Shown one piece after another: positions 1-64,000 of a stretch of DNA of 64,000 nt (its first letter is position 1; each line of letters starts with the position of its first letter). The stretch comes from Desulfobulbus propionicus. Lineage in GTDB: Bacteria; Desulfobacterota; Desulfobulbia; Desulfobulbales; Desulfobulbaceae. The notes below the pieces were generated by a model. It worked only from the letters and a program-made list of their open reading frames with translations. It did no database searches and was not told where the DNA came from. Made by a program: the position numbers and the translations under genes. The stretch spans positions 30,476 through 94,475 of the forward strand of contig PDTC01000022.1 of the NCBI GenBank assembly GCA_002748735.1, written 5' to 3'.

Positions 1-61
1 AACCAGAGACGGCAGTTGCTTACCGGTGCTTTTGCACCATAATGCCTCAGGAATAACGGAT

Positions 62-1327
62 ATGGTTGTGTTGCACAAGCAGGACCCTGCCGTTTTTGCC
101 AGCCTCTGCCGGGAGCTGGAGCGACAGACAGACCAGCTCGAGCTGATCGCCTCGGAGAACAGCGTTTCTCCAGCCGTGCTCGAGGCCCAGGGCTCGATTT
201 TTACCAACAAGTATGCGGAAGGCTATCCTGGGCGTAGGTACTACAACGGCTGCCAGTTTACCGATGAGGTGGAACGGCTTGCCATTGCGCGGGCCAAGAC
301 CCTGTTTCATGCCGAGTATGCCAATGTTCAGCCGCATTCAGGCAGCCAGGCCAACATGGCAGCCTATTTTGCCCTGCTTAAACCCGGTGACACGGTGCTG
401 GGCATGGACCTTGCCCATGGCGGCCACCTGACCCACGGCTCTCCGGTGAGTTTTTCCGGCAAGCTCTATCGTTTTGTCGCCTACGGTGTGCACCCGGACA
501 GTGAGCGCCTCGACATGGATGCCGTTGAGGATCTTGCCCTGAAAGAGCGGCCAAAGCTGATAGTTGTCGGTGCCAGTGCCTATCCCCGCATCTATGACTT
601 TGCCAGGTTCAGGGCAATAGCCGACAAGGTTGGCGCTGCCCTCATGGTCGATATGGCCCATTTTGCCGGACTGGTGGCCGCCGGGGTGCATCCTTCGCCT
701 GTCCCCTATGCCGACGTTGTCACCTCGACAACCCATAAAACCCTGCGCGGTCCCCGGGGCGGGCTGATCCTTGCCAGGGAAGCATACGCAAGACAGCTCA
801 GTGCTGCCATATTTCCCGGTATTCAGGGTGGCCCCTGCATCCATATTATCGCGGCCAAGGCCGTTGCCCTGCAGGAGGCCCTGAGCCCCGATTTCGTCAC
901 CTATCAGCGGCAGGTCGTAAAAAATACGGCAGAACTGGGGGCCCAGCTTGTCGAGCGTGGCTATCGCCTGGTCTCCGGCGGTACTGACAATCATCTCCTG
1001 CTGGTGGACCTGACCTCCAGACAGGTCACCGGTCAGGAGGCTGCTGACCTGCTGGAAGAGGCCGGATTGACGGTCAACAAGAACGCCATCCCCTTTGATC
1101 CGAGGCCGCCTGCAACGACCTCAGGGATCCGCCTCGGCACGGCAGCGATCACCACTCGCGGCCTTGCCGAGGCGCAAATGAAGGAGATCGCCACCTGGAT
1201 AGACCGGGTGCTCACCAGCCGCTCGCCCCGGGAAAATGCTGTCATCAGAGAGGAGGTCAGAGAGATGTGTGCGCAATATCCTTTGTACAGGGAGCTGGCC
1301 GCTGAGCTCGGGCAGGCAGGGGTATGA
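62..1327 (+). CDS. glyA: Serine hydroxymethyltransferase
   Basis: PLP enzyme of the cytosol that interconverts serine + THF with glycine + 5,10-methylene-THF. The 421 residues from ATG 62 match the usual family length. Near the N-terminus is the family block [13 protein letters not shown]; the PLP signature [13 protein letters not shown] places the Schiff-base lysine at residue 226. A GTG at 26 would add 12 residues that do not resemble the family N-terminus, while ATG 62 has AGGA about ten bases upstream, so I chose 62. The stop overlaps the nrdR start (ATGA), making it the first visible gene of a glyA-nrdR-ribD unit. No promoter is visible in the few bases upstream. Confidence 0.96.
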
Positions 1328-1794
1328 AGTGTCCCTACTGCGACCAGCTCGATAACCGTGTCATTGACTCCCGGCTGAACAAGGACAAGACTATCACCCG
1401 CAGACGCAGGGTCTGTGCCGCCTGTGACCAGCGCTTCACCACCTATGAGCGCATTGAGTTGATGCTGCCCATGCTGGTGAAAAAGGACGGTCGCCGCGAA
1501 CCCTGGGATCGTGGCAAGATGGTCTCTGGTCTCGAAAAGGCCTGTGAGAAGCTCACGGTGAGCGTCACGGAAATCGATACCTTTGTCGACGCCATCGAGC
1601 AGAAACTTCAGGACTGGAGTGGCAAGGAGATTGCCACCACCCAGATCGGCGAGTGGGTGATGGAGGCACTGCCCCGCCTCAACGAGGTTGCCTATGTCCG
1701 GTTTGCCTCGGTGTACCGGGAATTTCGCGATGTGAACGAGTTCATGGACGAGCTGAAATCGTTTATCGGCGAGCGGGTGCAGGAGCATAAATGA
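1324..1794 (+). CDS. nrdR: Transcriptional repressor NrdR
   Basis: Nucleotide-sensing repressor of ribonucleotide reductase genes. The 156-residue length is typical. The N-terminal zinc ribbon is complete (Cys3, Cys6, Cys31, Cys34) and carries the basic run RRRR just before the second Cys pair; the rest is the ATP-cone that binds ATP/dATP, with the block [19 protein letters not shown] at its start. It overlaps glyA by four bases upstream and ribD by four bases downstream (both ATGA), so the three are probably translationally coupled. The glyA-nrdR-ribD order is common in related bacteria (established knowledge). No NrdR box is evident within the window. Confidence 0.96.
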
Positions 1795-2903
1795 GTGGCG
1801 CCTCCCACGACGAGCGCTTCATGGAGCTGGCCCTGGCCGAGGCCCGCAAGGGTGCCGGCCGCACCTCGCCCAACCCCCTGGTCGGGGCAGTTATCGTCTG
1901 CGATGACCAGGTCGTTGCCAGGGGGTATCATCACCGCGCCGGGAGTGCCCATGCCGAGATCAATGCCCTTGCCGAGGCCGGTCCGGCTGCTGTTGGCGCA
2001 ACCCTGTATGTCACCCTCGAACCCTGCAACCATACCGGCCGCACCCCTCCCTGTTCCGAGGCGATCATCACCAGTGGTATTCGTCGGGTAGTCTTCGGGC
2101 TGCGTGACCCCAACCCTCTGGCCGGTGGCGGTGTGGAACGGCTCAGGCAGGCCGGTCTTGACGTGCATGGCCCGGTGCTGGAGTCTCGCTGCCGCGAGTT
2201 GAACTTTCCCTTTCTCAAGCATGTCGCCACTGGCCTGCCCTGGGTAATCATGAAGGCCGGCATGAGCCTGGATGGTCGTATCAGTTACCGGCAGGGCAGC
2301 GGCGGTGCCATCACCGGTCCTGCTGCCCATGAGCGGGTCCATCAGATACGCGATGTCGCTGATGCTCTACTTGTTGGCCGTGGCACAGTGGCGGCTGATA
2401 ATCCCAGCCTGACAACGCGCCTACCCGGGGGTGCTGGTGGCCGTGATCCCCTTCGGGTTATCCTCGACACCAGGCTGCGACTTTCCCCTGAGGCCCGACT
2501 CCTGCACCAGGAGTCATCAGCGCCTACCTGGGTATTCTGTGGCGAAGCAGCGCCTGCTGAGCGGGCAGCGGCACTGAGTGCCCAGGGTGCGGTTGTCCAC
2601 CGGGTTGCCACTTCGGCAAACGGCCTTGATCTTGGCGCTGTCTTCCGGAAACTTGGCAGCGCAGGGATACAGTCGGTGCTCGTCGAGGGTGGTGCTGCCG
2701 TCCATGGCGCTATGCTTCGTGAAGGCCTTGTTGATCAGGCCATGCTCTTTCTTGCCCCGTTCTTCATCGGTGAGGCCGGTACTCCCCTGATTCGCGGCGC
2801 ACTGAGTCCTTCCCCGGAAGCCGTCTTACCAGCCCTCCGGGATGTCAGGGTTGAGCAGGTTGGTGACGACCTGCTGGTCACTGGGCTGATCCGTCGGCCC
2901 TGA
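1791..2903 (+). CDS. ribD: Bifunctional riboflavin deaminase/reductase RibD
   Basis: Carries out the second and third steps of riboflavin synthesis: deamination of the GTP-derived pyrimidine, then NADPH reduction of the ribosyl side chain. The N-terminal cytidine-deaminase-like domain has zinc ligands His54 (motif HAE, with Glu56 the proton shuttle), Cys79 and Cys88 in PCNHTGRTPPC. The C-terminal reductase domain starts near residue 150 (LPWVIMKAGMSLDGRI) and ends with a GLV DQ-type helix. The 370 residues are full length. It overlaps nrdR. No ribE, ribBA or ribH follows; instead the dyad array begins right after the stop, so the rest of the pathway lies elsewhere. Confidence 0.96.
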   Translation: MSGASHDERFMELALAEARKGAGRTSPNPLVGAVIVCDDQVVARGYHHRAGSAHAEINALAEAGPAAVGATLYVTLEPCNHTGRTPPCSEAIITSGIRRVVFGLRDPNPLAGGGVERLRQAGLDVHGPVLESRCRELNFPFLKHVATGLPWVIMKAGMSLDGRISYRQGSGGAITGPAAHERVHQIRDVADALLVGRGTVAADNPSLTTRLPGGAGGRDPLRVILDTRLRLSPEARLLHQESSAPTWVFCGEAAPAERAAALSAQGAVVHRVATSANGLDLGAVFRKLGSAGIQSVLVEGGAAVHGAMLREGLVDQAMLFLAPFFIGEAGTPLIRGALSPSPEAVLPALRDVRVEQVGDDLLVTGLIRRP

Positions 2904-2929
2904 AGCTGGTTGGCCGATGGCCCAGCTTT
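2903..2929 (+). terminator. Hairpin just after ribD
   Basis: Seven-base arms AAGCTGG and CCAGCTT flank an inner GGCC/GGCC dyad immediately after the ribD stop. Only a short T run (TTTCT) follows, so it is a plausible but weak intrinsic terminator for glyA-nrdR-ribD. Confidence 0.45.
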
Positions 2930-2930
2930 C

Positions 2931-4880
2931 TGGATGCCGGCCTTCGCCGGAATGACAGAGAGGGGTGGCGCAATGTCGGGTGTAGTGAACGAGGCCACAG
3001 TGCCGTCATCCCGGGCCTGGATCCAGAAAAGGCGGCCAACCCTGCAAGTATTTGCAACCCCCTATCCACGATTGTCAAAATGAAGCAGCCCGCCGTGTAT
3101 ATCCTGGCCAGCAAGAAAAATGGGACACTCTATGTTGGTGTGACATCGAATCTTGCCAAACGGGTCTGGGAGCACAAAAACGATGTTGGTAAAGGGTTTA
3201 CCCGTCGATACCAGGTACACCGCCTGGTCTGGTACGAAGTACACGAAGGTATGGAAGCGGCCATTACCAGGGAAAAACGGATAAAAGGCTGGCAACGGAA
3301 GTGGAAAATTGCATTGATAGAACAACAGAATCCGGACTGGGTTGACCTGTATGACACACTGGTTTGATGGAGGGAAAAAGTACTGCCAGCGTGTTAAAGG
3401 GATTTCCTGGATGCCGGCTTTCGCCGGAATGACAAATTGCTGTCATCCCGGGCTTGACCCGGGATCCATAAAGGTTGGGGCTTACCGGAAAGTTTCGCTT
3501 CCCTGGATGCCGGCTTTCGCCGGAATGACAAGAGAAGTGCCACAATGACGCAGCATCGTCATCCCGGGCTTGACCCGGGATCCATAAAGGTCGGGGCTTT
3601 GCCGGGAACTTCCGTTTCCTGGATGCCGGCCTTCGCCGGAATGACAAGAGAGGTGGCGGAATGTCGAGTGTAGTGAACGAGGGCACAGTGCTGTCATCCC
3701 GGGCTTGACCCGGGATCCATAAAGGTTGGGGCCTTACCGGGAAGTTCGGTTTCCCTGGATTCCGGCTTTCGCCGGAATGACAGAGGGGTGCCACAATGAC
3801 GCAGTGCCGTCATCCCGGGCTTGACCCGGGATCCATAACGGTTGGGCCTTACCGGGAACTTCCGCTTCCCTGGATGCCGGCTTTCGCCGGAATGACGAAT
3901 TGCTGTCATCCCGGGCTTGCCCCGGGATCCAGAAAAGGTTGGGGCTTTGCCGGGAACTTCCGCTTCCTGGATGCCGGCTTTCGCCGGAATGACAGAGAAG
4001 TGTGGCGAGGGCAGCATCGTCATCCCGGGCTTGACCCGGGATCCATAAAGGTTGGGGCGTTACCGGGAAGTTCGGCTTCCCTGGATTCCGGCTTTCGCCG
4101 GAATGACGCAGTGCTGTCATCCCGGGCCTGACCCGGGATCCAGAAAGGTTGGGCCTTACCGGGAAGTTCCGTTTTCTGGATTCCGGCCTTCGCCGGAATG
4201 ACAAGAGAAGTGCCACAATGACGCAGTGTCGTCATCCCGGGCTTGCCCCGGGATCCATAAAGGTTGGGGCGTTACCGGAAAGTTCCGCTTCCCTGGATTC
4301 CGGCTTTCGCCGGAATGACGAATTGCTGTCATCCCGGGCCTGACCCGGGATCCATAAAGGTTGGGGCTTACCGGGAAGTTCGGCTTCCCTGGATTCCGGC
4401 TTTCGCCGGAATGACAGAGAGAGGTGCCACAATGACGAATTGTCGTCATCCCGGGCTTGCCCCGGGATCCATAAAAGGTCGGGCGGGGCCTTACCGGGAA
4501 GTTCGGCTTCCTGGATTCCGGCCTTCGCCGGAATGACAAATTGCTGTCATCCCGGGCTTGCCCCGGGATCCATAGAGGTTGGGGCCTTACCGGGAAGTTC
4601 AGCTTCCTGGATTCCGGCTTTCGCCGGAATGACGAATTGTCGTCATCCCGGGCTTGACCCGGGATCCATAGAGGTCGGGACGTTATCGGAAAGTTCGGCT
4701 TCTCTGGATGCCGGCTTTCGCCGGAATGACAGAGAGGGGTAGCGGAATGTCGGGTGTGGTGAACGAGGCCACAGCATCGTCATCCCGGGCTTGCCCCGGG
4801 ATCCATAGAGATTGGGCCTTACCGGAAAGTTCCGCTTCCTGGATGCCGGCTTGCCCCGGAATGACAGAGAGCTGTCGGAA
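2931..4880. repeat. Array I of alternating palindromic dyads (REP/BIME-like)
   Basis: Two short dyads alternate. Type A has the core ATTCCGGCTTTCGCCGGAAT and is followed by GAC; type B is GTCATCCCGGG-cttga-CCCGGGATCCA. I count about 15 A and 14 B copies here. Read on the opposite strand, A also begins GTCAT and ends ATCCAGG, so A and B look like inverted relatives of one element, facing each other as in bacterial interspersed mosaic elements. B start points (3442, 3558, 3693, 3809, 3905, 4019, 4116, 4231, 4328, 4445, 4546, 4642, 4779) fall at about 97, 116 or 136 base intervals. A longer spacer occurs three times (near 2971, 3661 and 4747). All long ORFs across the array are translation artefacts of the repeat. 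A GIY-YIG gene interrupts the array near its left end. Confidence 0.9.
3080..3367 (+). CDS. GIY-YIG endonuclease-domain protein
   Basis: A 95-residue protein consisting of a single GIY-YIG domain: VYILASKKNGTLYVGVTSN gives the two-part signature (VYI...YVG), and the catalytic Arg lies in LAKRVWEHK with Glu in YEVHEGMEAAITREKRIKGW. This is the small UPF0213/YhbQ-like class of GIY-YIG proteins, not a full homing enzyme. Exact substrate is unknown. It lies between the first dyad pair (2931-3030) and the main array (from 3400), so it is surrounded by repeats on both sides. I infer, but cannot show, that single-domain GIY-YIG genes of this sort are linked to the spread or upkeep of such repeats, in the way RAYT transposases are for REPs. 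Confidence 0.88.
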   Translation: MKQPAVYILASKKNGTLYVGVTSNLAKRVWEHKNDVGKGFTRRYQVHRLVWYEVHEGMEAAITREKRIKGWQRKWKIALIEQQNPDWVDLYDTLV

Positions 4881-5031
4881 TGACAAAGGGGGGCGTCCTG
4901 TTCTTGATAGCTGGAGATATACAAAAATATCGAAAAGTTAAATGTCATACTCTTTTACTTTTGCCCGTTGATCTGCTACGCTGACACATAAGACTATTTT
5001 TTTCCTGCATACTCTGCACAAGGAGGGTTTT

Positions 5032-5736
5032 ATGCAACACAGGCTACTCATCCTTTTAACAATTTTCTGGGCGTCAGGTGCCTGGGCCGGCAACAACGCT
5101 GGCGGTGCCTTTACTACCTGGCCGGATACCGGGCAGAGCACATGCTACGATAACAGTGGTGAAATTCCCTGTCCGCAGGAAGGTGAGGCATTTTACGGCC
5201 AGGACGCCCAGTACCAGGGGCCGGTTCGTTCCTATACCAAACTGGATAGCAGTGGCAATCCATTGCCGGAAGATGCTACGAGCTGGGTTATGGTGCGCGA
5301 CAATGTGACCGGTCTGATCTGGGAGGTAAAGGAGAACGGCGATGGAACTGCAGAGTACAGTAACCCCCATGACGCCGACAACACCTATACCTGGTGTGAT
5401 ACCAATCCTGATACCAACGGCGGTGACCAGGGCACCTGCGGCGATCATGACACCGAGGAGTTTATCAATGCCTTGAACAGCGCTAACTTTGGCGGCTACA
5501 ATGACTGGCGGCTGCCCACCATCAAAGAGCTGGCAACCCTTGTTGACTACGCCAAATACAATCCGGCCATTGATACGGCCTTTTTCCCTGATACACACTC
5601 GGCCACTTACTGGTCGGCTACTACTCTCGCGCTCGATACCAGCTTCGCATGGAACGTGCATTTCGACTACGGCTACGACGGCAGCCTCAATAAGTCGTAC
5701 AGCAACCATGTGCGCGCTGTTCGCGCCGGACAGTAG
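5032..5736 (+). CDS. Secreted DUF1566 protein, candidate DGR variable protein
   Basis: A 234-residue exported protein: signal peptide MQHRLLILLTIFWASGAWAG, then a DUF1566 (Lcl C-terminal) domain with DNVTGLIWEVKENGDGT, NDWRLPTIKELATLVDY, NPAIDTAFFPDT, YWSATT and the end block VRAVRAGQ. DUF1566 has a C-type-lectin-like fold and is a known class of target domain for diversity-generating retroelements (established knowledge). The last 42 codons (5608-5733) correspond to the usual variable region. They differ from the second DUF1566 copy at 6214-6342 nearly only at first and second codon positions. A strong AAGGAGG precedes the ATG. Directly downstream is an avd stump, the usual DGR order. Ligand unknown. 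Confidence 0.85.
   Translation: MQHRLLILLTIFWASGAWAGNNAGGAFTTWPDTGQSTCYDNSGEIPCPQEGEAFYGQDAQYQGPVRSYTKLDSSGNPLPEDATSWVMVRDNVTGLIWEVKENGDGTAEYSNPHDADNTYTWCDTNPDTNGGDQGTCGDHDTEEFINALNSANFGGYNDWRLPTIKELATLVDYAKYNPAIDTAFFPDTHSATYWSATTLALDTSFAWNVHFDYGYDGSLNKSYSNHVRAVRAGQ
5608..5733 (+). repeat. Putative DGR variable region 1
   Basis: Codons 193-234 of the DUF1566 gene. Paired with 6214-6342, the differing codons include CTC/CGC, CTC/GGC, GAT/TAT, ACC/GCC, TTC/AGC, AAC/TAC, GAC/GGC, TAC/AGC, TAC/GCC, AGC/TAC and CAT/CGT. All of these could be explained by substitution at template adenines. The 3' flank (GTGCGCGCTGTTCGCGCC) is identical in both copies and GC-rich, like an IMH. The two regions differ by one codon in length, which a single template would not explain. 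Confidence 0.6.
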
Positions 5737-5778
5737 GTTGATACTTGGAACCTTTGGCTCTTTTGCGGGGTGCTGCTT

Positions 5779-5883
5779 ATGGCGCGTTATGAGCATTTAC
5801 CAATCTATAAAAAGGGAATGGAACTGGCTGGTTATCGTGAGCATTGCGTCCGCGGTTTCAGCCGGTATCATTACATACAGTGA
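5779..5883 (+). pseudogene. avd: Truncated avd (DGR accessory variability determinant)
   Basis: A 34-codon reading frame beginning MARYEHLPIYKKGMELA and ending VRGFSRYHYIQ before TGA. This matches, from memory of the family, the conserved N-terminus of Avd four-helix-bundle proteins (YEHLPIYK..MDLA...VR.FSRYHKYTLG). Avd is normally about 110-125 residues, binds the DGR reverse transcriptase as a pentameric barrel and is needed for mutagenic retrohoming. Here everything after the first helix is gone and the next DUF1566 gene starts nine bases after the stop. It sits 42 bases after the first DUF1566 gene, which is the usual position of avd. Too short to function; I regard it as the scar of a deleted avd-TR-RT segment. 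Confidence 0.8.
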
Positions 5884-5891
5884 GGAAACAT

Positions 5892-5997
5892 ATGAAACAG
5901 AATAGACATGTACTGCTGTCCCTGCTGACATACCGTTCCTGCATATGCGGCATGTATTGATAATGGTGACGGCACGGTCACGGATACGGCAACCGGG
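5892..5997 (+). pseudogene. Frameshifted signal-peptide segment of the large DUF1566 protein
   Basis: ATG 5892 begins MKQNRHVLLSLLT, a typical signal peptide, but that frame stops after 22 codons. The frame that encodes the mature protein runs from about 5931 (VPAYAACIDNGDGTVTDTAT) directly into the next entry. The two halves are offset by one base near 5928-5930, so a single indel has cut the export signal from the protein, or the sequence has an error there. Confidence 0.7.
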
Positions 5998-8900
5998 TTG
6001 ATGTGGGCACAGGCCAGTGCTGATACTGACAACGATGGAACCCCTAATAAGATGAGCTGGCAAGAGGCCCTGGCCTGGTGTGAAAACCTTGAACTGGCAG
6101 GGTATACCGACTGGCGGCTCCCCAATATCAATGAGCTGCGCTCCCTTGTCGATGACTCCAGATATAATCCGGCCATCGATACCACCTTTTTCCCTGATAC
6201 ACGCTCGGCCTATTACTGGTCGGCGACTACTCGCGCGGGCTATGCCAGCAGCGCATGGTACGTGCATTTCGGCAGCGGCTACGGCGGCCTCAGCTACCAT
6301 AAGTCGGCCTACTACCGTGTGCGCGCTGTTCGCGCCGGACAGTCTTCGGTAATTGGGCCATTGGATCCTTTGAGTATTTCCCTTTCCGCGACGACGGTGG
6401 CGCCAGGCAATACGCTTACCCTGCAGGGAGAAGGGTTTACTGCCAATGGAAGTATCGAGTTAACCTTTATACATCCTGATACAAGTGCCTCAACAACCAC
6501 AGTACAGGCTGATTCCTACGGATATCTGGAGTATCAGTGGCAGGTACTGCCGCAAAGCGAGGAAGGGCAATATACAGTTACGGCAAGAGATGTTACTACT
6601 GATCGTTATACCTCACCATTATCCTACACTGTAGACCAGGGTGTCACCATTGTAACCGGAGTGTACAGGGCTGCCAATGTGGGGGTGATTGGCAATGAAT
6701 TTTCCCTTTGGATGGATATCTCTGTTGATGGTCAGGCAACTGCTGATTTTTGCAATCAGTACAGCACTGAAATAACCGGTACCGACGGTATGCCGGTGAC
6801 AACCCTGGGCTGTGAGCATCAGGGTGCAGGAACCTATGTACCAAACTCCTCTCGTTATAAATTCACTTTTCGTATAGTGCCAACAGGACATGCTGCCTGG
6901 TTTGAAGGTGGCAAGATGACCTTTATTGATAAGAGTAACCCTGCGATAAGGCATGAAGTTAGGGGCCTTGGACAGCTGGATATTTATGGCACCACCTTTG
7001 ATATGCGCTACCATGCCTGGAAGTTTGAAAATGCACACTGGACTGTGCCTCAAAATTTGATAGTTGGTTTTAGTGATTTTCCCCAAAATGAATATGCCTG
7101 GTTGATTGATAGTCTTAAAAAATTCCTGCCTAAGGAAAAAATCGGTGCACTGATTACAGATTTTGGTGAATTTAATATTTATCATTTGGGTTTTGTTCCT
7201 GTTTTACCTTATTATGATTCTGCTAATGGGGGCTGTTTTGGCATGGCAACGGTTGCCATTGCCAACTTTATCCATGATGGTGCGACCTGGGGCATGGGAG
7301 GTTTGGAAGATTTTGATGATGAGATTAATGCCTTCTGGCCCACAGGAGCAACCCAGGCAGCCGGACCATTCAAGCCCCTTGATGATCAAGTAGGAAAGTA
7401 CAACTGGAATGTACAGTCAGCCAAAAAAATTATGTACTATCATGCCGCTCAGGAGTACTTCAAAGGAGGTTCTCATGGCGTAGGTTCTATGGAGAACAAA
7501 GATTTTTTCCCAGATTCTCGATTAGAAACACTAAAAAAAGGAAGACCTATTTCTTTTGGATTTCGTTTGGCTGAGGGGAGTCATCGAGTAGCAATTGTAC
7601 AGGCAATTACCTTAAATGGGTGCGATTTTTATACTGTCTGGGACAACAATCAACCTCTAAATCCAGAAAGAGAGTACAGTCCATACCAGCAGTGGGTCGT
7701 AACTAATCCAGGAGGAATGTATAAAAAATTAGGTAATGGTACGTCGATTTATCGGGTCAACAAAACAGATGGGTCTTTGAGCAAGAGAATGTACGATATT
7801 AAAAAGGCCTTTATTATTTCTCCAGACCAAGAATCAGATACCTTCAATATTTATAACCTGCGAAACGATAAACTGGCCAGCCAGCAAAAGAAAGAATCTG
7901 GTGACGGGAAAAGGGACTCGGAAAACCAGGTACGAAACGACCATCCTGACCATATTGTTATTCAGACGCTGGGTATAAATGTTGACAGTGTACAAACCAC
8001 CGGCGGCCAGCCTGTTCCTTTGATTCCCAACGGGTCACTTGAGACCGACGACAGTGCTGTTATTGTAACAACTACTGGTGGTATGTACAATGCCATCTAT
8101 CTGCCGGTTACCAATGATTACCGCATGGACATAACCAAGCAGGAAGATATTGACAATCCAAAGATCTATATAAAATTTGGCCAGACCAACGGCCAGGTCA
8201 AACAACGTCACCATGATGATCTTGGCCTGCCTGTTGGTGCTGCAACACAGATGTATTTTCAGGTTGGACGCACCAACAGCGATATGCAGGTGCATGTGAT
8301 TGGCGGTGCGGCACAGGATCCGGTTTTTGAAGGTCTTGCTACGCCGCCGTTGTTGCCGCCGGTTAACTTTCGCGGCCTGTATCAGGCAGACGGTGTGCGG
8401 CTGAACTGGAGCACTCCGGAAGATCCTGCCTTTGATCATGTGGTGGTGGTACGTAAAGAAGGCGGATATCCTGCCTCACCTGCAGATGGAGAGGTGCTCT
8501 ATTCAGGGACTGGTGAAGAAATACTGGATACAAATGCTCAGCAAAATCATCTCCATTTTTACAGTGCGTTCAGTGTAGATGGCAGCGGAGATCCATCAGA
8601 AGCGGTCAATCTGTGGATTGATACCCGTAAATACAGCATTGAAGGAACTGTAAGCAAGACCGACGGCACTCCGCTGTCTGGTGTGTTGCTCGAACTGCAG
8701 GGACCGGATGTTGAAAGCCAGTATACGGCAGTTACCGGCCCGGATGGACGATACACCATTGCCAATATTCAAAATAATCCCTACACCTTGTCCGCGCATA
8801 AGTTTGGGTACGGTTTTGGCAGTAATCCACGTACGGTAGACATCAATGTTGCCAACCAGATAGAAAATTTTGCTGATGGAACCGGAGTGCCGGCAGCCCG

Positions 8901-9651
8901 AATACTGTTTTCGCGATCACAGGTGTATACGGGTAACACCTATACCCTTCGCTGGGGCTATGCCAACATGCCCGATAACGAACGTGTGAACATCCTGGTC
9001 AATCCGGGGAATCAGGAGTATCTTGTGGGCACGGATATTCCCCTCAAAGCCGGGGAATGCCCGTGGCAGGTTAACCAGGTACAACCGGCAAATTCAGATG
9101 AGGTGACCGTTCTTATCAAGAGAACCAGTGATAATGTCGTACTTCACGCTGAAACGCTGTCTCTGGAGATAGAACCGTATGACAGTGATGCAGACGGGTT
9201 GCCCAACGAACTTGAAGACGGGTCTTGTACCAACAAATTGGATGCTGATAGCGACGATGATGGCCTTGCCGACGGGGTGGAAGACGCCAACCATAATGGT
9301 CAAGTTGATACTGGCGAGACAAACCCCTGCAGCGCTGACAGTGACAATGACGGGATTCAGGACGGTACAGAGCTTGGCATAACTGCACCTGTACCTGATC
9401 CTGATGGCAGCGGGCCGCTTCTGGGCACTGATACTTCAATCTTCCAGCCAGACCTTGATCCGGCAACCACAACTGATCCCTTGAACGCGGATACCGATGA
9501 TGACGGCGTTGAGGATGGCACAGAAGATGGTAACCTGAATGGGCGGTTGGATGAAGGGGAGACAGATCCCCTGGATGCGAGTTCATACCCGGGAGGTACT
9601 GATTTTTACTGGCCGTTGTTTCTGCCTGCCATAACAACCGACCAGCAGTAG
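5998..9651 (+). CDS. Large multidomain surface protein: DUF1566, Ig-like, Cys-protease-like, Ca-binding repeats
   Basis: 1217 residues from ATG 5998, the first usable ATG in frame; the true start was probably 5892 before a frameshift. Order: DUF1566 with variable region (1-115), Ig/IPT-like segment (about 118-215), and a papain/C39-like region with Cys413 in NGGCFGMA, His529 in EGSHRVAIVQA and Asp549 in VWDNN. Then come a fibronectin-like stretch, a carboxypeptidase-regulatory-like beta sandwich (about 878-955, YSIEGTVSKTDGTPLSGV) and thrombospondin-type-3 Asp-rich repeats (about 1062-1195: DSDADGLPN, DADSDDDGLADG, DSDNDGIQDG). It ends with TDFYWPLFLPAI. The triad assignment is inference from spacing and motif shape. 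The codon composition of the middle part is AT-richer than the ends, suggesting a mosaic origin. Followed by a terminator and array II. Confidence 0.75.
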   Translation: MMWAQASADTDNDGTPNKMSWQEALAWCENLELAGYTDWRLPNINELRSLVDDSRYNPAIDTTFFPDTRSAYYWSATTRAGYASSAWYVHFGSGYGGLSYHKSAYYRVRAVRAGQSSVIGPLDPLSISLSATTVAPGNTLTLQGEGFTANGSIELTFIHPDTSASTTTVQADSYGYLEYQWQVLPQSEEGQYTVTARDVTTDRYTSPLSYTVDQGVTIVTGVYRAANVGVIGNEFSLWMDISVDGQATADFCNQYSTEITGTDGMPVTTLGCEHQGAGTYVPNSSRYKFTFRIVPTGHAAWFEGGKMTFIDKSNPAIRHEVRGLGQLDIYGTTFDMRYHAWKFENAHWTVPQNLIVGFSDFPQNEYAWLIDSLKKFLPKEKIGALITDFGEFNIYHLGFVPVLPYYDSANGGCFGMATVAIANFIHDGATWGMGGLEDFDDEINAFWPTGATQAAGPFKPLDDQVGKYNWNVQSAKKIMYYHAAQEYFKGGSHGVGSMENKDFFPDSRLETLKKGRPISFGFRLAEGSHRVAIVQAITLNGCDFYTVWDNNQPLNPEREYSPYQQWVVTNPGGMYKKLGNGTSIYRVNKTDGSLSKRMYDIKKAFIISPDQESDTFNIYNLRNDKLASQQKKESGDGKRDSENQVRNDHPDHIVIQTLGINVDSVQTTGGQPVPLIPNGSLETDDSAVIVTTTGGMYNAIYLPVTNDYRMDITKQEDIDNPKIYIKFGQTNGQVKQRHHDDLGLPVGAATQMYFQVGRTNSDMQVHVIGGAAQDPVFEGLATPPLLPPVNFRGLYQADGVRLNWSTPEDPAFDHVVVVRKEGGYPASPADGEVLYSGTGEEILDTNAQQNHLHFYSAFSVDGSGDPSEAVNLWIDTRKYSIEGTVSKTDGTPLSGVLLELQGPDVESQYTAVTGPDGRYTIANIQNNPYTLSAHKFGYGFGSNPRTVDINVANQIENFADGTGVPAARILFSRSQVYTGNTYTLRWGYANMPDNERVNILVNPGNQEYLVGTDIPLKAGECPWQVNQVQPANSDEVTVLIKRTSDNVVLHAETLSLEIEPYDSDADGLPNELEDGSCTNKLDADSDDDGLADGVEDANHNGQVDTGETNPCSADSDNDGIQDGTELGITAPVPDPDGSGPLLGTDTSIFQPDLDPATTTDPLNADTDDDGVEDGTEDGNLNGRLDEGETDPLDASSYPGGTDFYWPLFLPAITTDQQ
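6214..6342 (+). repeat. Putative DGR variable region 2
   Basis: Codons 73-115 of the large protein, aligned with 5608-5733. Upstream flanks of the two copies show ordinary third-position differences (CTGCCC/CTCCCC, ATTGAT/ATCGAT), but inside the region I find only one clear third-position change (GCT/GCG) against many first/second-position ones. Unusually for a DGR target, it is internal rather than at the C-terminus. Confidence 0.55.
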
Positions 9652-9679
9652 CAGTTATACTGTTCTTGCTAACAAGTAC

Positions 9680-9710
9680 AAAGGGTCCTGGGTGTCCAGG
9701 GCCCTTTGTT
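9680..9710 (+). terminator. Rho-independent terminator after the large surface protein
   Basis: AAAGGG-t-CCTGG, a short loop, then CCAGG-g-CCCTTT followed by GTTGTTGCTT. Eleven paired positions with one internal mismatch, 29 bases after the stop. Confidence 0.75.
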
Positions 9711-9743
9711 GTTGCTTGTCTGGCAGGAGGCTGACAGGGTGGG

Positions 9744-10290
9744 AATCCCTGGATTCCGGCTTTCGCCGGAATGACAGAGAGAGGTGCCACAATGACGAAT
9801 TGTCGTCATCCCGGGCTTGCCCCGGGATCCATAAAAGGTCGGGCCTTACCAGGAAGTTCCGCTTCCCTGGATTCCGGCTTTCGCCGGAATGACGAATTGC
9901 CGTCATCCCGGGCTTGACCAGGGATCCATAAAAGTCGGGGGCTTACCGGAAAGTTCGGTTTCCCTGGATTCCGGCTTTCGCCGGAATGACGAATTGTTGT
10001 CATCCCGGGCTTGCCCCGGGATCCAGAAAAGGTTGGGGCCTTACCGGAAAGTTCCGCTTCCCTGGATGCCGGCTTTCGCCGGAATGACGAATTGCCGTCA
10101 TCCCGGGCTTGACCCGGGATCCATAGAGGTTGGGGCCTTACCGGGAAGTTCGGCTTCCCTGGATTCCGGCTTTCGCCGGAATGACGAATTGTTGTCATCC
10201 CGGGCTTGCCCCGGGATCCAGAAAAGGTTGGGGCCTTACCGGGAAGTTCCGCTTCCTGGATTCCGGCCTTCGCCGGAATGACAGAGAGGT
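9744..10290. repeat. Array II of the same palindromic dyads
   Basis: Six type A and five type B dyads identical in design to array I. The B copies start at 9805, 9902, 9999, 10097 and 10194, an almost constant 97-base period without the longer spacer variants of array I. The intervening TTACCGG(G/A)AAGTTCSGSTTCC block is also conserved, so the real unit is a ~97-base composite. It lies between the surface-protein terminator and the 3' end of the ParB-like gene. Confidence 0.9.
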
Positions 10291-10305
10291 ATCGCGGGAA
10301 GTTCC

Positions 10306-11274
10306 TCAGGCAAGAATTTCCCTGAGTTTTGCCCATCTGTCAAGCAGGGCCTGGCGGTCGGCAAAGGTCAGGGTTAGGTGCAGCTCATCGGTTTCATAGC
10401 TTTTACTGGGATACAGCTGTTCGCCGTCCTGGAGCTGCAGACTGTGGCGAAACCGCTGGAACTCCTCATCGGCTGCCTGCCGTCTGGGATGGAGCTGCTT
10501 GTCAAGCCAGTTGAGGAGCAGGGTCGTCTGCTGGGGGATGTTGGCCTTTGCTGGCAGGCTTTCCTGCCAGGAGCGCAGCCGCCGGGCAAAGGGCAGACCG
10601 TCCCGCTTGCCTAGCTCAAAGGCAGCGTCAAACAGGAGTTGTTGTCTGGAACCGCCGAGGCCCAGGGCAGTCAGCAGGTTGATGACGGTTTGCTGGTCAT
10701 CGGTACTGAGGCGGTTGAGCCGCCTGATATGCCTGAAATTGACAAGACCTGCATGGACAGCCAGCTGGATCGATGTATCGAGACTGAGGAGTTGGGCTAG
10801 TGTGTCCAGGGTGTTACGATTGGCAGGCAACTCAAGAGGGGGGAGCAGCTTCAGCAGCTCCTCCCTGGTGAGGAGCTGGGCAGCAGCGTCCATGATTCGC
10901 GCCTGCTGCACCGGGCTCAGTTCCGCTCCCAGCCGGGCATGGCGGATCAGCACGGTAAAGAGCAGCAACGGCGGACAGTCCTCGCGGACCACCTGACAGA
11001 GGATCTCCCTGTGTCCCTGTGCGCGCAGCAGGTCAATTCTTCGTCTGCCGGAAAGACAACGCAAGCCGTGCGCGGATGCCTGCACCAGTGGCGGCACCAG
11101 TAGACCTTCCTCGCGCAGGCGGACAGCGAGATCATCGGCAGGTTCTTCGCCCTCCGGGCGAAACTGCAGACTGCTCTGGGCAGCGGGCAGGGCGTCAAGG
11201 GCAAGGGCGTGGAACGTGGCTGTGGTTGACACGTGGGTGAGGGATGGAGGGAAAAAAGGGGACAGATCCGGCAC
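10306..11274 (-). CDS. ParB-like nuclease-domain protein
   Basis: 322 residues related to ParB/Spo0J. The N-terminal third contains LREEGLLVPPLVQASAHG and the ParB-like block SGRRRIDLLRAQGHREI (compare GERRWRAAKLAGL in ParB). The middle is helical with a KorB-like segment (LLPPLELPANRNTLDTLAQL). The usual Arg-rich GERR/R box is reduced to SGRRR, so CTPase activity is uncertain. No parA lies next to it, arguing against a classical partition role. The frame opens at GTG 11274 inside the palindrome that ends the ihfA transcript; GTG 11232 is an alternative, and neither has a good ribosome binding site. Same strand as ihfA and eno. Function unknown. Confidence 0.6.
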   Translation of the reverse strand: MPDLSPFFPPSLTHVSTTATFHALALDALPAAQSSLQFRPEGEEPADDLAVRLREEGLLVPPLVQASAHGLRCLSGRRRIDLLRAQGHREILCQVVREDCPPLLLFTVLIRHARLGAELSPVQQARIMDAAAQLLTREELLKLLPPLELPANRNTLDTLAQLLSLDTSIQLAVHAGLVNFRHIRRLNRLSTDDQQTVINLLTALGLGGSRQQLLFDAAFELGKRDGLPFARRLRSWQESLPAKANIPQQTTLLLNWLDKQLHPRRQAADEEFQRFRHSLQLQDGEQLYPSKSYETDELHLTLTFADRQALLDRWAKLREILA

Positions 11275-11306
11275 AAAACAGGGCGCCCTGTTTTGTGCCG
11301 GATCTG
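11255..11306 (-). terminator. Perfect 44-base palindrome terminating ihfA
   Basis: Arms at 11263-11284 and 11285-11306 are perfect reverse complements with no spacer (the centre is GGGCGCCC). On the minus strand the hairpin lies six bases after the ihfA stop and is followed by CCCCTTTTTT, which makes a strong intrinsic terminator. It overlaps the possible GTG start of the ParB-like gene. Confidence 0.8.
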
Positions 11307-11312
11307 CCTGGG

Positions 11313-11597
11313 TTAGGCGTTGATTTTTGTGCGCAGGATGCCGGAGGGCTTAAAGGTGACCACCCGCCTCTCCGCCAGGGTCAGCTCCTTGCCGGTTTGG
11401 GGGTTGCGCCCTCTGCGCGCTTTCTTGTCCTTGATGTTAAATTTGCCAAACCCGCTGAGGAGCAGGTCCTCGCCGCTGATCAGTGAGGTCTTGAAAATTG
11501 AGAGAAAGGTCTCGACAGCATCGGTTGCCTGGGCTTTTGTCAGGGTCGGGTGCTGTTTGTAGATCTCCTGGACCAGGTTGGCTTTTGTCAGAGTCAT
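11313..11597 (-). CDS. ihfA: Integration host factor, alpha-type subunit
   Basis: A 94-residue HU/IHF-family nucleoid protein that bends DNA. MTLTKANLVQEIYKQH is the N-terminal helical body; GFGKFNIKDKKARRGRNPQTG is the family signature, with the proline that intercalates in the minor groove in GRNPQTG; the C-terminal half ends VVTFKPSGILRTKIN. IHF-alpha is preferred over HU because of the KARRGRNPQTG spelling and the length, but in a lineage with several HU/IHF paralogues the subunit name is provisional. GGAGGT lies seven bases before the ATG. It follows eno after 74 bases and precedes a strong terminator. Confidence 0.88.
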   Translation of the reverse strand: MTLTKANLVQEIYKQHPTLTKAQATDAVETFLSIFKTSLISGEDLLLSGFGKFNIKDKKARRGRNPQTGKELTLAERRVVTFKPSGILRTKINA

Positions 11598-11671
11598 GGC
11601 TGTAACCTCCAGGCACTTTTCAGAAGTACCGTTGACGTTTACCAGGGGGGATGAGCCCCAGGACAGGACCT

Positions 11672-12982
<1,311 letters not shown>

Positions 12983-13000
12983 TTAACGTTCAGGGATATC

Positions 13001-14206
13001 TCAGAGATTTCCAGCCATGGTGAAGATCGGCAGGTACATGGAGACCACCAGGCCGCCAATCATGCCACCGAGAAAGACCATCATGAAGGGCTCAATCATG
13101 GCCGTGAGGTTTTCCACGGCCTGATCCACCTCCTCATCGTAAAAGGCAGCGATTTTTTCCAGCATGGCGTCAAGGGCACCAACAGATTCACCGACGTTGA
13201 TCATCTGGACGACCATGTTGGGGAACACGCCTGATTCTTCAAGCGGTTCGGCAATGGGACGACCTTCGGCAATGGAATCCGAGACATGGAAGACGGCCCG
13301 TTCAATAATCTTGTTCCCCGAGGTCCTGCCAACCACCTTGAGGGCGTCGAGGATGGGCACACCGCTCTGCAGCATGGTGCTGAGGGTCCGGGTGAACTTG
13401 GCAACGGCAACCTTGCGGACCAGCGGTCCGACCACCGGCATCTTCAGGGCAATGGCATCAACGCTGATCCTGCCTTTTTCGGTGTTATAGTACTTTCTTG
13501 ACAGGTAGAAGACGATAATGGTGATGAGGATTATGTAATGCAGTTTACTCTTAAACAGATAGCTCATGTCAACCACCATCTGGGTGATGGCTGGCAGCTG
13601 CGAGTCCATGCTCTCGAACATCTCGACAAAAACCGGAATGACAAAGACCAGGATGACAACAAGGATGAGGATCGAGATGGCCAGGCAGATGGCGGGATAG
13701 GTCATTGCCCCTTTGATTCGTTTCTGCAGGGCCATGGATTTTTCCTTGAAGATCGCCAGTCGGGAGAGAATGGTGTCAAGGATACCGCCCATCTCACCGG
13801 CCTCAATCATGTTGGTGTAGAGATTGTCAAACACCTTGGTATGCTTGCGCATGGCATCGGCGAGGGTCGTGCCGGTTTCAACATCACCCTCGATTTCCGT
13901 GAGTACCTTGCGGAAGGTGCTGTTGCTCTGCTGTTTGGCGAGGATCTGCAGGCACTGGACAAGGGGGAGGCCGGCGTCAATCATTGTGGAGAGCTGGCGG
14001 GTGAAGATCACCAGATCCTTGCCCGTGACCTTGGGCTGGAAAAAAGAGACATTGGCAAAGATATCCTTGGGCTTCTCCTTGATCACCGGATTGTCTATGC
14101 GCAGGCGTTTCAGATAGGCGCGGGCCGCCCCAATATCGGGGGCTTCCAGTTCACCCTTGCGTTTGTGTCCGATGCTGTTTTTTCCTTTCCAGATATAGAC
14201 AGGCAT
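13001..14206 (-). CDS. pilC: Type IV pilus / type II secretion inner-membrane protein PilC
   Basis: Platform protein that couples the assembly ATPases to pilin polymerisation. 401 residues from ATG 14206, which has AGAGGT five bases upstream; the longer frame to 14230 lacks this. It starts MPVYIWKGKNSIGHKRKG and contains two GspF domains, each with the cytoplasmic signature (FTRQLSTMIDAGLPLVQ and FTRTLSTMLQSGVPILDAL). Transmembrane helices lie near residues 165-190, 212-230 and 370-395. Other pilus genes (pilB, pilT, pilA) are not in the window, so the gene is detached from its usual operon. It is followed by eno. Confidence 0.93.
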   Translation of the reverse strand: MPVYIWKGKNSIGHKRKGELEAPDIGAARAYLKRLRIDNPVIKEKPKDIFANVSFFQPKVTGKDLVIFTRQLSTMIDAGLPLVQCLQILAKQQSNSTFRKVLTEIEGDVETGTTLADAMRKHTKVFDNLYTNMIEAGEMGGILDTILSRLAIFKEKSMALQKRIKGAMTYPAICLAISILILVVILVFVIPVFVEMFESMDSQLPAITQMVVDMSYLFKSKLHYIILITIIVFYLSRKYYNTEKGRISVDAIALKMPVVGPLVRKVAVAKFTRTLSTMLQSGVPILDALKVVGRTSGNKIIERAVFHVSDSIAEGRPIAEPLEESGVFPNMVVQMINVGESVGALDAMLEKIAAFYDEEVDQAVENLTAMIEPFMMVFLGGMIGGLVVSMYLPIFTMAGNL

Positions 14207-14280
14207 GCCGACCTCTTTTATGGACTGCAATAAGTTATGGTTGCTTGTGAGTGCCCGTGTCAGTCATTTGGGATAAGCAG

Positions 14281-14309
14281 TTGACAGATGAGGCACAACG
14301 CTTTATAAC
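14281..14309 (+). promoter_or_regulatory. Sigma-70 promoter for the PxxKW gene
   Basis: Perfect -35 TTGACA at 14281, 17-base spacer, -10 TATAAC at 14304. Initiation would be near 14316, about 100 bases before ATG 14415. It lies in the divergent gap between pilC and the PxxKW gene. Confidence 0.6.
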
Positions 14310-14414
14310 TTCCACCCCTGAATTTCAGGACACAGGAGCTGATAGCTACTGTATTGTATGGAGAATTTTTTCTCGATTCAAGAAAAAGAATATATTTTTT
14401 CAGGAGTTGCCGTC

Positions 14415-14660
14415 ATGACAGCAAAAGAAATCGGCAAATATGCAACAGGGCTGTTCCAGCAGGTCATCGACCAGTGTGACGGCTGTGAACGTGTTGTTGA
14501 GCACGAAAAGAGCAGGTACTGTGCCACCTATGTCGATCCTGCCGCCAAGTGGCGGCTGGGGATGTGTAATTTTGCCACCCATGCCCGACCGGAGCTCAAC
14601 GTGGTGGCGGTGCGGGTCAATCCGTTGAAGGCCGCTAAGCGCGCTTCCCGCCGTAAATAG
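14415..14660 (+). CDS. PxxKW family cysteine-rich protein
   Basis: 81 residues from ATG 14415, which has AGGAG eight bases upstream; the in-frame ATG at 14358 lacks a site. Contains CDGCERVV, YCATYVDPAAKWRLGMCNF (C-x2-C, then C and C) and the PxxKW motif as PAAKW, ending in a basic tail (KAAKRASRRK). The family is a short Cys-rich protein common in sulfate-reducing and related anaerobes (established knowledge), with unknown function; the four cysteines suggest a metal site. It has its own consensus promoter and a downstream hairpin, so it is a monocistronic gene. Confidence 0.82.
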   Translation: MTAKEIGKYATGLFQQVIDQCDGCERVVEHEKSRYCATYVDPAAKWRLGMCNFATHARPELNVVAVRVNPLKAAKRASRRK

Positions 14661-14687
14661 CCTGAAAGTGGATGCTCCACTTTCAGG
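14661..14687 (+). terminator. Hairpin after the PxxKW gene
   Basis: Twelve-base perfect arms CCTGAAAGTGGA and TCCACTTTCAGG with a three-base loop immediately after the stop. No T-tract follows in either direction, so it may act as an mRNA-stabilising or factor-dependent end. Confidence 0.5.
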
Positions 14688-14735
14688 CGTGCTCTCAAGG
14701 AAACCTGAAAGGACTGGCGCCGGCACCGGTGGCGC

Positions 14736-16043
14736 TTACCTGCCAACACCGGTGTAACGGAACCCTTGGGCCTCCATCTGCTGGGGATCGTAGACGTTGC
14801 GCAGGTCCACAAAAACAGGTTCTCGCATGAGGGCCTTTATCCTGTCCAGGTTGAGGGCGCGGTACTGGTTCCACTCGGTCATCAGGACCAGGCAGTCTGC
14901 GTTTTCAGCTGCAGCATAGGCGTCGTCCACATAGGCAATCCCTGCCGGCAGATACCTTTTTGCCTCCTCCATGCCCTGGGGATCATGGGCCTGGATAATC
15001 GCTCCCTTTTCCATGAGTGCCGGCAGGATAGTGGCTGCCGGGGCCTCGCGCATATCATCGGTTTCGGGCTTGAAGGTCAGGCCGAGGACACCGATGGTCT
15101 TGCCCGCCTCTGAGCCACCGAGCATTCCCCTGATTTTTTTGACCATCCTCGCCTTTTGCGCGGCATTGACCTCCACAGCCGCCTCGACGATACGAACATT
15201 CTCGCCCTGTTCCTGCACGATACGCATCAGGGCCAAGGTGTCTTTGGGAAAGCAGGAACCACCGTAACCAGGACCGGGATGGAGGAACTTGCTGCCGATA
15301 CGGCCGTCCATGCCGATGGCCTTGGCCAGGGCGGAAACGTCTGCGCCGACAGCTTCGCAGACTGCGGCAATTTCATTGATATAGCTGATTTTTACGGCAA
15401 GAAAGGCGTTGGCAGCGTACTTGGTCAGCTCTGCGGTTTCAATGGTGGTGCTGACAATCGGGGTGTCCCGGAGGTAGAGCGGCTTGTAGATCTCCCGCAT
15501 GACCTGCTCTGCCCGTTCTGCTTCGACACCGATGACCACCCGGTCAGGCCGCATGAAGTCATTGATCGCCGCACCTTCACGAAGGAATTCGGGGTTGGAG
15601 GCGACATCGAAGTCTGCGGCTGGATTCTCCTGACTGAGGATTCGATGCACCTGGCGGGCCGTCCCCACCGGTACGGTACTCTTGTCGACAATGACAGTAT
15701 ATCCGGTTAGATGCGGGGCTATTTCCCTGGCAGCTTCGTAGATATAGGTAAGATCGGCGTAGCCGTCGCCGCGCCGTGAGGTGGGGGTGCCCACGGCAAT
15801 GAAAACGGCGTCAGCCTCAGGAATGGCCTCGGCCAGCTCTGTGGTGAAATGGAGGCGCTCTTCATCCATGTTGTTGGCAACCATTGCGGCAAGACCCGGT
15901 TCATAGATGGGGATGCGGCCGCTCTTCAGGGCGTCGATTTTTGCGGTTATTTTGTCCAGGCAGGTCACCCTGTGGCCAAATTCGGCAAAGCAGGTGCCGG
16001 TTACCAGGCCCACGTAGCCGGTGCCGATCATGGTGATGTTCAT
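14736..16043 (-). CDS. ugd: UDP-glucose 6-dehydrogenase
   Basis: Oxidises UDP-glucose to UDP-glucuronate with two NAD+, feeding capsule or LPS sugars. 435 residues from ATG 16043 (AAAGGA seven bases upstream); the longer frame to 16133 adds unrelated residues. N-terminal Rossmann MNITMIGTGYVGLVTGTC, middle domain with NPEFLREGAAI, catalytic cysteine in GPGYGGSCFPKDT, and C-terminal UDP-binding domain (GLTFKPETDDMREAP). It is the only nucleotide-sugar gene of the pre-50 kb part; the glycan island at 52-62 kb is separate. Confidence 0.95.
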   Translation of the reverse strand: MNITMIGTGYVGLVTGTCFAEFGHRVTCLDKITAKIDALKSGRIPIYEPGLAAMVANNMDEERLHFTTELAEAIPEADAVFIAVGTPTSRRGDGYADLTYIYEAAREIAPHLTGYTVIVDKSTVPVGTARQVHRILSQENPAADFDVASNPEFLREGAAINDFMRPDRVVIGVEAERAEQVMREIYKPLYLRDTPIVSTTIETAELTKYAANAFLAVKISYINEIAAVCEAVGADVSALAKAIGMDGRIGSKFLHPGPGYGGSCFPKDTLALMRIVQEQGENVRIVEAAVEVNAAQKARMVKKIRGMLGGSEAGKTIGVLGLTFKPETDDMREAPAATILPALMEKGAIIQAHDPQGMEEAKRYLPAGIAYVDDAYAAAENADCLVLMTEWNQYRALNLDRIKALMREPVFVDLRNVYDPQQMEAQGFRYTGVGR

Positions 16044-16184
16044 AATGATGTCCTTTGTGTGGTTATGTCTTTTTTGGGGGTATCCTTGAAAAAAAGTGGT
16101 TTTTTCCTGGGGGTCAGTGGCCCAGGGCGGCACTCTTGCCGGTGAGCAACCCCCACAAAGATCTCTTCGACAATCGTGACAGCC

Positions 16185-16871
16185 TCATGGGGTCCGCTCA
16201 CCAAAGATCGAGGTGCCGATGCGAACCAGGGTGGCACCCTCCTCAATGGCGACCTGGAAGTCTCCGGACATTCCCATGGAAAGCGCCACCTGTGAGGTAT
16301 CGGCAAAAAATCCCCTGGCAGCATTCTCCTCGGCAAGGGCGCGGAGCCTGGCAAAATGGGGCCGACTGGCCTCGGGGTCAGGGTTGTACGGCGGCATGGT
16401 CATCAGCCCCTCCACCCGTAGGGTGGTCTGGGTGTGGATGGCCTCGAGTAGCCCGGGAAGTTGCTGGGCTGCTACCCCTGACTTGCGGGGATCCTCGCCG
16501 ACGTTCACCTGGACGAGGATGGACAGCCCGGTACCGCTGCGGGCTTCCTTGTCGAGCAGGCGTGCTGTTTTCAAGCGGTCCACGGTCTCGATGACCTGGA
16601 AAAGCCGGGCTGCCAGCCTGGCCTTGTTGCTCTGCAGGTGACCAATAAAGTGCCAGTTGATCTGCTGCGGGCAGGCCTCGATTTTCTCCTGTGCCTCCTG
16701 GAGATAGTTTTCGCCAAAGGCGAGCTGCCCGCAGGCAACTGCCGTGGCTATTTGCGTAACACTCTGGCGTTTGGAAACGGCAACCAAGGTGATATCGCCG
16801 GGAGTGCGGCCGGCGCGCAGGGCTGCCTGGCCGATGGTTTCCCGGACCTGTTCCAGGCGTTCAGCGATCAT
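16185..16871 (-). CDS. yggS: YggS/PROSC-family PLP homeostasis protein
   Basis: Single-domain PLP-binding protein of the alanine racemase N-terminal fold, involved in vitamin B6 balance; no enzyme reaction is established for the family. The 228 residues are full length. Family landmarks: ITLVAVSKRQS with the PLP lysine, FGENYLQEAQEK, WHFIGHLQSNKA, RVEGLMTMPPY, and SMGMSGDFQVAIEEGATLVRIG at the phosphate-binding end. The start codon overlaps the tatD stop by four bases, so the two are co-transcribed. Confidence 0.94.
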   Translation of the reverse strand: MIAERLEQVRETIGQAALRAGRTPGDITLVAVSKRQSVTQIATAVACGQLAFGENYLQEAQEKIEACPQQINWHFIGHLQSNKARLAARLFQVIETVDRLKTARLLDKEARSGTGLSILVQVNVGEDPRKSGVAAQQLPGLLEAIHTQTTLRVEGLMTMPPYNPDPEASRPHFARLRALAEENAARGFFADTSQVALSMGMSGDFQVAIEEGATLVRIGTSIFGERTP

Positions 16872-17671
16872 GGATTCTCCAGGGGCAGATTGAACAGTTT
16901 ACAGGTGTTAGCCGTAGTCTGGCGGGCAACCACTGCCAGTGTCGTGTTTTTGATCTCAGCCACGGCCTGCGCCGTATGGACAAGATAGGCCGGGGTGTTG
17001 CGTTTGCCCCGAAAGGGAACCGGAGCAAGAAAGGGGCCATCGGTTTCCAGGAGGAGGTTGTCCAGGGCCGTTGCCTCGACAACCTGGCGAAGTGAGGCCG
17101 CGTTTTTGAAGGTGATGATACCAGGTATTGAAATATACATGCCAAGATCAAGCACCTGTTCAGCAAAATCGAGATCTCCGGAAAAGCAGTGCATGACCCC
17201 GCCGCTACGGGGCAGGCCAACTTCGCGAAGAATCGCCAGGGTATCCTCGTGGGCATCCCGGTCGTGGATGATGATCGGAAGCTCAAGGGTTTTCGCCAGT
17301 TCCAGCTGGCGGGCAAAGAGGTCTTGCTGGATCTCTTTGGGCGAGTATTGCTTGGCATAATCAAGGCCAATTTCTCCGTACCCGACAACAGCGGGGTGGC
17401 TGGCGAGCTCGATGAGTTCCTGCAAGCCGCTTTCGTCGGCATCGGCGGCGTAATGGGGGTGGTAGCCAACAGCCGCGAAAAGACCGGGGTGGGATCGGGC
17501 AAGCTCGACCGCAGCCCGGGAACTTTCACGATCAATGCCAATGGTGATGATTCTGCTGATCCCGTTTTTCGCAGCTGCGTCCAGAACCTCATGGAGGTCC
17601 TCGGCATAGGCGGTCATATCCAGGTGGCAATGGCTGTCAATCAGCTGCGGGAGGGGGGCAGAGGCGTTCAT
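16868..17671 (-). CDS. tatD: TatD-family metal-dependent hydrolase/DNase
   Basis: Amidohydrolase-fold nuclease of the TatD/YcfH group. 267 residues from ATG 17671; a TTG at 17689 would add six residues. Metal ligands: DSHCHLD near the N-terminus, GYGEIGLDYAK (Glu), IIIHDRDAHEDT (His), MHCFSG (His), LLLETDGPFLAP (Asp). PFRGKRNTPAYLVHTAQAVAEI is the YcfH-type C-terminal signature. It overlaps yggS by four bases. The upstream gap to 17945 separates it from the divergent lipoprotein gene. Confidence 0.93.
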   Translation of the reverse strand: MNASAPLPQLIDSHCHLDMTAYAEDLHEVLDAAAKNGISRIITIGIDRESSRAAVELARSHPGLFAAVGYHPHYAADADESGLQELIELASHPAVVGYGEIGLDYAKQYSPKEIQQDLFARQLELAKTLELPIIIHDRDAHEDTLAILREVGLPRSGGVMHCFSGDLDFAEQVLDLGMYISIPGIITFKNAASLRQVVEATALDNLLLETDGPFLAPVPFRGKRNTPAYLVHTAQAVAEIKNTTLAVVARQTTANTCKLFNLPLENP

Positions 17672-17771
17672 GAGGGAAATGGTCGGCAATGGTGGCTACA
17701 GGGCACGTATGCGGGTTAAGGTGAATGAGAGGTTAATGCTTGCTTTGATCTGCTACCGCAGTGAATCGTGG

Positions 17772-17800
17772 TTGACAAGGCAGGCGAGTTTTTTTACAAG
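17772..17800 (+). promoter_or_regulatory. Possible promoter of the lipoprotein-coaBC-darP unit
   Basis: TTGACA at 17772, 17-base spacer, TACAAG at 17795 (four of six -10 matches). It lies 146 bases before the lipoprotein start in the divergent gap with tatD; a second TTGACA at 17837 has no acceptable -10. Confidence 0.35.
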
Positions 17801-17945
17801 ATATCATCTGGTTTGTCACTTATCAACAGCGTTTCATTGACAATTGTATTTATATTTGTGAACGGGTTCAGGCCGCACCTGTACAGCCGTTGTTTCTCGC
17901 AGGTCTGTTCGGCTCACCCATCTCATCTCTGACAGGAGAAAACGA

Positions 17946-18434
17946 ATGAAAAACAGGCGAATTTTTGTGGTAACCTTGTTGACCTTGATGGCAATCGGCT
18001 TTTCCGGCTGCGCCAGTAATCCTTTTGTTGCGCCTCCCCTTTCCGGCGGTGCAGAGGCAGGTGGGCTTTTGCCTGTCAGTGCCTTTGCCGATGATATTCA
18101 GGATATCGTTTTACCCGCAGAGATGGAGTGGGTGCGCAAGGATACCATGGCCATCAAGTCCGAGTCGTTCCGTGGGGGAATCTGGAAATACAAGGGAAGA
18201 CTGGAGGTGATCGGCCTTAAGGACTATATGATCAACTCCATGCAGGACAACAAGTGGAAACTGGTCGGTGAGTCGGTCTCCAAGGAGATCGTCCTCGCCT
18301 TTGTCAAGCCCAACAAGACCTGCATGATAGTACTGGGTGACAGCTTTAATGGCTCGACCCTCACCCTCTATGTCACCAATGACAAGACCGCTGCTGCCGG
18401 GCTCAATCCCTTTGGGGAACCAGTCAGCCAGTGA
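17946..18434 (+). CDS. Outer- or inner-membrane lipoprotein of unknown function
   Basis: 162 residues with a lipoprotein signal: MKNRRIFVVTLLTLMAIGFSGCAS, with Cys24 as the lipid-bearing residue. The mature part has a Gly/Pro-rich linker and then a small alpha/beta domain (VLPAEMEWVRKDTMAIKSES, GGIWKYKGRLEV, YMINSMQDNKWKLV, TCMIVLGDS, STLTLYVTND). The layout resembles DUF4810/DUF799-like small envelope lipoproteins, but I do not recognise the exact family. AGGAGA precedes the ATG. Its stop overlaps the coaBC start (ATGA), which is notable because coaBC is a cytosolic enzyme; coupling may be only translational. Confidence 0.8.
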   Translation: MKNRRIFVVTLLTLMAIGFSGCASNPFVAPPLSGGAEAGGLLPVSAFADDIQDIVLPAEMEWVRKDTMAIKSESFRGGIWKYKGRLEVIGLKDYMINSMQDNKWKLVGESVSKEIVLAFVKPNKTCMIVLGDSFNGSTLTLYVTNDKTAAAGLNPFGEPVSQ

Positions 18435-19687
18435 GCGGCGCTGCCCAGGCATCAGCACGGCAGGATATTGTCACCGGTCTCCACGGTAAACATCTTCTGC
18501 TGGGGGTCACCGGCTCCATTGCCGCCTACAAGGCGGCGCAGTGGGTGCGAAACCTGGTGGTCGAGGAGGCCGAGGTGTCGGTGGTGCTTACTGCCGCTGC
18601 CACCCGGTTTGTCACGCCGTTGACCTTTGCGGCGCTGTCGCAGCGGCAGGTCTATGAGGATATGTTTGCCGATGATGCCGAAGGGGCGATGGCGCATATC
18701 AACCTGCCCCGGCAAGCCGACCTGCTGCTCATCGCCCCTGCCTCTGCCCACACCATCGCCCGCCTCGCCCATGGCCTTGCCGATGACCTGCTCACCGCCT
18801 CTGTCCTGGCTGCTGACAGACCAGTGGTCATCTGTCCGGCCATGAACGCGAAAATGTTTGCCCATCCTGCCACCCAGGCGAACCTTGAGACCCTGAGAGG
18901 CTACGGGTATCACCTTGTCGAACCGGGAACCGGGGCGCTTGCCTGCGGTGAAACAGGCAACGGCAGACTGGCCGGCTGGGACCGGGTCAGGGAGCAGCTG
19001 CTGGCCCTGCTCACTCCTGATGATCTTGCTGGCAAAAAGGTACTGATCACTGCTGGCCCGACGCGGGAACCCCTGGATCCGGCCCGCTACCTGACCAACC
19101 GTTCCAGCGGCAAGATGGGGTACGCGCTTGCCAGGACAGCGATACGGCGCGGCGCCGAGGTGACCCTGGTGACCGGACCTGTGCAGACGCCTCCACCCCC
19201 TGGGGTGACCCTTGTTTGCGTCGAAACCACAGAGGACATGCGGAACAGGGTGCTCGACCTGGCGTCGACACAGGACATCATTGTCAAGGCCGCTGCTGTC
19301 GCCGATTACCGGGCAAAAGCTGTCGCTGCCCAGAAACTCAAAAAAAGGCACTGGGACGCAGAGCTGCGCCTCATCGAAACCACCGATATCCTTGCGGAGC
19401 TGGGGCGGCGTAAAAAAGAGGGCCAATTCCTGGTAGGGTTTGCTGCCGAGAGTGCAGACTTCCTCGAAGAGGGGCAGCGTAAACTGCGGGAGAAGCAGGC
19501 TGATCTTGTGGTTGTCAACGATATCCTTGGCACGGACACCGGCTTTGATGTGGACACCAACCAGGTGCTTCTCGTCGATGGTCACGGGGCTGTCCAGGTG
19601 CCACTGCTCTCCAAGGAAGCGACTGCCAATCGTATCTGGAGCCGGGTAGTTGATCTCTGTTCTTCACGAGATCTGCAGGGGGCGTGA
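18431..19687 (+). CDS. coaBC: Bifunctional phosphopantothenoylcysteine decarboxylase/synthetase
   Basis: Two consecutive steps of CoA synthesis: CTP-dependent joining of 4-phosphopantothenate with cysteine (CoaB, C-terminal half) and FMN-dependent decarboxylation (CoaC, N-terminal half). 418 residues. CoaC landmarks: LLGVTGSIAAYKAAQ, substrate clamp ICPAMNAKMF (family consensus PxMNxxMW, here Phe for Trp), and catalytic Cys in LACGETGNGRL. CoaB landmarks: VLITAGPTREPLDPARYLTN, NRSSGKMGYALA, the lysine loop KLKKRHW, and GFAAES. It overlaps the upstream lipoprotein by four bases and the downstream darP (GTGA). Confidence 0.95.
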   Translation: MSGAAQASARQDIVTGLHGKHLLLGVTGSIAAYKAAQWVRNLVVEEAEVSVVLTAAATRFVTPLTFAALSQRQVYEDMFADDAEGAMAHINLPRQADLLLIAPASAHTIARLAHGLADDLLTASVLAADRPVVICPAMNAKMFAHPATQANLETLRGYGYHLVEPGTGALACGETGNGRLAGWDRVREQLLALLTPDDLAGKKVLITAGPTREPLDPARYLTNRSSGKMGYALARTAIRRGAEVTLVTGPVQTPPPPGVTLVCVETTEDMRNRVLDLASTQDIIVKAAAVADYRAKAVAAQKLKKRHWDAELRLIETTDILAELGRRKKEGQFLVGFAAESADFLEEGQRKLREKQADLVVVNDILGTDTGFDVDTNQVLLVDGHGAVQVPLLSKEATANRIWSRVVDLCSSRDLQGA

Positions 19688-20214
19688 TCACGGTGCAGTT
19701 GAGTCGATCTGAGCAGAAAAGGCGGGCCAGGGCCGTGGAAAACCTGGCCGTGGCCCTGGCCAATATGTCGGCACAGGTTCTTGAACAGGCGCCCTGTACG
19801 CCGGAGATCATCGAGGAACTGCAGGCTGCCGCGTCCCTGAAGGGTGGCGCCCGCAAACGCCAGCTGAAGTTTGTCACCAAACTGCTTCGCCAGCACCCCC
19901 ACGAGGCGCTCTATGATTTTGTGACCCGGTTCAAAGGAGAAAAGCTCAAGACCACCAGGGCATTTCATGAGCTGGAGTATCTGCGCAACGCCCTGATTGA
20001 GGAGGCGCTCGAGCACTACCGGATTAGTCGTGATCAGCAGCTTGACTGGGAGGAGGACTGGCCCAGCGAGGTTGTGCCGGATATCTGCCGGCAACTCCCG
20101 GAAGTGGACGGTATGAACCTGAAACGTCTTGCCCACCTCTTTGCCCGAACACGTAATCCCCGGCACAGCCGAGAGATATTCAGGCTACTGAAATCGGCGC
20201 AGGAGCTTTCCTGA
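19684..20214 (+). CDS. darP: Ribosome-associated protein DarP/YjgA
   Basis: 176 residues matching the DUF615/YjgA family, which assists late 50S subunit assembly in Proteobacteria. LSRSEQKRRARAVENLAVAL parallels the S.SE.KR.A..L..LG segment of E. coli YjgA; GGARKRQLKFVTKLLRQ matches GRRRQLQLIGKMLRQ; the C-terminus RTRNPRHSREIFRLLKSA matches the KSARQIFQYLREL block. Mostly helical and basic. It starts at GTG 19684 overlapping the coaBC stop. The family is best known from gamma- and betaproteobacteria, so its presence here is a point of taxonomic interest. Confidence 0.85.
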   Translation: MITVQLSRSEQKRRARAVENLAVALANMSAQVLEQAPCTPEIIEELQAAASLKGGARKRQLKFVTKLLRQHPHEALYDFVTRFKGEKLKTTRAFHELEYLRNALIEEALEHYRISRDQQLDWEEDWPSEVVPDICRQLPEVDGMNLKRLAHLFARTRNPRHSREIFRLLKSAQELS

Positions 20215-20555
20215 CGCTGGCCGGCCTCTTTTACTGGCAACAGCCTGCAGCTCTTTTCTTGTTGCCCCATATCGATATCGACTTTTTTATTTTTTTAGTG
20301 TAAAAGTATAATCTTTTAATCTGTAAAGGTTAATATGTCCGACTTAGGGCAGCACAGGGTGTTTTCCTGGAGAGCCAGGTTACGGGGACGGCAGACAGGC
20401 AACATCCGGCAGACTCCCTCCTGCTCCAATTCCGAAAAACGATATCAGCAGGGCCTGCCAGCCTGTAACGGTGTCGCGCTGCTTGCCCACTGTCGGCGAG
20501 GTGTGGGCAGCACCGATATCTTAACAACGATCAACCACGCAAAGGATTGTCAACC
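20215..20555 (+). other. Intergenic region and leader upstream of tolQ
   Basis: 341 bases with no convincing gene. A perfect -10 hexamer TATAAT lies at 20307-20312, with only T-rich sequence at the -35 position, so the promoter is tentative. The leader of about 240 bases after it is GC-richer and has several short dyads; a GTG/ATG frame from 20335 would encode 81 residues unlike any family I know and is probably not translated. Confidence 0.4.
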
Positions 20556-21242
20556 GTGTCAATGTCCATTATTACAATGATTGCCCATGCGGGCCCCATG
20601 GTCAAGCTGGTGATGCTGACCCTTCTCCTCTTCTCCGTCGTCTCCTGGGCAATAGTTATCATGAAGCAGGTCATGTTCAGGCGAGCGCGAGTGGCGACCC
20701 ATGGTTTTCTTGAGATATTCTGGAAGTGCAAGACACTCAACGACGCCTGCAAGGCTGCCGGAGAGCACCCCCAGAGCCCGGAAGCAGCGGTGTTTGTCGC
20801 CGGCTATACAGAGCTCAAAAAAATCAGTCAGGCCCAGGCTGCAGGAGAGGCCACCCTTGAGATGCAGCTCGCCACCATGGACAACCTGAAAAGAACGGTG
20901 CGTAAGGCCCAGCTCCAGGAGAGTGACCGGCTTGGCCGGTCGCTTGCCTTCCTGGCAACCACCGGAAGCGCTACCCCGTTCATCGGCCTGTTCGGGACCG
21001 TTTGGGGGATCATGACATCGTTCCAGGATATCGGGGTGCGCGGCTCAGCCTCGCTGGCCGTTGTTGCTCCGGGAATCTCCGAGGCGCTGGTGGCCACTGC
21101 TGCCGGTCTTGCCGTTGCTATTCCCGCTGTAATCTTTTACAATTATTTTTCCAACAAGCTTGCCGATTCAGATACCGAAGTAGAGAGTTTCACTTCGGAT
21201 TTTTTGAACCTGGTCGAGCGTGATATCCTCTCCAGGGGCTGA
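20556..21242 (+). CDS. tolQ: Tol system proton channel subunit TolQ (ExbB family)
   Basis: Inner-membrane subunit that with TolR uses the proton-motive force to energise TolA during division. 228 residues from GTG 20556, which has AAAGGA nine bases upstream; TTG 20547 and ATG 20562 are alternatives. Three helices: about 10-35 (VKLVMLTLLLFSVVSWAIVI), about 130-155 (FLATTGSATPFIGLFGTVWG) and about 165-190 (ALVATAAGLAVAIPAVIFYN). The GLFGTVWGIMTSF and ATAAGLAVAIPA blocks are MotA/TolQ/ExbB signatures. It leads tolQ-tolR-tolA-tolB-cpoB. Confidence 0.94.
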   Translation: MSMSIITMIAHAGPMVKLVMLTLLLFSVVSWAIVIMKQVMFRRARVATHGFLEIFWKCKTLNDACKAAGEHPQSPEAAVFVAGYTELKKISQAQAAGEATLEMQLATMDNLKRTVRKAQLQESDRLGRSLAFLATTGSATPFIGLFGTVWGIMTSFQDIGVRGSASLAVVAPGISEALVATAAGLAVAIPAVIFYNYFSNKLADSDTEVESFTSDFLNLVERDILSRG

Positions 21243-21244
21243 TT

Positions 21245-21679
21245 ATGGGTATGGGAGTATCAGGCACTAGAGGCGGAAGGGGCAGACGTGGCCTGGTCGC
21301 CGATATCAATGTCACCCCGCTGGTGGATGTCATGCTGGTGCTGCTGATTGTCTTTATGGTGGCAGCGCCGATGATGACCCAGGGTATCGAGGTGAACCTG
21401 CCAAAGACGACGAACAAGTCACTGGCTCAGGAAGATGAACCAGTGGTGGTGACCCTTAACAAGGATGGCGAAATTTTTTTGGGGAAGGTGAAGATGGACA
21501 TCACCCTTCTTCGCCAGCAATTGAGCGCAGCCACTCCTGAGCAAAAGCAGGAGCCTGTCTATCTGCGAGCCGATAAAACTGTTCCTTATGGGATGGTAAT
21601 GGAGACCATGGGATGTATCAAGGCCTCTGGATATGAAAAACTGGGGATGATCACCGAGCCTGACGAAAAAAAACAGTAA
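21245..21679 (+). CDS. tolR: Tol system protein TolR (ExbD family)
   Basis: 144 residues, single-pass inner-membrane partner of TolQ with a periplasmic domain. After a Gly/Arg-rich cytoplasmic start, the helix VTPLVDVMLVLLIVFMVAAP carries the proton-path aspartate in PLVDVMLVLLI. The periplasmic part has PVYLRADKTVPYGMVMETM, the usual ExbD/TolR C-terminal block. Only two bases separate it from tolQ and thirteen from tolA. Confidence 0.94.
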   Translation: MGMGVSGTRGGRGRRGLVADINVTPLVDVMLVLLIVFMVAAPMMTQGIEVNLPKTTNKSLAQEDEPVVVTLNKDGEIFLGKVKMDITLLRQQLSAATPEQKQEPVYLRADKTVPYGMVMETMGCIKASGYEKLGMITEPDEKKQ

Positions 21680-21692
21680 CGCTTTTTCTCTT

Positions 21693-22637
21693 GTGCATAG
21701 ACGATTGATCACTGAGCAGGATTTCTTTTTCGAGCAGCAGCAGTTGGATCGACGCTGGAGGAGTGCCTTTGTCCTCGCAGGTCTGCTGCACGTGCTGGTG
21801 TTTACTGCGGCCATCTATCTCCCTTCCCTCATTGATCGCAAACCCATCCTCGATGAGATCGTGACTGTGGATCTGGTCAGCATGCCGACCCCGGTTGAGG
21901 TTGCGCCTCCGGCCAACCCTCAACCACCGCCACCTCCAGAACCGGAACCGCCTGTAGTGGAGCCGTCACCGCCACCTGAACCTCAGGAGGCAGTTGCCGT
22001 CGCTGAACCGGTAGCCGCGCCTGAACCGGTTGTCGAGGCCAAGCCGATCTCGATCAAACCGAGAAAACGAAAGATCAAAAGGGCTCAGGACACACGGCTT
22101 GCCGAAGAAAAAGAGCGCGAACAGCGCCGGTTAGAAAAAGAGCAGCAAAAACGAGATGTTGAAAAACTCAAGGCAAAAATGCGCCGGGAAGCAGCGTTGG
22201 CAGAGGCGGAGGCCGAGGCAAAACGGCAACAACGCCTTGCTGATGAAGAGTTGCGTAAACGGCGCAAAGAGCTTGCCGCCATGCGCCAAACTGTGACACC
22301 CTCGGGGCAGTCGGGTTCCAAGGGGCGTAAACAGGTGGAGGAGCTGGCTCTGCAGCAGTATCTTGCCTCGTTGCACCAGCGAGTACGTAGCTTCTGGGTG
22401 CTTCCCGAGATGCGGGCCTGGGACAACCAGCTCAAGGCGGTGGTGGTGCTGAGGCTCGGTCCTGATGGCAACCTGCTTGGGATGCAAATGGAACAGCGTT
22501 CCGGTGATCGTTATTTTGACGAATTTGTCGAGAAGACCATTGCCCTGGCCACCCCCATGCCACCGTTTCCAAGGCTTTTGCGAAGGTCCAGTCTTGAAGT
22601 GGGGCTTGTGTTTCGGCCAGGAGAACTTTCCATGTAA
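21693..22637 (+). CDS. tolA: TolA-like energy-transducing protein with TonB-type C-terminus
   Basis: 314 residues from GTG 21693. One N-terminal membrane helix (FVLAGLLHVLVFTAAIYLPS), then a Pro/Glu-rich extended stretch (residues about 70-110), a long charged Lys/Arg/Glu coiled region (about 130-205, KRQQRLADEELRKRRKEL) and a C-terminal TonB/TolA-like domain (LRLGPDGNLLGMQMEQRSGD). This is the TolA layout: anchor, periplasm-spanning helix, and a domain that contacts outer-membrane partners. Position directly after tolQ-tolR supports TolA over TonB. Confidence 0.88.
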   Translation: MHRRLITEQDFFFEQQQLDRRWRSAFVLAGLLHVLVFTAAIYLPSLIDRKPILDEIVTVDLVSMPTPVEVAPPANPQPPPPPEPEPPVVEPSPPPEPQEAVAVAEPVAAPEPVVEAKPISIKPRKRKIKRAQDTRLAEEKEREQRRLEKEQQKRDVEKLKAKMRREAALAEAEAEAKRQQRLADEELRKRRKELAAMRQTVTPSGQSGSKGRKQVEELALQQYLASLHQRVRSFWVLPEMRAWDNQLKAVVVLRLGPDGNLLGMQMEQRSGDRYFDEFVEKTIALATPMPPFPRLLRRSSLEVGLVFRPGELSM

Positions 22638-22746
22638 GGGGAAGTCTCAAGACAAAGATTGGCGCATTTGCAAGTGGTTACGCTCTTGGTTATCTTTAGC
22701 AAGAGTACAGGTGTTGAAACTTTTTCATACCCATTAGGATATCGTT

Positions 22747-24024
22747 ATGAAACGTTTTGTTCGAAGGTTTTTTTCGTGCCTGCTCACGGGCATGGCACTC
22801 TTGGGGCTTGCCGGCCAGGTTCAGGCGGAGCGGGTCTATCTGGATGTGACCGCCTCGGATGTACGAAAGATTGTTATCGCTGTCCCGGATTTCACCGGTA
22901 ACGGTGCCATTGGCAGGCAGGCCGCAGACTTGCTCAGCAAGGCCCTGGAGCTGCACGGTTTCATAGAGGTTCTTGATCCGCAGCGCTATGGGAGGGTGAA
23001 GGAGGCCAACTGGAAAGGGCTTGGGGTTGACTACGTCATCATGGGGCAGTTTTCCACCACTGGAGACCGACTGAGCCTTGAGGGACAGCCACTGGATGTG
23101 GCAGAGAATCGCCTTCTTGGCGGGAGACGTTATAGTGGTTCTACCCGGCAGCAGGAAGAGATGGTTCTCAAACTTTGCGATGGGCTCATTGAGGAGTTCA
23201 CTGGCGAGCCTGGTATCAGTCGGAGCGCCATGGCGTTCATCTCTGATGCGACCGGCAAAAAAGAGGTCTATGTCTCCGATATTTTGGGACTTCATCCCCG
23301 GCAGGTTACCAAGCATCGCCATCTCTGTGTTTCTCCGCGGTTCACTCCGGATGGCCATTTCCTTGCCTATTCAAGCTATCACCACGGCAACCAGGACCTC
23401 TACATCACTGACCTGCGCCAATCCAAGGTGACAAAATTGCTGTCACGATACAGCGGGATGAACCTGGCAGGGGCATTCACGCCCGACGGCCAGCAGATGA
23501 TTGTAACCCTGAGCAAGGGCGGTTCACCTGATCTCTACCTCTTGGACCGCAAAGGAAAAATTCTTCGCCAGCTCACCAGCCGTTCAGGGATAAACGTGTC
23601 AGCCAGTTGTTCCCCTGATGGCTCAAAGATCGTGTTTGTCTCCGACCGTAGCGGCAAACCCCAGATTTACCAGATGGCGTTGAAGTCAGGCCGTACGCAG
23701 CGCCTGACCTTTGAGAACTCGGAGAACTCCGAGCCCAGCTGGTCACCAAAGGGAGACCTGATTGCCTATACTGGGCTGGTGGGGGGCAGATATCAGATTT
23801 TCACCATGGGGGTGGATGGTCGCCATCGCCGCCAGATCTCCTCAGGCTGGGGTGACTTTGAAAGTCCGACCTGGTCCCCTGATGGCAAACAACTTGCCTT
23901 TACACGAAAACGTAATGGTCGCTCGGAGATATGTATTGCCAATCGCAATGGCAAAAATTTTCGAGTGTTATTCAACCTGCCGGGAAATCAAGCCTATCCC
24001 CAGTGGTCTGGACGCAAGCCATAG
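22747..24024 (+). CDS. tolB: Periplasmic Tol-Pal protein TolB
   Basis: 425 residues. Signal peptide MKRFVRRFFSCLLTGMALLG...VQA, an N-terminal alpha/beta domain (IVIAVPDFTGNG, VDYVIMGQF), then a six-bladed beta-propeller of repeated WSPDG-type strands (FTPDGHFLAYSSY, CSPDGSKIVFVSDRSG, WSPKGDLIAYTG, WSPDGKQLAFTRKRNG). TolB normally shuttles between Pal and the TolA/colicin side of the cell envelope. A gap of 109 bases follows tolA. The pal gene that usually comes next is absent. Confidence 0.94.
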   Translation: MKRFVRRFFSCLLTGMALLGLAGQVQAERVYLDVTASDVRKIVIAVPDFTGNGAIGRQAADLLSKALELHGFIEVLDPQRYGRVKEANWKGLGVDYVIMGQFSTTGDRLSLEGQPLDVAENRLLGGRRYSGSTRQQEEMVLKLCDGLIEEFTGEPGISRSAMAFISDATGKKEVYVSDILGLHPRQVTKHRHLCVSPRFTPDGHFLAYSSYHHGNQDLYITDLRQSKVTKLLSRYSGMNLAGAFTPDGQQMIVTLSKGGSPDLYLLDRKGKILRQLTSRSGINVSASCSPDGSKIVFVSDRSGKPQIYQMALKSGRTQRLTFENSENSEPSWSPKGDLIAYTGLVGGRYQIFTMGVDGRHRRQISSGWGDFESPTWSPDGKQLAFTRKRNGRSEICIANRNGKNFRVLFNLPGNQAYPQWSGRKP

Positions 24025-24131
24025 GCGACAGTGGCGATTTTTTTCGCAGCCCTTGACCTTGTTTTGCACCACAGATACTTGAGAGAATTCAACAGCAACA
24101 GCGACAACAAGCGATGTTAAAAGGAGCCGTT

Positions 24132-25151
24132 ATGAGCACTATTAGAAACCTTGCCCTGATCAGTGGGGCAGCCTTGCTGTTCAGCCAGTGTGCGACACAA
24201 AAGGATATGCGTGAGCTCAACTATCAGCTCCGGGCCGTGAACCAGAAGGTGGAGGATGTCAAGAGCTCTGCCGTGGATCCAATGCAAAAGCGCCAGGCCT
24301 CTTCAGTCTCCAGGCTTGACGAGGTGGAGAATGAGCTGCTCAGTGTTCGTTCGCTACTCGAGGAAAATGCTCATCAGAGCACGCAGCTCAGGGAGCAGGT
24401 CAAAGAAGATCTTGCCGCCATGCAGGAAGTGCTTGAGGCACTACGCATGGAAAACGAACAGCGCCTGCAGCTCATGGAGCAGAAGATGGCCCAGGTCACC
24501 TCTGGGCTGGACAGAATGCAGCAGGCCAGAATCAGGGAGGCGGAAAATCGTGCCCGTGAGGCCTCGAGAAGGGCTGAAGAGGCGAGACGAAAAGCTGCTG
24601 CTTCAGCTGCCGGTAAACTGAGGAAGAAAGGGGCACAGGTCAGGATTACTCCCCTGGCAAAAAAGGTGACCCTTGACACGAGGACAAGTGAAGCAAGAAG
24701 ACCCTCAGCGCCGCCCACCGAGGGGGCCCCTGTGGCCACCACCAGCAAACCTGCAAAGCAGACATCGGCACCGCCGCCTGCTCCTGCGGACAATTTTTTG
24801 GCCAAAGGGATGAGTCTGTATGAGGGCGGACAGTTTGAAAAGGCCTATCGGACGTTTGAACAGCTGCTTGCTGAAAACCCGAGAGGAGATACAGCGGCAA
24901 AGATCCTCTACTATATGGGTGAGTGTCTGTTTAACCAGGGGGAGTACGATCTGGCTATCCTGGATTATCAGAAGGTGATCTCCAATCACGCTAAAAACCC
25001 CTTGGCGCCTGCAGCCCTGTACAGGCAGGGGATGAGCTTTGAGAAACTCACCGATATGGAGACCGCCAAAATCATCTACAATAAACTGCGCGCCGACTAT
25101 GCAAACAGCAAGGAGGCTGGTCTTGCGGCAAAACGGCTGGAAAACCTGTAA
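24132..25151 (+). CDS. cpoB: Cell division coordinator CpoB/YbgF-like protein
   Basis: 339 residues from ATG 24132, preceded by AAAGGAG; an upstream in-frame ATG at 24114 is less well placed. The signal peptide ends near LLFSQCATQ, a possible lipobox but with Gln rather than Gly/Ala before Cys. A coiled coil (about 25-145) is followed by an Ala/Pro linker and three TPR units (LAKGMSLYEGGQFEKAYRTFE, ILYYMGECLFNQGEYDLAILD, LYRQGMSFEKLTD). CpoB links Tol to peptidoglycan synthesis at the septum. The family is usually a soluble periplasmic protein; a lipid anchor here would be a variant. Confidence 0.88.
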   Translation: MSTIRNLALISGAALLFSQCATQKDMRELNYQLRAVNQKVEDVKSSAVDPMQKRQASSVSRLDEVENELLSVRSLLEENAHQSTQLREQVKEDLAAMQEVLEALRMENEQRLQLMEQKMAQVTSGLDRMQQARIREAENRAREASRRAEEARRKAAASAAGKLRKKGAQVRITPLAKKVTLDTRTSEARRPSAPPTEGAPVATTSKPAKQTSAPPPAPADNFLAKGMSLYEGGQFEKAYRTFEQLLAENPRGDTAAKILYYMGECLFNQGEYDLAILDYQKVISNHAKNPLAPAALYRQGMSFEKLTDMETAKIIYNKLRADYANSKEAGLAAKRLENL

Positions 25152-25172
25152 CTAGAGAGAAGTACGCAGCTT

Positions 25173-25910
25173 GTGAAGCAGAAGTTGCGGCTGGATGAGC
25201 TCCTTGTGCAGCGCCGCCTGGCCGCAGACCTGAAAGTGGCCAGAGCCCTTGCCCTGGCCGGCCGGGTGATGGTCAATGAACAGCGCTGTGACAAGCCTGG
25301 CTTTTCCGTGTCACCCGAGGTCGAGGTAAGGGTTCGGGCGACTCGGCGGTACGTCAGCCGCAGTGGCGATAAGCTTGACGGTGCGTTAGAGCGTTTCAGG
25401 GTGAATCCATCTGGCAGGATCTGTGTTGATGTTGGCGCGGCAACAGGAGGGTTCACCGACTGCCTGTTACAGCGGGGGGCAAAAAAGGTCTATGCCGTGG
25501 ACGTGGGCTATGGCATTCTTGCCTGGAAATTACGCAGCGATAGCCGGGTCATTGTTCTGGAACGCACTAACGCCAGATATCTTGACAGAAAGGCTGTTCC
25601 TGACCCTGTTGATCTGGCGGTGATCGATGCCTCGTTTATCTCGCTGGAACTGCTGCTGCCGCCGCTGGTACCCCTGTTTAAGGGGCCACCGTGCATCGTT
25701 GCCCTGGTCAAACCCCAGTTTGAACTGGCCCGGGACAAGGTGGCTGCAGGTGGTGTTGTCACTGGTGATGCGTTGCACCGGGAGGCGATCGCCAAGGTTT
25801 GCGCCTGTGCGCAGAGACTGGCTTTGCCCTGTCAAGGGGTTGTCCCCGCCGAGGTCACCGGCGTTAAGGGAAACCAGGAGTATCTGCTGCTGTTGGGAGA
25901 AAAACCATGA
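25173..25910 (+). CDS. tlyA: TlyA-family rRNA (cytidine-2'-O) methyltransferase
   Basis: 245 residues from GTG 25173. S4 RNA-binding domain at residues 1-65 (RLDELLVQRRLAADLKVARA), then an FtsJ-like SAM methyltransferase: DVGAATGGFTDCLLQRGAKK is the SAM-binding loop, VDVGYGILAWKLR, DASFISLELLLPPL and LVKPQFELARDKV. Catalytic K-D-K type residues are in line with the family. TlyA proteins methylate 16S/23S rRNA and are misnamed hemolysins. It follows cpoB by 21 bases. Confidence 0.92.
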   Translation: MKQKLRLDELLVQRRLAADLKVARALALAGRVMVNEQRCDKPGFSVSPEVEVRVRATRRYVSRSGDKLDGALERFRVNPSGRICVDVGAATGGFTDCLLQRGAKKVYAVDVGYGILAWKLRSDSRVIVLERTNARYLDRKAVPDPVDLAVIDASFISLELLLPPLVPLFKGPPCIVALVKPQFELARDKVAAGGVVTGDALHREAIAKVCACAQRLALPCQGVVPAEVTGVKGNQEYLLLLGEKP

Positions 25911-25938
25911 CAGTTGTTCATCAATAAAGGAGAATGGA

Positions 25939-26400
25939 ATGAAGTTGCGTAGGATTAAACGTGTCATTGTTGGTGGTCTTGCTGTTGCAGCCCTTACAGG
26001 AGCTCTTTCCCTGTCTGCACTGGCTGGGGATTATGTCAGTGTTGCCAAGAACAGTGTTAATGTTCGCTCCGGCCCCGATACCTCCTACAAGGTGCTGTAT
26101 GAACTGCCAATAGACTATCCTCTCAGTGTCATGTCCAGAAAGGGGCAGTGGCTCAAAGTTGTTGACGTTGACGGTGATAAAGGCTGGATCTACGAAAAAT
26201 TAGTCTCCAATACGCCCTTTGTGATCGTGACCTCCAAAGAGTGCAATATCCGTAGCGGCCCAGGGACTGATACCAGCATCGTTGGTACGGTCGTCAAAGA
26301 TGTGCTGTTGAAAAAGGAAGGGAGTAAGGGCGACTGGATCAGGATCAGCCATGCGCAGGTAGAGGGCTGGATTCACAGAAACCTGGTCTGGCCGCGCTGA
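25939..26400 (+). CDS. Exported protein with two bacterial SH3 domains
   Basis: 153 residues from ATG 25939, with AAAGGAG nine bases upstream. Signal peptide MKLRRIKRVIVGGLAVAALT...SALA, then two SH3b domains (about 31-90: NSVNVRSGPDTSYKVLYELP; about 95-150: ECNIRSGPGTDTSIVGTV), each with the N-R-SGP signature. Such domains usually bind peptidoglycan stem peptides or serve in wall remodelling; no catalytic domain is attached. It lies 28 bases after tlyA, but a functional link is not obvious. Confidence 0.9.
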   Translation: MKLRRIKRVIVGGLAVAALTGALSLSALAGDYVSVAKNSVNVRSGPDTSYKVLYELPIDYPLSVMSRKGQWLKVVDVDGDKGWIYEKLVSNTPFVIVTSKECNIRSGPGTDTSIVGTVVKDVLLKKEGSKGDWIRISHAQVEGWIHRNLVWPR

Positions 26401-26526
26401 ACTGTACAGTAGTTGATATCCCCCGGAATCGTCAGTCTTGACCTGGGGGAAAGTGTGGCCAGTGACTGGGGTGATACCGGTTATGGCAGCATCTTTTGAA
26501 GATCCAGTGATCCGGGCTCAGCGAAT

Positions 26527-28194
26527 ATGAGCAGTATTGCAACCATTGGCCCTGAAAAAGGACAGGCCTGGCTGGCAGCCAGCAACTATGCAGGCCACCG
26601 CAACGTGCGCCTGTATCCCCATGTCAGGGAGCTGCTCAGCGCCTTTGCCGCAGGAGAGGTAGACCAGGCCGTAGTACCCGTCTATAACACCCGTGAAGGG
26701 GAGAACAAGCAGTCCTTCCGGCTGTTTGACCAGCTCAGGTACGGTTTCTGGATCGACAATGTGGTGTTGCAGTCTGACCTGGCGCTGGGCCTGCTGAGCC
26801 CTACCGACACCCTGGACGACCTGCATACCATTGTCGGTTGTCGGTCTGCCTTTACGCAATGTGAAGCCTATCTGGAAGAACACTTCGCCGATGTCGCCCT
26901 CCTGAGTGTACCGGATACGGAACAGGCATTGTCGCGGCTCTACCGCTCATCTGGCTACGGCATCATTGATGACGTTGAAAGACTTGATGCGCTCGGGCTT
27001 GGCGTGGTTCGCCGTGAAGTTGTCGCGTACAATCGTACCCGCTACGCCGTGTTTGCCAGTGAGCAGGCAGCAGCCACCGGCTACGATGCCACAGTCCTCT
27101 TTACAGAGCCCCTTGATGACAGGGTTGGTATGCTCGTCGATATCTTGGGCGAGTTTACCCGGCGGGGAATCAACATCCTTGATATGCGCTCTGAAAACGA
27201 TATCCGTACCCAAAAACTGCGCATCTATTTAGAGGTGGAGGGGCATATCGAGAGCCAGATGGTCAGGGCTGCGGTGGAGCAGGTGGAAGGCCGGGTGATC
27301 CGGCAACCCGGAGCCATCCGGGTACTGGGCAGTTTTCCCCGCCTTGATATGCGAACCAAGCATATCCGCTCATTCGGTTTCATCGGTACTGGAGCGATGA
27401 GTACCTGGTTTGCCGAGCGTCTCGCCGTTGAAGGGTACAGCGTCGAAGTCTGTGGTCGCAGCACTCGGCGCAGACCAGAGGAGATGATCGCGCAGGTCGA
27501 TGTGGTTGTCTGCTGTGTTCCGATTTCGGCAACCATTGAGACGGTGCGCCGCTATGGTCGGCTCATGAAGGATGGCCAGGCCTTGATTCTCCTTGCCGGT
27601 GAATCGGAATCCCCCCTGGATGCAGCAGTAGAGGTCACCCCTCCCGGCGTGGAGGTGATGCTTGTCCATAATCTCTGGGGCCCCCAGGCGGTGACCATGA
27701 AGGATAAAAATGCCATTGTGGTGCGCACCGCCCGCAGTGCCCGTTTCTGCTCGGAGTTTGAGGCCTTTCTGTATAAACTCGGCGCCAGAATCTACCATGA
27801 TCCTGCTGACAGGCATGACCTGCTCATGGGGGTCGGCCAAAAACTCCCCACGGTCATCTCCGTAGCCCTGGCACTCACCCTCAAGGAAAACCGGATTGCA
27901 ACCGATGATATCCTCAGCCATTCGACCTTGACCTCCCTGTACCCCATCCTTGCCATGGCGCGGGTACACTTCCAGAATCCCAGAACATATGCAGAGATCA
28001 TGGCAACGGCCGGGGCCTCCACCAAGATTGTTCACGATTTTCTGCGCAACCTCCAGCAGGTGGCAGACATGGCAGATGCAGGTCGTATTGATTCGCTCTG
28101 TACCCTGATTGAGGCCAATAGAACCCACCTTGGCGACACCTTTCTCGAGGAGAGAATGGAGCAGGCCAGAGCCGTGGATGACGTGCTGGGATGA
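26527..28194 (+). CDS. Fused prephenate dehydratase-ACT-prephenate dehydrogenase
   Basis: 555 residues combining two competing branches of aromatic amino acid synthesis. Residues 1-190 are a prephenate dehydratase (PheA) fold: VVPVYNTREGENKQSF is the substrate loop and NRTRYAVFAS replaces the usual TRF motif with TRY. Residues about 195-270 are an ACT regulatory domain (DDRVGMLVDILGEFTRRGIN). From about 280 a Rossmann domain (SFGFIGTGAMSTWFAERLAVEGY) begins a TyrA-type dehydrogenase with HNLWGPQAVTM and a helical dimerisation domain. There is no chorismate mutase domain. A single gene making both phenylpyruvate and 4-hydroxyphenylpyruvate is unusual. Exact catalytic capability of the first domain is not certain. 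Confidence 0.82.
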   Translation: MSSIATIGPEKGQAWLAASNYAGHRNVRLYPHVRELLSAFAAGEVDQAVVPVYNTREGENKQSFRLFDQLRYGFWIDNVVLQSDLALGLLSPTDTLDDLHTIVGCRSAFTQCEAYLEEHFADVALLSVPDTEQALSRLYRSSGYGIIDDVERLDALGLGVVRREVVAYNRTRYAVFASEQAAATGYDATVLFTEPLDDRVGMLVDILGEFTRRGINILDMRSENDIRTQKLRIYLEVEGHIESQMVRAAVEQVEGRVIRQPGAIRVLGSFPRLDMRTKHIRSFGFIGTGAMSTWFAERLAVEGYSVEVCGRSTRRRPEEMIAQVDVVVCCVPISATIETVRRYGRLMKDGQALILLAGESESPLDAAVEVTPPGVEVMLVHNLWGPQAVTMKDKNAIVVRTARSARFCSEFEAFLYKLGARIYHDPADRHDLLMGVGQKLPTVISVALALTLKENRIATDDILSHSTLTSLYPILAMARVHFQNPRTYAEIMATAGASTKIVHDFLRNLQQVADMADAGRIDSLCTLIEANRTHLGDTFLEERMEQARAVDDVLG

Positions 28195-28403
28195 TTGTTC
28201 CGGGTCTGCGTTGACCTGAGCCTGCCTGATGGTTAGGGTTGCAAATTGTGGGGTGAAAACAGGGGCGCAGAATTTGCCCCACGGACCGCCTGCCCCTGTA
28301 GAGGCCAATCAGGGTATGTTTCAGTATTTCCCAGGCACGCATGGAGAGTCAGCGTGCCATTGCTTTTTGCTAACCCAAGTCATAATCGGAGTGTTACGTT
28401 TCA

Positions 28404-29075
28404 ATGCTGAGTCAAGATTCCATCCTTCAACAACTGCGTGGATATTTACAGGAAACACGTCAGTGCCCGCATTGCCAGCAATCTCTTTCCCTTTGCCACA
28501 CACCGCCGATACATGTTGGTGACGGCCTTGGCTGGGGCTCTGAATACATGTTTGTCTGCCTCAATGATGAATGCTCACTGTATGCTAACGGGTGGAAATT
28601 TATTGAGAAGCAGTACGGTCGCCATGGTAGTTATCGGTATATGGAGCTGCCCTCGGGTGGTGAAAGTTACACCATGATGGTCGCCGGTAAGGATGCCTTC
28701 ACCGGCAGCGTGGTCAGTCTCGAAGATCTGGAAAGACAGGACACCCGGTATCGCAAGGAAAAAGAGGCCCTGGCGCAGCTTGAAACGTGCGTGGCCGAGG
28801 AGAACCTGCAGCCGGTGTTGACGCTGTTGCTCGATGAGTCTGCCGATCTCCGCGGTCGTAAGCGCGCCGCTGACCTGCTGACGCAGCTCAACACACTGGA
28901 TTGCGTTGAGCCGTTGCGCAACCATACCTTTCATAATGAAGAGCTTCGCCATAGTGTGAACACCAGTATCGCAGCGCTGCTCCAGGCCCAGTTTCTCAGG
29001 GAATGCCCCTTTTGCGCCGAGCTTGTCAAAAAACGGGCGACATTGTGCAAGCACTGCCACAAAGAGCTGACATAA
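28404..29075 (+). CDS. Zinc-ribbon protein of unknown function
   Basis: 223 residues. The N-terminal part has CPHC...CLNDEC, a split zinc ribbon, with a GGESYTMMV segment; the middle is helical and HEAT-like (ADLRGRKRAADLLTQLNTL); the C-terminus is a compact zinc ribbon CPFCAELVKKRATLCKHCHKE. I do not know the family's role. No strong ribosome binding site precedes ATG 28404. It sits between the pheA-tyrA fusion and tRNA-His. Confidence 0.75.
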   Translation: MLSQDSILQQLRGYLQETRQCPHCQQSLSLCHTPPIHVGDGLGWGSEYMFVCLNDECSLYANGWKFIEKQYGRHGSYRYMELPSGGESYTMMVAGKDAFTGSVVSLEDLERQDTRYRKEKEALAQLETCVAEENLQPVLTLLLDESADLRGRKRAADLLTQLNTLDCVEPLRNHTFHNEELRHSVNTSIAALLQAQFLRECPFCAELVKKRATLCKHCHKELT

Positions 29076-29090
29076 GTCCGGACTTTCTTC

Positions 29091-29119
29091 TTGCCAAATA
29101 CCTGCCATGCGGGTATAAA
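29091..29119 (+). promoter_or_regulatory. Promoter of tRNA-His
   Basis: TTGCCA at 29091, 17-base spacer, TATAAA at 29114; transcription would begin near 29126, eight bases before the mature 5' end. Confidence 0.6.
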
Positions 29120-29133
29120 GGCCAACATTTCGT

Positions 29134-29211
29134 GGTGAGCGTAGCTCAGCTGGTGGTAGCACCGGGTTGTGGCCTCGGAGGTCGTGGGTTCAAGTCCCAT
29201 CGCTCACCCCA
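29134..29211 (+). tRNA. tRNA-His (GTG)
   Basis: Cloverleaf with acceptor stem GTGAGCG/CGCTCAC, anticodon loop TTGTGGC giving anticodon GTG, and T-arm GTGGGTTCAAGTCCCAT. Coordinates include the encoded G-1 at 29134, which pairs with discriminator C73 as required for histidine tRNA, and the encoded CCA at 29209-29211. Confidence 0.95.
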
Positions 29212-29220
29212 TCGAAAATC

Positions 29221-29260
29221 AAGGCGATTCGGCTGATTAGGCCGGGTCGCCTTTTTTTTT
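29221..29260 (+). terminator. Terminator after tRNA-His
   Basis: AGGCGA...CGGC / GCCG...TCGCCT hairpin followed by nine T residues. Confidence 0.85.
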
Positions 29261-29448
29261 GGGAGATGCGTCCGGCTGAAGCGCAAGTCTCTCCTGGTTA
29301 CACAGAAAAGGCCTTGGGCAGGGGAAGGCATTTTGCCGAGCAAAACAGGCGCGGAGCGCTCACGGCCACACTCAAGGAGCTGTCGAGGTCTGGTAGGGAG
29401 GTCGTGTAAGGATAGGCCGTGGACGAGACTGTACACATGTTTTTACAA

Positions 29449-29484
29449 GCAGATAAGGCAGGCTTGGGCGCCTGCCTTATCTGC
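29449..29484 (-). terminator. Hairpin after tRNA-Glu
   Basis: Fifteen-base perfect arms GCAGATAAGGCAGGC and GCCTGCCTTATCTGC with a six-base loop, eleven bases past the minus-strand tRNA-Glu 3' end. The T-run is weak (TTGT), so it may be an imperfect terminator. Confidence 0.6.
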
Positions 29485-29495
29485 TTCGTGTATGC

Positions 29496-29571
29496 TGGTG
29501 ACCCCAAGGGGACTCGAACCCCTGTTCCCGGCGTGAGAGGCCGGTGTCCTAGACCGCTAGACGATGGGGCC
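29496..29571 (-). tRNA. tRNA-Glu (CTC)
   Basis: On the minus strand: acceptor GGCCCCA/TGGGGTC, anticodon stem CCGGC/GCCGG with loop CTCTCAC (anticodon CTC), T-arm GGGGTTCGAGTCCCC, discriminator A and encoded CCA at 29496-29498. Confidence 0.95.
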
Positions 29572-29585
29572 TTGGTGTAGGCGCT

Positions 29586-29614
29586 TTCATAAAATATTTG
29601 CCAATGGATGTCAA
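29586..29614 (-). promoter_or_regulatory. Promoter of tRNA-Glu
   Basis: On the minus strand TTGACA (29614-29609), 17-base spacer, TATGAA (29591-29586), 15 bases before the mature 5' end. Confidence 0.6.
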
Positions 29615-29663
29615 GACGGTTTTACAACGAGCCTGGTTGATTCAATCTCGTAAGCTGTGCTGG

Positions 29664-31271
29664 TTATGAAGAACCTGCAGTACCGGTGGTCTCAGAGGTG
29701 TTCTGTCCGTCGTCACAATGCTCCGGTACGGCTCGAACAGTCGGGATCCTGCCAAAAAAAGCGGTTTCCTCTTTGAGCCATGCCGACAGTTCGTCGGTGA
29801 TAAAGCGGGGGGCACAGCGCCAGCGCCAGTTTCCCTGGCTGGTGCCTGGAATGTTTATCCGGCAGTCGTTACCAAACCCGAGCACATCCTGCATGGGGAG
29901 AAGAGCGAGATTGCTGGGAGCGCTCAGGGCCAGGTGGAGCATGTCTCGATGAAACACTGCCGCAGACAGGTCCTGTTGATTGGCATAGTGTTTAGCACCT
30001 AGCTTGGCTTCAGGGCTGATGTCCGGGTTCAGATACCATCCTACCGCAGTATCGTTGTCGTGGGTTCCGGTGAAGATAACAGAGCGGCGCGGACAGTTGT
30101 GAGGAAGATAGGCATTATCGGTAGCACCATCAAAGGCAAACAGGAGAACCTTCATGCCCGGAAAGCCGAGCTCATCGCGCAGCTGCTCAACAGCAGGTGT
30201 AATCACGCCAAGATCTTCAGCGATAATCGGTAGCGGCCCCATCCGGCGAAGCATCTCAAGGAAAAAGGGTTTTCCCGGGCCGGGTCGCCAGGAGCCGTTA
30301 ACTGCAGTTTTTTCGTGTGCAGGCACGACCCAGTAGCTTTCAAAACCACGAAAATGGTCAATCCGGACAAGATCGACCATGGCAAAAGTAGCCCTGAATC
30401 GGGACTCCCACCAGTCAAACAGGCGTGCCGTCAGCTGCGGTGATTCGTGCCAGCGGTACAGTGGGTTGCCCCAAAGCTGGCCGAGACGGCTGAAATAATC
30501 AGGAGGGACGCCGGCCACCTCTACGGGGCGGCCCTGGGCGTCAAGAGAAAAGATCTCCTGGTGAGCCCAGACATCTGCACTGTCGAGGGCGACGTAAATC
30601 GGCAGGTCCCCGATAATGTGTATGCCTCGGTTCTGGGCATGCTGCCGGAGGAGCTGCCATTGGTGGAAAAAGAGGTACTGCTCGAAAACGGCATACTGGA
30701 TCTCGCCATGCAGTTCTTTTTCAGCCTCCTGGATTGCCTTGGCATGGCGTTGACGCAGCGGTTCCGGCCATTCGTACCAGGGCTGCTGCTGGAATCTTGA
30801 CTTGAGCGCGGTAAAGAGGGCATGGTCCTGAATCCAGTGATGCTGCTCACAAAAATGTTGTAGTTGCCCGTAGTTGCCGAGGCTGCCGAACCTGTTCCAG
30901 GCACGGCGCAGCAGTCGAGCTTTTTCCCGGGCAACTGCAGCGTAGTCGACAAGATATTCGTTGTGCTTCGAGGCAGGGAGGTCTTTGCTGGAGAGCAGCC
31001 CCTGGTCAAGGAGGAGATCAGGGCTGAGGAAAAGGGGGTTCCAGGCAAGGGCAGAGCTGCTCATGTAGGGTGAATTATCAACCACCTGATTGATCGGGGA
31101 CAAGGGCAGGATCTGCCAGCAGCTCTGGCCAGCAGCGGCAAGAAAATCAATGAATTTCCAGGATGATGGACCAATGTCACCAATGCCGTAGGATGAAGGC
31201 AGGGAAAAAAGAGGGAGAAGAATGCCGCTTGATCGTTGGTCGAGAATATTTACTTCTGCAAAATGTGTCAT
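29664..31271 (-). CDS. malQ: 4-alpha-glucanotransferase
   Basis: GH77 amylomaltase/disproportionating enzyme that transfers alpha-1,4-glucan segments in glycogen or maltodextrin turnover. 535 residues from ATG 31271. Typical start SSGILLPLFSLPSSYGIGD, nucleophile Asp in VRIDHFRGFESYW, acid/base Glu in IIAEDLGVITP, transition-state Asp in FTGTHDNDTAVGW, and C-terminal INIPGTSQGNWRWR. No other glycogen genes adjoin; it is divergent from the sigma-factor gene. Confidence 0.94.
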   Translation of the reverse strand: MTHFAEVNILDQRSSGILLPLFSLPSSYGIGDIGPSSWKFIDFLAAAGQSCWQILPLSPINQVVDNSPYMSSSALAWNPLFLSPDLLLDQGLLSSKDLPASKHNEYLVDYAAVAREKARLLRRAWNRFGSLGNYGQLQHFCEQHHWIQDHALFTALKSRFQQQPWYEWPEPLRQRHAKAIQEAEKELHGEIQYAVFEQYLFFHQWQLLRQHAQNRGIHIIGDLPIYVALDSADVWAHQEIFSLDAQGRPVEVAGVPPDYFSRLGQLWGNPLYRWHESPQLTARLFDWWESRFRATFAMVDLVRIDHFRGFESYWVVPAHEKTAVNGSWRPGPGKPFFLEMLRRMGPLPIIAEDLGVITPAVEQLRDELGFPGMKVLLFAFDGATDNAYLPHNCPRRSVIFTGTHDNDTAVGWYLNPDISPEAKLGAKHYANQQDLSAAVFHRDMLHLALSAPSNLALLPMQDVLGFGNDCRINIPGTSQGNWRWRCAPRFITDELSAWLKEETAFFGRIPTVRAVPEHCDDGQNTSETTGTAGSS

Positions 31272-31367
31272 ATCTTTTCTTATCACTTGAGAGGTTTTAT
31301 TGTAAACTGAAGAGATGAGAGATACGCTGAAAATGCCAGCGTGTGGAGGCGGTCATAGTGACTGCTC

Positions 31368-31396
31368 TTGATACGTTCGGCATAATATGTTATTTT
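31368..31396 (+). promoter_or_regulatory. Possible promoter of the sigma-factor gene
   Basis: TTGATA at 31368, 17-base spacer, TATTTT at 31391 (four of six matches), in the malQ-sigma divergent gap; about 80 bases of leader would precede the GTG start. Confidence 0.35.
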
Positions 31397-31474
31397 TACT
31401 ATTTTGTTTGCTTTTATGATTGCAAATCGTGATCTTCCCTATCAACGATAGCTGAGTCCTGGAGGGAGTGCCAA

Positions 31475-32797
31475 GTGCTTTCGGGTATCAAAAATGACCT
31501 TCTGGAGGCCGGTAAAAATGAGGGGTGTATTACCTTTCAGCACCTTAACGAGCTGCTGCCGGAAAAAATCAAAGATCCAGGTGAAATTGAGGAACTCTTT
31601 GATTTTCTAGGACAAAACAATATAGAAGTTGTCACCCAGGAAGAATCAGGAAAAAAGAAGACACTTTCAGGTGAGGAATGGACGGGTCCCAAAAACGCCG
31701 GTGAAGACGAGGTTGTCGTTGATGCCCTGCCCGAGAGCGAAGATCATGAGTCCGAAGAAACCACTACCACCTACCTCCGGGAGATGGGACAGTTTGATCT
31801 GCTGACTCCGGAGGACGAGGCAAAGTATTCCAAGACCATTCGTGAAGGGTTCGATGCCATTATTGAGGCTATTCGCACCAATACTTCCGGTGCTCCCGAG
31901 ATCAAGATGCTGGTGGAGCGTATTGATATCTGGCAACGCAAAGATCCCACGCTTAAACCGAAAAAACAGCAGCTCAACTATATGCGGCACTGTGTGGTGG
32001 TGGCGACCAGTAAGTATCCGGATGTGCGTGAGCTGATAGAGCTGAATGCCAGGATCGAGGCTTACCTCCGCTCTATTGAGGCAGCCAAGGACGCGATGAT
32101 CCGTGCTAATCTTCGGTTGGTGGTGAGTATCGCCAAGCGGTATATGCACCAGGGGCTGACCCTGGCCGACCTGATACAGGAAGGCAACCTGGGGCTGATG
32201 CGCGCAGTGTTCCGCTTTGACTACAAGAAGGGCAACAAGTTTTCCACCTATGCGTCGTGGTGGATCAGGCAGGCCATCACCAGGGCCATCCTTGACAAAA
32301 CACGCACTATCCGGTTGCCGGTGCATTTTCTTGAGCTACGCAGTCAGTTTTTCAAGGCCTTTTATTCTCTGCTCAAGGAGCTTGGTAGAGAGCCGACACC
32401 TGTGGAGATTTCCAAACGGACCGATCTGCCCATGGACAAGATCCTGGCGATCCTGGAGGCCAGTCGCGAGCCCATTTCCCTGGAAACACCTGTGGGAGAC
32501 GACGATTCGACCCTGGGTGATTTTCTCGAAAATCAGGAGTCAGAATCACCGTATGATGCCGTACAGAACCGCGAGCTCGCCAACCGGGTGACCGAGGTGC
32601 TCTCCTCGCTGACCGACAGGGAGGAAAAAATTATCAGGCTGCGTTTTGGTATCGGCGAAAAAGCAGAGTATACCCTTGAAGAGATTGGTAAGCGGTTCAA
32701 CGTGTCCCGGGAGCGCATTCGGCAGATAGAGAAAAAGGCGCTGAACCGGCTTCGGCATTCGAGCCGCAGGGAAAAATTGCGGTACTTCCTTGACTGA
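31475..32797 (+). CDS. rpoD: RNA polymerase sigma-70 factor, RpoD-like
   Basis: 440 residues from GTG 31475 with GGAGGG nine bases upstream. Region 1.1-like N-terminus (residues 4-55), region 1.2 (TTYLREMGQFDLLTPEDEA), a short linker in place of the large non-conserved region, region 2 (RANLRLVVSIAKRYMHQGLT, STYASWWIRQAITRAI), region 3 (LLKELGREPTPVEISKRT) and region 4 helix-turn-helix (TLEEIGKRFNVSRERIRQIE). Promoter-reading residues in region 2.4 look like the housekeeping class, but the protein is about 130 residues shorter than typical proteobacterial RpoD and region 3.0 (HFLELRSQFFKAFYSL) departs from consensus HMIETINKL. It may be the primary factor or a group 2 paralogue; the window cannot decide. 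Confidence 0.85.
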   Translation: MLSGIKNDLLEAGKNEGCITFQHLNELLPEKIKDPGEIEELFDFLGQNNIEVVTQEESGKKKTLSGEEWTGPKNAGEDEVVVDALPESEDHESEETTTTYLREMGQFDLLTPEDEAKYSKTIREGFDAIIEAIRTNTSGAPEIKMLVERIDIWQRKDPTLKPKKQQLNYMRHCVVVATSKYPDVRELIELNARIEAYLRSIEAAKDAMIRANLRLVVSIAKRYMHQGLTLADLIQEGNLGLMRAVFRFDYKKGNKFSTYASWWIRQAITRAILDKTRTIRLPVHFLELRSQFFKAFYSLLKELGREPTPVEISKRTDLPMDKILAILEASREPISLETPVGDDDSTLGDFLENQESESPYDAVQNRELANRVTEVLSSLTDREEKIIRLRFGIGEKAEYTLEEIGKRFNVSRERIRQIEKKALNRLRHSSRREKLRYFLD

Positions 32798-32820
32798 CCA
32801 GTTTTCTAGAGAGTGGTTTC

Positions 32821-32846
32821 AAGCTCCTTGTCATGGGGGCTTTTTC
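32821..32846 (+). terminator. Terminator after the sigma-factor gene
   Basis: AAGCTCC, a seven-base loop, then GGGGGCTT followed by TTT; 24 bases after the stop. Confidence 0.7.
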
Positions 32847-32997
32847 AGGTGTTCCCGGAAAATCTTGAACAGCAAACCTTGAGAGTCTGTCAACGTATAC
32901 TGGCCAACCGGGGCAATGCAGGAGGGCAGCGTTCAGGCAGGTTTCTGCAGCTGTGTCTCGCTCTTTTTCATGTCTAACAGCAACATATTGTCGTCTT

Positions 32998-33732
32998 ATG
33001 CATAAGCAGCAGTCTGAGAGTAAAACTGCCAGCGCTGAGAAAAAAAAACAGTTTGTGCGGCAAAAATTTGCCGCCATCAGCAATCGTTATGATCTGCTGA
33101 ACTCGCTCCTTTCGCTGCAGATTGACCGATACTGGCGCTGGACCACCACCAGGACGCTGCGTGAATTTCCTGATGGACCTGTTCTCGACCTCTGTGCTGG
33201 CACCTTACCTCTTTCTCTCGAGCTTACCCGCCAGGCTGTGAGCCGACAGGTGATCAGTGTGGATTTTTGTGAAGACATGCTGCGTGCCGGCGTTGATGCC
33301 TTGCCAGACGATGGTCGCAGAGACCGGATTTTCGCGGTGTGCGGTGATGGTGAGGAGATCCCTGCACCTGCTGACACCTTTTGGGGGTGTACCGTGGCCT
33401 TTGGTGTCCGTAATCTTTCCCGAACACGCAAGGGTTTGCAGGAGATGCACCGGGTTTTGAGACCAGGGGGAAAGCTGTTGATCCTCGAATTTTCCCGACC
33501 CACCAACCCGGTTGTCAAGCCGGTTTACAGCTTTTATCTCAACAAGGTGCTGCCCAAGGTGGCAGGGCTCGTGAGCGGTGACCGTGAGGCGTATGAATAC
33601 CTCGCCTCAAGTATTGCCGCCTTTTACGAGCCTGAAGAGCTTTTGGCAATGATGCGTGAAGCTGGTTTTGCTCGGGTCGAGCGCCGTCCGTTGACCTTTG
33701 GGATCGTCTCGTTGTATCAGGGGCGCAAATAG
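32998..33732 (+). CDS. ubiE: Demethylmenaquinone/ubiquinone C-methyltransferase
   Basis: SAM-dependent methylation of demethylmenaquinone, the last step of menaquinone synthesis, at the inner membrane. 244 residues from ATG 32998; an earlier in-frame start at 32953 would add 15 unlike residues. ISNRYDLLNSLLS and RYWRWTT are the UbiE/MenG start, VLDLCAGT is the SAM loop (family consensus DvacGTGD), FGVRNLSRTRKGLQEMHRVL and PGGKLLILEFSRP are UbiE signatures. The next gene, ubiX, begins two bases after its stop, so quinone genes are coupled. In an anaerobe this most likely serves menaquinone. Confidence 0.93.
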   Translation: MHKQQSESKTASAEKKKQFVRQKFAAISNRYDLLNSLLSLQIDRYWRWTTTRTLREFPDGPVLDLCAGTLPLSLELTRQAVSRQVISVDFCEDMLRAGVDALPDDGRRDRIFAVCGDGEEIPAPADTFWGCTVAFGVRNLSRTRKGLQEMHRVLRPGGKLLILEFSRPTNPVVKPVYSFYLNKVLPKVAGLVSGDREAYEYLASSIAAFYEPEELLAMMREAGFARVERRPLTFGIVSLYQGRK

Positions 33733-33733
33733 C

Positions 33734-34303
33734 ATGGGTAGCGACCGTCTTCTGCTCGGCATAACCGGAGCCACAGGCATGTTGTATGTACCGAGTCTGC
33801 TGAACCGGCTGGCAACGGCCCAGGTTGAGGTCGAGGCCATCATCTCCGCAACCGGCCGTCAGGTGCTGAAATGGGAACTGGGGTTTACTGCAGAAGAACT
33901 CCCAGGGGTGCGGCGCTGGTATGCAGTTGATGATTTTGCGGCCCGGCCATCATCTGGGTCAAGCCGTTACCGGGGGATGGTCATTCTTCCGTGTACCATG
34001 GGCAGTCTTGCAGCCATCGCCAGTGGTACCTGTCTTAATCTTATTCACAGAGCCGCCGATGTCACCTTGAAGGAACGACGCCCTCTGTTGCTGGCGGTGC
34101 GCGAAACACCGTTTAACCGAACACATCTACGTAATATGCTGACAGTCCAGGATGCCGGTGGCATCGTCATGCCGCTTATGCCCTCTTTTTACAGTCAACC
34201 GCGCGGGCTTTCCGAGATGGCTGACGATCTGACAATGCGTATCTGTGACCTGCTTGATATTTCGGTCACCAGTACCAGGCGCTGGCAGGGGCCGGACTGC
34301 TGA
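33734..34303 (+). CDS. ubiX: Flavin prenyltransferase UbiX
   Basis: Makes the prenylated FMN cofactor used by UbiD-family decarboxylases. 189 residues from ATG 33734. LLLGITGATGMLYVPSLL gives the FMN loop, VILPCTMGSLAAIASGTC, RPLLLAVRETPFNRTHLRNM and PSFYSQPRGLSEMADDL are UbiX blocks. No ubiD lies in the window. Two bases after ubiE. Confidence 0.93.
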   Translation: MGSDRLLLGITGATGMLYVPSLLNRLATAQVEVEAIISATGRQVLKWELGFTAEELPGVRRWYAVDDFAARPSSGSSRYRGMVILPCTMGSLAAIASGTCLNLIHRAADVTLKERRPLLLAVRETPFNRTHLRNMLTVQDAGGIVMPLMPSFYSQPRGLSEMADDLTMRICDLLDISVTSTRRWQGPDC

Positions 34304-34506
34304 AAAAACCGGCGGTCCTGCTGTGGATGAGCACGTTCAAACAGAGACAATCTCTTCTCCCCCTCGCGCCGGCAATTGTTTTACGAGCCTGCCGTCCCTG
34401 CCGCTCTGTCACCAGTGCAGGGGGTCTTTTTCATCATGAACAATGGTCGTATCGATCTGCCCCTGTTTTTGGCTAAAACCCTGCTCCTGTGCTGAGGGAA
34501 AAAACC

Positions 34507-35295
34507 ATGGTCTTGCCTGTCCTTCTTGCCCTGCTGCTGTGTATCGCCTGCCCCTGCCCGAGTGCAGCGCAAGCGCCCACCATCAACAACGAGGCTTTGG
34601 CCATTGTCGGTGCGGGTGGGGAAACCCTGCGATACACCATTGCCTGGACCGGCGGTGTAAAGGTCGGCGACCTGGTGCTCGAGCTTCGCAGGAACAACGA
34701 GACAACAGTGACGATCACAGCGCTGGCCTCCGACTATGGTCTCCTGCGGGCCCTTTATCCTGTGGATGATACCTTTGTAACCACGATGAGCTCTTCTTCG
34801 ATGCTGCCGCGCCGGTACCAGGTACATCAGCAGGAGGGCAAGAGAGAGACGAGACGTCTGACCCGGTATACTCAGGAGACCAGGCAGGTTCACTATCAGA
34901 AAAATGATGAACCGGAGATCCAGTTTACCGTCCAAGGCCCGGTGCACAACGAGTTTACCGGGTTTTATTTCAGCAGGGTTCTCGATTATCCGTCAGGGGT
35001 GGGAGAGGTACCAACGTTTGCAGACAAAAAGTATCATCTGGTACAGGTTCATCTCCAGGGTCGACCCAGCCTTGCTTCCATCTTCGGTGAGGTACAAACC
35101 CTTGAGCTTCAGCCGCGCATGCCCTTCAAGGGGTTGTACGATAAACGTGGTGATACGGTTATCTGGGTGACTGACGATGCGTGCCGGGTGCCGGTGAAGA
35201 TAAACTCGCGCATTGCCATTGGCTCGCTCACTGCAACCTTGACAGCGTACACGAACCCGGCCTGTCCACAGTACAGCACAACGACCGGAAATTGA
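34507..35295 (+). CDS. Exported DUF3108 protein
   Basis: 262 residues from ATG 34507, with GAGGG eight bases upstream. Signal peptide MVLPVLLALLLCIACPCPSAAQ, then a beta-rich DUF3108 domain: GETLRYTIAWTGGVKVGDLVLE, SSSMLPRRYQVHQQEGKR, YPVDDTF and the end block VPVKINSRIAIGSLTATLT. DUF3108 proteins are periplasmic and of unknown function; they resemble lipid- or polymer-handling barrels. No operon partner is obvious; kdnB is convergent. Confidence 0.82.
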   Translation: MVLPVLLALLLCIACPCPSAAQAPTINNEALAIVGAGGETLRYTIAWTGGVKVGDLVLELRRNNETTVTITALASDYGLLRALYPVDDTFVTTMSSSSMLPRRYQVHQQEGKRETRRLTRYTQETRQVHYQKNDEPEIQFTVQGPVHNEFTGFYFSRVLDYPSGVGEVPTFADKKYHLVQVHLQGRPSLASIFGEVQTLELQPRMPFKGLYDKRGDTVIWVTDDACRVPVKINSRIAIGSLTATLTAYTNPACPQYSTTTGN

Positions 35296-35367
35296 GTCCA
35301 GGGCAGATTTGCCCGTGCAGACCTCAGGCCGTTTGCAGCAGGCCTTACGGTGGAAACGTCAACAAGT

Positions 35368-36435
35368 TTACATACGGCTGTACAGCTCCAGGACCCGTTC
35401 TTTGGTCATGATCTGCTGCCAGTCCGGTCCCAGGCAGTTTTCCCAGAGAGGCGCCAGCCCCAGGGCAACCGAGGCCATGGTCTCCATGGATTCACGGGAG
35501 AGTTCGGCGGTGAGGTTGCGGGGCAGGGTGATGTCGTGCCTGTCCATCATCTGACGAAACTCTGCAACGCCCTGTGGATAAAACTCCTCCAGATAATCGA
35601 AGGTAATGCAGCAGCCGATACCGTGGTGGGTGCCAAGAACAAAACTGAGGCCATAACTGAGCGCATGGCAGGCCCCAACCTGGGAGTAGGCAATGCTCAT
35701 GCCGCCGAAGTAGGAGGCCATCATCAGTTTGTCGCTGGCATCTTCGTGGTCTTCGAGAAAGACCTGGCGGCAGAGTTCCAGGGATTTTTCTCCATAGGCG
35801 CAACTAAAGGCGTTAAGGTAGGTACCGGCCAGGGACTCGACGTCGTGGATGTAACAGTCCATACCGGTATAGAACCACTGTTCCTTGGGCACATCAGCGG
35901 TGAGCTCAGGATCAAGGACCATCTGGTCAAAAAGGGTGTAGTCGGAGTTAATCCCCAGCTTTTTTTCCGGGCCGGTGAGGACGGTGGTGCGCGACACTTC
36001 GGCCCCGGTACCGGAAAGTGTTGGTACGGCCACATGGTAGACCGCTGGATTGTTGATCAGGTCCCAGCCCTGGTAATCCTGGGCTGATCCAGGATTGGTG
36101 AGCAACAAACTGATTGCCTTGGCAATATCCATGGTAGAGCCGCCGCCGATGCCGATAATACCGTCAGGACAGACGGCAAACTGTTCCTGGAGTGTGTGCA
36201 CGAGCTCGTCAATATACCCGGTTTTGGGCTCATCCTTGACGTTGACGTGGAGGAGGGTATCGGTTGAGCGAAGCGGGAGGCGCCCCTCCAGTGCTGTACC
36301 CCGGAAAACATCATCGAGCACAAAAACCATGGGAGCACCGCTGGTTATCCGATGGGGGGTCAGGATATCGTCTAACTGATTGAAGCATCCGCGTCCGAAG
36401 ATGATGCCGGGGACTATTCTGAAATTTCTGTACAT
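35368..36435 (-). CDS. kdnB: 3-deoxy-alpha-D-manno-octulosonate 8-oxidase (KdnB-type iron-containing alcohol dehydrogenase)
   Basis: 355 residues from ATG 36435. The body matches, from memory, Shewanella KdnB closely: FRIVPGIIFGRGCFNQLDDIL, GIIGIGGGSTMDIAKAISLLL, YQGWDLINNP, SGTGAEVSRTTVLTGPEKKLG, and metal ligands in GMDCYIHDVES, GACHALSYG and GTHHGIG. KdnB oxidises Kdo at C8, after which KdnA aminates it to 8-amino-Kdo for the LPS inner core. KdnA is not visible in the window. The long frame to 36744 is an N-terminal artefact. It is convergent with the DUF3108 gene. Confidence 0.85.
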   Translation of the reverse strand: MYRNFRIVPGIIFGRGCFNQLDDILTPHRITSGAPMVFVLDDVFRGTALEGRLPLRSTDTLLHVNVKDEPKTGYIDELVHTLQEQFAVCPDGIIGIGGGSTMDIAKAISLLLTNPGSAQDYQGWDLINNPAVYHVAVPTLSGTGAEVSRTTVLTGPEKKLGINSDYTLFDQMVLDPELTADVPKEQWFYTGMDCYIHDVESLAGTYLNAFSCAYGEKSLELCRQVFLEDHEDASDKLMMASYFGGMSIAYSQVGACHALSYGLSFVLGTHHGIGCCITFDYLEEFYPQGVAEFRQMMDRHDITLPRNLTAELSRESMETMASVALGLAPLWENCLGPDWQQIMTKERVLELYSRM

Positions 36436-36816
36436 CTGGCTTCTCGCTGGTAAAAATGTTTGGGAAGTGTGGCTGCCGAGACCATGGGACGGCAGGGTGC
36501 GGCACCTGTACCACCAGCATCTGCATGCCAGATGCTCGAGAAAAAAGCAAGGGGATACTGGAGAAATCTGTACCGCGCCTGGATTGATAGGGCGAAAGAG
36601 CAAAGTGCAAAGACAGCGGGCAAGGTGCAAAAAGAACTGCCAAGTATACCGGTACATTGAACTGGTCCAACCAGTCCGATGTTGCGGCGAGACCTTTGAG
36701 AAAGGAGGGGTTCCCCGGAAAAAGCGAACCCTGAAGGGGCACATATTGCTAGTTATCTGAATACACTTTCTTTTTTTAGGAGTACCAAAGAATTACCCCT
36801 GTCAAAGGCGCTTTTG

Positions 36817-36846
36817 TTACCGTTTGCAGCGATAACGTGATATACT
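36817..36846 (+). promoter_or_regulatory. Possible promoter of the PilZ-like gene
   Basis: TTACCG at 36817, 18-base spacer, TATACT at 36841; strong -10, weak -35. Confidence 0.3.
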
Positions 36847-36921
36847 AAAAAAAAGAGAAGAGAGAAGATATACGTGCTGGTTCTCCGGGTCAATTCCATG
36901 ACAGAGGAGGCAGAGAAGATT

Positions 36922-37239
36922 ATGCAAAATACACAGGATCTGCGACGATACAAGCGCGTCGACGTTAACAGCACTTCCGTAAACGTAACCGACGGGTACA
37001 TCTTCTGCACTGGGCAGTTAGCCAATATCTCCGGGGTTGGCGCCTGCCTCAAACAATTACCATGCTCCCTGGACAGGGAGGCTGAGCGAATTACGGTGTT
37101 TATCAATGATGCTGGTTTCCAGCCGGTGCTGCATCTGCAGCCGGTGTGGTCTGAGGACAGTGTCTCCGGCAAGGTGCTCGGAGGCCTGATCAAGAACACC
37201 CCTGATAACTGGAAGCAGTATCTTGGGATGAAGTCCTGA
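36922..37239 (+). CDS. Small PilZ-like protein
   Basis: 105 residues from ATG 36922; a GAGGAGG run lies upstream, while earlier starts at 36874 (GTG) and 36898 (ATG) are less favoured. RRYKRVDVN resembles the R-x3-R c-di-GMP motif of PilZ, and GQLANISGVGACL the downstream (D/N)xSxxG motif. The rest forms short beta strands. If functional it would be a stand-alone c-di-GMP receptor. Isolated gene between kdnB and a gene-free stretch. Confidence 0.6.
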   Translation: MQNTQDLRRYKRVDVNSTSVNVTDGYIFCTGQLANISGVGACLKQLPCSLDREAERITVFINDAGFQPVLHLQPVWSEDSVSGKVLGGLIKNTPDNWKQYLGMKS

Positions 37240-37698
37240 GCCGGCTTTTCTGGCCTGTGACCGGAGGTTCTCTCTGATTGTTTTCCTCGATAAACAGGCT
37301 GCGCCGACCTGAAGGATCAGCCGGAGCGGCCTGTTGGCGCCATGTTATTATCGCCATCTCTCGAATTTTTTGCAGAAGATCTTGCGCTCTTGCTTTCCCT
37401 TGATATGCGCATCATCTGTGCTTCTTCTATAGATTTCCCCTCCGATCAACCGTTGTTATCCTGTTGTGTGCAACAGGGGTGCTGCTCTTTTTGCAGCTCC
37501 GAGGTGCAGTTGGCCAGAGGTGAGGGGGGTGACCGTTTTTTCTCCATATGCGTGGCAAGATAGATGCTTACCAGGGGCATTGTCTCCTCGCAGAACTGGA
37601 CCCTTTGAACCTGAGCAAACAGAACCCTTTCACTACCTTTTTCAGGTATTACTGCTGATCCAGGCAGATAACTACGTATTGAAGCTGACGCATGAGTG
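37240..37698. other. Gene-free region downstream of the PilZ-like gene
   Basis: 459 bases. A 73-residue plus-strand frame at 37342-37563 has no ribosome binding site and Cys-rich low-complexity content; I do not consider it a gene. Nothing else stands out. Confidence 0.4.
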
Positions 37699-37983
37699 CT
37701 ATTCCCGTTTATGGCAGAACAGGCAGCGGTAGGGTGGCGGGTGGGTATCAGCCAGAGGTGCAGTCCCTTTGGCGCTGTGACAGGGGGTGCATTGTTGTTC
37801 GGCCTTTTTCTTTTTCATGTGACGAAAAACCGTGTGAGCATCGTCCTGGGGCAGAGGAGGTGTGGTTTCAGGTGGCGCATTCAACAAAAACAGCAGTACC
37901 CCTCCGGTAAAACAGAGGAACAGCAGATTGAGGAGGCCTGTATACCGACGGTTTTTTGGTTGCAGCGTATCAGGGGTGGACAT
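37699..37983 (-). CDS. Membrane-anchored diheme c-type miniprotein
   Basis: 94 residues. A single N-terminal membrane helix (TGLLNLLFLCFTGGVLLFLL) is followed by a Pro-rich linker, a lysine-rich patch (HMKKKKAEQQ) and two CxxCH heme-binding motifs: CTPCHSAKG and CLFCHKRE, the second at the extreme C-terminus. Additional His residues (DAHTVF, ADTHP) could be sixth ligands. It probably sits on the periplasmic face and passes electrons. It lies 59 bases downstream of, and on the same strand as, the geranylgeranyl-reductase-like flavoprotein, which suggests a joint redox function. No recognised family. Confidence 0.72.
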   Translation of the reverse strand: MSTPDTLQPKNRRYTGLLNLLFLCFTGGVLLFLLNAPPETTPPLPQDDAHTVFRHMKKKKAEQQCTPCHSAKGTAPLADTHPPPYRCLFCHKRE

Positions 37984-38042
37984 GGGCCTTGTTGCTCTCT
38001 TTCATCGGCACTTCTGCATGCTCGTCAAGAACGCGGAGCACG

Positions 38043-39074
38043 TTACTTTGCCATTTCCATGGAGGTAAAATCAAGAAATTTCCAGCGAAGCAGGAGTAGC
38101 GACAGTTCCATGAGTACCGAACAACCTGGTCCGGTTCTGGTGGCCAACTCCAGCAGGCGGGTGTGACGGCGGTGACGGGCGAGCAGATGACGCATCGCCG
38201 GTGATAGCTGCGTTGCCCCGCAGATATGCCGGGCTACTTCCTCACCGGCAACAATCGCCGGGTATATGCCCTCGCCGGTAAGTCCCGACGCCAGCCCTGC
38301 CGCGTCACCCACCAGAAAGATGTTGTTAAAGCTGTGCCCCTGATAATCATAATTGACAAGACCGGCACGAAGGTGGCCGGCGGTCATTGTCACACCTCTT
38401 TGCTCAGCCCACTGGAACAGGCGTGTTTTAAGGGTTCTGAAATCAAACAATGAACTGTCCGCATATGCTCCTATGGAAAAGGTATTGCGATGGGGGAAAA
38501 TCCACCCGTATCCAGTGGCGAACAGTCGCCGTTCAAGATGCCAGCACATCGTGTGGCGCTGTCCTGGTATCTGGCAGTTCAGTCCCAGGCCTCTGCGCCG
38601 TGTACCAAGCCCGAGTAGGCGGCGTACCCGCGAATTTGCGCCGTCAGCACCAACAAGGTAATCGCAGACAAGCTTGCGCGGGCTGCCCTTATAGGTAAAC
38701 TGTACAGTTCTCCCTGTAAAATTTTGCACCCTGGCCTCGGGTATGATATCAGCGCCTGCATTAGCTGCCTCGGCCGCCATCCACTGACCAAGCTCTCTCC
38801 GGTTAACAGTGGCAATGATGGGGTTGTCACTGCGAACAACAACGCGCTGGAGGGGCGAAGAGAGGAACTGTTCCGGAAAACTTTGTTGGATGAGGTGGTC
38901 GGGAACTCTGCTGATCAGGCCGCTCCAGGTAATACCCCCGGCGCAGACCTTGTCACCAATGGTGGACTTTTGTTCAAGAACCGCAACCCGGCAGCCGTTT
39001 TTTGCCAGGTGTTTTGCGGCGCTCAACCCACCTGGTCCGGCACCCGCGATAACGACAGTATAGTGAGTACGCAT
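38043..39074 (-). CDS. Geranylgeranyl-reductase-family FAD oxidoreductase
   Basis: 343 residues. N-terminal FAD Rossmann block VVIAGAGPGGLSAAKHLAKNG, GDKVCAGGITW, the substrate-domain segment YLVGADGANSRVRRLLGL, and the second FAD motif NIFLVGDAAGLASGLTGEGI. The family reduces isoprenoid double bonds (menaquinone tails, archaeal-type lipids) or acts in related FAD chemistry. With ubiE and ubiX nearby, saturation of a menaquinone side chain is one possibility, but the substrate is not shown by the sequence. The miniprotein with two CxxCH motifs follows it. Confidence 0.85.
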   Translation of the reverse strand: MRTHYTVVIAGAGPGGLSAAKHLAKNGCRVAVLEQKSTIGDKVCAGGITWSGLISRVPDHLIQQSFPEQFLSSPLQRVVVRSDNPIIATVNRRELGQWMAAEAANAGADIIPEARVQNFTGRTVQFTYKGSPRKLVCDYLVGADGANSRVRRLLGLGTRRRGLGLNCQIPGQRHTMCWHLERRLFATGYGWIFPHRNTFSIGAYADSSLFDFRTLKTRLFQWAEQRGVTMTAGHLRAGLVNYDYQGHSFNNIFLVGDAAGLASGLTGEGIYPAIVAGEEVARHICGATQLSPAMRHLLARHRRHTRLLELATRTGPGCSVLMELSLLLLRWKFLDFTSMEMAK

Positions 39075-39234
39075 ACGCTACTGTTGACCTGGGCAGGAAG
39101 TAAACAAGATATTGGGTAAGAGGCAGGTCGCTGCTTGCCTTTACCGCGCTGATACTCTATTTTCAGCTCGTTGGCTGCTGTATGCAGGACCACCGGCAAA
39201 ATATCAACCCTTTTTTCATAGCACAGGAATCCTC

Positions 39235-41865
39235 ATGGACAACATAAAAAAAATATATCTTAGAGATTACACGCCGCCCCAGTACCTGGTCGATGCCGTT
39301 AATCTCCGGGTGGAGCTTGACCCGGTTGCCACCCGGATAACGGCTACGCTGCAATGCCGCGCCAACGGTCCGGCCAAAAAGCCGCTGGTTTTTTATGGTG
39401 AAAAATTTGATGTGGAAGGCGTGGAAATCGACGGTAGGCTGCTTGACGAGGATGAATACAGTTTTTCTCAGGGTTCGCTGACCATCCCCGAGGTGCCGGT
39501 CGAGCCCTTCACGCTCACCACTGTCACCCTGGTAAATCCTGAAGCCAATACAGCTCTGGAAGGGTTGTACCGATCATCAGCAAACTACTGTACACAGTGT
39601 GAGGCTGAGGGTTTTCGCAAAATCACCTGTTTTCCCGATCGACCCGATGTCTTGAGCGTCTTCACCACGACCATTATTGCCCCAAAAAATGAAGCTCCGG
39701 TGCTGCTGGCAAACGGCAATCTCGTCGATTCGGGAGATCTTGCTGATGGTCGTCACTGGGCCACCTGGCATGATCCTTTTCCCAAGCCCTGTTATCTGTT
39801 TGCGCTGGTGGCCGGTAACCTGGTCTGTATCCGTGACAGCTTTACTACCATGAGCGGACGGACGATTGATCTGCGCATCTACGTGGAGCCACGCAATCAG
39901 GCCAAGTGCGCTCACGCCATGAAAGCCCTCAAAAAAGCCATGCGCTGGGACGAAGAGCAGTTTGGCCGCGAATATGACCTGGATATCTACATGATTGTCG
40001 CTGTCGATGACTTCAACATGGGGGCCATGGAGAACAAGGGACTCAATATCTTTAACTCCAAGTATGTACTGGCGTTACCAGAAACAGCCACCGATGCCGA
40101 CTTTGCCGGTGTTGAAGGGGTTATTGCCCATGAATACTTCCATAACTGGACGGGTAACCGCATCACCTGCCGTGACTGGTTTCAGCTGAGTCTCAAGGAG
40201 GGGCTTACTGTCTTTCGTGATCAAGAGTTCAGTGCCGATATGGGCTCGAGGCCGGTTAAACGCATTCAGGACGCCAATATAATCCGGTCTGTGCAGTTTC
40301 GCGAGGATGCCGGCCCCATGGCCCATCCAGTGCGACCAGATGCCTTTGTCGAGATCAACAATTTTTATACGGTGACCGTCTACAACAAGGGTGCGGAGCT
40401 TATTCGTATGCAGCACACCCTGCTGGGCAGGGAACGATTTCGTCGGGGCATGGATCTCTACTTTCAACGCTATGACGGTCAGGCAGTGACCTGCGAAGAT
40501 TTTCTCGGGTGTATGGCAGATGCCGGAGAACGGGACCTGCATCAGTTTCATCGCTGGTACACCCAGGCGGGAACACCTAAGCTGCATATCTCCGAGGAGT
40601 GGCATGGCCAGACCTACAGGCTCACTCTCCGGCAGGAATATCCTGCGCCTCCAGGCCAGCCAGACAATCTCCCTTTTCATATCCCGGTTATTGTCGGGCT
40701 CCTTGCAGAAGAGGATGGCCGCCCCATACCTCTGGAAGATGGCGCAGTCTCCCGGCTTCTCGAATTGACCGAGGCTGAGCAGACCTTTGAGTTCGCAAAT
40801 CTTCCGGCAAAACCGGTGTGCTCACTGCTGCGTAATTTTTCAGCGCCGGTTAAGGTGGTGTTTGAACGTCCCCAGAGCCAGCTGGCGTTGCTGATGGCTC
40901 ATGACAGCGATGCCTTCAATCGCTGGGATGCCGGACAGCAACTGATGCTCAGGCACCTGCTTGCCAGGCTCCAGCAGCGAGAAGATGAACCAGATGACGG
41001 GCCTGATGATCAGCTGATTGAAGCGGTAAAAACGGTGTTGCTCGACGACCAGGAAGAGCATGCCTTTCTTGCCAAAATGCTTACCCTGCCCAGTGAGACC
41101 TGGATCGGTCAGCATCTTGACCGCATAGATCCGATACGTGTGTTTGAGGTACGACGTCAACTGCAGGCGCATCTTGGAGGACAGCTCCGAGAGGAGTTAC
41201 TCCATCGCTATCAGCAGTTGAGCACAGATGATGACGTCTATCGTTTCACGGCCAAAGAAAGCGGTCGTCGGTCACTGCGTAACTGCTGTCTACAGTATTT
41301 GCTCAGCAGGGCGAGACAGGGACGTCTTGCACCCGAACTGCTGGAGCTGGGACGCCTGCAGTATGCGAATGCCGGTAACATGACAGATCGTATCGCCGCT
41401 CTTGCAGCAGTGGTGCAAGCTGAGCAGGGACTTGCCGATGAGCTGCTCACCGATTTCTATGCAAAGTGGCAGGATGATCCCCTGGTTGTGGACAAGTGGC
41501 TTGCCCTGCAGGCCGCTTCAAGTCTTCCCGGCACCCTGGAACGAGTTCGGGCCCTTATGGAGCATCCTGCCTTTACCCTACGCAATCCCAACAAGGTCCG
41601 AGCCCTTATCGGTACGTTCTGCAGCTATAATCACCTCCATTTTCATGCAGAGGACGGGAGCGGTTACCAGTTTCTCGGTGAGCAGGTTTTGGCCCTTGAT
41701 GCACTCAATCCCCAGGTGGCAGCCAGGATGCTCACCCCGCTCACCCTGTGGCGAAAATTTACTGAAGCACGGGGCCGGCTGATGAAAAAACATCTGGAGG
41801 AGATCGGTGAGAATGTCAGGCTGAGTCGTGATGTGCGCGAGATAATTGCCCGCAGCCTCGAATAA
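39235..41865 (+). CDS. pepN: Aminopeptidase N (M1 family)
   Basis: Zinc aminopeptidase of the cytosol that trims peptides. 876 residues from ATG 39235 (ACAGGA upstream); the longer frame to 39112 is artefactual. M1 landmarks: CEAEGFRKITCFPDRPD, the exopeptidase motif GAMENKGLN, the zinc site HEYFHNWTGN (His299, Glu300, His303, from codon positions), and Glu in LKEGLTVFRDQEFS. The C-terminal half has the Ig-like and helical domains of gammaproteobacterial PepN. Single gene, flanked by gaps. Confidence 0.95.
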   Translation: MDNIKKIYLRDYTPPQYLVDAVNLRVELDPVATRITATLQCRANGPAKKPLVFYGEKFDVEGVEIDGRLLDEDEYSFSQGSLTIPEVPVEPFTLTTVTLVNPEANTALEGLYRSSANYCTQCEAEGFRKITCFPDRPDVLSVFTTTIIAPKNEAPVLLANGNLVDSGDLADGRHWATWHDPFPKPCYLFALVAGNLVCIRDSFTTMSGRTIDLRIYVEPRNQAKCAHAMKALKKAMRWDEEQFGREYDLDIYMIVAVDDFNMGAMENKGLNIFNSKYVLALPETATDADFAGVEGVIAHEYFHNWTGNRITCRDWFQLSLKEGLTVFRDQEFSADMGSRPVKRIQDANIIRSVQFREDAGPMAHPVRPDAFVEINNFYTVTVYNKGAELIRMQHTLLGRERFRRGMDLYFQRYDGQAVTCEDFLGCMADAGERDLHQFHRWYTQAGTPKLHISEEWHGQTYRLTLRQEYPAPPGQPDNLPFHIPVIVGLLAEEDGRPIPLEDGAVSRLLELTEAEQTFEFANLPAKPVCSLLRNFSAPVKVVFERPQSQLALLMAHDSDAFNRWDAGQQLMLRHLLARLQQREDEPDDGPDDQLIEAVKTVLLDDQEEHAFLAKMLTLPSETWIGQHLDRIDPIRVFEVRRQLQAHLGGQLREELLHRYQQLSTDDDVYRFTAKESGRRSLRNCCLQYLLSRARQGRLAPELLELGRLQYANAGNMTDRIAALAAVVQAEQGLADELLTDFYAKWQDDPLVVDKWLALQAASSLPGTLERVRALMEHPAFTLRNPNKVRALIGTFCSYNHLHFHAEDGSGYQFLGEQVLALDALNPQVAARMLTPLTLWRKFTEARGRLMKKHLEEIGENVRLSRDVREIIARSLE

Positions 41866-42187
41866 CGGGAACCTGACGACCCCGTTGCCCGCGGCGGTTT
41901 CGTGTGGACCTCTTTTTTTCTGTCAGCTGTTGATCTGTTGGTCCACTGTCGCTTTTACGGGTACCTTGAGAAAAAACAACGAGGCAATGCGGTGAGATTT
42001 GGTAGTTACGGCATCTGGGAAAAGTTACCGCAGATATAGGGGGGGCTCTTGCAAAGATAACTTGTTGAGACAGCATGCAGAGGTTCCAGCGCGCTGCGCG
42101 CGCCAGAACAGCGAGTATACCTTACCGAAAGTCAGCCTGGTCTCTCTAGCAGCTGCCAACGTAGTTGAAAGCTTCTCCTTTCCAGGG
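41866..42187. other. Intergenic region with a short palindrome
   Basis: 322 bases with no gene. It contains an imperfect hairpin GTTCCAGCGCGC-TGC-GCGCGCCAGAAC at 42083-42109, related in design to the perfect palindrome at 56654-56680. The rest is unremarkable. Confidence 0.5.
42083..42109. repeat. Short palindromic element, second family, copy 1
   Basis: 27 bases, arms GTTCCAGCGCGC and GCGCGCCAGAAC with loop TGC; two mismatched positions. Same outline GTTCCnGCGnGCTGCGCnCGCCnGAAC as the copy at 56654. Confidence 0.55.
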
Positions 42188-43123
42188 TTAACCTCCAGCC
42201 TGCAAGGAGCGGCGTTGCTGTTCCCGCTCCTTCTTCAACTCCAGGTACTCCTCTTCGGCACGACGCAGGCTCTCCTCCTGATTCTTACGCATTTTTGCAA
42301 TCTTGGCGCGAACCTTCTCCTGGTTGAGCTGTAACACCTGGGCACCGAATAGGGCACTGGCCAGGTACTTGAAAGCAAAGAGCATCAATTCCACGTCATC
42401 GTCGCGGATCTTCTCCACGGTCTGGGCATCAACCTCATAAGTTTGAAGAAACTGCGAGTCAAAGACAAAGCTCCTGAAGGACTCCAGATCGGTCGAGGCC
42501 ATGAAAAACATGCGCTGGGCCTGTTCACTGAGCTCGGCCTGGCGACCGAATGACTTGCGTCGCATCACCAACCGCAGCCACTCTTTGTTCATCTCGTCAC
42601 GCAGATCCACGCCCTGGTCAGCCCGCCATTCCCTGATGGTCCAGTGTTTGGGTTCTTCATGTCCTTTGCAGTGCGGTTCCTTGACAATAAAGAAAAATTT
42701 TTCTTCCCGGCTCTCTTCTCCACTTTCATGAAAATCGGCCATACCCACCGGATAATATCGACAGGCTGAAGGACGGTCTTCATAGACGGTACACCCCTCA
42801 GGAGTGACAAAGGGACAGCCACCTGTCTCTTCATCGAGTTTGAGCCGTACTCCAGGCATATCAGTCTTTTCGAGATACTCGGGGGTGGCATACTGAGTGA
42901 TGAATTCGGCTGATGAAATTCCCAGACGTTTGCGCAGCATCAGGATATCATATGGGGTCAGGATAATTTTGATATTGTGACAACAGGCGGTAAAACAACT
43001 CACCCCGGGATGACAGGCAAACTGCAACGGGGAATCCAGTGTCAGTTTCTGCGGCAAAATATTCGAAGGATTCTTGTCAGTCGCCCCAAACAATCCCTTG
43101 TCGACATGCTGATCGCCGGTCAT
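42188..43123 (-). CDS. YkgJ-family cysteine-cluster protein
   Basis: 311 residues. Cys-rich centre CHPGVSCFTACCHN, CPFVTPEGCTVYEDRPSACRYYP is the YkgJ/Fe-S or zinc-binding module (C-x(n)-CC...C...C...C). The C-terminal part is a helical, charged coiled coil (RAKIAKMRKNQEESLRRAEEE). Family members are thought to bind metal and some assist Fe-S or flagellar functions; its role here is unknown. Single gene on the minus strand. Confidence 0.82.
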   Translation of the reverse strand: MTGDQHVDKGLFGATDKNPSNILPQKLTLDSPLQFACHPGVSCFTACCHNIKIILTPYDILMLRKRLGISSAEFITQYATPEYLEKTDMPGVRLKLDEETGGCPFVTPEGCTVYEDRPSACRYYPVGMADFHESGEESREEKFFFIVKEPHCKGHEEPKHWTIREWRADQGVDLRDEMNKEWLRLVMRRKSFGRQAELSEQAQRMFFMASTDLESFRSFVFDSQFLQTYEVDAQTVEKIRDDDVELMLFAFKYLASALFGAQVLQLNQEKVRAKIAKMRKNQEESLRRAEEEYLELKKEREQQRRSLQAGG

Positions 43124-43407
43124 TATGCACCCTCACTTGCAATGAAAAAGAAAGACAGCGTATTGGTGGCAAAATACTATAACACCTTCGAGGGTTCTGT
43201 CAATCAACATAAAAAAAGATAAATTTTTTCAGGTATATAGGTGTCGCCGGCGGTGAATCCCCATTCATTTTTTTCTTTGGCAGGTACTCCTGGAGGGATG
43301 AGAGGGAAGAAAAAAAGAACGGTTGTGCATCAATTGGATTTTATTTCTTTACAGAAATGGTAAAAGGCTGGTAGACATCAATCCACGAATGGTTACTGTA
43401 CATACTT

Positions 43408-43605
43408 ATGAAAAAACTTTTGCTCAACCCTATAGATATATCCAAGGCCGAGACGCTTGTCTATCACCTACCCAACGGGCCTTCGCTCTCCCTCGATATG
43501 AACGGCCTTTTTGACGTTGTTGATATTGGCATGGAACAAGGTGATATCTGTGACACTTCGGACATCGACGGCGTCATCCATTTTTTTCCGAAAGGTAATG
43601 CCTGA
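43408..43605 (+). CDS. Possible small protein upstream of the PHP phosphatase
   Basis: 65 residues, MKKLLLNPIDISKAETLVYH... ending VIHFFPKGNA. It has no signal peptide or recognised family and no clear ribosome binding site, but the codon pattern and the position 55 bases upstream of the PHP gene make it a plausible small gene. I do not recognise it. Confidence 0.3.
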   Translation: MKKLLLNPIDISKAETLVYHLPNGPSLSLDMNGLFDVVDIGMEQGDICDTSDIDGVIHFFPKGNA

Positions 43606-43660
43606 GGTACGGTAGGCAACCACGCCGACACTTCACTCCAGCGCCTTGCAACGGCTGAAC

Positions 43661-44452
43661 ATGCGGCCCACCATAGATACCAGCCTTGATGGCCATGTCC
43701 ATACCCGGCTCTGTCTGCATGCCAAAGGCGAGATGGAAGAGTATGTTCAGGCCGCGATCCAGAAGGGCCTGGCCTGTCTGACCTTTTTGGAACATCTCGA
43801 GGTCGGCATCACCTACCCGCACCGCACCTGGCTCACACCAGAAGACTTTGAAGAGTACTTCAGGGAGGGGCAGCGGCTCAAACAGAAATATAGGGATAAG
43901 ATCCGTATCCGTCTGGGTGTAGAGACCGGTTACAACCCGGAAAAGGTTGAGGAGATTCGTGCCCGCCTCGAGGAGTACCCGGTAGAAACTGTCGGCCTCT
44001 CCTACCACTTCTACCGGATCGCTGATGGCCATTACAATATGGTCAGCAAATCTTCCTTCAACATGAAGGCCTTGATGGAAGAGGGGGCTGAACGGGTGGC
44101 AACACAGTACTTTACCACTCTTCTGGAGGCGATACAGGCGCTTGATGTCAGCTTCCTCTGCCATCTTGACGCCGTTCTACGGCACATGCCAGAGATGACC
44201 CTGACAAGGGCGCATCATCAGCAGATCGACGCGCTGCTCGACACCATGGCTGCTCGGTCCATTGGTTTAGAGATCAATACCTCGGGTATCCCCCACCGGG
44301 GTATGCCCTATCCGGAGACCGACATCATCGGCCGGGCTGTGAGGAGGGGGATCTGGTTGCAGGCAGGTTCGGACGCACACACCCCCACAGATGTGGGACG
44401 ATATTTCTCTCAGCTTCCTGAACTAATCAGGGAGAGCTTCATGAAACCATAA
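43661..44452 (+). CDS. PHP-domain histidinol-phosphatase-like protein
   Basis: 263 residues from ATG 43661; a TTG at 43646 would add five. PHP metal site: LDGHVHTRLC (H-x-H), FLEHLEVG, VETGYNP, YHFYRIADGH, HLDAVLRH, EINTSG and SDAHTPTDVG. The layout matches HisK/HisJ histidinol phosphatases (hydrolysis of histidinol phosphate to histidinol). No other his gene is near, so other phosphoesters are possible. Confidence 0.85.
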   Translation: MRPTIDTSLDGHVHTRLCLHAKGEMEEYVQAAIQKGLACLTFLEHLEVGITYPHRTWLTPEDFEEYFREGQRLKQKYRDKIRIRLGVETGYNPEKVEEIRARLEEYPVETVGLSYHFYRIADGHYNMVSKSSFNMKALMEEGAERVATQYFTTLLEAIQALDVSFLCHLDAVLRHMPEMTLTRAHHQQIDALLDTMAARSIGLEINTSGIPHRGMPYPETDIIGRAVRRGIWLQAGSDAHTPTDVGRYFSQLPELIRESFMKP

Positions 44453-44918
44453 GAAGCGTTTGTAAGGCGTATTCCGCGGTGTTGTGCAACAAGAGAACCC
44501 TTGAGCAATCTTTTTGTCTGTCTAGTTCTGTCTATATTGTTATCCTCTGCTTGCCACTCTGCCTTGTTCTGCAGATCAATTGGGTAGGATGTCCTTCCCA
44601 GCTCACACCGAGAGGACAGACAACAGTCGGTATGGTCCAGGGGCAGAACAGGCCAAGCACTGTAAGAGCAACAACTGATTATCAGTCAAGCCGCTCTGTT
44701 CTCTTGCTTTCGTCATTTGCGCCTTTCAAGTAATATACTGGTTTTTATAGATATTTTTTTCTGATTCTGACGTTTTTCCCTTGACAAGCTAACAGAGAGT
44801 TTGCAGGGTTGCTATGCATTGTGATGCTGATATGTTGCTTTTCAAAAACACCTTCTGCTATGTTTTGTGACGACCTGAGCGCTGCCAGGGTGCCCTCTGT
44901 ACAGGAAGAGGGATCTTT
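44453..44918. other. Gene-free region upstream of rsmE
   Basis: 466 bases. One 84-residue frame at 44479-44733 is Leu/Ser-rich without a ribosome binding site and is not supported. I see no clear promoter, terminator or RNA element. Confidence 0.4.
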
Positions 44919-45647
44919 ATGAATCTGCTTTTGTTTGAGGAGCAGGAACTCCGGGGTGATCTCCTCTGTTTGACAGGACGCCGGCACAGGCACCTGATCG
45001 AGGTGCTCAATGTCCGTCAGGGCGATACGGTGAAGATTGGCCAGGTTAATGGCCGAGTCGGAGTTGGTCTTGTCGAGAAGCGTTCCCCGGCGGAAACGAT
45101 CCTCAGTGTTGCGTTTACAGGCAAACCCAAAAGACAGCCGGATATTGGTCTCATTCTCGCGCTTCCCAGACCAGTTATGTTGCAGCGTATTCTCAAGCAG
45201 GCAACGGTTCTGGGCGTCAACCACTTTTATCTTGTCCGTAGCGCCAGGGTGGAGAAATCCTATTTTCACTCTCCGGTGCTGCAGCCAGAGCGCATCCGGG
45301 AGCTGCTTGTGGAGGGGCTTGAACAGGCAATGGACACCCGGCTGCCCACTGTTGAGCTGCAGCATCGTTTCAAACCCTTTATCGAGGATGTTTTACCAAG
45401 GCTGCGATCACCGGGGGTTATCGCTCATCCGGGCGTACCAGCACGTTTGCCTGAGGTTTTTCCCGCTGCTCCTGGCCCGCTGCTGCTCGCTGTTGGCCCT
45501 GAAGGAGGGTGGAGCGATTATGAGTACCATCGTTTCATTGCCGCAGGTTTTTCCGGTTGTACCATGGGGCAGCGTATCCTGCATGTGGATACTGCCGTAG
45601 TGGCGTTGTTGGCACAGGTAGCTCTGCTGCGCGATCTTCGTTTGTGA
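44919..45647 (+). CDS. rsmE: 16S rRNA (uracil-1498-N3)-methyltransferase
   Basis: 242 residues. N-terminal PUA-like RNA-binding domain (RRHRHLIEVLNVRQGDTVKIG), then a SPOUT/knotted methyltransferase: ILALPRPVMLQRILKQATVLGV, ELLVEGLEQAMDTRLP, LLAVGPEGGWSDYE and GQRILHVDTAVVALLA (the SAM-binding knot). These are the diagnostic RsmE motifs. An osmC-like gene follows after 57 bases. Confidence 0.94.
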   Translation: MNLLLFEEQELRGDLLCLTGRRHRHLIEVLNVRQGDTVKIGQVNGRVGVGLVEKRSPAETILSVAFTGKPKRQPDIGLILALPRPVMLQRILKQATVLGVNHFYLVRSARVEKSYFHSPVLQPERIRELLVEGLEQAMDTRLPTVELQHRFKPFIEDVLPRLRSPGVIAHPGVPARLPEVFPAAPGPLLLAVGPEGGWSDYEYHRFIAAGFSGCTMGQRILHVDTAVVALLAQVALLRDLRL

Positions 45648-45704
45648 GATGGTAGCAGCGGTTTTCCCCGCTTTTGCATGGGGTAGTTGCATAAGGAGAA
45701 CAGC

Positions 45705-46097
45705 ATGGAACAGAGTATTGACGTTGCTTTTCCCAGCGCTTCGCAGGTGAGCGCGACCGTAGGCAGGCATGTTATCATTTCGGAAAATCCCGGGGCTGTC
45801 GATATTCCCGAGTATCCCTCGCCCTTTGAACTGTTTTTGGCCTCGATTGTCAGCTGTGCCGCGTCTTATGCCAGGGGATTTTGTCTGGCGAGGAAACTGT
45901 CCACAGCAGGCCTGCACCTGAGTATGGCCTACGAACGCACCCCTGACAAGCCGGAGATCAAGTGGCTGGAGCTGCGTTTGCAACTACCAGAAGGATTTCC
46001 GGAAAAATATCGGGCTGGCATTCTCCGGGCCATTGATCAGTGTGCGGTGAAAAAAAACATTCTCGTACCGCCCGCCTTCAAGATCGTTGTTGGGTAA
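45705..46097 (+). CDS. OsmC-family protein
   Basis: 130 residues from ATG 45705 (AAGGAG nine bases upstream). OsmC/YhfA fold: SPFELFLASIVSCAASYARGFC contains the peroxidatic-type Cys, and QCAVKKNILVPPAF the second conserved part. Members remove organic hydroperoxides or act as YhfA-like proteins of unknown role. Convergent with murJ. Confidence 0.85.
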   Translation: MEQSIDVAFPSASQVSATVGRHVIISENPGAVDIPEYPSPFELFLASIVSCAASYARGFCLARKLSTAGLHLSMAYERTPDKPEIKWLELRLQLPEGFPEKYRAGILRAIDQCAVKKNILVPPAFKIVVG

Positions 46098-46124
46098 TCG
46101 TCACAGGTGGGCTGTGCTGGCCGG

Positions 46125-47723
46125 TCATGCTGGCCGGTTAAAACGTGAGGCAACTTGTTGATAGAGCCGGATAAATTCGGGCAGACGGGCAAGGTAGAGG
46201 GCCAGTGCATAGACGGCACCTCCCCCTGTCACCAAAAGGAGAACGGCAAGAAACTGCATGATGATCATGCCCTGCAGCCAGTCATCAAGCACTGTCAGTA
46301 AACCTGTGAGGACCGCCGCCATCACCAGCGTGGCAAAACAGATTTTCACCAGCCCCAGCAGCAGTTCCCTGAGCGGATATCCCTGTAGCTGCCGATACAG
46401 CACCACGGCCAGAAAGAAGAAGTTCAGTGCCATGACAGCACTGGTCGAAAGGGCAATGGCTCGGTGCTGGAGGACGTCAATGGTGGAGCTGATGATAAGG
46501 ATGTTCGCCCCCACAGCGAGAAAGCTGCCTATCACCGGATAACGTGTCTTGCCAATGGCGTAAAACGTCGGAACCAGCACCTTGATGGCAGAGTAGGCGA
46601 ACAACCCTGTGGCATAACAGGAGAGTGCCTCGGCGGTCCGCAGCGTATCTGTGGCGGTAAAGGCCCCATGCTCAAAGATGAGCCGGATTATCGGGCTGCC
46701 TAGAAGAATGAGGGCAACCGATGCCGGGATGGTCAGGCTGAACACCATCACCAGGGAGGAGGTAAAGGTCTGCCTGAGCCCGCTAATATCCTTTGTCGCC
46801 GCATGTCTAGCCAGCACCGGGGTAGCGGCGATGGCAAAGGCGACGCCAAACAGACCAATGGGGAGCTGTACCAGGCGGAAGGCATAGTTAAGCCAGGACA
46901 CCGAACCCTGGGCGCAGCTCGCGGCAAAATTGGTGTTGACGAAGATGTTGATCTGGGTCGCACTGAGGCCTATGGTGGCGGGAAGCATCAACACCATGAT
47001 CTTTTTAAGCCCTGGCTCATGGAAGTTCAAGCGGGTAATGAACCTGAATCCGGCCAGCCGCAGGGTGGGCAGCTGCATCATCAGCTGTAGTGCTCCCCCC
47101 AGGAGCGTTCCCCAGGCCATCCCCATAATGGCAGGATACCCGAACCGTGGCAGTATCCAGGCCATGCTGACACCACCGATGATCGACCCCAGATTGAAGA
47201 AGCTTGATGACAGCGCCGGCACAAAAAAATGCCCCTTGGTATTGAGCATCCCCATGACCACTGCAGACATGGACACAAAAAAGAGAAAGGGGAGCATGAT
47301 CTGGGTGAGTTGCGTGGTCAGCTCTGTCTTTCCCGCATAGAAGTGAAATTCAGGAGCGAGCAGATTGACGATGTCCTCTGCCCAGTAAATACCGACAAGC
47401 GTCAGGAAGCTGATGAGCATGGCCAGAAAAACCAGGACCGTGCTCGCCAGTCGCCAGGTGGCACGCTCTCCCTTGTTGGCATCGTAGTCGGAGAATACGG
47501 TGACAAAGGCGGCAGAGAGCGCCCCCTCACCAAACAGGTCGCGGAGAAGATTGGGAATTCGGAAAGCGACGATAAAGGCGTCATAGGCAAAGCCCGCGCC
47601 AAAAAGGGCTGCAAAGATCTGTTCTCTTGCCAGTCCGAGGACTCGGCTGCACATGACCGCAACGCTTACTGAGCCTGCAGATCTTGCTATCTTACCTGAA
47701 TGCGTCTCTGTGTTTTCTGTCAT
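46125..47723 (-). CDS. murJ: Lipid II flippase MurJ (MviN)
   Basis: 532 residues from ATG 47723. Polytopic MOP-superfamily transporter that flips lipid II across the inner membrane for peptidoglycan synthesis. Family blocks: ARSAGSVSVAVMCSRVLGLAREQ, FIVAFRIPNLLRDLFGEGALSAAFVT and the fourteen hydrophobic helices spread through the protein, ending with a basic tail. The frame to 47777 adds 18 unlikely residues. Confidence 0.94.
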   Translation of the reverse strand: MTENTETHSGKIARSAGSVSVAVMCSRVLGLAREQIFAALFGAGFAYDAFIVAFRIPNLLRDLFGEGALSAAFVTVFSDYDANKGERATWRLASTVLVFLAMLISFLTLVGIYWAEDIVNLLAPEFHFYAGKTELTTQLTQIMLPFLFFVSMSAVVMGMLNTKGHFFVPALSSSFFNLGSIIGGVSMAWILPRFGYPAIMGMAWGTLLGGALQLMMQLPTLRLAGFRFITRLNFHEPGLKKIMVLMLPATIGLSATQINIFVNTNFAASCAQGSVSWLNYAFRLVQLPIGLFGVAFAIAATPVLARHAATKDISGLRQTFTSSLVMVFSLTIPASVALILLGSPIIRLIFEHGAFTATDTLRTAEALSCYATGLFAYSAIKVLVPTFYAIGKTRYPVIGSFLAVGANILIISSTIDVLQHRAIALSTSAVMALNFFFLAVVLYRQLQGYPLRELLLGLVKICFATLVMAAVLTGLLTVLDDWLQGMIIMQFLAVLLLVTGGGAVYALALYLARLPEFIRLYQQVASRFNRPA

Positions 47724-47765
47724 CGGGCAAAGCGTGTAGAAGCGTGGAAGACTGTGGGTTATCGC

Positions 47766-47795
47766 TTGACTTTGCAATTGTAATACGAATATATA
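47766..47795 (+). promoter_or_regulatory. Possible promoter of the EF-G paralogue
   Basis: TTGACT at 47766, 18-base spacer, TATATA at 47790, in the gap between divergent murJ and the EF-G gene. Confidence 0.35.
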
Positions 47796-47928
47796 GAAAT
47801 CTGTTTTTTCTGGAGAAGATGGATACCACTGATACAGAGAAAGTGAAACGCTTTTCTCCCTGCGGTCCTCGCAGCTGCCTCACCAGTGGTGTTTTTTTAC
47901 CTTTTTAACCTGTTTACCGGAGGTCTTT

Positions 47929-49995
47929 ATGCAGGAAGTCGGAATGATCCGCAACGCGGTACTCCTTGGACATGGCAACAGTGGAAAGACAACGCTTGCC
48001 GAAGCGTTGCTGTATACCTGCGGTGTCGTGAACAGGCTGGGTAAAGTGGACGAAGGCTCTTCCACCATGGACCACGAGCCTGAAGAGACAAAACGCAAGA
48101 TCACCATTGGTGCCTCGTTCGGTCATCTCAAGTGGAAAAAGAACGACATCTTTCTGGTGGATACCCCTGGTGACGACAACTTTGTCAATGAGTCGCTGTT
48201 TGCCGCCAACGTCGCAGACAGTGCTATCCTCACCATTGGTGCCGTGCTTGGCGTCCGTCCACAGACCGAACGGTTTGTCGATATTGTCAGCTCGCGTAAG
48301 ATGCCCTCGGTCATCTGCATCACAAAAATGGATCGTGAGCGTGCCAATTTTCAGAAAACCGTTGATCAGATCCGCGAGCAGTTCGACCTTACCCCGGTGG
48401 TGCTCTATCTGCCCATTGGCGCTGAAGACGATTTTAAGGGGATGGTGGATGTCCTTGGTGGCAAGGCCCTGATGTTTGCCGCTGATGGCTCCGGCAAGGT
48501 CGAAGAAGCCGAGATCCCCGCAGATCTGGCTGACGAGGTAGAGGCCCTGCGGGAAAACTTGATGGAATACGTGGCTGAAACCGATGACGATCTCCTTGAG
48601 AAATTTTTCGAGGAGGGCGAACTCAGTGCTGAGGAGATACGTAGTGGCCTGGTAAAGGCGGTGCAGAAGGGAGCTGTATCACCGGTATTGCCACTGGCCT
48701 CAGTGAATAATGCAGGCACCAGTGTCTTGCTCGATACCCTTGTCGAGTTGTTGCCCTCGCCAGACAAGCTGCCGGCCAGAACCTGCACTGACCCGAAAAA
48801 TGAGGAGATTGTCGAGATCGAACCCAGCATTGATGGGCCTTTCACCGCCCAGGTCTTCAAGACCATGGCTGACCCCTTTGCCGGTCGTCTCACTATTTTT
48901 CGTGTTTTTTCAGGAACATTGCAGGGAGACAACTTTTATAACGCCAACAAGGAGCTGCAGGAACGCTTTGGTGCCCTGTTTGTGATGCAGGGCAAGGAAC
49001 AACAAAAGGTTGACAGTGCCATACCCGGGATGATTGTCGCTGTGGCAAAACTGAAAGAGACCGTGACCGGCGATACCCTGCACGCTGCAAGCTCACCGCT
49101 GCTCTTTGATGCCCTCACCCCTATGCCTACGGTCATCAGCTATGCAGTCAGCGCTGAAAAGGGCGATGAAGAAAAGGTGTTCAGCTCGCTGACCAGAATG
49201 TTGGACGAGGATCTCACCCTGCAGCTGCTGCGTGAAAACCAGACCAAGGAGGTCCTTATCGGAGGGGTAGGGCAGGTGCATCTGGAGGTTATTGCCGAGA
49301 AGCTCAAACGCAAGTTTGGCGTGGAGCTTAGCCTTAAACTGCCAAAAGTACCGTACCGGGAGACCATCAAGGGGAAGGTCACAGTGCAGGGCAAACATAA
49401 AAAGCAGTCAGGTGGTCGCGGCCAGTTTGGCGACTGCACCATTGAGATGGAGCCACTGCCCAGAGGAGAACAGTTTGAATTTGTTGACAAGATTGTCGGC
49501 GGTGTCATCCCGCAGCAGTACAGGCCGGCGGTAGAAAAAGGCATTATCGAGGCCATGGAGCGGGGCCCGGTGGCTGGTTATCCGTTCGTTGACCTGAAAG
49601 TCACCCTGATAGATGGCTCTTATCATACTGTTGATTCCTCGGAGATGGCGTTCAAAATCGCCGGCTCACTCGCCTTCAAGAAAGGGGTCTTTGATGCCAA
49701 TCCGGTGCTGCTTGAGCCGATTATGGATGTCGAGGTCCGCGTGGGCAAGGACAGCGTCGGTGATGTAATGGGAGACCTCAACAGTCGGCGCGGCAGGGTC
49801 CTGGGCATGGACTCGACGGGTAAGTACGAGGTGATCAACGCCCAGGTTCCTCAGGCTGAAATGCAGACCTATGCCCTTGATCTCACCTCAATGACTGGCG
49901 GTTTGGGGAATTTTACCGTGACGTTTTCGCATTATGAGGAGGTGCCTGCGCAGTTGGCTGAAAAAATTATCGAGGCCAGCAAGGACGCGGAGTAA
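47929..49995 (+). CDS. EF-G-like translational GTPase (EF-G2 type)
   Basis: 688 residues with all five EF-G domains. GTPase motifs: G1 GHGNSGKTTL, G3 DTPGDDNF, G4 TKMD. In canonical EF-G these are AHIDAGKTTT, DTPGHVDF and NKMD; Asp82 replaces the His that positions the catalytic water, so GTP hydrolysis may be slow or altered. The domain IV tip (GGRGQFGDC) and domain V (PIMDVEVRVGKDSVGDVMGDL...RRGRVLGMD) are present. This is an EF-G2/FusA-like paralogue, not the housekeeping EF-G; no str operon genes adjoin. Overlaps mogA by one base. Confidence 0.88.
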   Translation: MQEVGMIRNAVLLGHGNSGKTTLAEALLYTCGVVNRLGKVDEGSSTMDHEPEETKRKITIGASFGHLKWKKNDIFLVDTPGDDNFVNESLFAANVADSAILTIGAVLGVRPQTERFVDIVSSRKMPSVICITKMDRERANFQKTVDQIREQFDLTPVVLYLPIGAEDDFKGMVDVLGGKALMFAADGSGKVEEAEIPADLADEVEALRENLMEYVAETDDDLLEKFFEEGELSAEEIRSGLVKAVQKGAVSPVLPLASVNNAGTSVLLDTLVELLPSPDKLPARTCTDPKNEEIVEIEPSIDGPFTAQVFKTMADPFAGRLTIFRVFSGTLQGDNFYNANKELQERFGALFVMQGKEQQKVDSAIPGMIVAVAKLKETVTGDTLHAASSPLLFDALTPMPTVISYAVSAEKGDEEKVFSSLTRMLDEDLTLQLLRENQTKEVLIGGVGQVHLEVIAEKLKRKFGVELSLKLPKVPYRETIKGKVTVQGKHKKQSGGRGQFGDCTIEMEPLPRGEQFEFVDKIVGGVIPQQYRPAVEKGIIEAMERGPVAGYPFVDLKVTLIDGSYHTVDSSEMAFKIAGSLAFKKGVFDANPVLLEPIMDVEVRVGKDSVGDVMGDLNSRRGRVLGMDSTGKYEVINAQVPQAEMQTYALDLTSMTGGLGNFTVTFSHYEEVPAQLAEKIIEASKDAE

Positions 49996-50504
49996 TGAAG
50001 CCTGAAGGACAGCAGTATCGAGCTGGTATCCTTACGCTCAGCGATAAGGGATCGCGGGGAGAGCGTGAGGATACCTCTGGCCAGCATCTCAGAAAGATGC
50101 TGGTTGAGGCAGGCTATACTGTTGAGCGCTACCTGATCCTGCCGGATCAGCAGGCGCTGATCGAAGAGACCCTTGTCGAGTGGGCGGATGCTCCGGATCT
50201 GGATCTGATCATCACCACCGGCGGGACCGGCGTCGCCCCCAGTGACCGGACGCCAGAGGCCACCAGGCAGGTTATTGACATGGAGGTGCCTGGACTTGCC
50301 GAGGCCATGCGTGGCGAAAGCCTGAAAAAAACCGTGCAGGCGGTCTGGTCCAGGGGAGTTGCCGGTATCCGGGCAGGGACGCTTATTATTAACCTGCCAG
50401 GCAGCAAGAAGGCAGCAGCGGAGAATCTGGCTGCAGTGTTGCCGGCGCTCAGGCATGGACTGTACAAGCTGCAAGGGGGGGCGGCTGATTGCGGCAGTGC
50501 CTGA
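49995..50504 (+). CDS. mogA: Molybdopterin adenylyltransferase MogA/MoaB
   Basis: 169 residues. Adenylates molybdopterin before metal insertion in Moco/tungsten-cofactor synthesis. RAGILTLSDKGSRGEREDTSG is the family start, ITTGGTGVAPSDRTPEAT the nucleotide-binding loop, and LPGSKKAAAENLAAVLP the C-terminal block. The ATG uses the last base of the preceding TAA stop, so it is coupled to the EF-G paralogue by position, although the two roles are unrelated. Confidence 0.92.
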   Translation: MKPEGQQYRAGILTLSDKGSRGEREDTSGQHLRKMLVEAGYTVERYLILPDQQALIEETLVEWADAPDLDLIITTGGTGVAPSDRTPEATRQVIDMEVPGLAEAMRGESLKKTVQAVWSRGVAGIRAGTLIINLPGSKKAAAENLAAVLPALRHGLYKLQGGAADCGSA

Positions 50505-50523
50505 AAAATACTTTTTTTCAGGC
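50499..50523. terminator. Bidirectional terminator between mogA and purM
   Basis: GCCTGAAAAA, short loop, TTTTTTTCAGGC: a hairpin with A-tract on one side and T-tract on the other, placed at the stop codons of two convergent genes. Confidence 0.75.
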
Positions 50524-51579
50524 TTAGGCTACGCCTTCAAGCACCACCTGCGGTTGAGAACCTTGAGTCTCGCTGATCTCGCCGATCAGCAAGGCCTCCT
50601 CACCCAGATCCTTGAGTTGAAGCAGGACCTCCTCCGCCACCTCAGCGGCGACAATCGCAACCATGCCGATACCCATGTTGAAGGTTCTGTACATCTCCGT
50701 TTCGGAGATCTTGCCCCTTTCCTTCAGCAGGGTAAATATTGGTGGTCTTGACCATGCAGCAGGATTGAGCACGGCACCACAGCCATCGGGCAGCACCCTG
50801 GGGATATTATCAAAGAAGCCGCCACCTGTGATATGCACCAGGGCCTTGATCGTGTGCCTGCGCGTCAAGGTGGTCAGGCTGTCCACATAGATCTTGGTCG
50901 GGCGGAGCAGCTCCTCTCCCAGCGTGCAGCCGAGCTCCTCAATTGAGGCGTCAGGATCAAGGCCCTGTTCTTCGAACAAGACCTTACGTACCAGCGAGTA
51001 ACCATTGGAATGGATGCCAGATGAGGGCAGCCCAATAATTTGATCACCTGCCTGCACTGTGCTACCGTCAATGAGGTTGTCGCGCTCCCCGATGCCGACA
51101 ATAAACCCGGCAAGGTCATACTCACCTGGTTGATACAGCCCTGGCATTTCTGCGGTCTCGCCGCCAATAAGCGCACAACGGGCCAGCTTGCATCCCTGTG
51201 CGATGCCCTTGACAACATCAGCGGCTACCTCCATGTCGAGACTGCCCGTGGAAAAGTAATCAAGGAAGAACAGGGGGGTTGCCCCGGAAACAACCACATC
51301 GTTTGCACACATTGCCACCAGATCGATGCCGATGGTATCGTGGCGGCCGCAGAGTTTGGCAACGGCAAGCTTGGTGCCGACACCATCGGTGGAGGCGACA
51401 AGCACAGGGTTTTTGTAGCCTTTGTCGCCGATGGCAAACAGTCCGGAAAAGCCACCGATATCGGTGAGAACGCCTGGGCGATGTGTCTCGGAGACCAGAC
51501 CCTTGATGCGCTCGACAAAAGCATTTCCCTTGTCGATATCAACACCGGCTTCCCTGTATCTTGAGGGCGATTGGATCAT
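50524..51579 (-). CDS. purM: Phosphoribosylformylglycinamidine cyclo-ligase
   Basis: ATP-dependent fifth step of purine synthesis, forming AIR from FGAM. 351 residues from ATG 51579. Start YREAGVDIDKGNAFVERIK, PSTDGVGTKLAVAKLCGRHD-type block (VASTDGVGTKL), MCANDVVVSGATPLFFLDYF, LIGGETAEMPGLY and the C-terminal GLPSSGIHSNGYSLVRKV. The longer frame to 51657 is rejected because it lacks family character. No other pur gene adjoins. Confidence 0.94.
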   Translation of the reverse strand: MIQSPSRYREAGVDIDKGNAFVERIKGLVSETHRPGVLTDIGGFSGLFAIGDKGYKNPVLVASTDGVGTKLAVAKLCGRHDTIGIDLVAMCANDVVVSGATPLFFLDYFSTGSLDMEVAADVVKGIAQGCKLARCALIGGETAEMPGLYQPGEYDLAGFIVGIGERDNLIDGSTVQAGDQIIGLPSSGIHSNGYSLVRKVLFEEQGLDPDASIEELGCTLGEELLRPTKIYVDSLTTLTRRHTIKALVHITGGGFFDNIPRVLPDGCGAVLNPAAWSRPPIFTLLKERGKISETEMYRTFNMGIGMVAIVAAEVAEEVLLQLKDLGEEALLIGEISETQGSQPQVVLEGVA

Positions 51580-51744
51580 AGGATGAGAGTGCTCGTTTAT
51601 GCTGTAAAAAAAGCGGTCAGCCCCTATGGCTGATATGTGGCAGGAGTGTATTGACAAAAAAAACTTTTACTGTTTTACAGGGGAGGTTGTCAACCTCTTT
51701 GGTGAATGATTGCAAGGCGCTGGTCATTTTGTTAGGATAGAGGC

Positions 51745-51945
51745 ATGAAACTGCTCATTACGCTGGTTGGACTCGTGTTTATTCTTGAAGGATTACCCTA
51801 CCTGGCAGCACCCGAAGGGATGCAGCGGTGGCTTCGGCAGCTCCTGGAAATGCATCCCGGGCAACTTCGAGTCATGGGGCTTATTGCCATGGCCTTTGGC
51901 TTCTTCCTCTGTTTTCTGGGGCAGCGGAGTGGAGTATTCGGTTAA
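51745..51945 (+). CDS. Small membrane protein, DUF2065/YjeT family
   Basis: 66 residues with two membrane helices (LLITLVGLVFILEGLPYL and MGLIAMAFGFFLCFLGQR), plus the family core EGLPYLAAPEGMQRWLRQL. YjeT-like proteins are linked with HflC/HflK proteolysis in some bacteria, but hfl genes are not present here. Isolated; last gene before the AT-rich glycan island. Confidence 0.85.
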   Translation: MKLLITLVGLVFILEGLPYLAAPEGMQRWLRQLLEMHPGQLRVMGLIAMAFGFFLCFLGQRSGVFG

Positions 51946-52031
51946 GGTAAGGCGTTCCTGAAAAAATGAGACTAAATATAAAAATACTTAACTTTTACGC
52001 AATCAAGTAAAAGCAATAGCGGACGCAGATT

Positions 52032-53987
52032 TTGTCTAAAGTAATTCGAAGGATCATTAAAATTATTAAGAAAAAACTGTTGAGTCTGCAACGACGATTA
52101 TCGAACCGTAATTTATGGTTTTTGTTATTTGCAGATTGTTTACTCATTACATTTTCTCACCTTCTTTCCCATGCGATTCGGTTTGAATTTCAATTTCAAG
52201 CAGGTGACATGAGACATTTTTTCATGTTTGTACCACTTGCGATAACAATTCGAATTCCTGTCTTTTACATGATGGGTTTGTATAGCGGAATGTGGCGGTA
52301 TACAAGCCTTGAAGATCTACAAAACATAATAAAAGCAGTTTTTTTTTCGTCTCTTATAATTGTTTCTATTTTATTTATTGGCAACCGTTTTACCGGTTTT
52401 TCTCGTGCTATAATGGTTGTAGATACAGTTCTGACTTTTCTATTTATAAGTGGGTTGCGTGTTTTTATACGATGGTATCTCAACGATGGTTTAAAAAGAT
52501 TTGCTCTTGCTGCTGGCGATAAAAAGAATCTCTTGATAATTGGTGCCGGGAGTTCGGGAGAGAAAATTGTCAGAGAAATTGAAAAAAATCAACAACTAGC
52601 CTATAATGTCGTCGGCTTTCTCGATGATAACCCTCAGAAAAAGGGATTGCGGATTCATAATGTGCCTGTATGGGGGGGGATCGATACGATTCAGGAATGC
52701 GTTGAGCATACAAGTGCAGATGAAATTCTTATTGCATTAGCTGCAGCAACAGCTGAGCAAATGCAGAGAATTGTAAAGTGGTGTAGGTCAACTGATATTC
52801 CTTACAAGATTATACCGAGCTATGGTGAAATAATTGGAGGAAAAGGCTCATTAAGAGCTATTCGTGATATTTCATATAAAGATTTGCTTGGTAGAGAAGA
52901 GATAAAACTTGAAAGTAATCTTATTGATCAATGCATATATGGAAAGACTGTACTGATTACAGGTGCTGGAGGTTCAGTTGGTTCTGAGCTTGCGCGACAG
53001 GTTCTAAAATTTGGGCCTGGTAAGATTGTTTTGCTCGACTCCAGCGAAGAAAATCTCTACAAAATCCAAATGGAGCTTCGTCATGATTATAATATTGATG
53101 AAGTTTCGGTTGTGTTGGGTAAGGTGCAGGATGTCCCACTTCTGAAGAAGATATTTGAAAAATACAAGCCTACAATATTGTTTCATGCTGCGGCCTATAA
53201 GCATGTACCCTTGATGGAGCAAAATCCTTGGCAGGCCGTACATAACAATATCTTTGCATCGCAAGTTATAATAGAAGCATCGATTATTCATGGCGTTGAA
53301 CGCTTCGTTCTTGTATCAACCGATAAGGCCGTACGTCCCACAAATGTGATGGGGGCCTCAAAACGTATGACAGAGCTGCTGATGCTTGCCTACGCATCTG
53401 AAGATTGGGATGGTAAATTTTCTTCAGCCTGGAGAGCTCTCGTACGAGACAAAGATATTGAGCACCGAACTATTTTTATGGCTGTGAGGTTTGGTAATGT
53501 TCTTGGTTCATCGGGTTCTGTTGTTCCTCTGTTTAAAAAGCAGATTGAAAATGGTGGCCCAGTCACTGTTACTGACTCAAAAGTTACTCGTTATTTTATG
53601 TCAATTGAGGAAGCTGCTCAACTCATTTTACAAGTTGCTTCCATGGGGACTGGAGGAGAAATTTTTATTTTGAAAATGGGGAAAGCTGTCCTCATTCATC
53701 AATTGGCTAAAGATCTTATAAAACTTGCCGGTAAACGTCCTGATAGGGATATACAAATTGTATTTACAGGGTTGAGAGAAGGTGAAAAACTGTATGAAGA
53801 GCTTATTACCCAAGGAGAAGGAGTTGTTGAAACAGGTCATGAGAAGATTATGGTGCTTCGAGGTGAGAATATTCTTAACAATAGGTCGTGTGAGGTAGTG
53901 GAAGAGCTTAGAGCAAAGGCTCGTGTTTTTGACATTGCTGGAATCAAAAATACCCTTCACAGGATACTTCCCGAATATCAAATGTAG
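52032..53987 (+). CDS. Membrane UDP-sugar 4,6-dehydratase (PglF/WbpM family)
   Basis: 651 residues from TTG 52032. Four N-terminal helices (about 28-50, 60-85, 100-120, 130-150) anchor it to the inner membrane. A CoA_binding-type Rossmann (LLIIGAGSSGEKIVREIEKN) follows, then the catalytic SDR domain starting near residue 300: VLITGAGGSVGSELARQV, STDKAVRPTNVMGASKRM (the Ser-Met-Lys-type active site typical of this class), RFGNVLGSSGSVVPLF. These enzymes convert UDP-GlcNAc to the 4-keto-6-deoxy sugar. With the pglC/D/E-like genes downstream it should start a bacillosamine-type pathway. AT-rich compared with the region before 51.95 kb. Confidence 0.9.
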   Translation: MSKVIRRIIKIIKKKLLSLQRRLSNRNLWFLLFADCLLITFSHLLSHAIRFEFQFQAGDMRHFFMFVPLAITIRIPVFYMMGLYSGMWRYTSLEDLQNIIKAVFFSSLIIVSILFIGNRFTGFSRAIMVVDTVLTFLFISGLRVFIRWYLNDGLKRFALAAGDKKNLLIIGAGSSGEKIVREIEKNQQLAYNVVGFLDDNPQKKGLRIHNVPVWGGIDTIQECVEHTSADEILIALAAATAEQMQRIVKWCRSTDIPYKIIPSYGEIIGGKGSLRAIRDISYKDLLGREEIKLESNLIDQCIYGKTVLITGAGGSVGSELARQVLKFGPGKIVLLDSSEENLYKIQMELRHDYNIDEVSVVLGKVQDVPLLKKIFEKYKPTILFHAAAYKHVPLMEQNPWQAVHNNIFASQVIIEASIIHGVERFVLVSTDKAVRPTNVMGASKRMTELLMLAYASEDWDGKFSSAWRALVRDKDIEHRTIFMAVRFGNVLGSSGSVVPLFKKQIENGGPVTVTDSKVTRYFMSIEEAAQLILQVASMGTGGEIFILKMGKAVLIHQLAKDLIKLAGKRPDRDIQIVFTGLREGEKLYEELITQGEGVVETGHEKIMVLRGENILNNRSCEVVEELRAKARVFDIAGIKNTLHRILPEYQM

Positions 53988-54001
53988 TGGTTCACCCCAG
54001 A

Positions 54002-54250
54002 TCAGACATACTGCACTACCCCGGGTTTATCGGAGAGTATTTTGTCTGAGTCACGCAACTCGTTCTCAGTATTCGTATAATACAACATTTCGAACTCAGC
54101 GGGTGGAATATCACCAATCGGTTCGAGAATCCGGCGCTGAAACCAATCGACCCAATTTAGTGTTGCGTATTCAACGTCCTCCAAATCCTTCCACGGGCCG
54201 CTTTTGTGAATCACCTCGGCTTTGTACAAGCCGTTAATTGTCTCGGCCAA
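54002..54250 (-). pseudogene. 3' remnant of an IS3-family transposase (OrfB)
   Basis: The minus-strand frame encodes AETINGLYKAEVIHKSGPWK, then EYATLNWVDWFQRRILEPIG and PPAEFEMLYY, the C-terminal end of IS3-group integrases. Residues upstream of AETIN in the same frame (to 54424) are not recognisably transposase. The catalytic DDE core is missing, so it is a dead fragment between pglF and other IS debris. Confidence 0.7.
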
Positions 54251-54601
54251 TATTGTCATAAGAATCATCGACGCTGCCAACCGACGCAGCAAAACCCGCC
54301 TCAGCAAGTCTTTCCCTATAGCGAATCGACAGATATTGACTGCCTCGATTGCTGTGATGTAGACACCTCGTGGCTTGCCTCTCGCCCACAGGGCTTGTGC
54401 TCTAGTGCGTCTAAAACTCGCCAACCGACGATCGCGAATACACGTCCGTCACAAAGGCCACGTAAACAAAGCCTGACCACGTCGGCACGTAAGTAGATTA
54501 CCCTCAAAATCAAATAACCATATGATAATAATAGAATAATTATCAAAAATATGATATAATGTGCAAGTAAAAATGACAAAATCTCACAAAAATATTTGCA
54601 C
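54251..54601. other. Unassigned debris between IS remnants
   Basis: 351 bases with no gene. The left part is GC-rich and open on the minus strand; the last 100 bases are very AT-rich (ATAATAGAATAATTATC and similar). Probably parts of decayed mobile elements; nothing recognised. Confidence 0.4.
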
Positions 54602-55850
54602 ATGATCACCTCTACAAGCAATCGCCAGCTCACCCTGGACGGCTTTCATCTCCCATTTGGCGGCAAGCTGGATCCCGAGAACAGATGGGTGAAGTTGAGT
54701 GAAGTTATCCCCTGGGATGACTTTGCCCGGATCTATCTTGTCGTTGGGGCCATGCTGATCAAGCACAAGCTGAACCTCAGTGATGAGGAGACAGTTCAGC
54801 AGATACAGGAGAATCCATACCTCCAGTTCTTTGTTGGTCGCTCTTCTTTTACTGGCGAACAACCCTTTGCTCCGAGTCTCTTTGTCGAGATCCGCAAACG
54901 AATGGGTGTTGATCTGTTCAGGGATTTTGTAAATGTACTTCTTGCCCAGCTTGGCAAGCCCCCTGTTACCCCAGAGAAGGATCATTTTGGCAGGATCCTG
55001 ATGGAGGCGACAATCTGCGAGCAGAGGATTCGTTATCCAACCGATCTGTCTCTCTTGAACCAGGCGCGAGAGATCTCCGAAAAGCTGATAGATGGCCTGC
55101 ATCACCTCTTCTGTCAAGATCCGGCAAACAAGGGCACGCGGAAGCCACGTACCTATCGGCACCGAGCCCGTAAGGAGTATCTGAAACAGGCCAAGAACAA
55201 GAAGATGATAGCCTCAATTCGCCGCAGCGCCATTCGAGGCCAGCTGCAGTATCTGCGGCGCAACTTTTCTCATATTGAGAAGCTGCTTGATGCGGTGGGT
55301 TGTCCTCCCTTCCCATTGGAGTACAAGCTGCAGCGGCACTACTGGATCATCCAGTTGAAGGGATGTATCAGACCAAAGAGAGACACTGTGAGGATCGGAT
55401 TGTCTCTGTGTCTCAACCTCATGTTCGTCCAAGGCAGGAAGAGCACTGAATTTGGAGCAAAGAACAGGGTGAGTAGACTGCCGGCAGGTTCGCTTTTGTC
55501 GACAGGATTGGCTGGGATGCGTTTAATGAGAGTACGGATCTTACGAGCCAGGTGGAAGGGTACAGGAACCGCTTTGGCTGTCTGCCGAAGACTGTACTCG
55601 CAGACCAGCTTTATGGTACTCGTGACAACAGACACTTTCTGAAGGAGTTGGGCGTGCGCTTCGGTGGCAAGGCTCTGGAGCGTCCGCCAAAGGAGACAGA
55701 AGCAAATAAACAGAACTGAAACAACGCAAACAGCAGCGCAGAGAAGACAGTCGAAACAGAATCCCGATTGAAGGGAAGTTCGGACAAGATAAAAATGGCT
55801 ATCGGTTGAACGCTATCCGAGCCAGATTACAGAACACCTCAGAAGCATAG
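54602..55850 (+). pseudogene. Frameshifted IS5-type transposase
   Basis: The first 200 or so codons from ATG 54602 read well: TLDGFHLPFGGKLDPENRWV, LVVGAMLIKHKLNLSDEETV, QENPYLQFFVGRSSF (InsH/DUF772-type N-terminus). The remaining domain is recoverable only by switching frames: TKERHCEDRIVSVSQPHVRP near 55374, FVDRIGWDAFNESTDL near 55490, and ADQLYGTRDNRHFLKELGV near 55595. At least two frameshifts and an in-frame stop make it inactive. Assigned to the IS5-like family from these blocks; the exact group is uncertain. Confidence 0.75.
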
Positions 55851-56066
55851 AGCAACTGTATCTTTCTGGTAATGAATCTGATGGTTCTGTTGAAGATACG
55901 AGGGAAAACCCTGCCATTTTTTTGTGTTTTTACCTGCTGGCTGTCATGGATGAAAAAATTGAAGGATTTTGTTTATCAATTCTTTGTGTCAATTTGCTTG
56001 CCAGGAATATCTCTCAGAAGAGCATTATGATTTTCTGAGGAAACTCTAATTAACACCAGTCGAACC

Positions 56067-56330
56067 GTGCGTTCCCGTACTTCGGGAGAGTATAATATTC
56101 GTTTGTTCATGGATTCATTTTCTCAAGTTAAATGGTCTCTGACAAACCCGGGGGGATTCATTGCCTTACTATTACTGAAATACCTCCATCACCTTTCAAA
56201 ATTCGGATGGTCGATGTCAAACCTGGCGACCATGTTGTGCCTGAACCTCTTTACTTATAGGCTCCTGCTCGATTGGCTGCATGATCCCTTCGGCCATCCT
56301 CCAGATATCTGGATTTGGACAGCCAGCAAG
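56067..56330 (+). pseudogene. C-terminal remnant of another transposase
   Basis: The frame [20 protein letters not shown], then [22 protein letters not shown] with [11 protein letters not shown] resembles the end of IS4-like transposases (LNLFTYRDLW.WL.DPF..PP). Only the last 70 or so residues remain and the frame continues into unrelated sequence. Confidence 0.55.
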
Positions 56331-56443
56331 GGGGTAGCAAATGGAATAGGCAACCTGGTTTTGAAAATAGGGGATTTGCCATTACAACCCCCAGTAAAAT
56401 CAACAAACAAATTTCAACTCTGTCCTATTCGGGACAGCAGTAT

Positions 56444-57131
56444 ATGGTTCATCAAATTCATGAAACGGCCAATTGTTGACAGCGGGACAGTTCTTGGCGA
56501 AGGGACAAGAATTTGGCATCGGGTATATATTTGTGCCGGTGCTGTTGTTGGCAAGGGATGCTCACTGGGACAAAATGTTTTTGTTGGCAGCAAGGTGATT
56601 ATCGGCAACAATGTTAAAATCCAGAACAACGTATCTGTATCTGTCTATTTACTGTTCCGGCGTGCTGCGCACGCCGGAACCAATCATTCGAGCGCGCTTC
56701 CCGTCAGCCTCGGCAGACTTTGTCTGCCGGCCTGCCGCTAAGCTCGCTGTTGTCTTGGAAAATGATGTTTTTTTTTTGGCCCAAGCATGATTTTTACCAA
56801 TGTATATAATTCTCGCTCGACAATTTCCAGAAAAGATGAGTATAAGTCCGCTCATGTCTGTAACGGTTTAACATTTGGGGCAAACTGTACGATTGTATGT
56901 GGCATTACCGTTGGGGAAAGTACCTTCATTGGAGCTGGTTCCGTTGTCAATAAGGATGTAAAGCCATTCGTGCTTATGGTCGGCAATCCGGCAAGACAGA
57001 TAGGGTGGATGAGTGCCTATGGAGAACAATTGGATCTCCCTCTCGAAGGAAGTGGCGAGACTGTTTGCCCCCATACCGACACAAAATATAGACTGACTGA
57101 CGATTTCCTCTTTTTGCTAATTGAAGAATGA
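56444..57131 (+). pseudogene. Broken WbpD/WlbB-type N-acetyltransferase
   Basis: Left-handed beta-helix acetyltransferase of amino-sugar synthesis (UDP-GlcNAc(3NH2)A N-acetyltransferase type). From ATG 56444 the original protein would have read [19 protein letters not shown], but one extra A near 56470 breaks the frame. Next the hexapeptide core is intact ([40 protein letters not shown]). At about 56648 a ~100-base palindromic insert interrupts it. Then LENDVF resumes, a ten-T run shifts the frame again, and the end is intact ([39 protein letters not shown]). At least three lesions, so it is inactive. Confidence 0.8.
56648..56752. repeat. Palindromic insertion element in the acetyltransferase, second family, copy 2
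   Basis: About 105 bases. A perfect 12-base-arm palindrome GTTCCGGCGTGC-TGC-GCACGCCGGAAC (56654-56680) is followed by CGGCAGAC-TTT-GTCTGCCG (56711-56729) inside a larger imperfect stem (AGCGCGCTT/AAGCTCGCT). It looks like a small non-autonomous (REP/MITE-like) element. Boundaries are approximate. Confidence 0.65.
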
Positions 57132-57200
57132 CGACAGGATTCTTGCACTCTATTTTTTTCTCATTACGTATGTTTTTCATTTGTTTATGCATCATTTTTG

Positions 57201-58688
57201 ATGATACATTATTTGATAATATTTCTTGATAAATTTGTTTTGAATGTAAAATTACTAATAAATATTTTCGACTTTTTTTTTGTAGCATATGCAAGTTTTA
57301 CAATTTCAGGAATCATTAGTTATTTTATTGGATTCCACCTTATTCATATGCTCATTTTTAGTATCTGTATTTTTATTGCCAGTTTTTTTTATTTGGCCGC
57401 CTGTAGTGAAGAGAGTTTTATTCCAATCATAACAAAAAAAGAGTCCTTCTTTCTCTGTGGATTTATAATAGCTGCTATAATTATTACCCTCTGCTTAAAT
57501 AGGCCTGATGCTGATGATGAAGGCTATCTTGGCCTGGCGGTCTTGTTCCTGGATCATTTGTACATTCCTCTAGATGATATGCCAACAGGAATTAGCAAGG
57601 GCTACTCTCTTTCTTATTTTGAAGTTTTTTTGGCAACTGTGAGTCTCGTTACAGGCGCTCCTATTCTTGTCACCTATTACTTTCTTGTTCCATCTTGTCT
57701 TGCTGCATTTGCCGTCCTTGTCCACTGGAGGCTGCTCAGGCTTTTTGTCGGCAATCAATGGGTTGTTGGCATGGGTATCTTTTTGCTTGTAATGCTTGTG
57801 TGGGGGGATGTGCACCGAACCCATGCAAACTTTGGTTTGGCAAGGCTTTTTCAAGGTAAGGCTGCTTTTGTAACGATTGTTATACCGGCGATATTTTTTT
57901 ACTTCCTTGAATTTTACAGAACCGGAGCAAAAAGGTATGCAGTACTCTTATTCTTTACGCTGGCGACAGGGGTTGGATGTACGCCAACTGGTATTATTGT
58001 CGGCCCCATGCTTTTAGGATTGCTTATATTTGCAAATATTTCGTTGTCCCAAAAGGATATACGAAAAAACATGATGCTGGCATGGGGTTTTGTAATTCCT
58101 GTATTCTTAGCTTTTATCATGCATTTTTATTTTGGCTTTGACAGAAGAGCTGTACATACATCTCACGGCCTGCAGGCGCACACAACCAATATTGAAATGT
58201 TAAAATTTGTTCTTGGAGATGGTTTTCGGGGAATATTTGCTCTTTTATGTTTAATGCTTTGCCCTCTTTGTGTGACAGATCGAAATATTCAAAAACCTCT
58301 TAGAAATTTCGTGCTTCTTCTTATTATAATGCTTATTTTTCCCTATACTTCTGAATTTATAGGAAAAACGACATATGCGACAGCATCATGGCGCTGGCTT
58401 TGGATAATTCCTTTTCCTTTATTGATCGCTGTGGTTATGGCAAAGTGTTTTTATCTTAATTTTAAAATAAAACGGATGAAAATAGGTTTTATTATTTTTT
58501 CTATTTTAATAATTGCCTATATGAATAGTTCAAGGCGATTTGTATTTTCTAAAGAAAATCATGCAAGAATTGGCCTACCTGTTTTTAAGCTTCACGATTC
58601 TAAAAAAATAAAACTTCAATCATACAAAAGATATGGCTTTATACAAGACAACTACTTATATATAAACGGTACTGAAAAAAAGTTCTAG
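57201..58688 (+). CDS. Polytopic membrane protein of the glycan island
   Basis: 495 residues from ATG 57201, with about 11-12 hydrophobic helices. A conserved-looking acidic loop NRPDADDEGYLGL lies near residue 100 and GRTH/RTHANFGLARLFQGKAAF near 215, which resembles the large loops of GT-C-type or polymerase-like membrane enzymes. Such genes in O-antigen clusters are often polymerases or oligosaccharide-handling proteins. I cannot assign a family. Strongly AT-rich with A/T-ending codons; probably transferred. Confidence 0.7.
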   Translation: MIHYLIIFLDKFVLNVKLLINIFDFFFVAYASFTISGIISYFIGFHLIHMLIFSICIFIASFFYLAACSEESFIPIITKKESFFLCGFIIAAIIITLCLNRPDADDEGYLGLAVLFLDHLYIPLDDMPTGISKGYSLSYFEVFLATVSLVTGAPILVTYYFLVPSCLAAFAVLVHWRLLRLFVGNQWVVGMGIFLLVMLVWGDVHRTHANFGLARLFQGKAAFVTIVIPAIFFYFLEFYRTGAKRYAVLLFFTLATGVGCTPTGIIVGPMLLGLLIFANISLSQKDIRKNMMLAWGFVIPVFLAFIMHFYFGFDRRAVHTSHGLQAHTTNIEMLKFVLGDGFRGIFALLCLMLCPLCVTDRNIQKPLRNFVLLLIIMLIFPYTSEFIGKTTYATASWRWLWIIPFPLLIAVVMAKCFYLNFKIKRMKIGFIIFSILIIAYMNSSRRFVFSKENHARIGLPVFKLHDSKKIKLQSYKRYGFIQDNYLYINGTEKKF

Positions 58689-58789
58689 ACTACTTGAGCA
58701 GAATATGTACAGGTTCTAAAGTTAGAAAAATCTTTCTCTTTTTAAATAAAAAGTTATTTTTCATCAAAAGGATTTGATAGAAATCTGTA

Positions 58790-60025
58790 ATGGCAGATTC
58801 TCATAAAACTATCTGGTTTGTTAATTATTACGGATCCACCCCTGAAACAAGCATCGGGGGAAGGCACTATTATCTTGCAAGAGAGTTGGTTCGCCTGGGG
58901 TACAATGTGCATCTCATCGCTGCAAGCTACACACATTTATTGAGCAAACCACCAGTCGTTGTGACTCCAATCCAGATAGAAAAAGTAGAAGGTATTAACA
59001 TTACCTATGTAAAATTAAACAGATACAATAATGCTCACAGTAAAAAACGGATCGTCAACGAGTTTATGTTTAGCTGGAAGCTCACTCGATTGTTTAGACA
59101 ACTACCTGAGAAACCTGATGTAATTTTATGTTCATCTCCATCGTTGATCTCTTTTCTAGGTGTGGAGTATGTGGCAAGCAAGTTTGAGAATACTTCTCTA
59201 TGTTTTGAGGTTCGGGATATCTGGCCATTAACCTTGATAGAGCTTGGAGGTTACTCGCGCTATCACCCCTTTGTTCTCTTTTTACAATGGATTGAACGCC
59301 GTGCCTATAAAAAATCGGCTCAAGTTATTTCTAATCTTCCCTATGCCGCAAGACATATGGTGCGACATGGCCTTGATCCCAGAAAATTTACATGGATTCC
59401 GAACGGTTTTACCACAAAGATTGCTGGAACGAAAAAAGACCTGACAGATGAATTTTTAGAGAAGATCCCTCAAGCAAAAATGATCGTTGGATATACGGGA
59501 ACCCTTGGAAAAGCTAACGCGCTTGATGTGCTTTTGGATACAGCAGAGCTGCTCAAAACAAAGAAAGAGATCCAGTTTGTTATCGTGGGGTCAGGTAAAG
59601 AAGCAGAGTTTTTGGTAAATGAAATTAAGCTGAGAGAACTGGATAATGTCAAGTATATGGGGGCTGTACCTAAAAATCAAATCCCCTCTGTCCTTGATCT
59701 TTTCGATGTATGCTTTGCTGCGTTTCATAAAAATCGTTTGTACCAGTTTGGCACCTCCCTTAATAAGCTGCCGGAGTATTTTATAAGTGGTAAACCGATA
59801 GTTTACTCTGTTGATTCCCCCTATCAACCGGTAAAAGAAGCCTGTGCAGGGTTTACCTTGCCGGCAGAAGACTCTACCGGTATTGCAAATGCCATCATTC
59901 AGCTCTATGAAATGGGAAAAGATGCCAGAATAAAATTAGGTCAAAATGGATATGAATACGCCTTGAAAAACCACGATTATAAAATCCTTGCCAAAAGATT
60001 CATTAATATTTTTTTCAACAGGTGA
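58790..60025 (+). CDS. Glycosyltransferase family 4 (WbuB/PglA-like)
   Basis: 411 residues. N-terminal GT-B half: TIWFVNYYGSTPETSIGGRH, HYYLARELVRLGYNVHLIAA, LCFEVRDIWPLTLIELGG; C-terminal half: IVGYTGTLGKANALDVLLD, IQFVIVGSGKEAEFL, and the donor-site motif EYFISGKPIVYSV (E-x7-E-like region). Similar proteins add a second sugar such as FucNAc or GalNAc to an undecaprenyl-linked primer. Six bases before the pglC-like gene, so same operon. Confidence 0.88.
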   Translation: MADSHKTIWFVNYYGSTPETSIGGRHYYLARELVRLGYNVHLIAASYTHLLSKPPVVVTPIQIEKVEGINITYVKLNRYNNAHSKKRIVNEFMFSWKLTRLFRQLPEKPDVILCSSPSLISFLGVEYVASKFENTSLCFEVRDIWPLTLIELGGYSRYHPFVLFLQWIERRAYKKSAQVISNLPYAARHMVRHGLDPRKFTWIPNGFTTKIAGTKKDLTDEFLEKIPQAKMIVGYTGTLGKANALDVLLDTAELLKTKKEIQFVIVGSGKEAEFLVNEIKLRELDNVKYMGAVPKNQIPSVLDLFDVCFAAFHKNRLYQFGTSLNKLPEYFISGKPIVYSVDSPYQPVKEACAGFTLPAEDSTGIANAIIQLYEMGKDARIKLGQNGYEYALKNHDYKILAKRFINIFFNR

Positions 60026-60031
60026 ATGTAA

Positions 60032-60634
60032 GTGGGCGTTAAAAGGACCTTTGATCTTATGCTATCGATATTGCTTTTAGTGATTCTTCTTCCACTTATT
60101 TTACTTGTTGCTCTGGGGGTTCGACTACGAATGGGAGCGCCTGTATTGTATCGGCAAACCCGGCCAGGATATAAAGGGCATCCTTTTGTGCTTATAAAAT
60201 TCAGATCGATGGCTCATGCAACAGATGCAAATGGAGTCATTCTTAGTGATAGTGACCGGCTCAGCACCTTTGGCAAAATGTTACGGGCGAGCAGTCTTGA
60301 TGAGCTTCCTGAATTGTGGAATGTCGTAAAAGGAGAGATGAGTCTTGTTGGGCCCCGTCCTCTTTTGATGGAATATTTACCTCTCTATACCAAAGATCAA
60401 ATGAGAAGACATGACGTTCTGCCAGGGCTTACTGGTTGGGCTCAGGTGAATGGGAGAAACGCTTTAAGCTGGGAGGAACGATTTACGATGGATCTCTGGT
60501 ATGTCGACAACAGATCCTTTTTGCTCGATCTCAAAATCCTCGCTTTAACACTCAAAAAAGTGTTGATAAAAGACGGTATAAGCTCAGAAGGATCAGTAAC
60601 AATGGAAAAATTTAGGGGTACCGGTAGTGAGTAA
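60032..60634 (+). CDS. Phosphoglycosyl transferase, PglC-like initiating sugar transferase
   Basis: 200 residues from GTG 60032. A reentrant membrane helix at the N-terminus (FDLMLSILLLVILLPLILLV) precedes the catalytic domain: VLYRQTRPGYKGHPF, KFRSM, RASSLDELPELWNVVKGEMS (the Asp-Glu catalytic dyad of the class) and VGPRPLLMEY, GLTGWAQVNGRNALSW. It transfers phospho-sugar, probably phospho-diNAcBac, from UDP onto undecaprenyl phosphate. Overlaps pglD-like by eight bases. Confidence 0.92.
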   Translation: MGVKRTFDLMLSILLLVILLPLILLVALGVRLRMGAPVLYRQTRPGYKGHPFVLIKFRSMAHATDANGVILSDSDRLSTFGKMLRASSLDELPELWNVVKGEMSLVGPRPLLMEYLPLYTKDQMRRHDVLPGLTGWAQVNGRNALSWEERFTMDLWYVDNRSFLLDLKILALTLKKVLIKDGISSEGSVTMEKFRGTGSE

Positions 60635-61262
60635 TTTAGCAGTCCTTGGCGCTAGTGGACATGGAAAGGTTGCTGCGGAAATTGCAGAGTTGTTGGGTTG
60701 GGAAAAAATTATATTTTTTGACGATGCATGGCCGGCGAAAAAACGAAATGCAAAATGGTCAGTTGATGGTACCAGTGAGCATCTCTCTTCCAGAATACAT
60801 AAATTTTCAGGCGTTTTTGTTGCCATAGGTGATAATACTATTCGTCATAAAAAATTATTGGCGATCCGAAAACTTGGGGCGCCTATCGTATCTTTATTGC
60901 ATCCACAGGCTGTAATAAGTTCGTATGCAAAGATAGGGAAGGGAACGTTGGTCGTTGCTGGTGCGATTATTAGCCCGTTCGCTCAACTGGGTGAGGGGTG
61001 CATCGTAAATACCGGTGCTGGAGTTGATCATGATTGTCATCTTGGTGATGCTGTTCATATAAGTCCTGGAGCCCACTTAGCAGGGGGAGTTATGGTGGGT
61101 GACAGAACTTTAGTGGGAATGGGCGCTCAAGTCATCCAAGGGGTGACGGTTGGAGAAGATTCTATAATTGGTGCAGGTGCCGTTGTGATAAAAACGGTTG
61201 CCGATAATGCTGTTGTTGCCGGCGTACCTGCCTTGCCTCTTGTAACCAAGGGAGAAGGTTGA
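60627..61262 (+). CDS. PglD-like sugar N-acetyltransferase
   Basis: 211 residues from GTG 60627 inside the previous gene. N-terminal nucleotide-sugar Rossmann-like lobe (LAVLGASGHGKVAAEIAELL) and C-terminal left-handed beta-helix with hexapeptide repeats (IGKGTLVVAGAIISPFAQLG, GAGVDHDCHLGDAVHISPGA, VGDRTLVGMGAQVIQGVTVG). This is the layout of PglD, which acetylates the 4-amino group to make UDP-diNAcBac using acetyl-CoA; the catalytic His is in DHDCHLGD. Directly followed by pglE-like without a gap. Confidence 0.92.
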   Translation: MSNLAVLGASGHGKVAAEIAELLGWEKIIFFDDAWPAKKRNAKWSVDGTSEHLSSRIHKFSGVFVAIGDNTIRHKKLLAIRKLGAPIVSLLHPQAVISSYAKIGKGTLVVAGAIISPFAQLGEGCIVNTGAGVDHDCHLGDAVHISPGAHLAGGVMVGDRTLVGMGAQVIQGVTVGEDSIIGAGAVVIKTVADNAVVAGVPALPLVTKGEG

Positions 61263-62465
61263 ATGATCAATACAGAGTTCTCTCCCTGGCCTTCATTTTC
61301 CATGGAGGAGGTGGAAGCTGTCAAAGAAGTAATACTTTCTGGCAAAGTCAATAGCTGGACCGGTGAGCATTGTCATTTATTTGAAACTGAATTTGCGAAA
61401 TGGACGGGCAGCAACTATGCGGTGGCACTTGCCAATGGCAGCCTTGCACTTGAAGCCTCTTTAAGGGCGGTTGGGGTTGGAGTTGGAGACGAGGTTATCA
61501 CTACTCCACGGACATTTATTGCTACAGCCTCTTCTGTTGTGCTTGTGGGAGGAATTCCTGTATTTGCTGATGTTGATCGCAATAGTCAAAATATTACCGC
61601 AGAATCAATAGCAAGGGTTATTTCCTCGAAAACAAAAGCAATTATAGTGGTTCATCTTGCCGGAATGCCAGCGGATATGGATCCGATTATGGAGCTTGCC
61701 CAGCAGTATGATCTCAAGGTTATTGAGGATTGTGCTCAAGCCCATGGCGCTCAATATAAGGGACGCTCTGTTGGAACTATTGGTGATGTTGGTGCATGGT
61801 CGTTTTGTCAAGATAAAATTATGACCACGGGTGGAGAGGGAGGCATGGTCACCACCAATGACGAACAGTTATGGTCATCTGTATGGAGTTATAAAGACCA
61901 CGGCAAAAACCATGATACCGTCTATAAACGAATTCACCCTCAAGGTTTCAGATGGTTGCATGAAAGCTTTGGCTCGAATTGGCGTATGACAGAGATGCAA
62001 GCGGTCATTGGGCGAATCCAGCTTAAAAAAGTGGATCAGTGGAGGGAGCAAAGACACAAGAACTGCCTGGCTATAGATAGCTCTGTCTCTCAAAATGGTC
62101 TTGTTCGTTGTGTGCAAGTTCCAGAGGATATGGTTCACGGCCATTATAAACACTATCTGTTTGTCAGACCAGAAAAGCTCTCCCGCAACTGGTCAAGAGA
62201 TAGAATAATCAGTGAGCTGCGGTTACAAGGTGTGCTCTGCCATCAGGGGAGTTGCCCTGAAGTCTATATGGAAAAGGCTTTTGCTGGCCGTTTTCGCCCT
62301 GCGAACAGACTTCCCATAGCGCAGGAACTTGGAGAAACAGGACTCATGTTTCTCGTACACCCTACATTAAAAAGTGGTGAGATAGACAAGATGTGTCATG
62401 CTCTATCTGAGGTTATGTCTTGTGCTTTGCAGAACTACGTTCAACCTCGAAAACGTGAAGCGTAG
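61263..62465 (+). CDS. PglE-like DegT/DnrJ/EryC1 aminotransferase
   Basis: 400 residues, PLP enzyme that aminates the 4-keto sugar from the membrane dehydratase using glutamate. NYAVALANGSLALEASLRAV, EVITTPRTFIATASSV, VIEDCAQAHGAQYKGRSVG, PLP lysine in SFCQDKIMTTGGEGGMV, and FGSNWRMTEMQAVIG are the DegT signatures. It completes the F-E-D-C set with the neighbours. The start follows the pglD-like stop directly. Last gene of the operon; the following 430 bases lack genes. Confidence 0.92.
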   Translation: MINTEFSPWPSFSMEEVEAVKEVILSGKVNSWTGEHCHLFETEFAKWTGSNYAVALANGSLALEASLRAVGVGVGDEVITTPRTFIATASSVVLVGGIPVFADVDRNSQNITAESIARVISSKTKAIIVVHLAGMPADMDPIMELAQQYDLKVIEDCAQAHGAQYKGRSVGTIGDVGAWSFCQDKIMTTGGEGGMVTTNDEQLWSSVWSYKDHGKNHDTVYKRIHPQGFRWLHESFGSNWRMTEMQAVIGRIQLKKVDQWREQRHKNCLAIDSSVSQNGLVRCVQVPEDMVHGHYKHYLFVRPEKLSRNWSRDRIISELRLQGVLCHQGSCPEVYMEKAFAGRFRPANRLPIAQELGETGLMFLVHPTLKSGEIDKMCHALSEVMSCALQNYVQPRKREA

Positions 62466-62897
62466 GATGCATTACTGAATTTGTAAACTGTTAAAAGAGA
62501 CGAAAACAAAAAATATTTATGAAAAAATCTCAAAAATAAAGATAGGTTACTTCAATTAGTCTTTTGTATGAATTAATCGCAGCTTACCGTGATTGCAAAA
62601 TAACTCGTAACATTCAGGCTTATGCAGTAGGTAACTTGAAATAATTTTGGGGATAAGGAGGCAAAAAACACAAAATATGTATTATCCTCCTGAAATTCCA
62701 TTAAAAAATAGTTTTATAAAGTGAAGTAAAATATCAAAGCGAAAATTTTCTGAAATTCTTAAGTGTTTTACTCAGGATCTTGCTGCTTCTAATACTGCAT
62801 TTTTAATAAACAAATATCACTAGTGCCATGTAACATATAATATTTTGTGTAGGTTGCAAATGGTGTATAATTAGCCAGCTACAACAGGGAGGCTATT
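62466..62897. other. AT-rich gene-free region before the IS630 element
   Basis: 432 bases, very AT-rich, no open frame of note. TATAAT at 62866 lies just before the IS630 gene without a good -35. The IS630 end probably lies in the last 50 bases. Confidence 0.4.
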
Positions 62898-63729
62898 ATG
62901 ACACCACGATACAGGGTTACATTAACCTCTGAGGAACGCGACGAATTAAAAGCACTCACACGAAACGGGAAAACCCCTGCCAAGAAATTTATTCATGCCA
63001 GAGCCCTGTTGCTTTGCGATGCATCGGAAGATGGCCCGGCATGGAAAGTTGCGGATGTAGCAGAAGCTCTTGGCATGACAAGCAGGACTATCGAACAGTT
63101 AAAGAAGAGGTTCGTTGAACAAGGTCTTGAAGAAGCACTCGTTCGAAAACCAAGAACAAGGCCACCACGAGAAATTATTTTTGATGAAGCGTTTGAAGCA
63201 CAATTAATCGCTTTGGCCTGCTCAGAGGCGCCGAAAGGTTACCGGCGGTGGACAGTCAGGTTACTAGCTGAAAAAGCTGTTGATCTTGAATATGCAAAGT
63301 CTGTTTCTCATATGACTGTCCAGCGAATATTAAAAAAAATGAATGTAAACCTCACCTCAAAAAGTACTGGAAAATACCGCCAAAACAAAATGCAGCATTC
63401 GTAGCTGCAATGGAAGATCTGCTGGAGATTTATCATCTGCCATATGATCCAGATTACCCAGTTGTATGCATGGATGAATCCTGTAAACAATTGGTTGGTG
63501 AAATGCGTACACCTCTACCGTGTGAACCTGGCAAGCCTGCTCGACTTGACGATGCATATATTCATAATGGTGTTGCCCAGATTTTTATGGAAGTTGAGCC
63601 ATTGGCAGGGAAGAGGCACGTGGCGGTAACTGGGCGTCGAACCAAAAAGGATTGGGCAATACAAATGAAGAAAATGCTTGATGTCCGCTACCCTCTCGCT
63701 AAAAAGGTTCGACTTGTTATGGACAACTT
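62898..63729 (+). mobile_element. IS630-family transposase, two frames, interrupted by an IS3-family element
   Basis: First frame (62898-63404): helix-turn-helix part KVADVAEALGMTSRTIEQLKK, RRWTVRLLAEKAVDL. Second frame (to 63745): PVVCMDESCKQLVGE (first catalytic Asp), EPLAGKRHVAVTGRRTKKDW, LVMDNF (second Asp). The frames are offset by -1 at an A8 run near 63332, a possible programmed frameshift as in other IS families. The second frame ends where an IS3-like terminus begins (about 63730), so the third catalytic residue and the right end are cut off: an interrupted element. Confidence 0.8.
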
Positions 63730-63759
63730 TGTAATGGTCAAGTAAAAACGGACACTGGA

Positions 63760-64000
63760 TTAAGCAGCATTCCGGAAGAGTTCTTTCTCATAGATGACTG
63801 GGGATTGATATCCCAGAGTCGAGTGCAGACGGATGCCATTGTAATAGACGATATAGTCGATTGTCTGGTCCCGGGCCGCCTTTCTGGTGGTGAAAGCATA
63901 ATCGGATAACCGTTCCGACTTCAGGCTTCTAAAAAACCGCTCTGTCGGAGCGTTATCCCAACAGTTGCCTTTGCGACTCATACTCGGGATCATTCCATAG
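63760..64000 (-). CDS. IS3-family transposase OrfB, partial (runs off the window)
   Basis: The minus-strand frame reads SMSRKGNCWDNAPTERFFRS, SLKSERLSDYAFTTRKAARD, then DYIVYYNGIRLHSTLGYQSP, the classical C-terminal end of IS3-group integrases; the final catalytic Glu is in NAPTERFF. The gene begins beyond 64000. The element terminus TGTAATGG...AAACGGACA lies at about 63730 next to the broken IS630 gene. Full element content is not visible. Confidence 0.88.
   Translation of the reverse strand, partial: YGMIPSMSRKGNCWDNAPTERFFRSLKSERLSDYAFTTRKAARDQTIDYIVYYNGIRLHSTLGYQSPVIYEKELFRNAA

What the first reader, a model, noticed from the sequence alone, without database searches (positions are those of the whole stretch)
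5032..6342. Remnant of a diversity-generating retroelement: two DUF1566 variable-region genes around an avd stump
Seen directly: two DUF1566 domains whose last ~42 codons (5608-5733 and 6214-6342) keep identical framework codons and an identical 3' end (GTGCGCGCTGTTCGCGCC). They differ almost only at first/second positions of NNC/NNT codons (CTC/GGC, TTC/AGC, AAC/TAC, GAC/GGC, TAC/AGC, CAT/CGT), while flanks show ordinary third-position changes. Between them a 34-codon frame begins MARYEHLPIYKKGMELA and ends FSRYHYIQ, matching the Avd N-terminus. Known: DGRs are ordered variable protein-avd-TR-RT, and DUF1566/C-type-lectin domains are DGR targets. Inference: the avd 3' part, TR and RT were deleted, leaving frozen variants. 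Caveat: the two regions differ by one codon in length.
Basis: partly seen in the sequence, partly recalled or inferred. Interest (0 to 1): 0.9.

Follow-up and report, generated by a model that had tools for sequence, protein, structure and literature searches.

The report
Fossil of a gene-hypermutation cassette
Two neighbouring bacterial surface-type protein genes carry the fingerprints of a natural hypermutation machine whose enzyme and template appear to have been deleted, leaving a stump of its helper gene; such leftovers are already known, but here related genomes show several stages of the same decay.

Summary
Window 5032-5736 and 5998-9651 encode two Lcl_C (DUF1566) proteins. Their variable regions differ at 22 of 117 aligned bases, 21 at codon positions 1-2 and one at position 3; the flank has ordinary third-position changes (9 of 35 codons). 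The 34-codon frame between them matches residues 1-31 of the Avds of related cassettes (E 4e-12). No RT, full Avd or third repeat copy was found in the window's genome (85.6% complete). Three order-level relatives and a Desulfobacteraceae MAG carry the intact element, gene1(VR1)-avd-TR-RT-gene2(VR2). In these four, each VR differs from its TR at 11-23 of 37-42 adenines and 0-1 of 80-86 other bases. In the window 17-21 of 22-24 VR1/VR2 differences lie on relatives' template adenines. A deletion of about 2.0-2.7 kb (inferred) removed most of avd, TR and RT. Other loci show partial deletions with other break points. Core-less target genes are already published for Treponema denticola, so this is a new member of a known kind; the decay series and a possible codon-position clock are the added value.

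The parts
5032..5736 (+). gene1: Lcl_C (DUF1566) protein, 234 aa, signal-peptide-like start (by eye), first target gene
   Evidence: Pfam PF07603 E 8.2e-36; homologues beside avd in related cassettes
5599..5733 (+). VR1: former variable region, ending in GGACAG
   Evidence: codon-position pattern and alignment to relatives' TRs; 5' limit inferred by eye from where relatives' TRs begin
5779..5883 (+). avd stump: residues 1-31 of Avd, then 3 more residues and a stop
   Evidence: profile from seven related Avds, E 4.1e-12, residues 1-31; 20 shuffled windows plus the reversed one gave one hit, E 6.5
5872..5891 (+). inferred deletion scar: avd runs straight into the start of gene2; rest of avd, TR and RT absent
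   Evidence: same interval is 2236, 2702, 2194 and 1973 bases in L078, L079, L150 and L210
5892..5960 (+). original start and signal-peptide-like stretch of gene2, out of frame with the rest (22 codons, then stop)
5998..9651 (+). gene2: large surface-type protein with Lcl_C at its N terminus, second target gene
   Evidence: ORF of 1217 aa; Pfam Lcl_C and CarboxypepD_reg; CglD-like match far below its cut-off
6205..6342 (+). VR2: former variable region, one codon longer than VR1
   Evidence: 5' limit inferred as for VR1
5710..5734 (+). shared 3' block of VR1
   Evidence: exact match to 6319-6343
6319..6343 (+). shared 3' block of VR2
   Evidence: exact match to 5710-5734

Best explanation
This is the fossil of a two-target diversity-generating retroelement. 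In its working form, as still seen in relatives, the order is gene1(VR1)-avd-TR-RT-gene2(VR2). By the established DGR mechanism the RT with Avd copies the template RNA with errors at adenines, and the mutated cDNA overwrites the end of the Lcl_C domain of either target, so two surface-type proteins are diversified from one template. In the window's lineage a deletion, from about Avd codon 31 to just before the start of gene2, removed most of avd, the template and the RT. Both variable regions are then frozen variants that change only by ordinary mutation. The single third-position difference suggests that the freeze is recent compared with pairs that have lost every trace of the core. A frameshift in the start of gene2 suggests that the second target is decaying too, if it is not an assembly error. 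Shown here: the domains, the adenine pattern, the avd stump, the absence of the core from the assembly, and the homologous intact order elsewhere. Inferred: that it was one deletion, that the core is absent from the organism and not only from the assembly, that the proteins bind ligands at the surface, and that the freeze is recent.
For: VR pair 11/10/1 vs flank 6/5/9. 17-21 of 22-24 VR1/VR2 differences lie on adenines of each of six relatives' templates, Fisher p 8.8e-11 to 5.6e-6 over the four gap placements printed; 19 of 22 on the L079 template against at most 14 in 116 slid placements. Avd stump E 4.1e-12. Intact order with TR in L078, L079, L125, L150; RVT_1 in the three RTs tested, L078, L079, L150; Avds of L078 and L079 reach the Pfam bAvd cut-off. 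Own VR-TR comparison in these four: 11-23 of 37-42 adenines changed, 0-1 of 80-86 other bases (the TR was taken as the most adenine-rich of the three copies). No RT, bAvd or third repeat copy in the own assembly. Partial deletions with other break points: L080, L088, L151, L205.
Against: Curated Avd profiles and the PDB do not match the 34-aa stub. The genome is 85.6% complete, so an RT and TR in the missing part cannot be excluded. No second genome of the genus is held, so the templates are proxies from other families. 3 to 5 of the differences do not lie on proxy adenines. The deletion and the frameshift rest on one MAG. In the gene1 tree the nearest rows are labelled as without avd and RT, though one of them, L071, is cut at its contig end.
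Confidence: 0.9

Rival explanations
1. The two genes are still live targets, diversified in trans by an RT and TR elsewhere in the organism that the assembly lacks.
For: Genome 85.6% complete; remote targets are published for cyanobacteria and T. denticola (passages of PMC7517822 and PMC4891356); the VR framework is almost unchanged between the copies.
Against: No RVT_1, related RT, bAvd or TR found in 1.81 Mb; the local avd is cut to 31 residues and gene2's start is out of frame.
Confidence: 0.08
2. Two duplicated DUF1566 genes diverged by ordinary mutation plus diversifying selection on ligand-contacting residues; no retroelement was involved.
For: Such domains can be under positive selection (general knowledge, not tested).
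Against: Selection on amino acids does not stop third-position drift: 1/39 in the VR vs 9/35 next to it; differences lie mostly on template adenines of six relatives; an avd stump sits between the genes.
Confidence: 0.01
3. The gene pair had no core of its own at this place; a stretch with gene1, a piece of avd and the VRs came in by recombination with a DGR-bearing relative.
For: Pairs in the same family that were inspected lack avd between the genes; arrays with the same two repeat motifs lie on both sides of the locus and could aid exchange.
Against: VR1 and VR2 share one template history including the 3' block, so gene2 too was rewritten from that template; window gene1 falls with mostly same-family rows, on a weakly supported fork.
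Confidence: 0.06

Closest known systems
Intact two-target DGRs in L078, L079, L125 (same order as the window) and L150 (Desulfobacteraceae MAG)
   Same: gene1 and gene2 homologues on either side, related Avd N terminus, VR ending GGACAG, template adenines under the variable codons
   Different: they keep full avd, TR and RT; the window keeps 31 residues of Avd only
Leftover target genes in Treponema denticola isolates without core DGR (PMC4891356, passages read)
   Same: target genes with adenine-pattern VRs, no RT or TR in the isolate
   Different: the passages I read mention no avd stump; here both former neighbours of the core sit side by side
Cyanobacterial paralogue all3226 (PMC7517822, passages read)
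   Same: remnant TR-VR homology without RT nearby; [quoted passage not shown]
   Different: described there as a dispersed paralogue, not as a cassette with an internal deletion
Bordetella phage BPP-1 DGR
   Same: order variable protein - Avd - TR - RT (bbp7 is Avd)
   Different: one target, phage-borne, intact

Membership tests
Diversity-generating retroelement (functional) | DGR-type reverse transcriptase | tested here: not met
   not found in the own assembly, which is 85.6% complete
Diversity-generating retroelement (functional) | adenine-rich template repeat sharing its 3' part with the VR | tested here: not met
   only the two VRs found; an adenine-rich pattern gave no TR
Diversity-generating retroelement (functional) | accessory Avd, full length | tested here: not met
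   31 matching residues remain, of 119-140 in the seven relatives
Remnant of a DGR | VR in a C-type-lectin-like/DUF1566 domain | tested here: met
   Pfam Lcl_C in both copies; C-type-lectin fold of DUF1566 is from a passage of PMC6642488, not tested here
Remnant of a DGR | substitutions concentrated on template adenines | tested here: met
   against six relatives' templates as proxies; slide control
Remnant of a DGR | homologous intact cassette with the same gene order in relatives | tested here: met
   L078, L079, L125, L150; L210 has the order but a frame-broken avd and an RT match of only about 280 residues
Remnant of a DGR | no further turnover of the VR between strains | not testable with these tools
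   no second genome of the genus held; no reads

The most novel reading that the evidence does not exclude
Cassettes built as target-avd-TR-RT-target repeatedly lose their central core and keep both targets, so that most paired DUF1566 surface-protein genes of Desulfobacterota are frozen DGR products. Third-position divergence inside the VR, relative to the flank, then tells how long ago each pair was locked. The window's locus would be one of the few still carrying the proof, an avd stump. Lock-in may even be a selected end point rather than mere decay.
Probability: 0.35. Interest if true: 0.65.

Novelty: new member of a known kind. Interest (0 to 1): 0.42.

Why it matters
It turns a guess from one sequence into a documented loss: a hypermutation machine gone while the diversified proteins stayed. 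With intact, part-deleted and core-less versions of homologous loci in related bacteria, one can ask whether losing the machine is decay or a way to keep a good variant. If core-less DUF1566 gene pairs prove to be DGR fossils in general, that would also explain many surface-type protein pairs in sulfate reducers.

Tried and rejected
Curated profiles for the stub: Pfam, NCBIfam and PDB gave nothing; a profile of seven related Avds did. The third Lcl_C gene of the genome (L003) was set aside: another architecture, and no third VR-like copy in the genome. An adenine-rich pattern hit on contig C2 was looked at and shows no VR homology. Phage origin: the IMG/VR scan with the gene1 alignment gave 7 loci at 26-45% identity, which I did not read further.

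Gene1 tree: 70 rows, labelled 65 without avd or RT, 3 core, 2 remnant. Avd-bearing rows are scattered, but starred branches force only 2 changes; with all three labels, 200 of 200 shuffles need as few changes, and for the avd-less label 37 of 500 do. So the tree does not prove repeated loss. Its pattern missed L079, L080, L088, L125, L140 and L150. A recheck: 55 of the 70 rows (window and L205 among them) have a second Lcl_C match within 700 bases, 3 farther (L078, L151, L210), and 12 have none in the sequence held, 6 of these with less than 2.7 kb left before the contig end. So 53 of the 65 avd-less rows are seen pairs.

Pair count: 38 pairs, 5 with avd whole or part (window, L079, L080, L151, L205), 33 without. 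The script dropped L078, L088, L125, L150 and L210, and some avd-less pairs counted (for example L155, L158, L165, L195, L204). Pairs from one genome or near-identical ones (L075, L127, L128; L074 and L137) are not independent. Against my bold reading: the 33 avd-less pairs as a group no longer show the adenine pattern (VR mean 0.33 at positions 1-2 and 0.41 at position 3; flank 0.35 and 0.55), so that they were ever DGR targets is not shown for most of them. RVT_1 is not specific to DGRs; I take the weak RT hits as other RT classes without testing.

Full report
What is in the window. Gene1 (5032-5736) is a 234-aa Lcl_C/DUF1566 protein; gene2 is a large protein (frame open to 9651) with Lcl_C at its N terminus. 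Between them lies a 34-codon frame, 5779-5883. The window is C27:30476-94475 of the assembly, so the locus is not at a contig end. Two contigs of same-family genomes (79,056 and 110,564 bases) have the lengths of named records (Candidatus Electronema sp. KV; Desulfobulbaceae UBA10518), from which I infer the family Desulfobulbaceae.

The variable regions. Codon by codon VR1 and VR2 differ at positions 1/2/3 in 11/10/1 cases over 39 codons, against 6/5/9 over the 35 aligned codons before them (listed). Third positions 1/39 vs 9/35, p 0.005; positions 1-2 vs 3 inside the VR, p 0.0009; the same contrast in the flank, p 0.29. The 3' block is identical in the two and its first 18 bases occur only there in the assembly with up to 2 mismatches.

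The avd stump. Curated profiles miss it. A profile from seven Avds of related cassettes, built without the stump, finds it at E 4.1e-12 over residues 1-31; the next window frame has E 0.36, and 20 shuffled windows plus the reversed one gave one hit, E 6.5.

The intact element. A DNA search with 5032-6360 matched 41 of 96 genomes, the own one included, many by short pieces. In L078 and L079, from two other families of the same order, the order is gene1-avd-TR-RT-gene2. Among 114 loci compared, some of them the same contig fetched twice, the order gene1-avd-RT-gene2 was seen in L078, L079, L125, L150, L151 and L210. A TR is visible in L078, L079, L125, L150 and L210; L151 shows none and lacks the start of its RT; L210 has a frame-broken avd and an RT match of about 280 residues. 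L140 has gene1, avd and a TR before its contig ends. Between each VR and its own TR in L078, L079, L125 and L150, 11-23 of 37-42 adenines and 0-1 of 80-86 other bases are changed; in L210 17-18 of 39 and 3-4 of 77. The VRs end GGACAG where the TR reads GGAAAG in L078, L079 and L150 and GGATAG in L125; the TR of L140 reads GGACAG.

Matching the window to templates. VR1 has the same 39 codons as the six templates used (L078, L079, L125, L140, L150, L210). Over four gap placements 17-21 of 22-24 VR1/VR2 differences fall on template adenines, Fisher p between 8.8e-11 and 5.6e-6; 3-5 do not. Sliding the L079 template over the pair gives at most 14 of 22 in 116 placements (mean 7.2), against 19 in register. 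These templates are proxies: the window's own template was not found.

What was lost. From Avd codon 31 to the start of gene2 the distance is 2236, 2702, 2194 and 1973 bases in L078, L079, L150 and L210; in the window it is 20. RT, full Avd and any third repeat copy were not found in the 1.81-Mb assembly, 85.6% complete. Gene2's signal-peptide-like start is out of frame.

Stages of decay. L080 keeps avd and only the tail of the RT; its genome also has the intact cassette L079, whose template has another framework, by eye. L205 keeps about 48 residues of avd and no RT. L088 has a truncated avd and no RT beside it, though its genome has an RT on another contig; its VR1 is 2 bases out of frame with VR2 and its VR2 carries a stop near the end. 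L151 lacks TR and RT start. The break points differ, so I read these as separate deletions. In the 38 gene1-gene2 pairs that one script could extract, the 5 with avd whole or part have VR third-position divergence 0.00-0.08, the 33 without avd 0.13-0.68. This fits a clock since core loss, but it is not calibrated, several cassettes were dropped by the script, and the avd-less group as a whole no longer shows the adenine pattern (means 0.33 at positions 1-2 and 0.41 at position 3). The gene1 tree scatters avd-bearing loci but does not prove repeated loss (details under Tried and rejected).

Known work, passages only in every case. PMC3521204 reports multi-VR DGRs and lists two-VR cases in Desulfobacter postgatei and an uncultured Desulfobacterium. 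PMC6642488 gives 28.6% of DGRs with multiple VRs and calls DUF1566 the most common Pfam domain of targets. Leftover targets after core loss are described for T. denticola in PMC4891356, and removal of the machinery is suggested for cyanobacteria in PMC7517822. PMC8144416, PMC8867640 and PMC10686091 were looked at too. A search for DGR with Desulfobulb- gave no paper; the listings showed me no title on such a decay series. That is a claim about these searches only.

Noticed in passing
window 2943-4795 and 9762-10282: Direct repeats about 100 bases apart (motifs CCCGGGATCCA and TTCGCCGGAATGAC) form arrays on both sides of the locus and, by exact match to these two motifs, occur nowhere else in the 64 kb. 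They might help exchange or deletion of the locus.
   Followed up: partly
L078:7709-9220, L079:572-2380, L150:1669-3189: The reverse transcriptases of these three intact cassettes carry a C-terminal MutS domain I.
   Followed up: partly
L140:2873-3060: A template repeat that ends in the VR-type GGACAG and is followed by a VR-type flank and what looks like the start of a second avd, as if TR and VR had recombined.
   Followed up: no
L075, L127, L128 (one genome, G073): Four gene1-gene2 pairs with partly kept VR pattern in a 98% complete genome in which no related RT was found.
   Followed up: partly
L078:6991-7428: VR2 of L078 is 72 bases longer than its template; VR lengths also differ in L210 and L151.
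   Followed up: no
L070, L075, L081, L091: In these relatives gene1 and gene2 run on in one frame, giving proteins with two Lcl_C domains.
   Followed up: no
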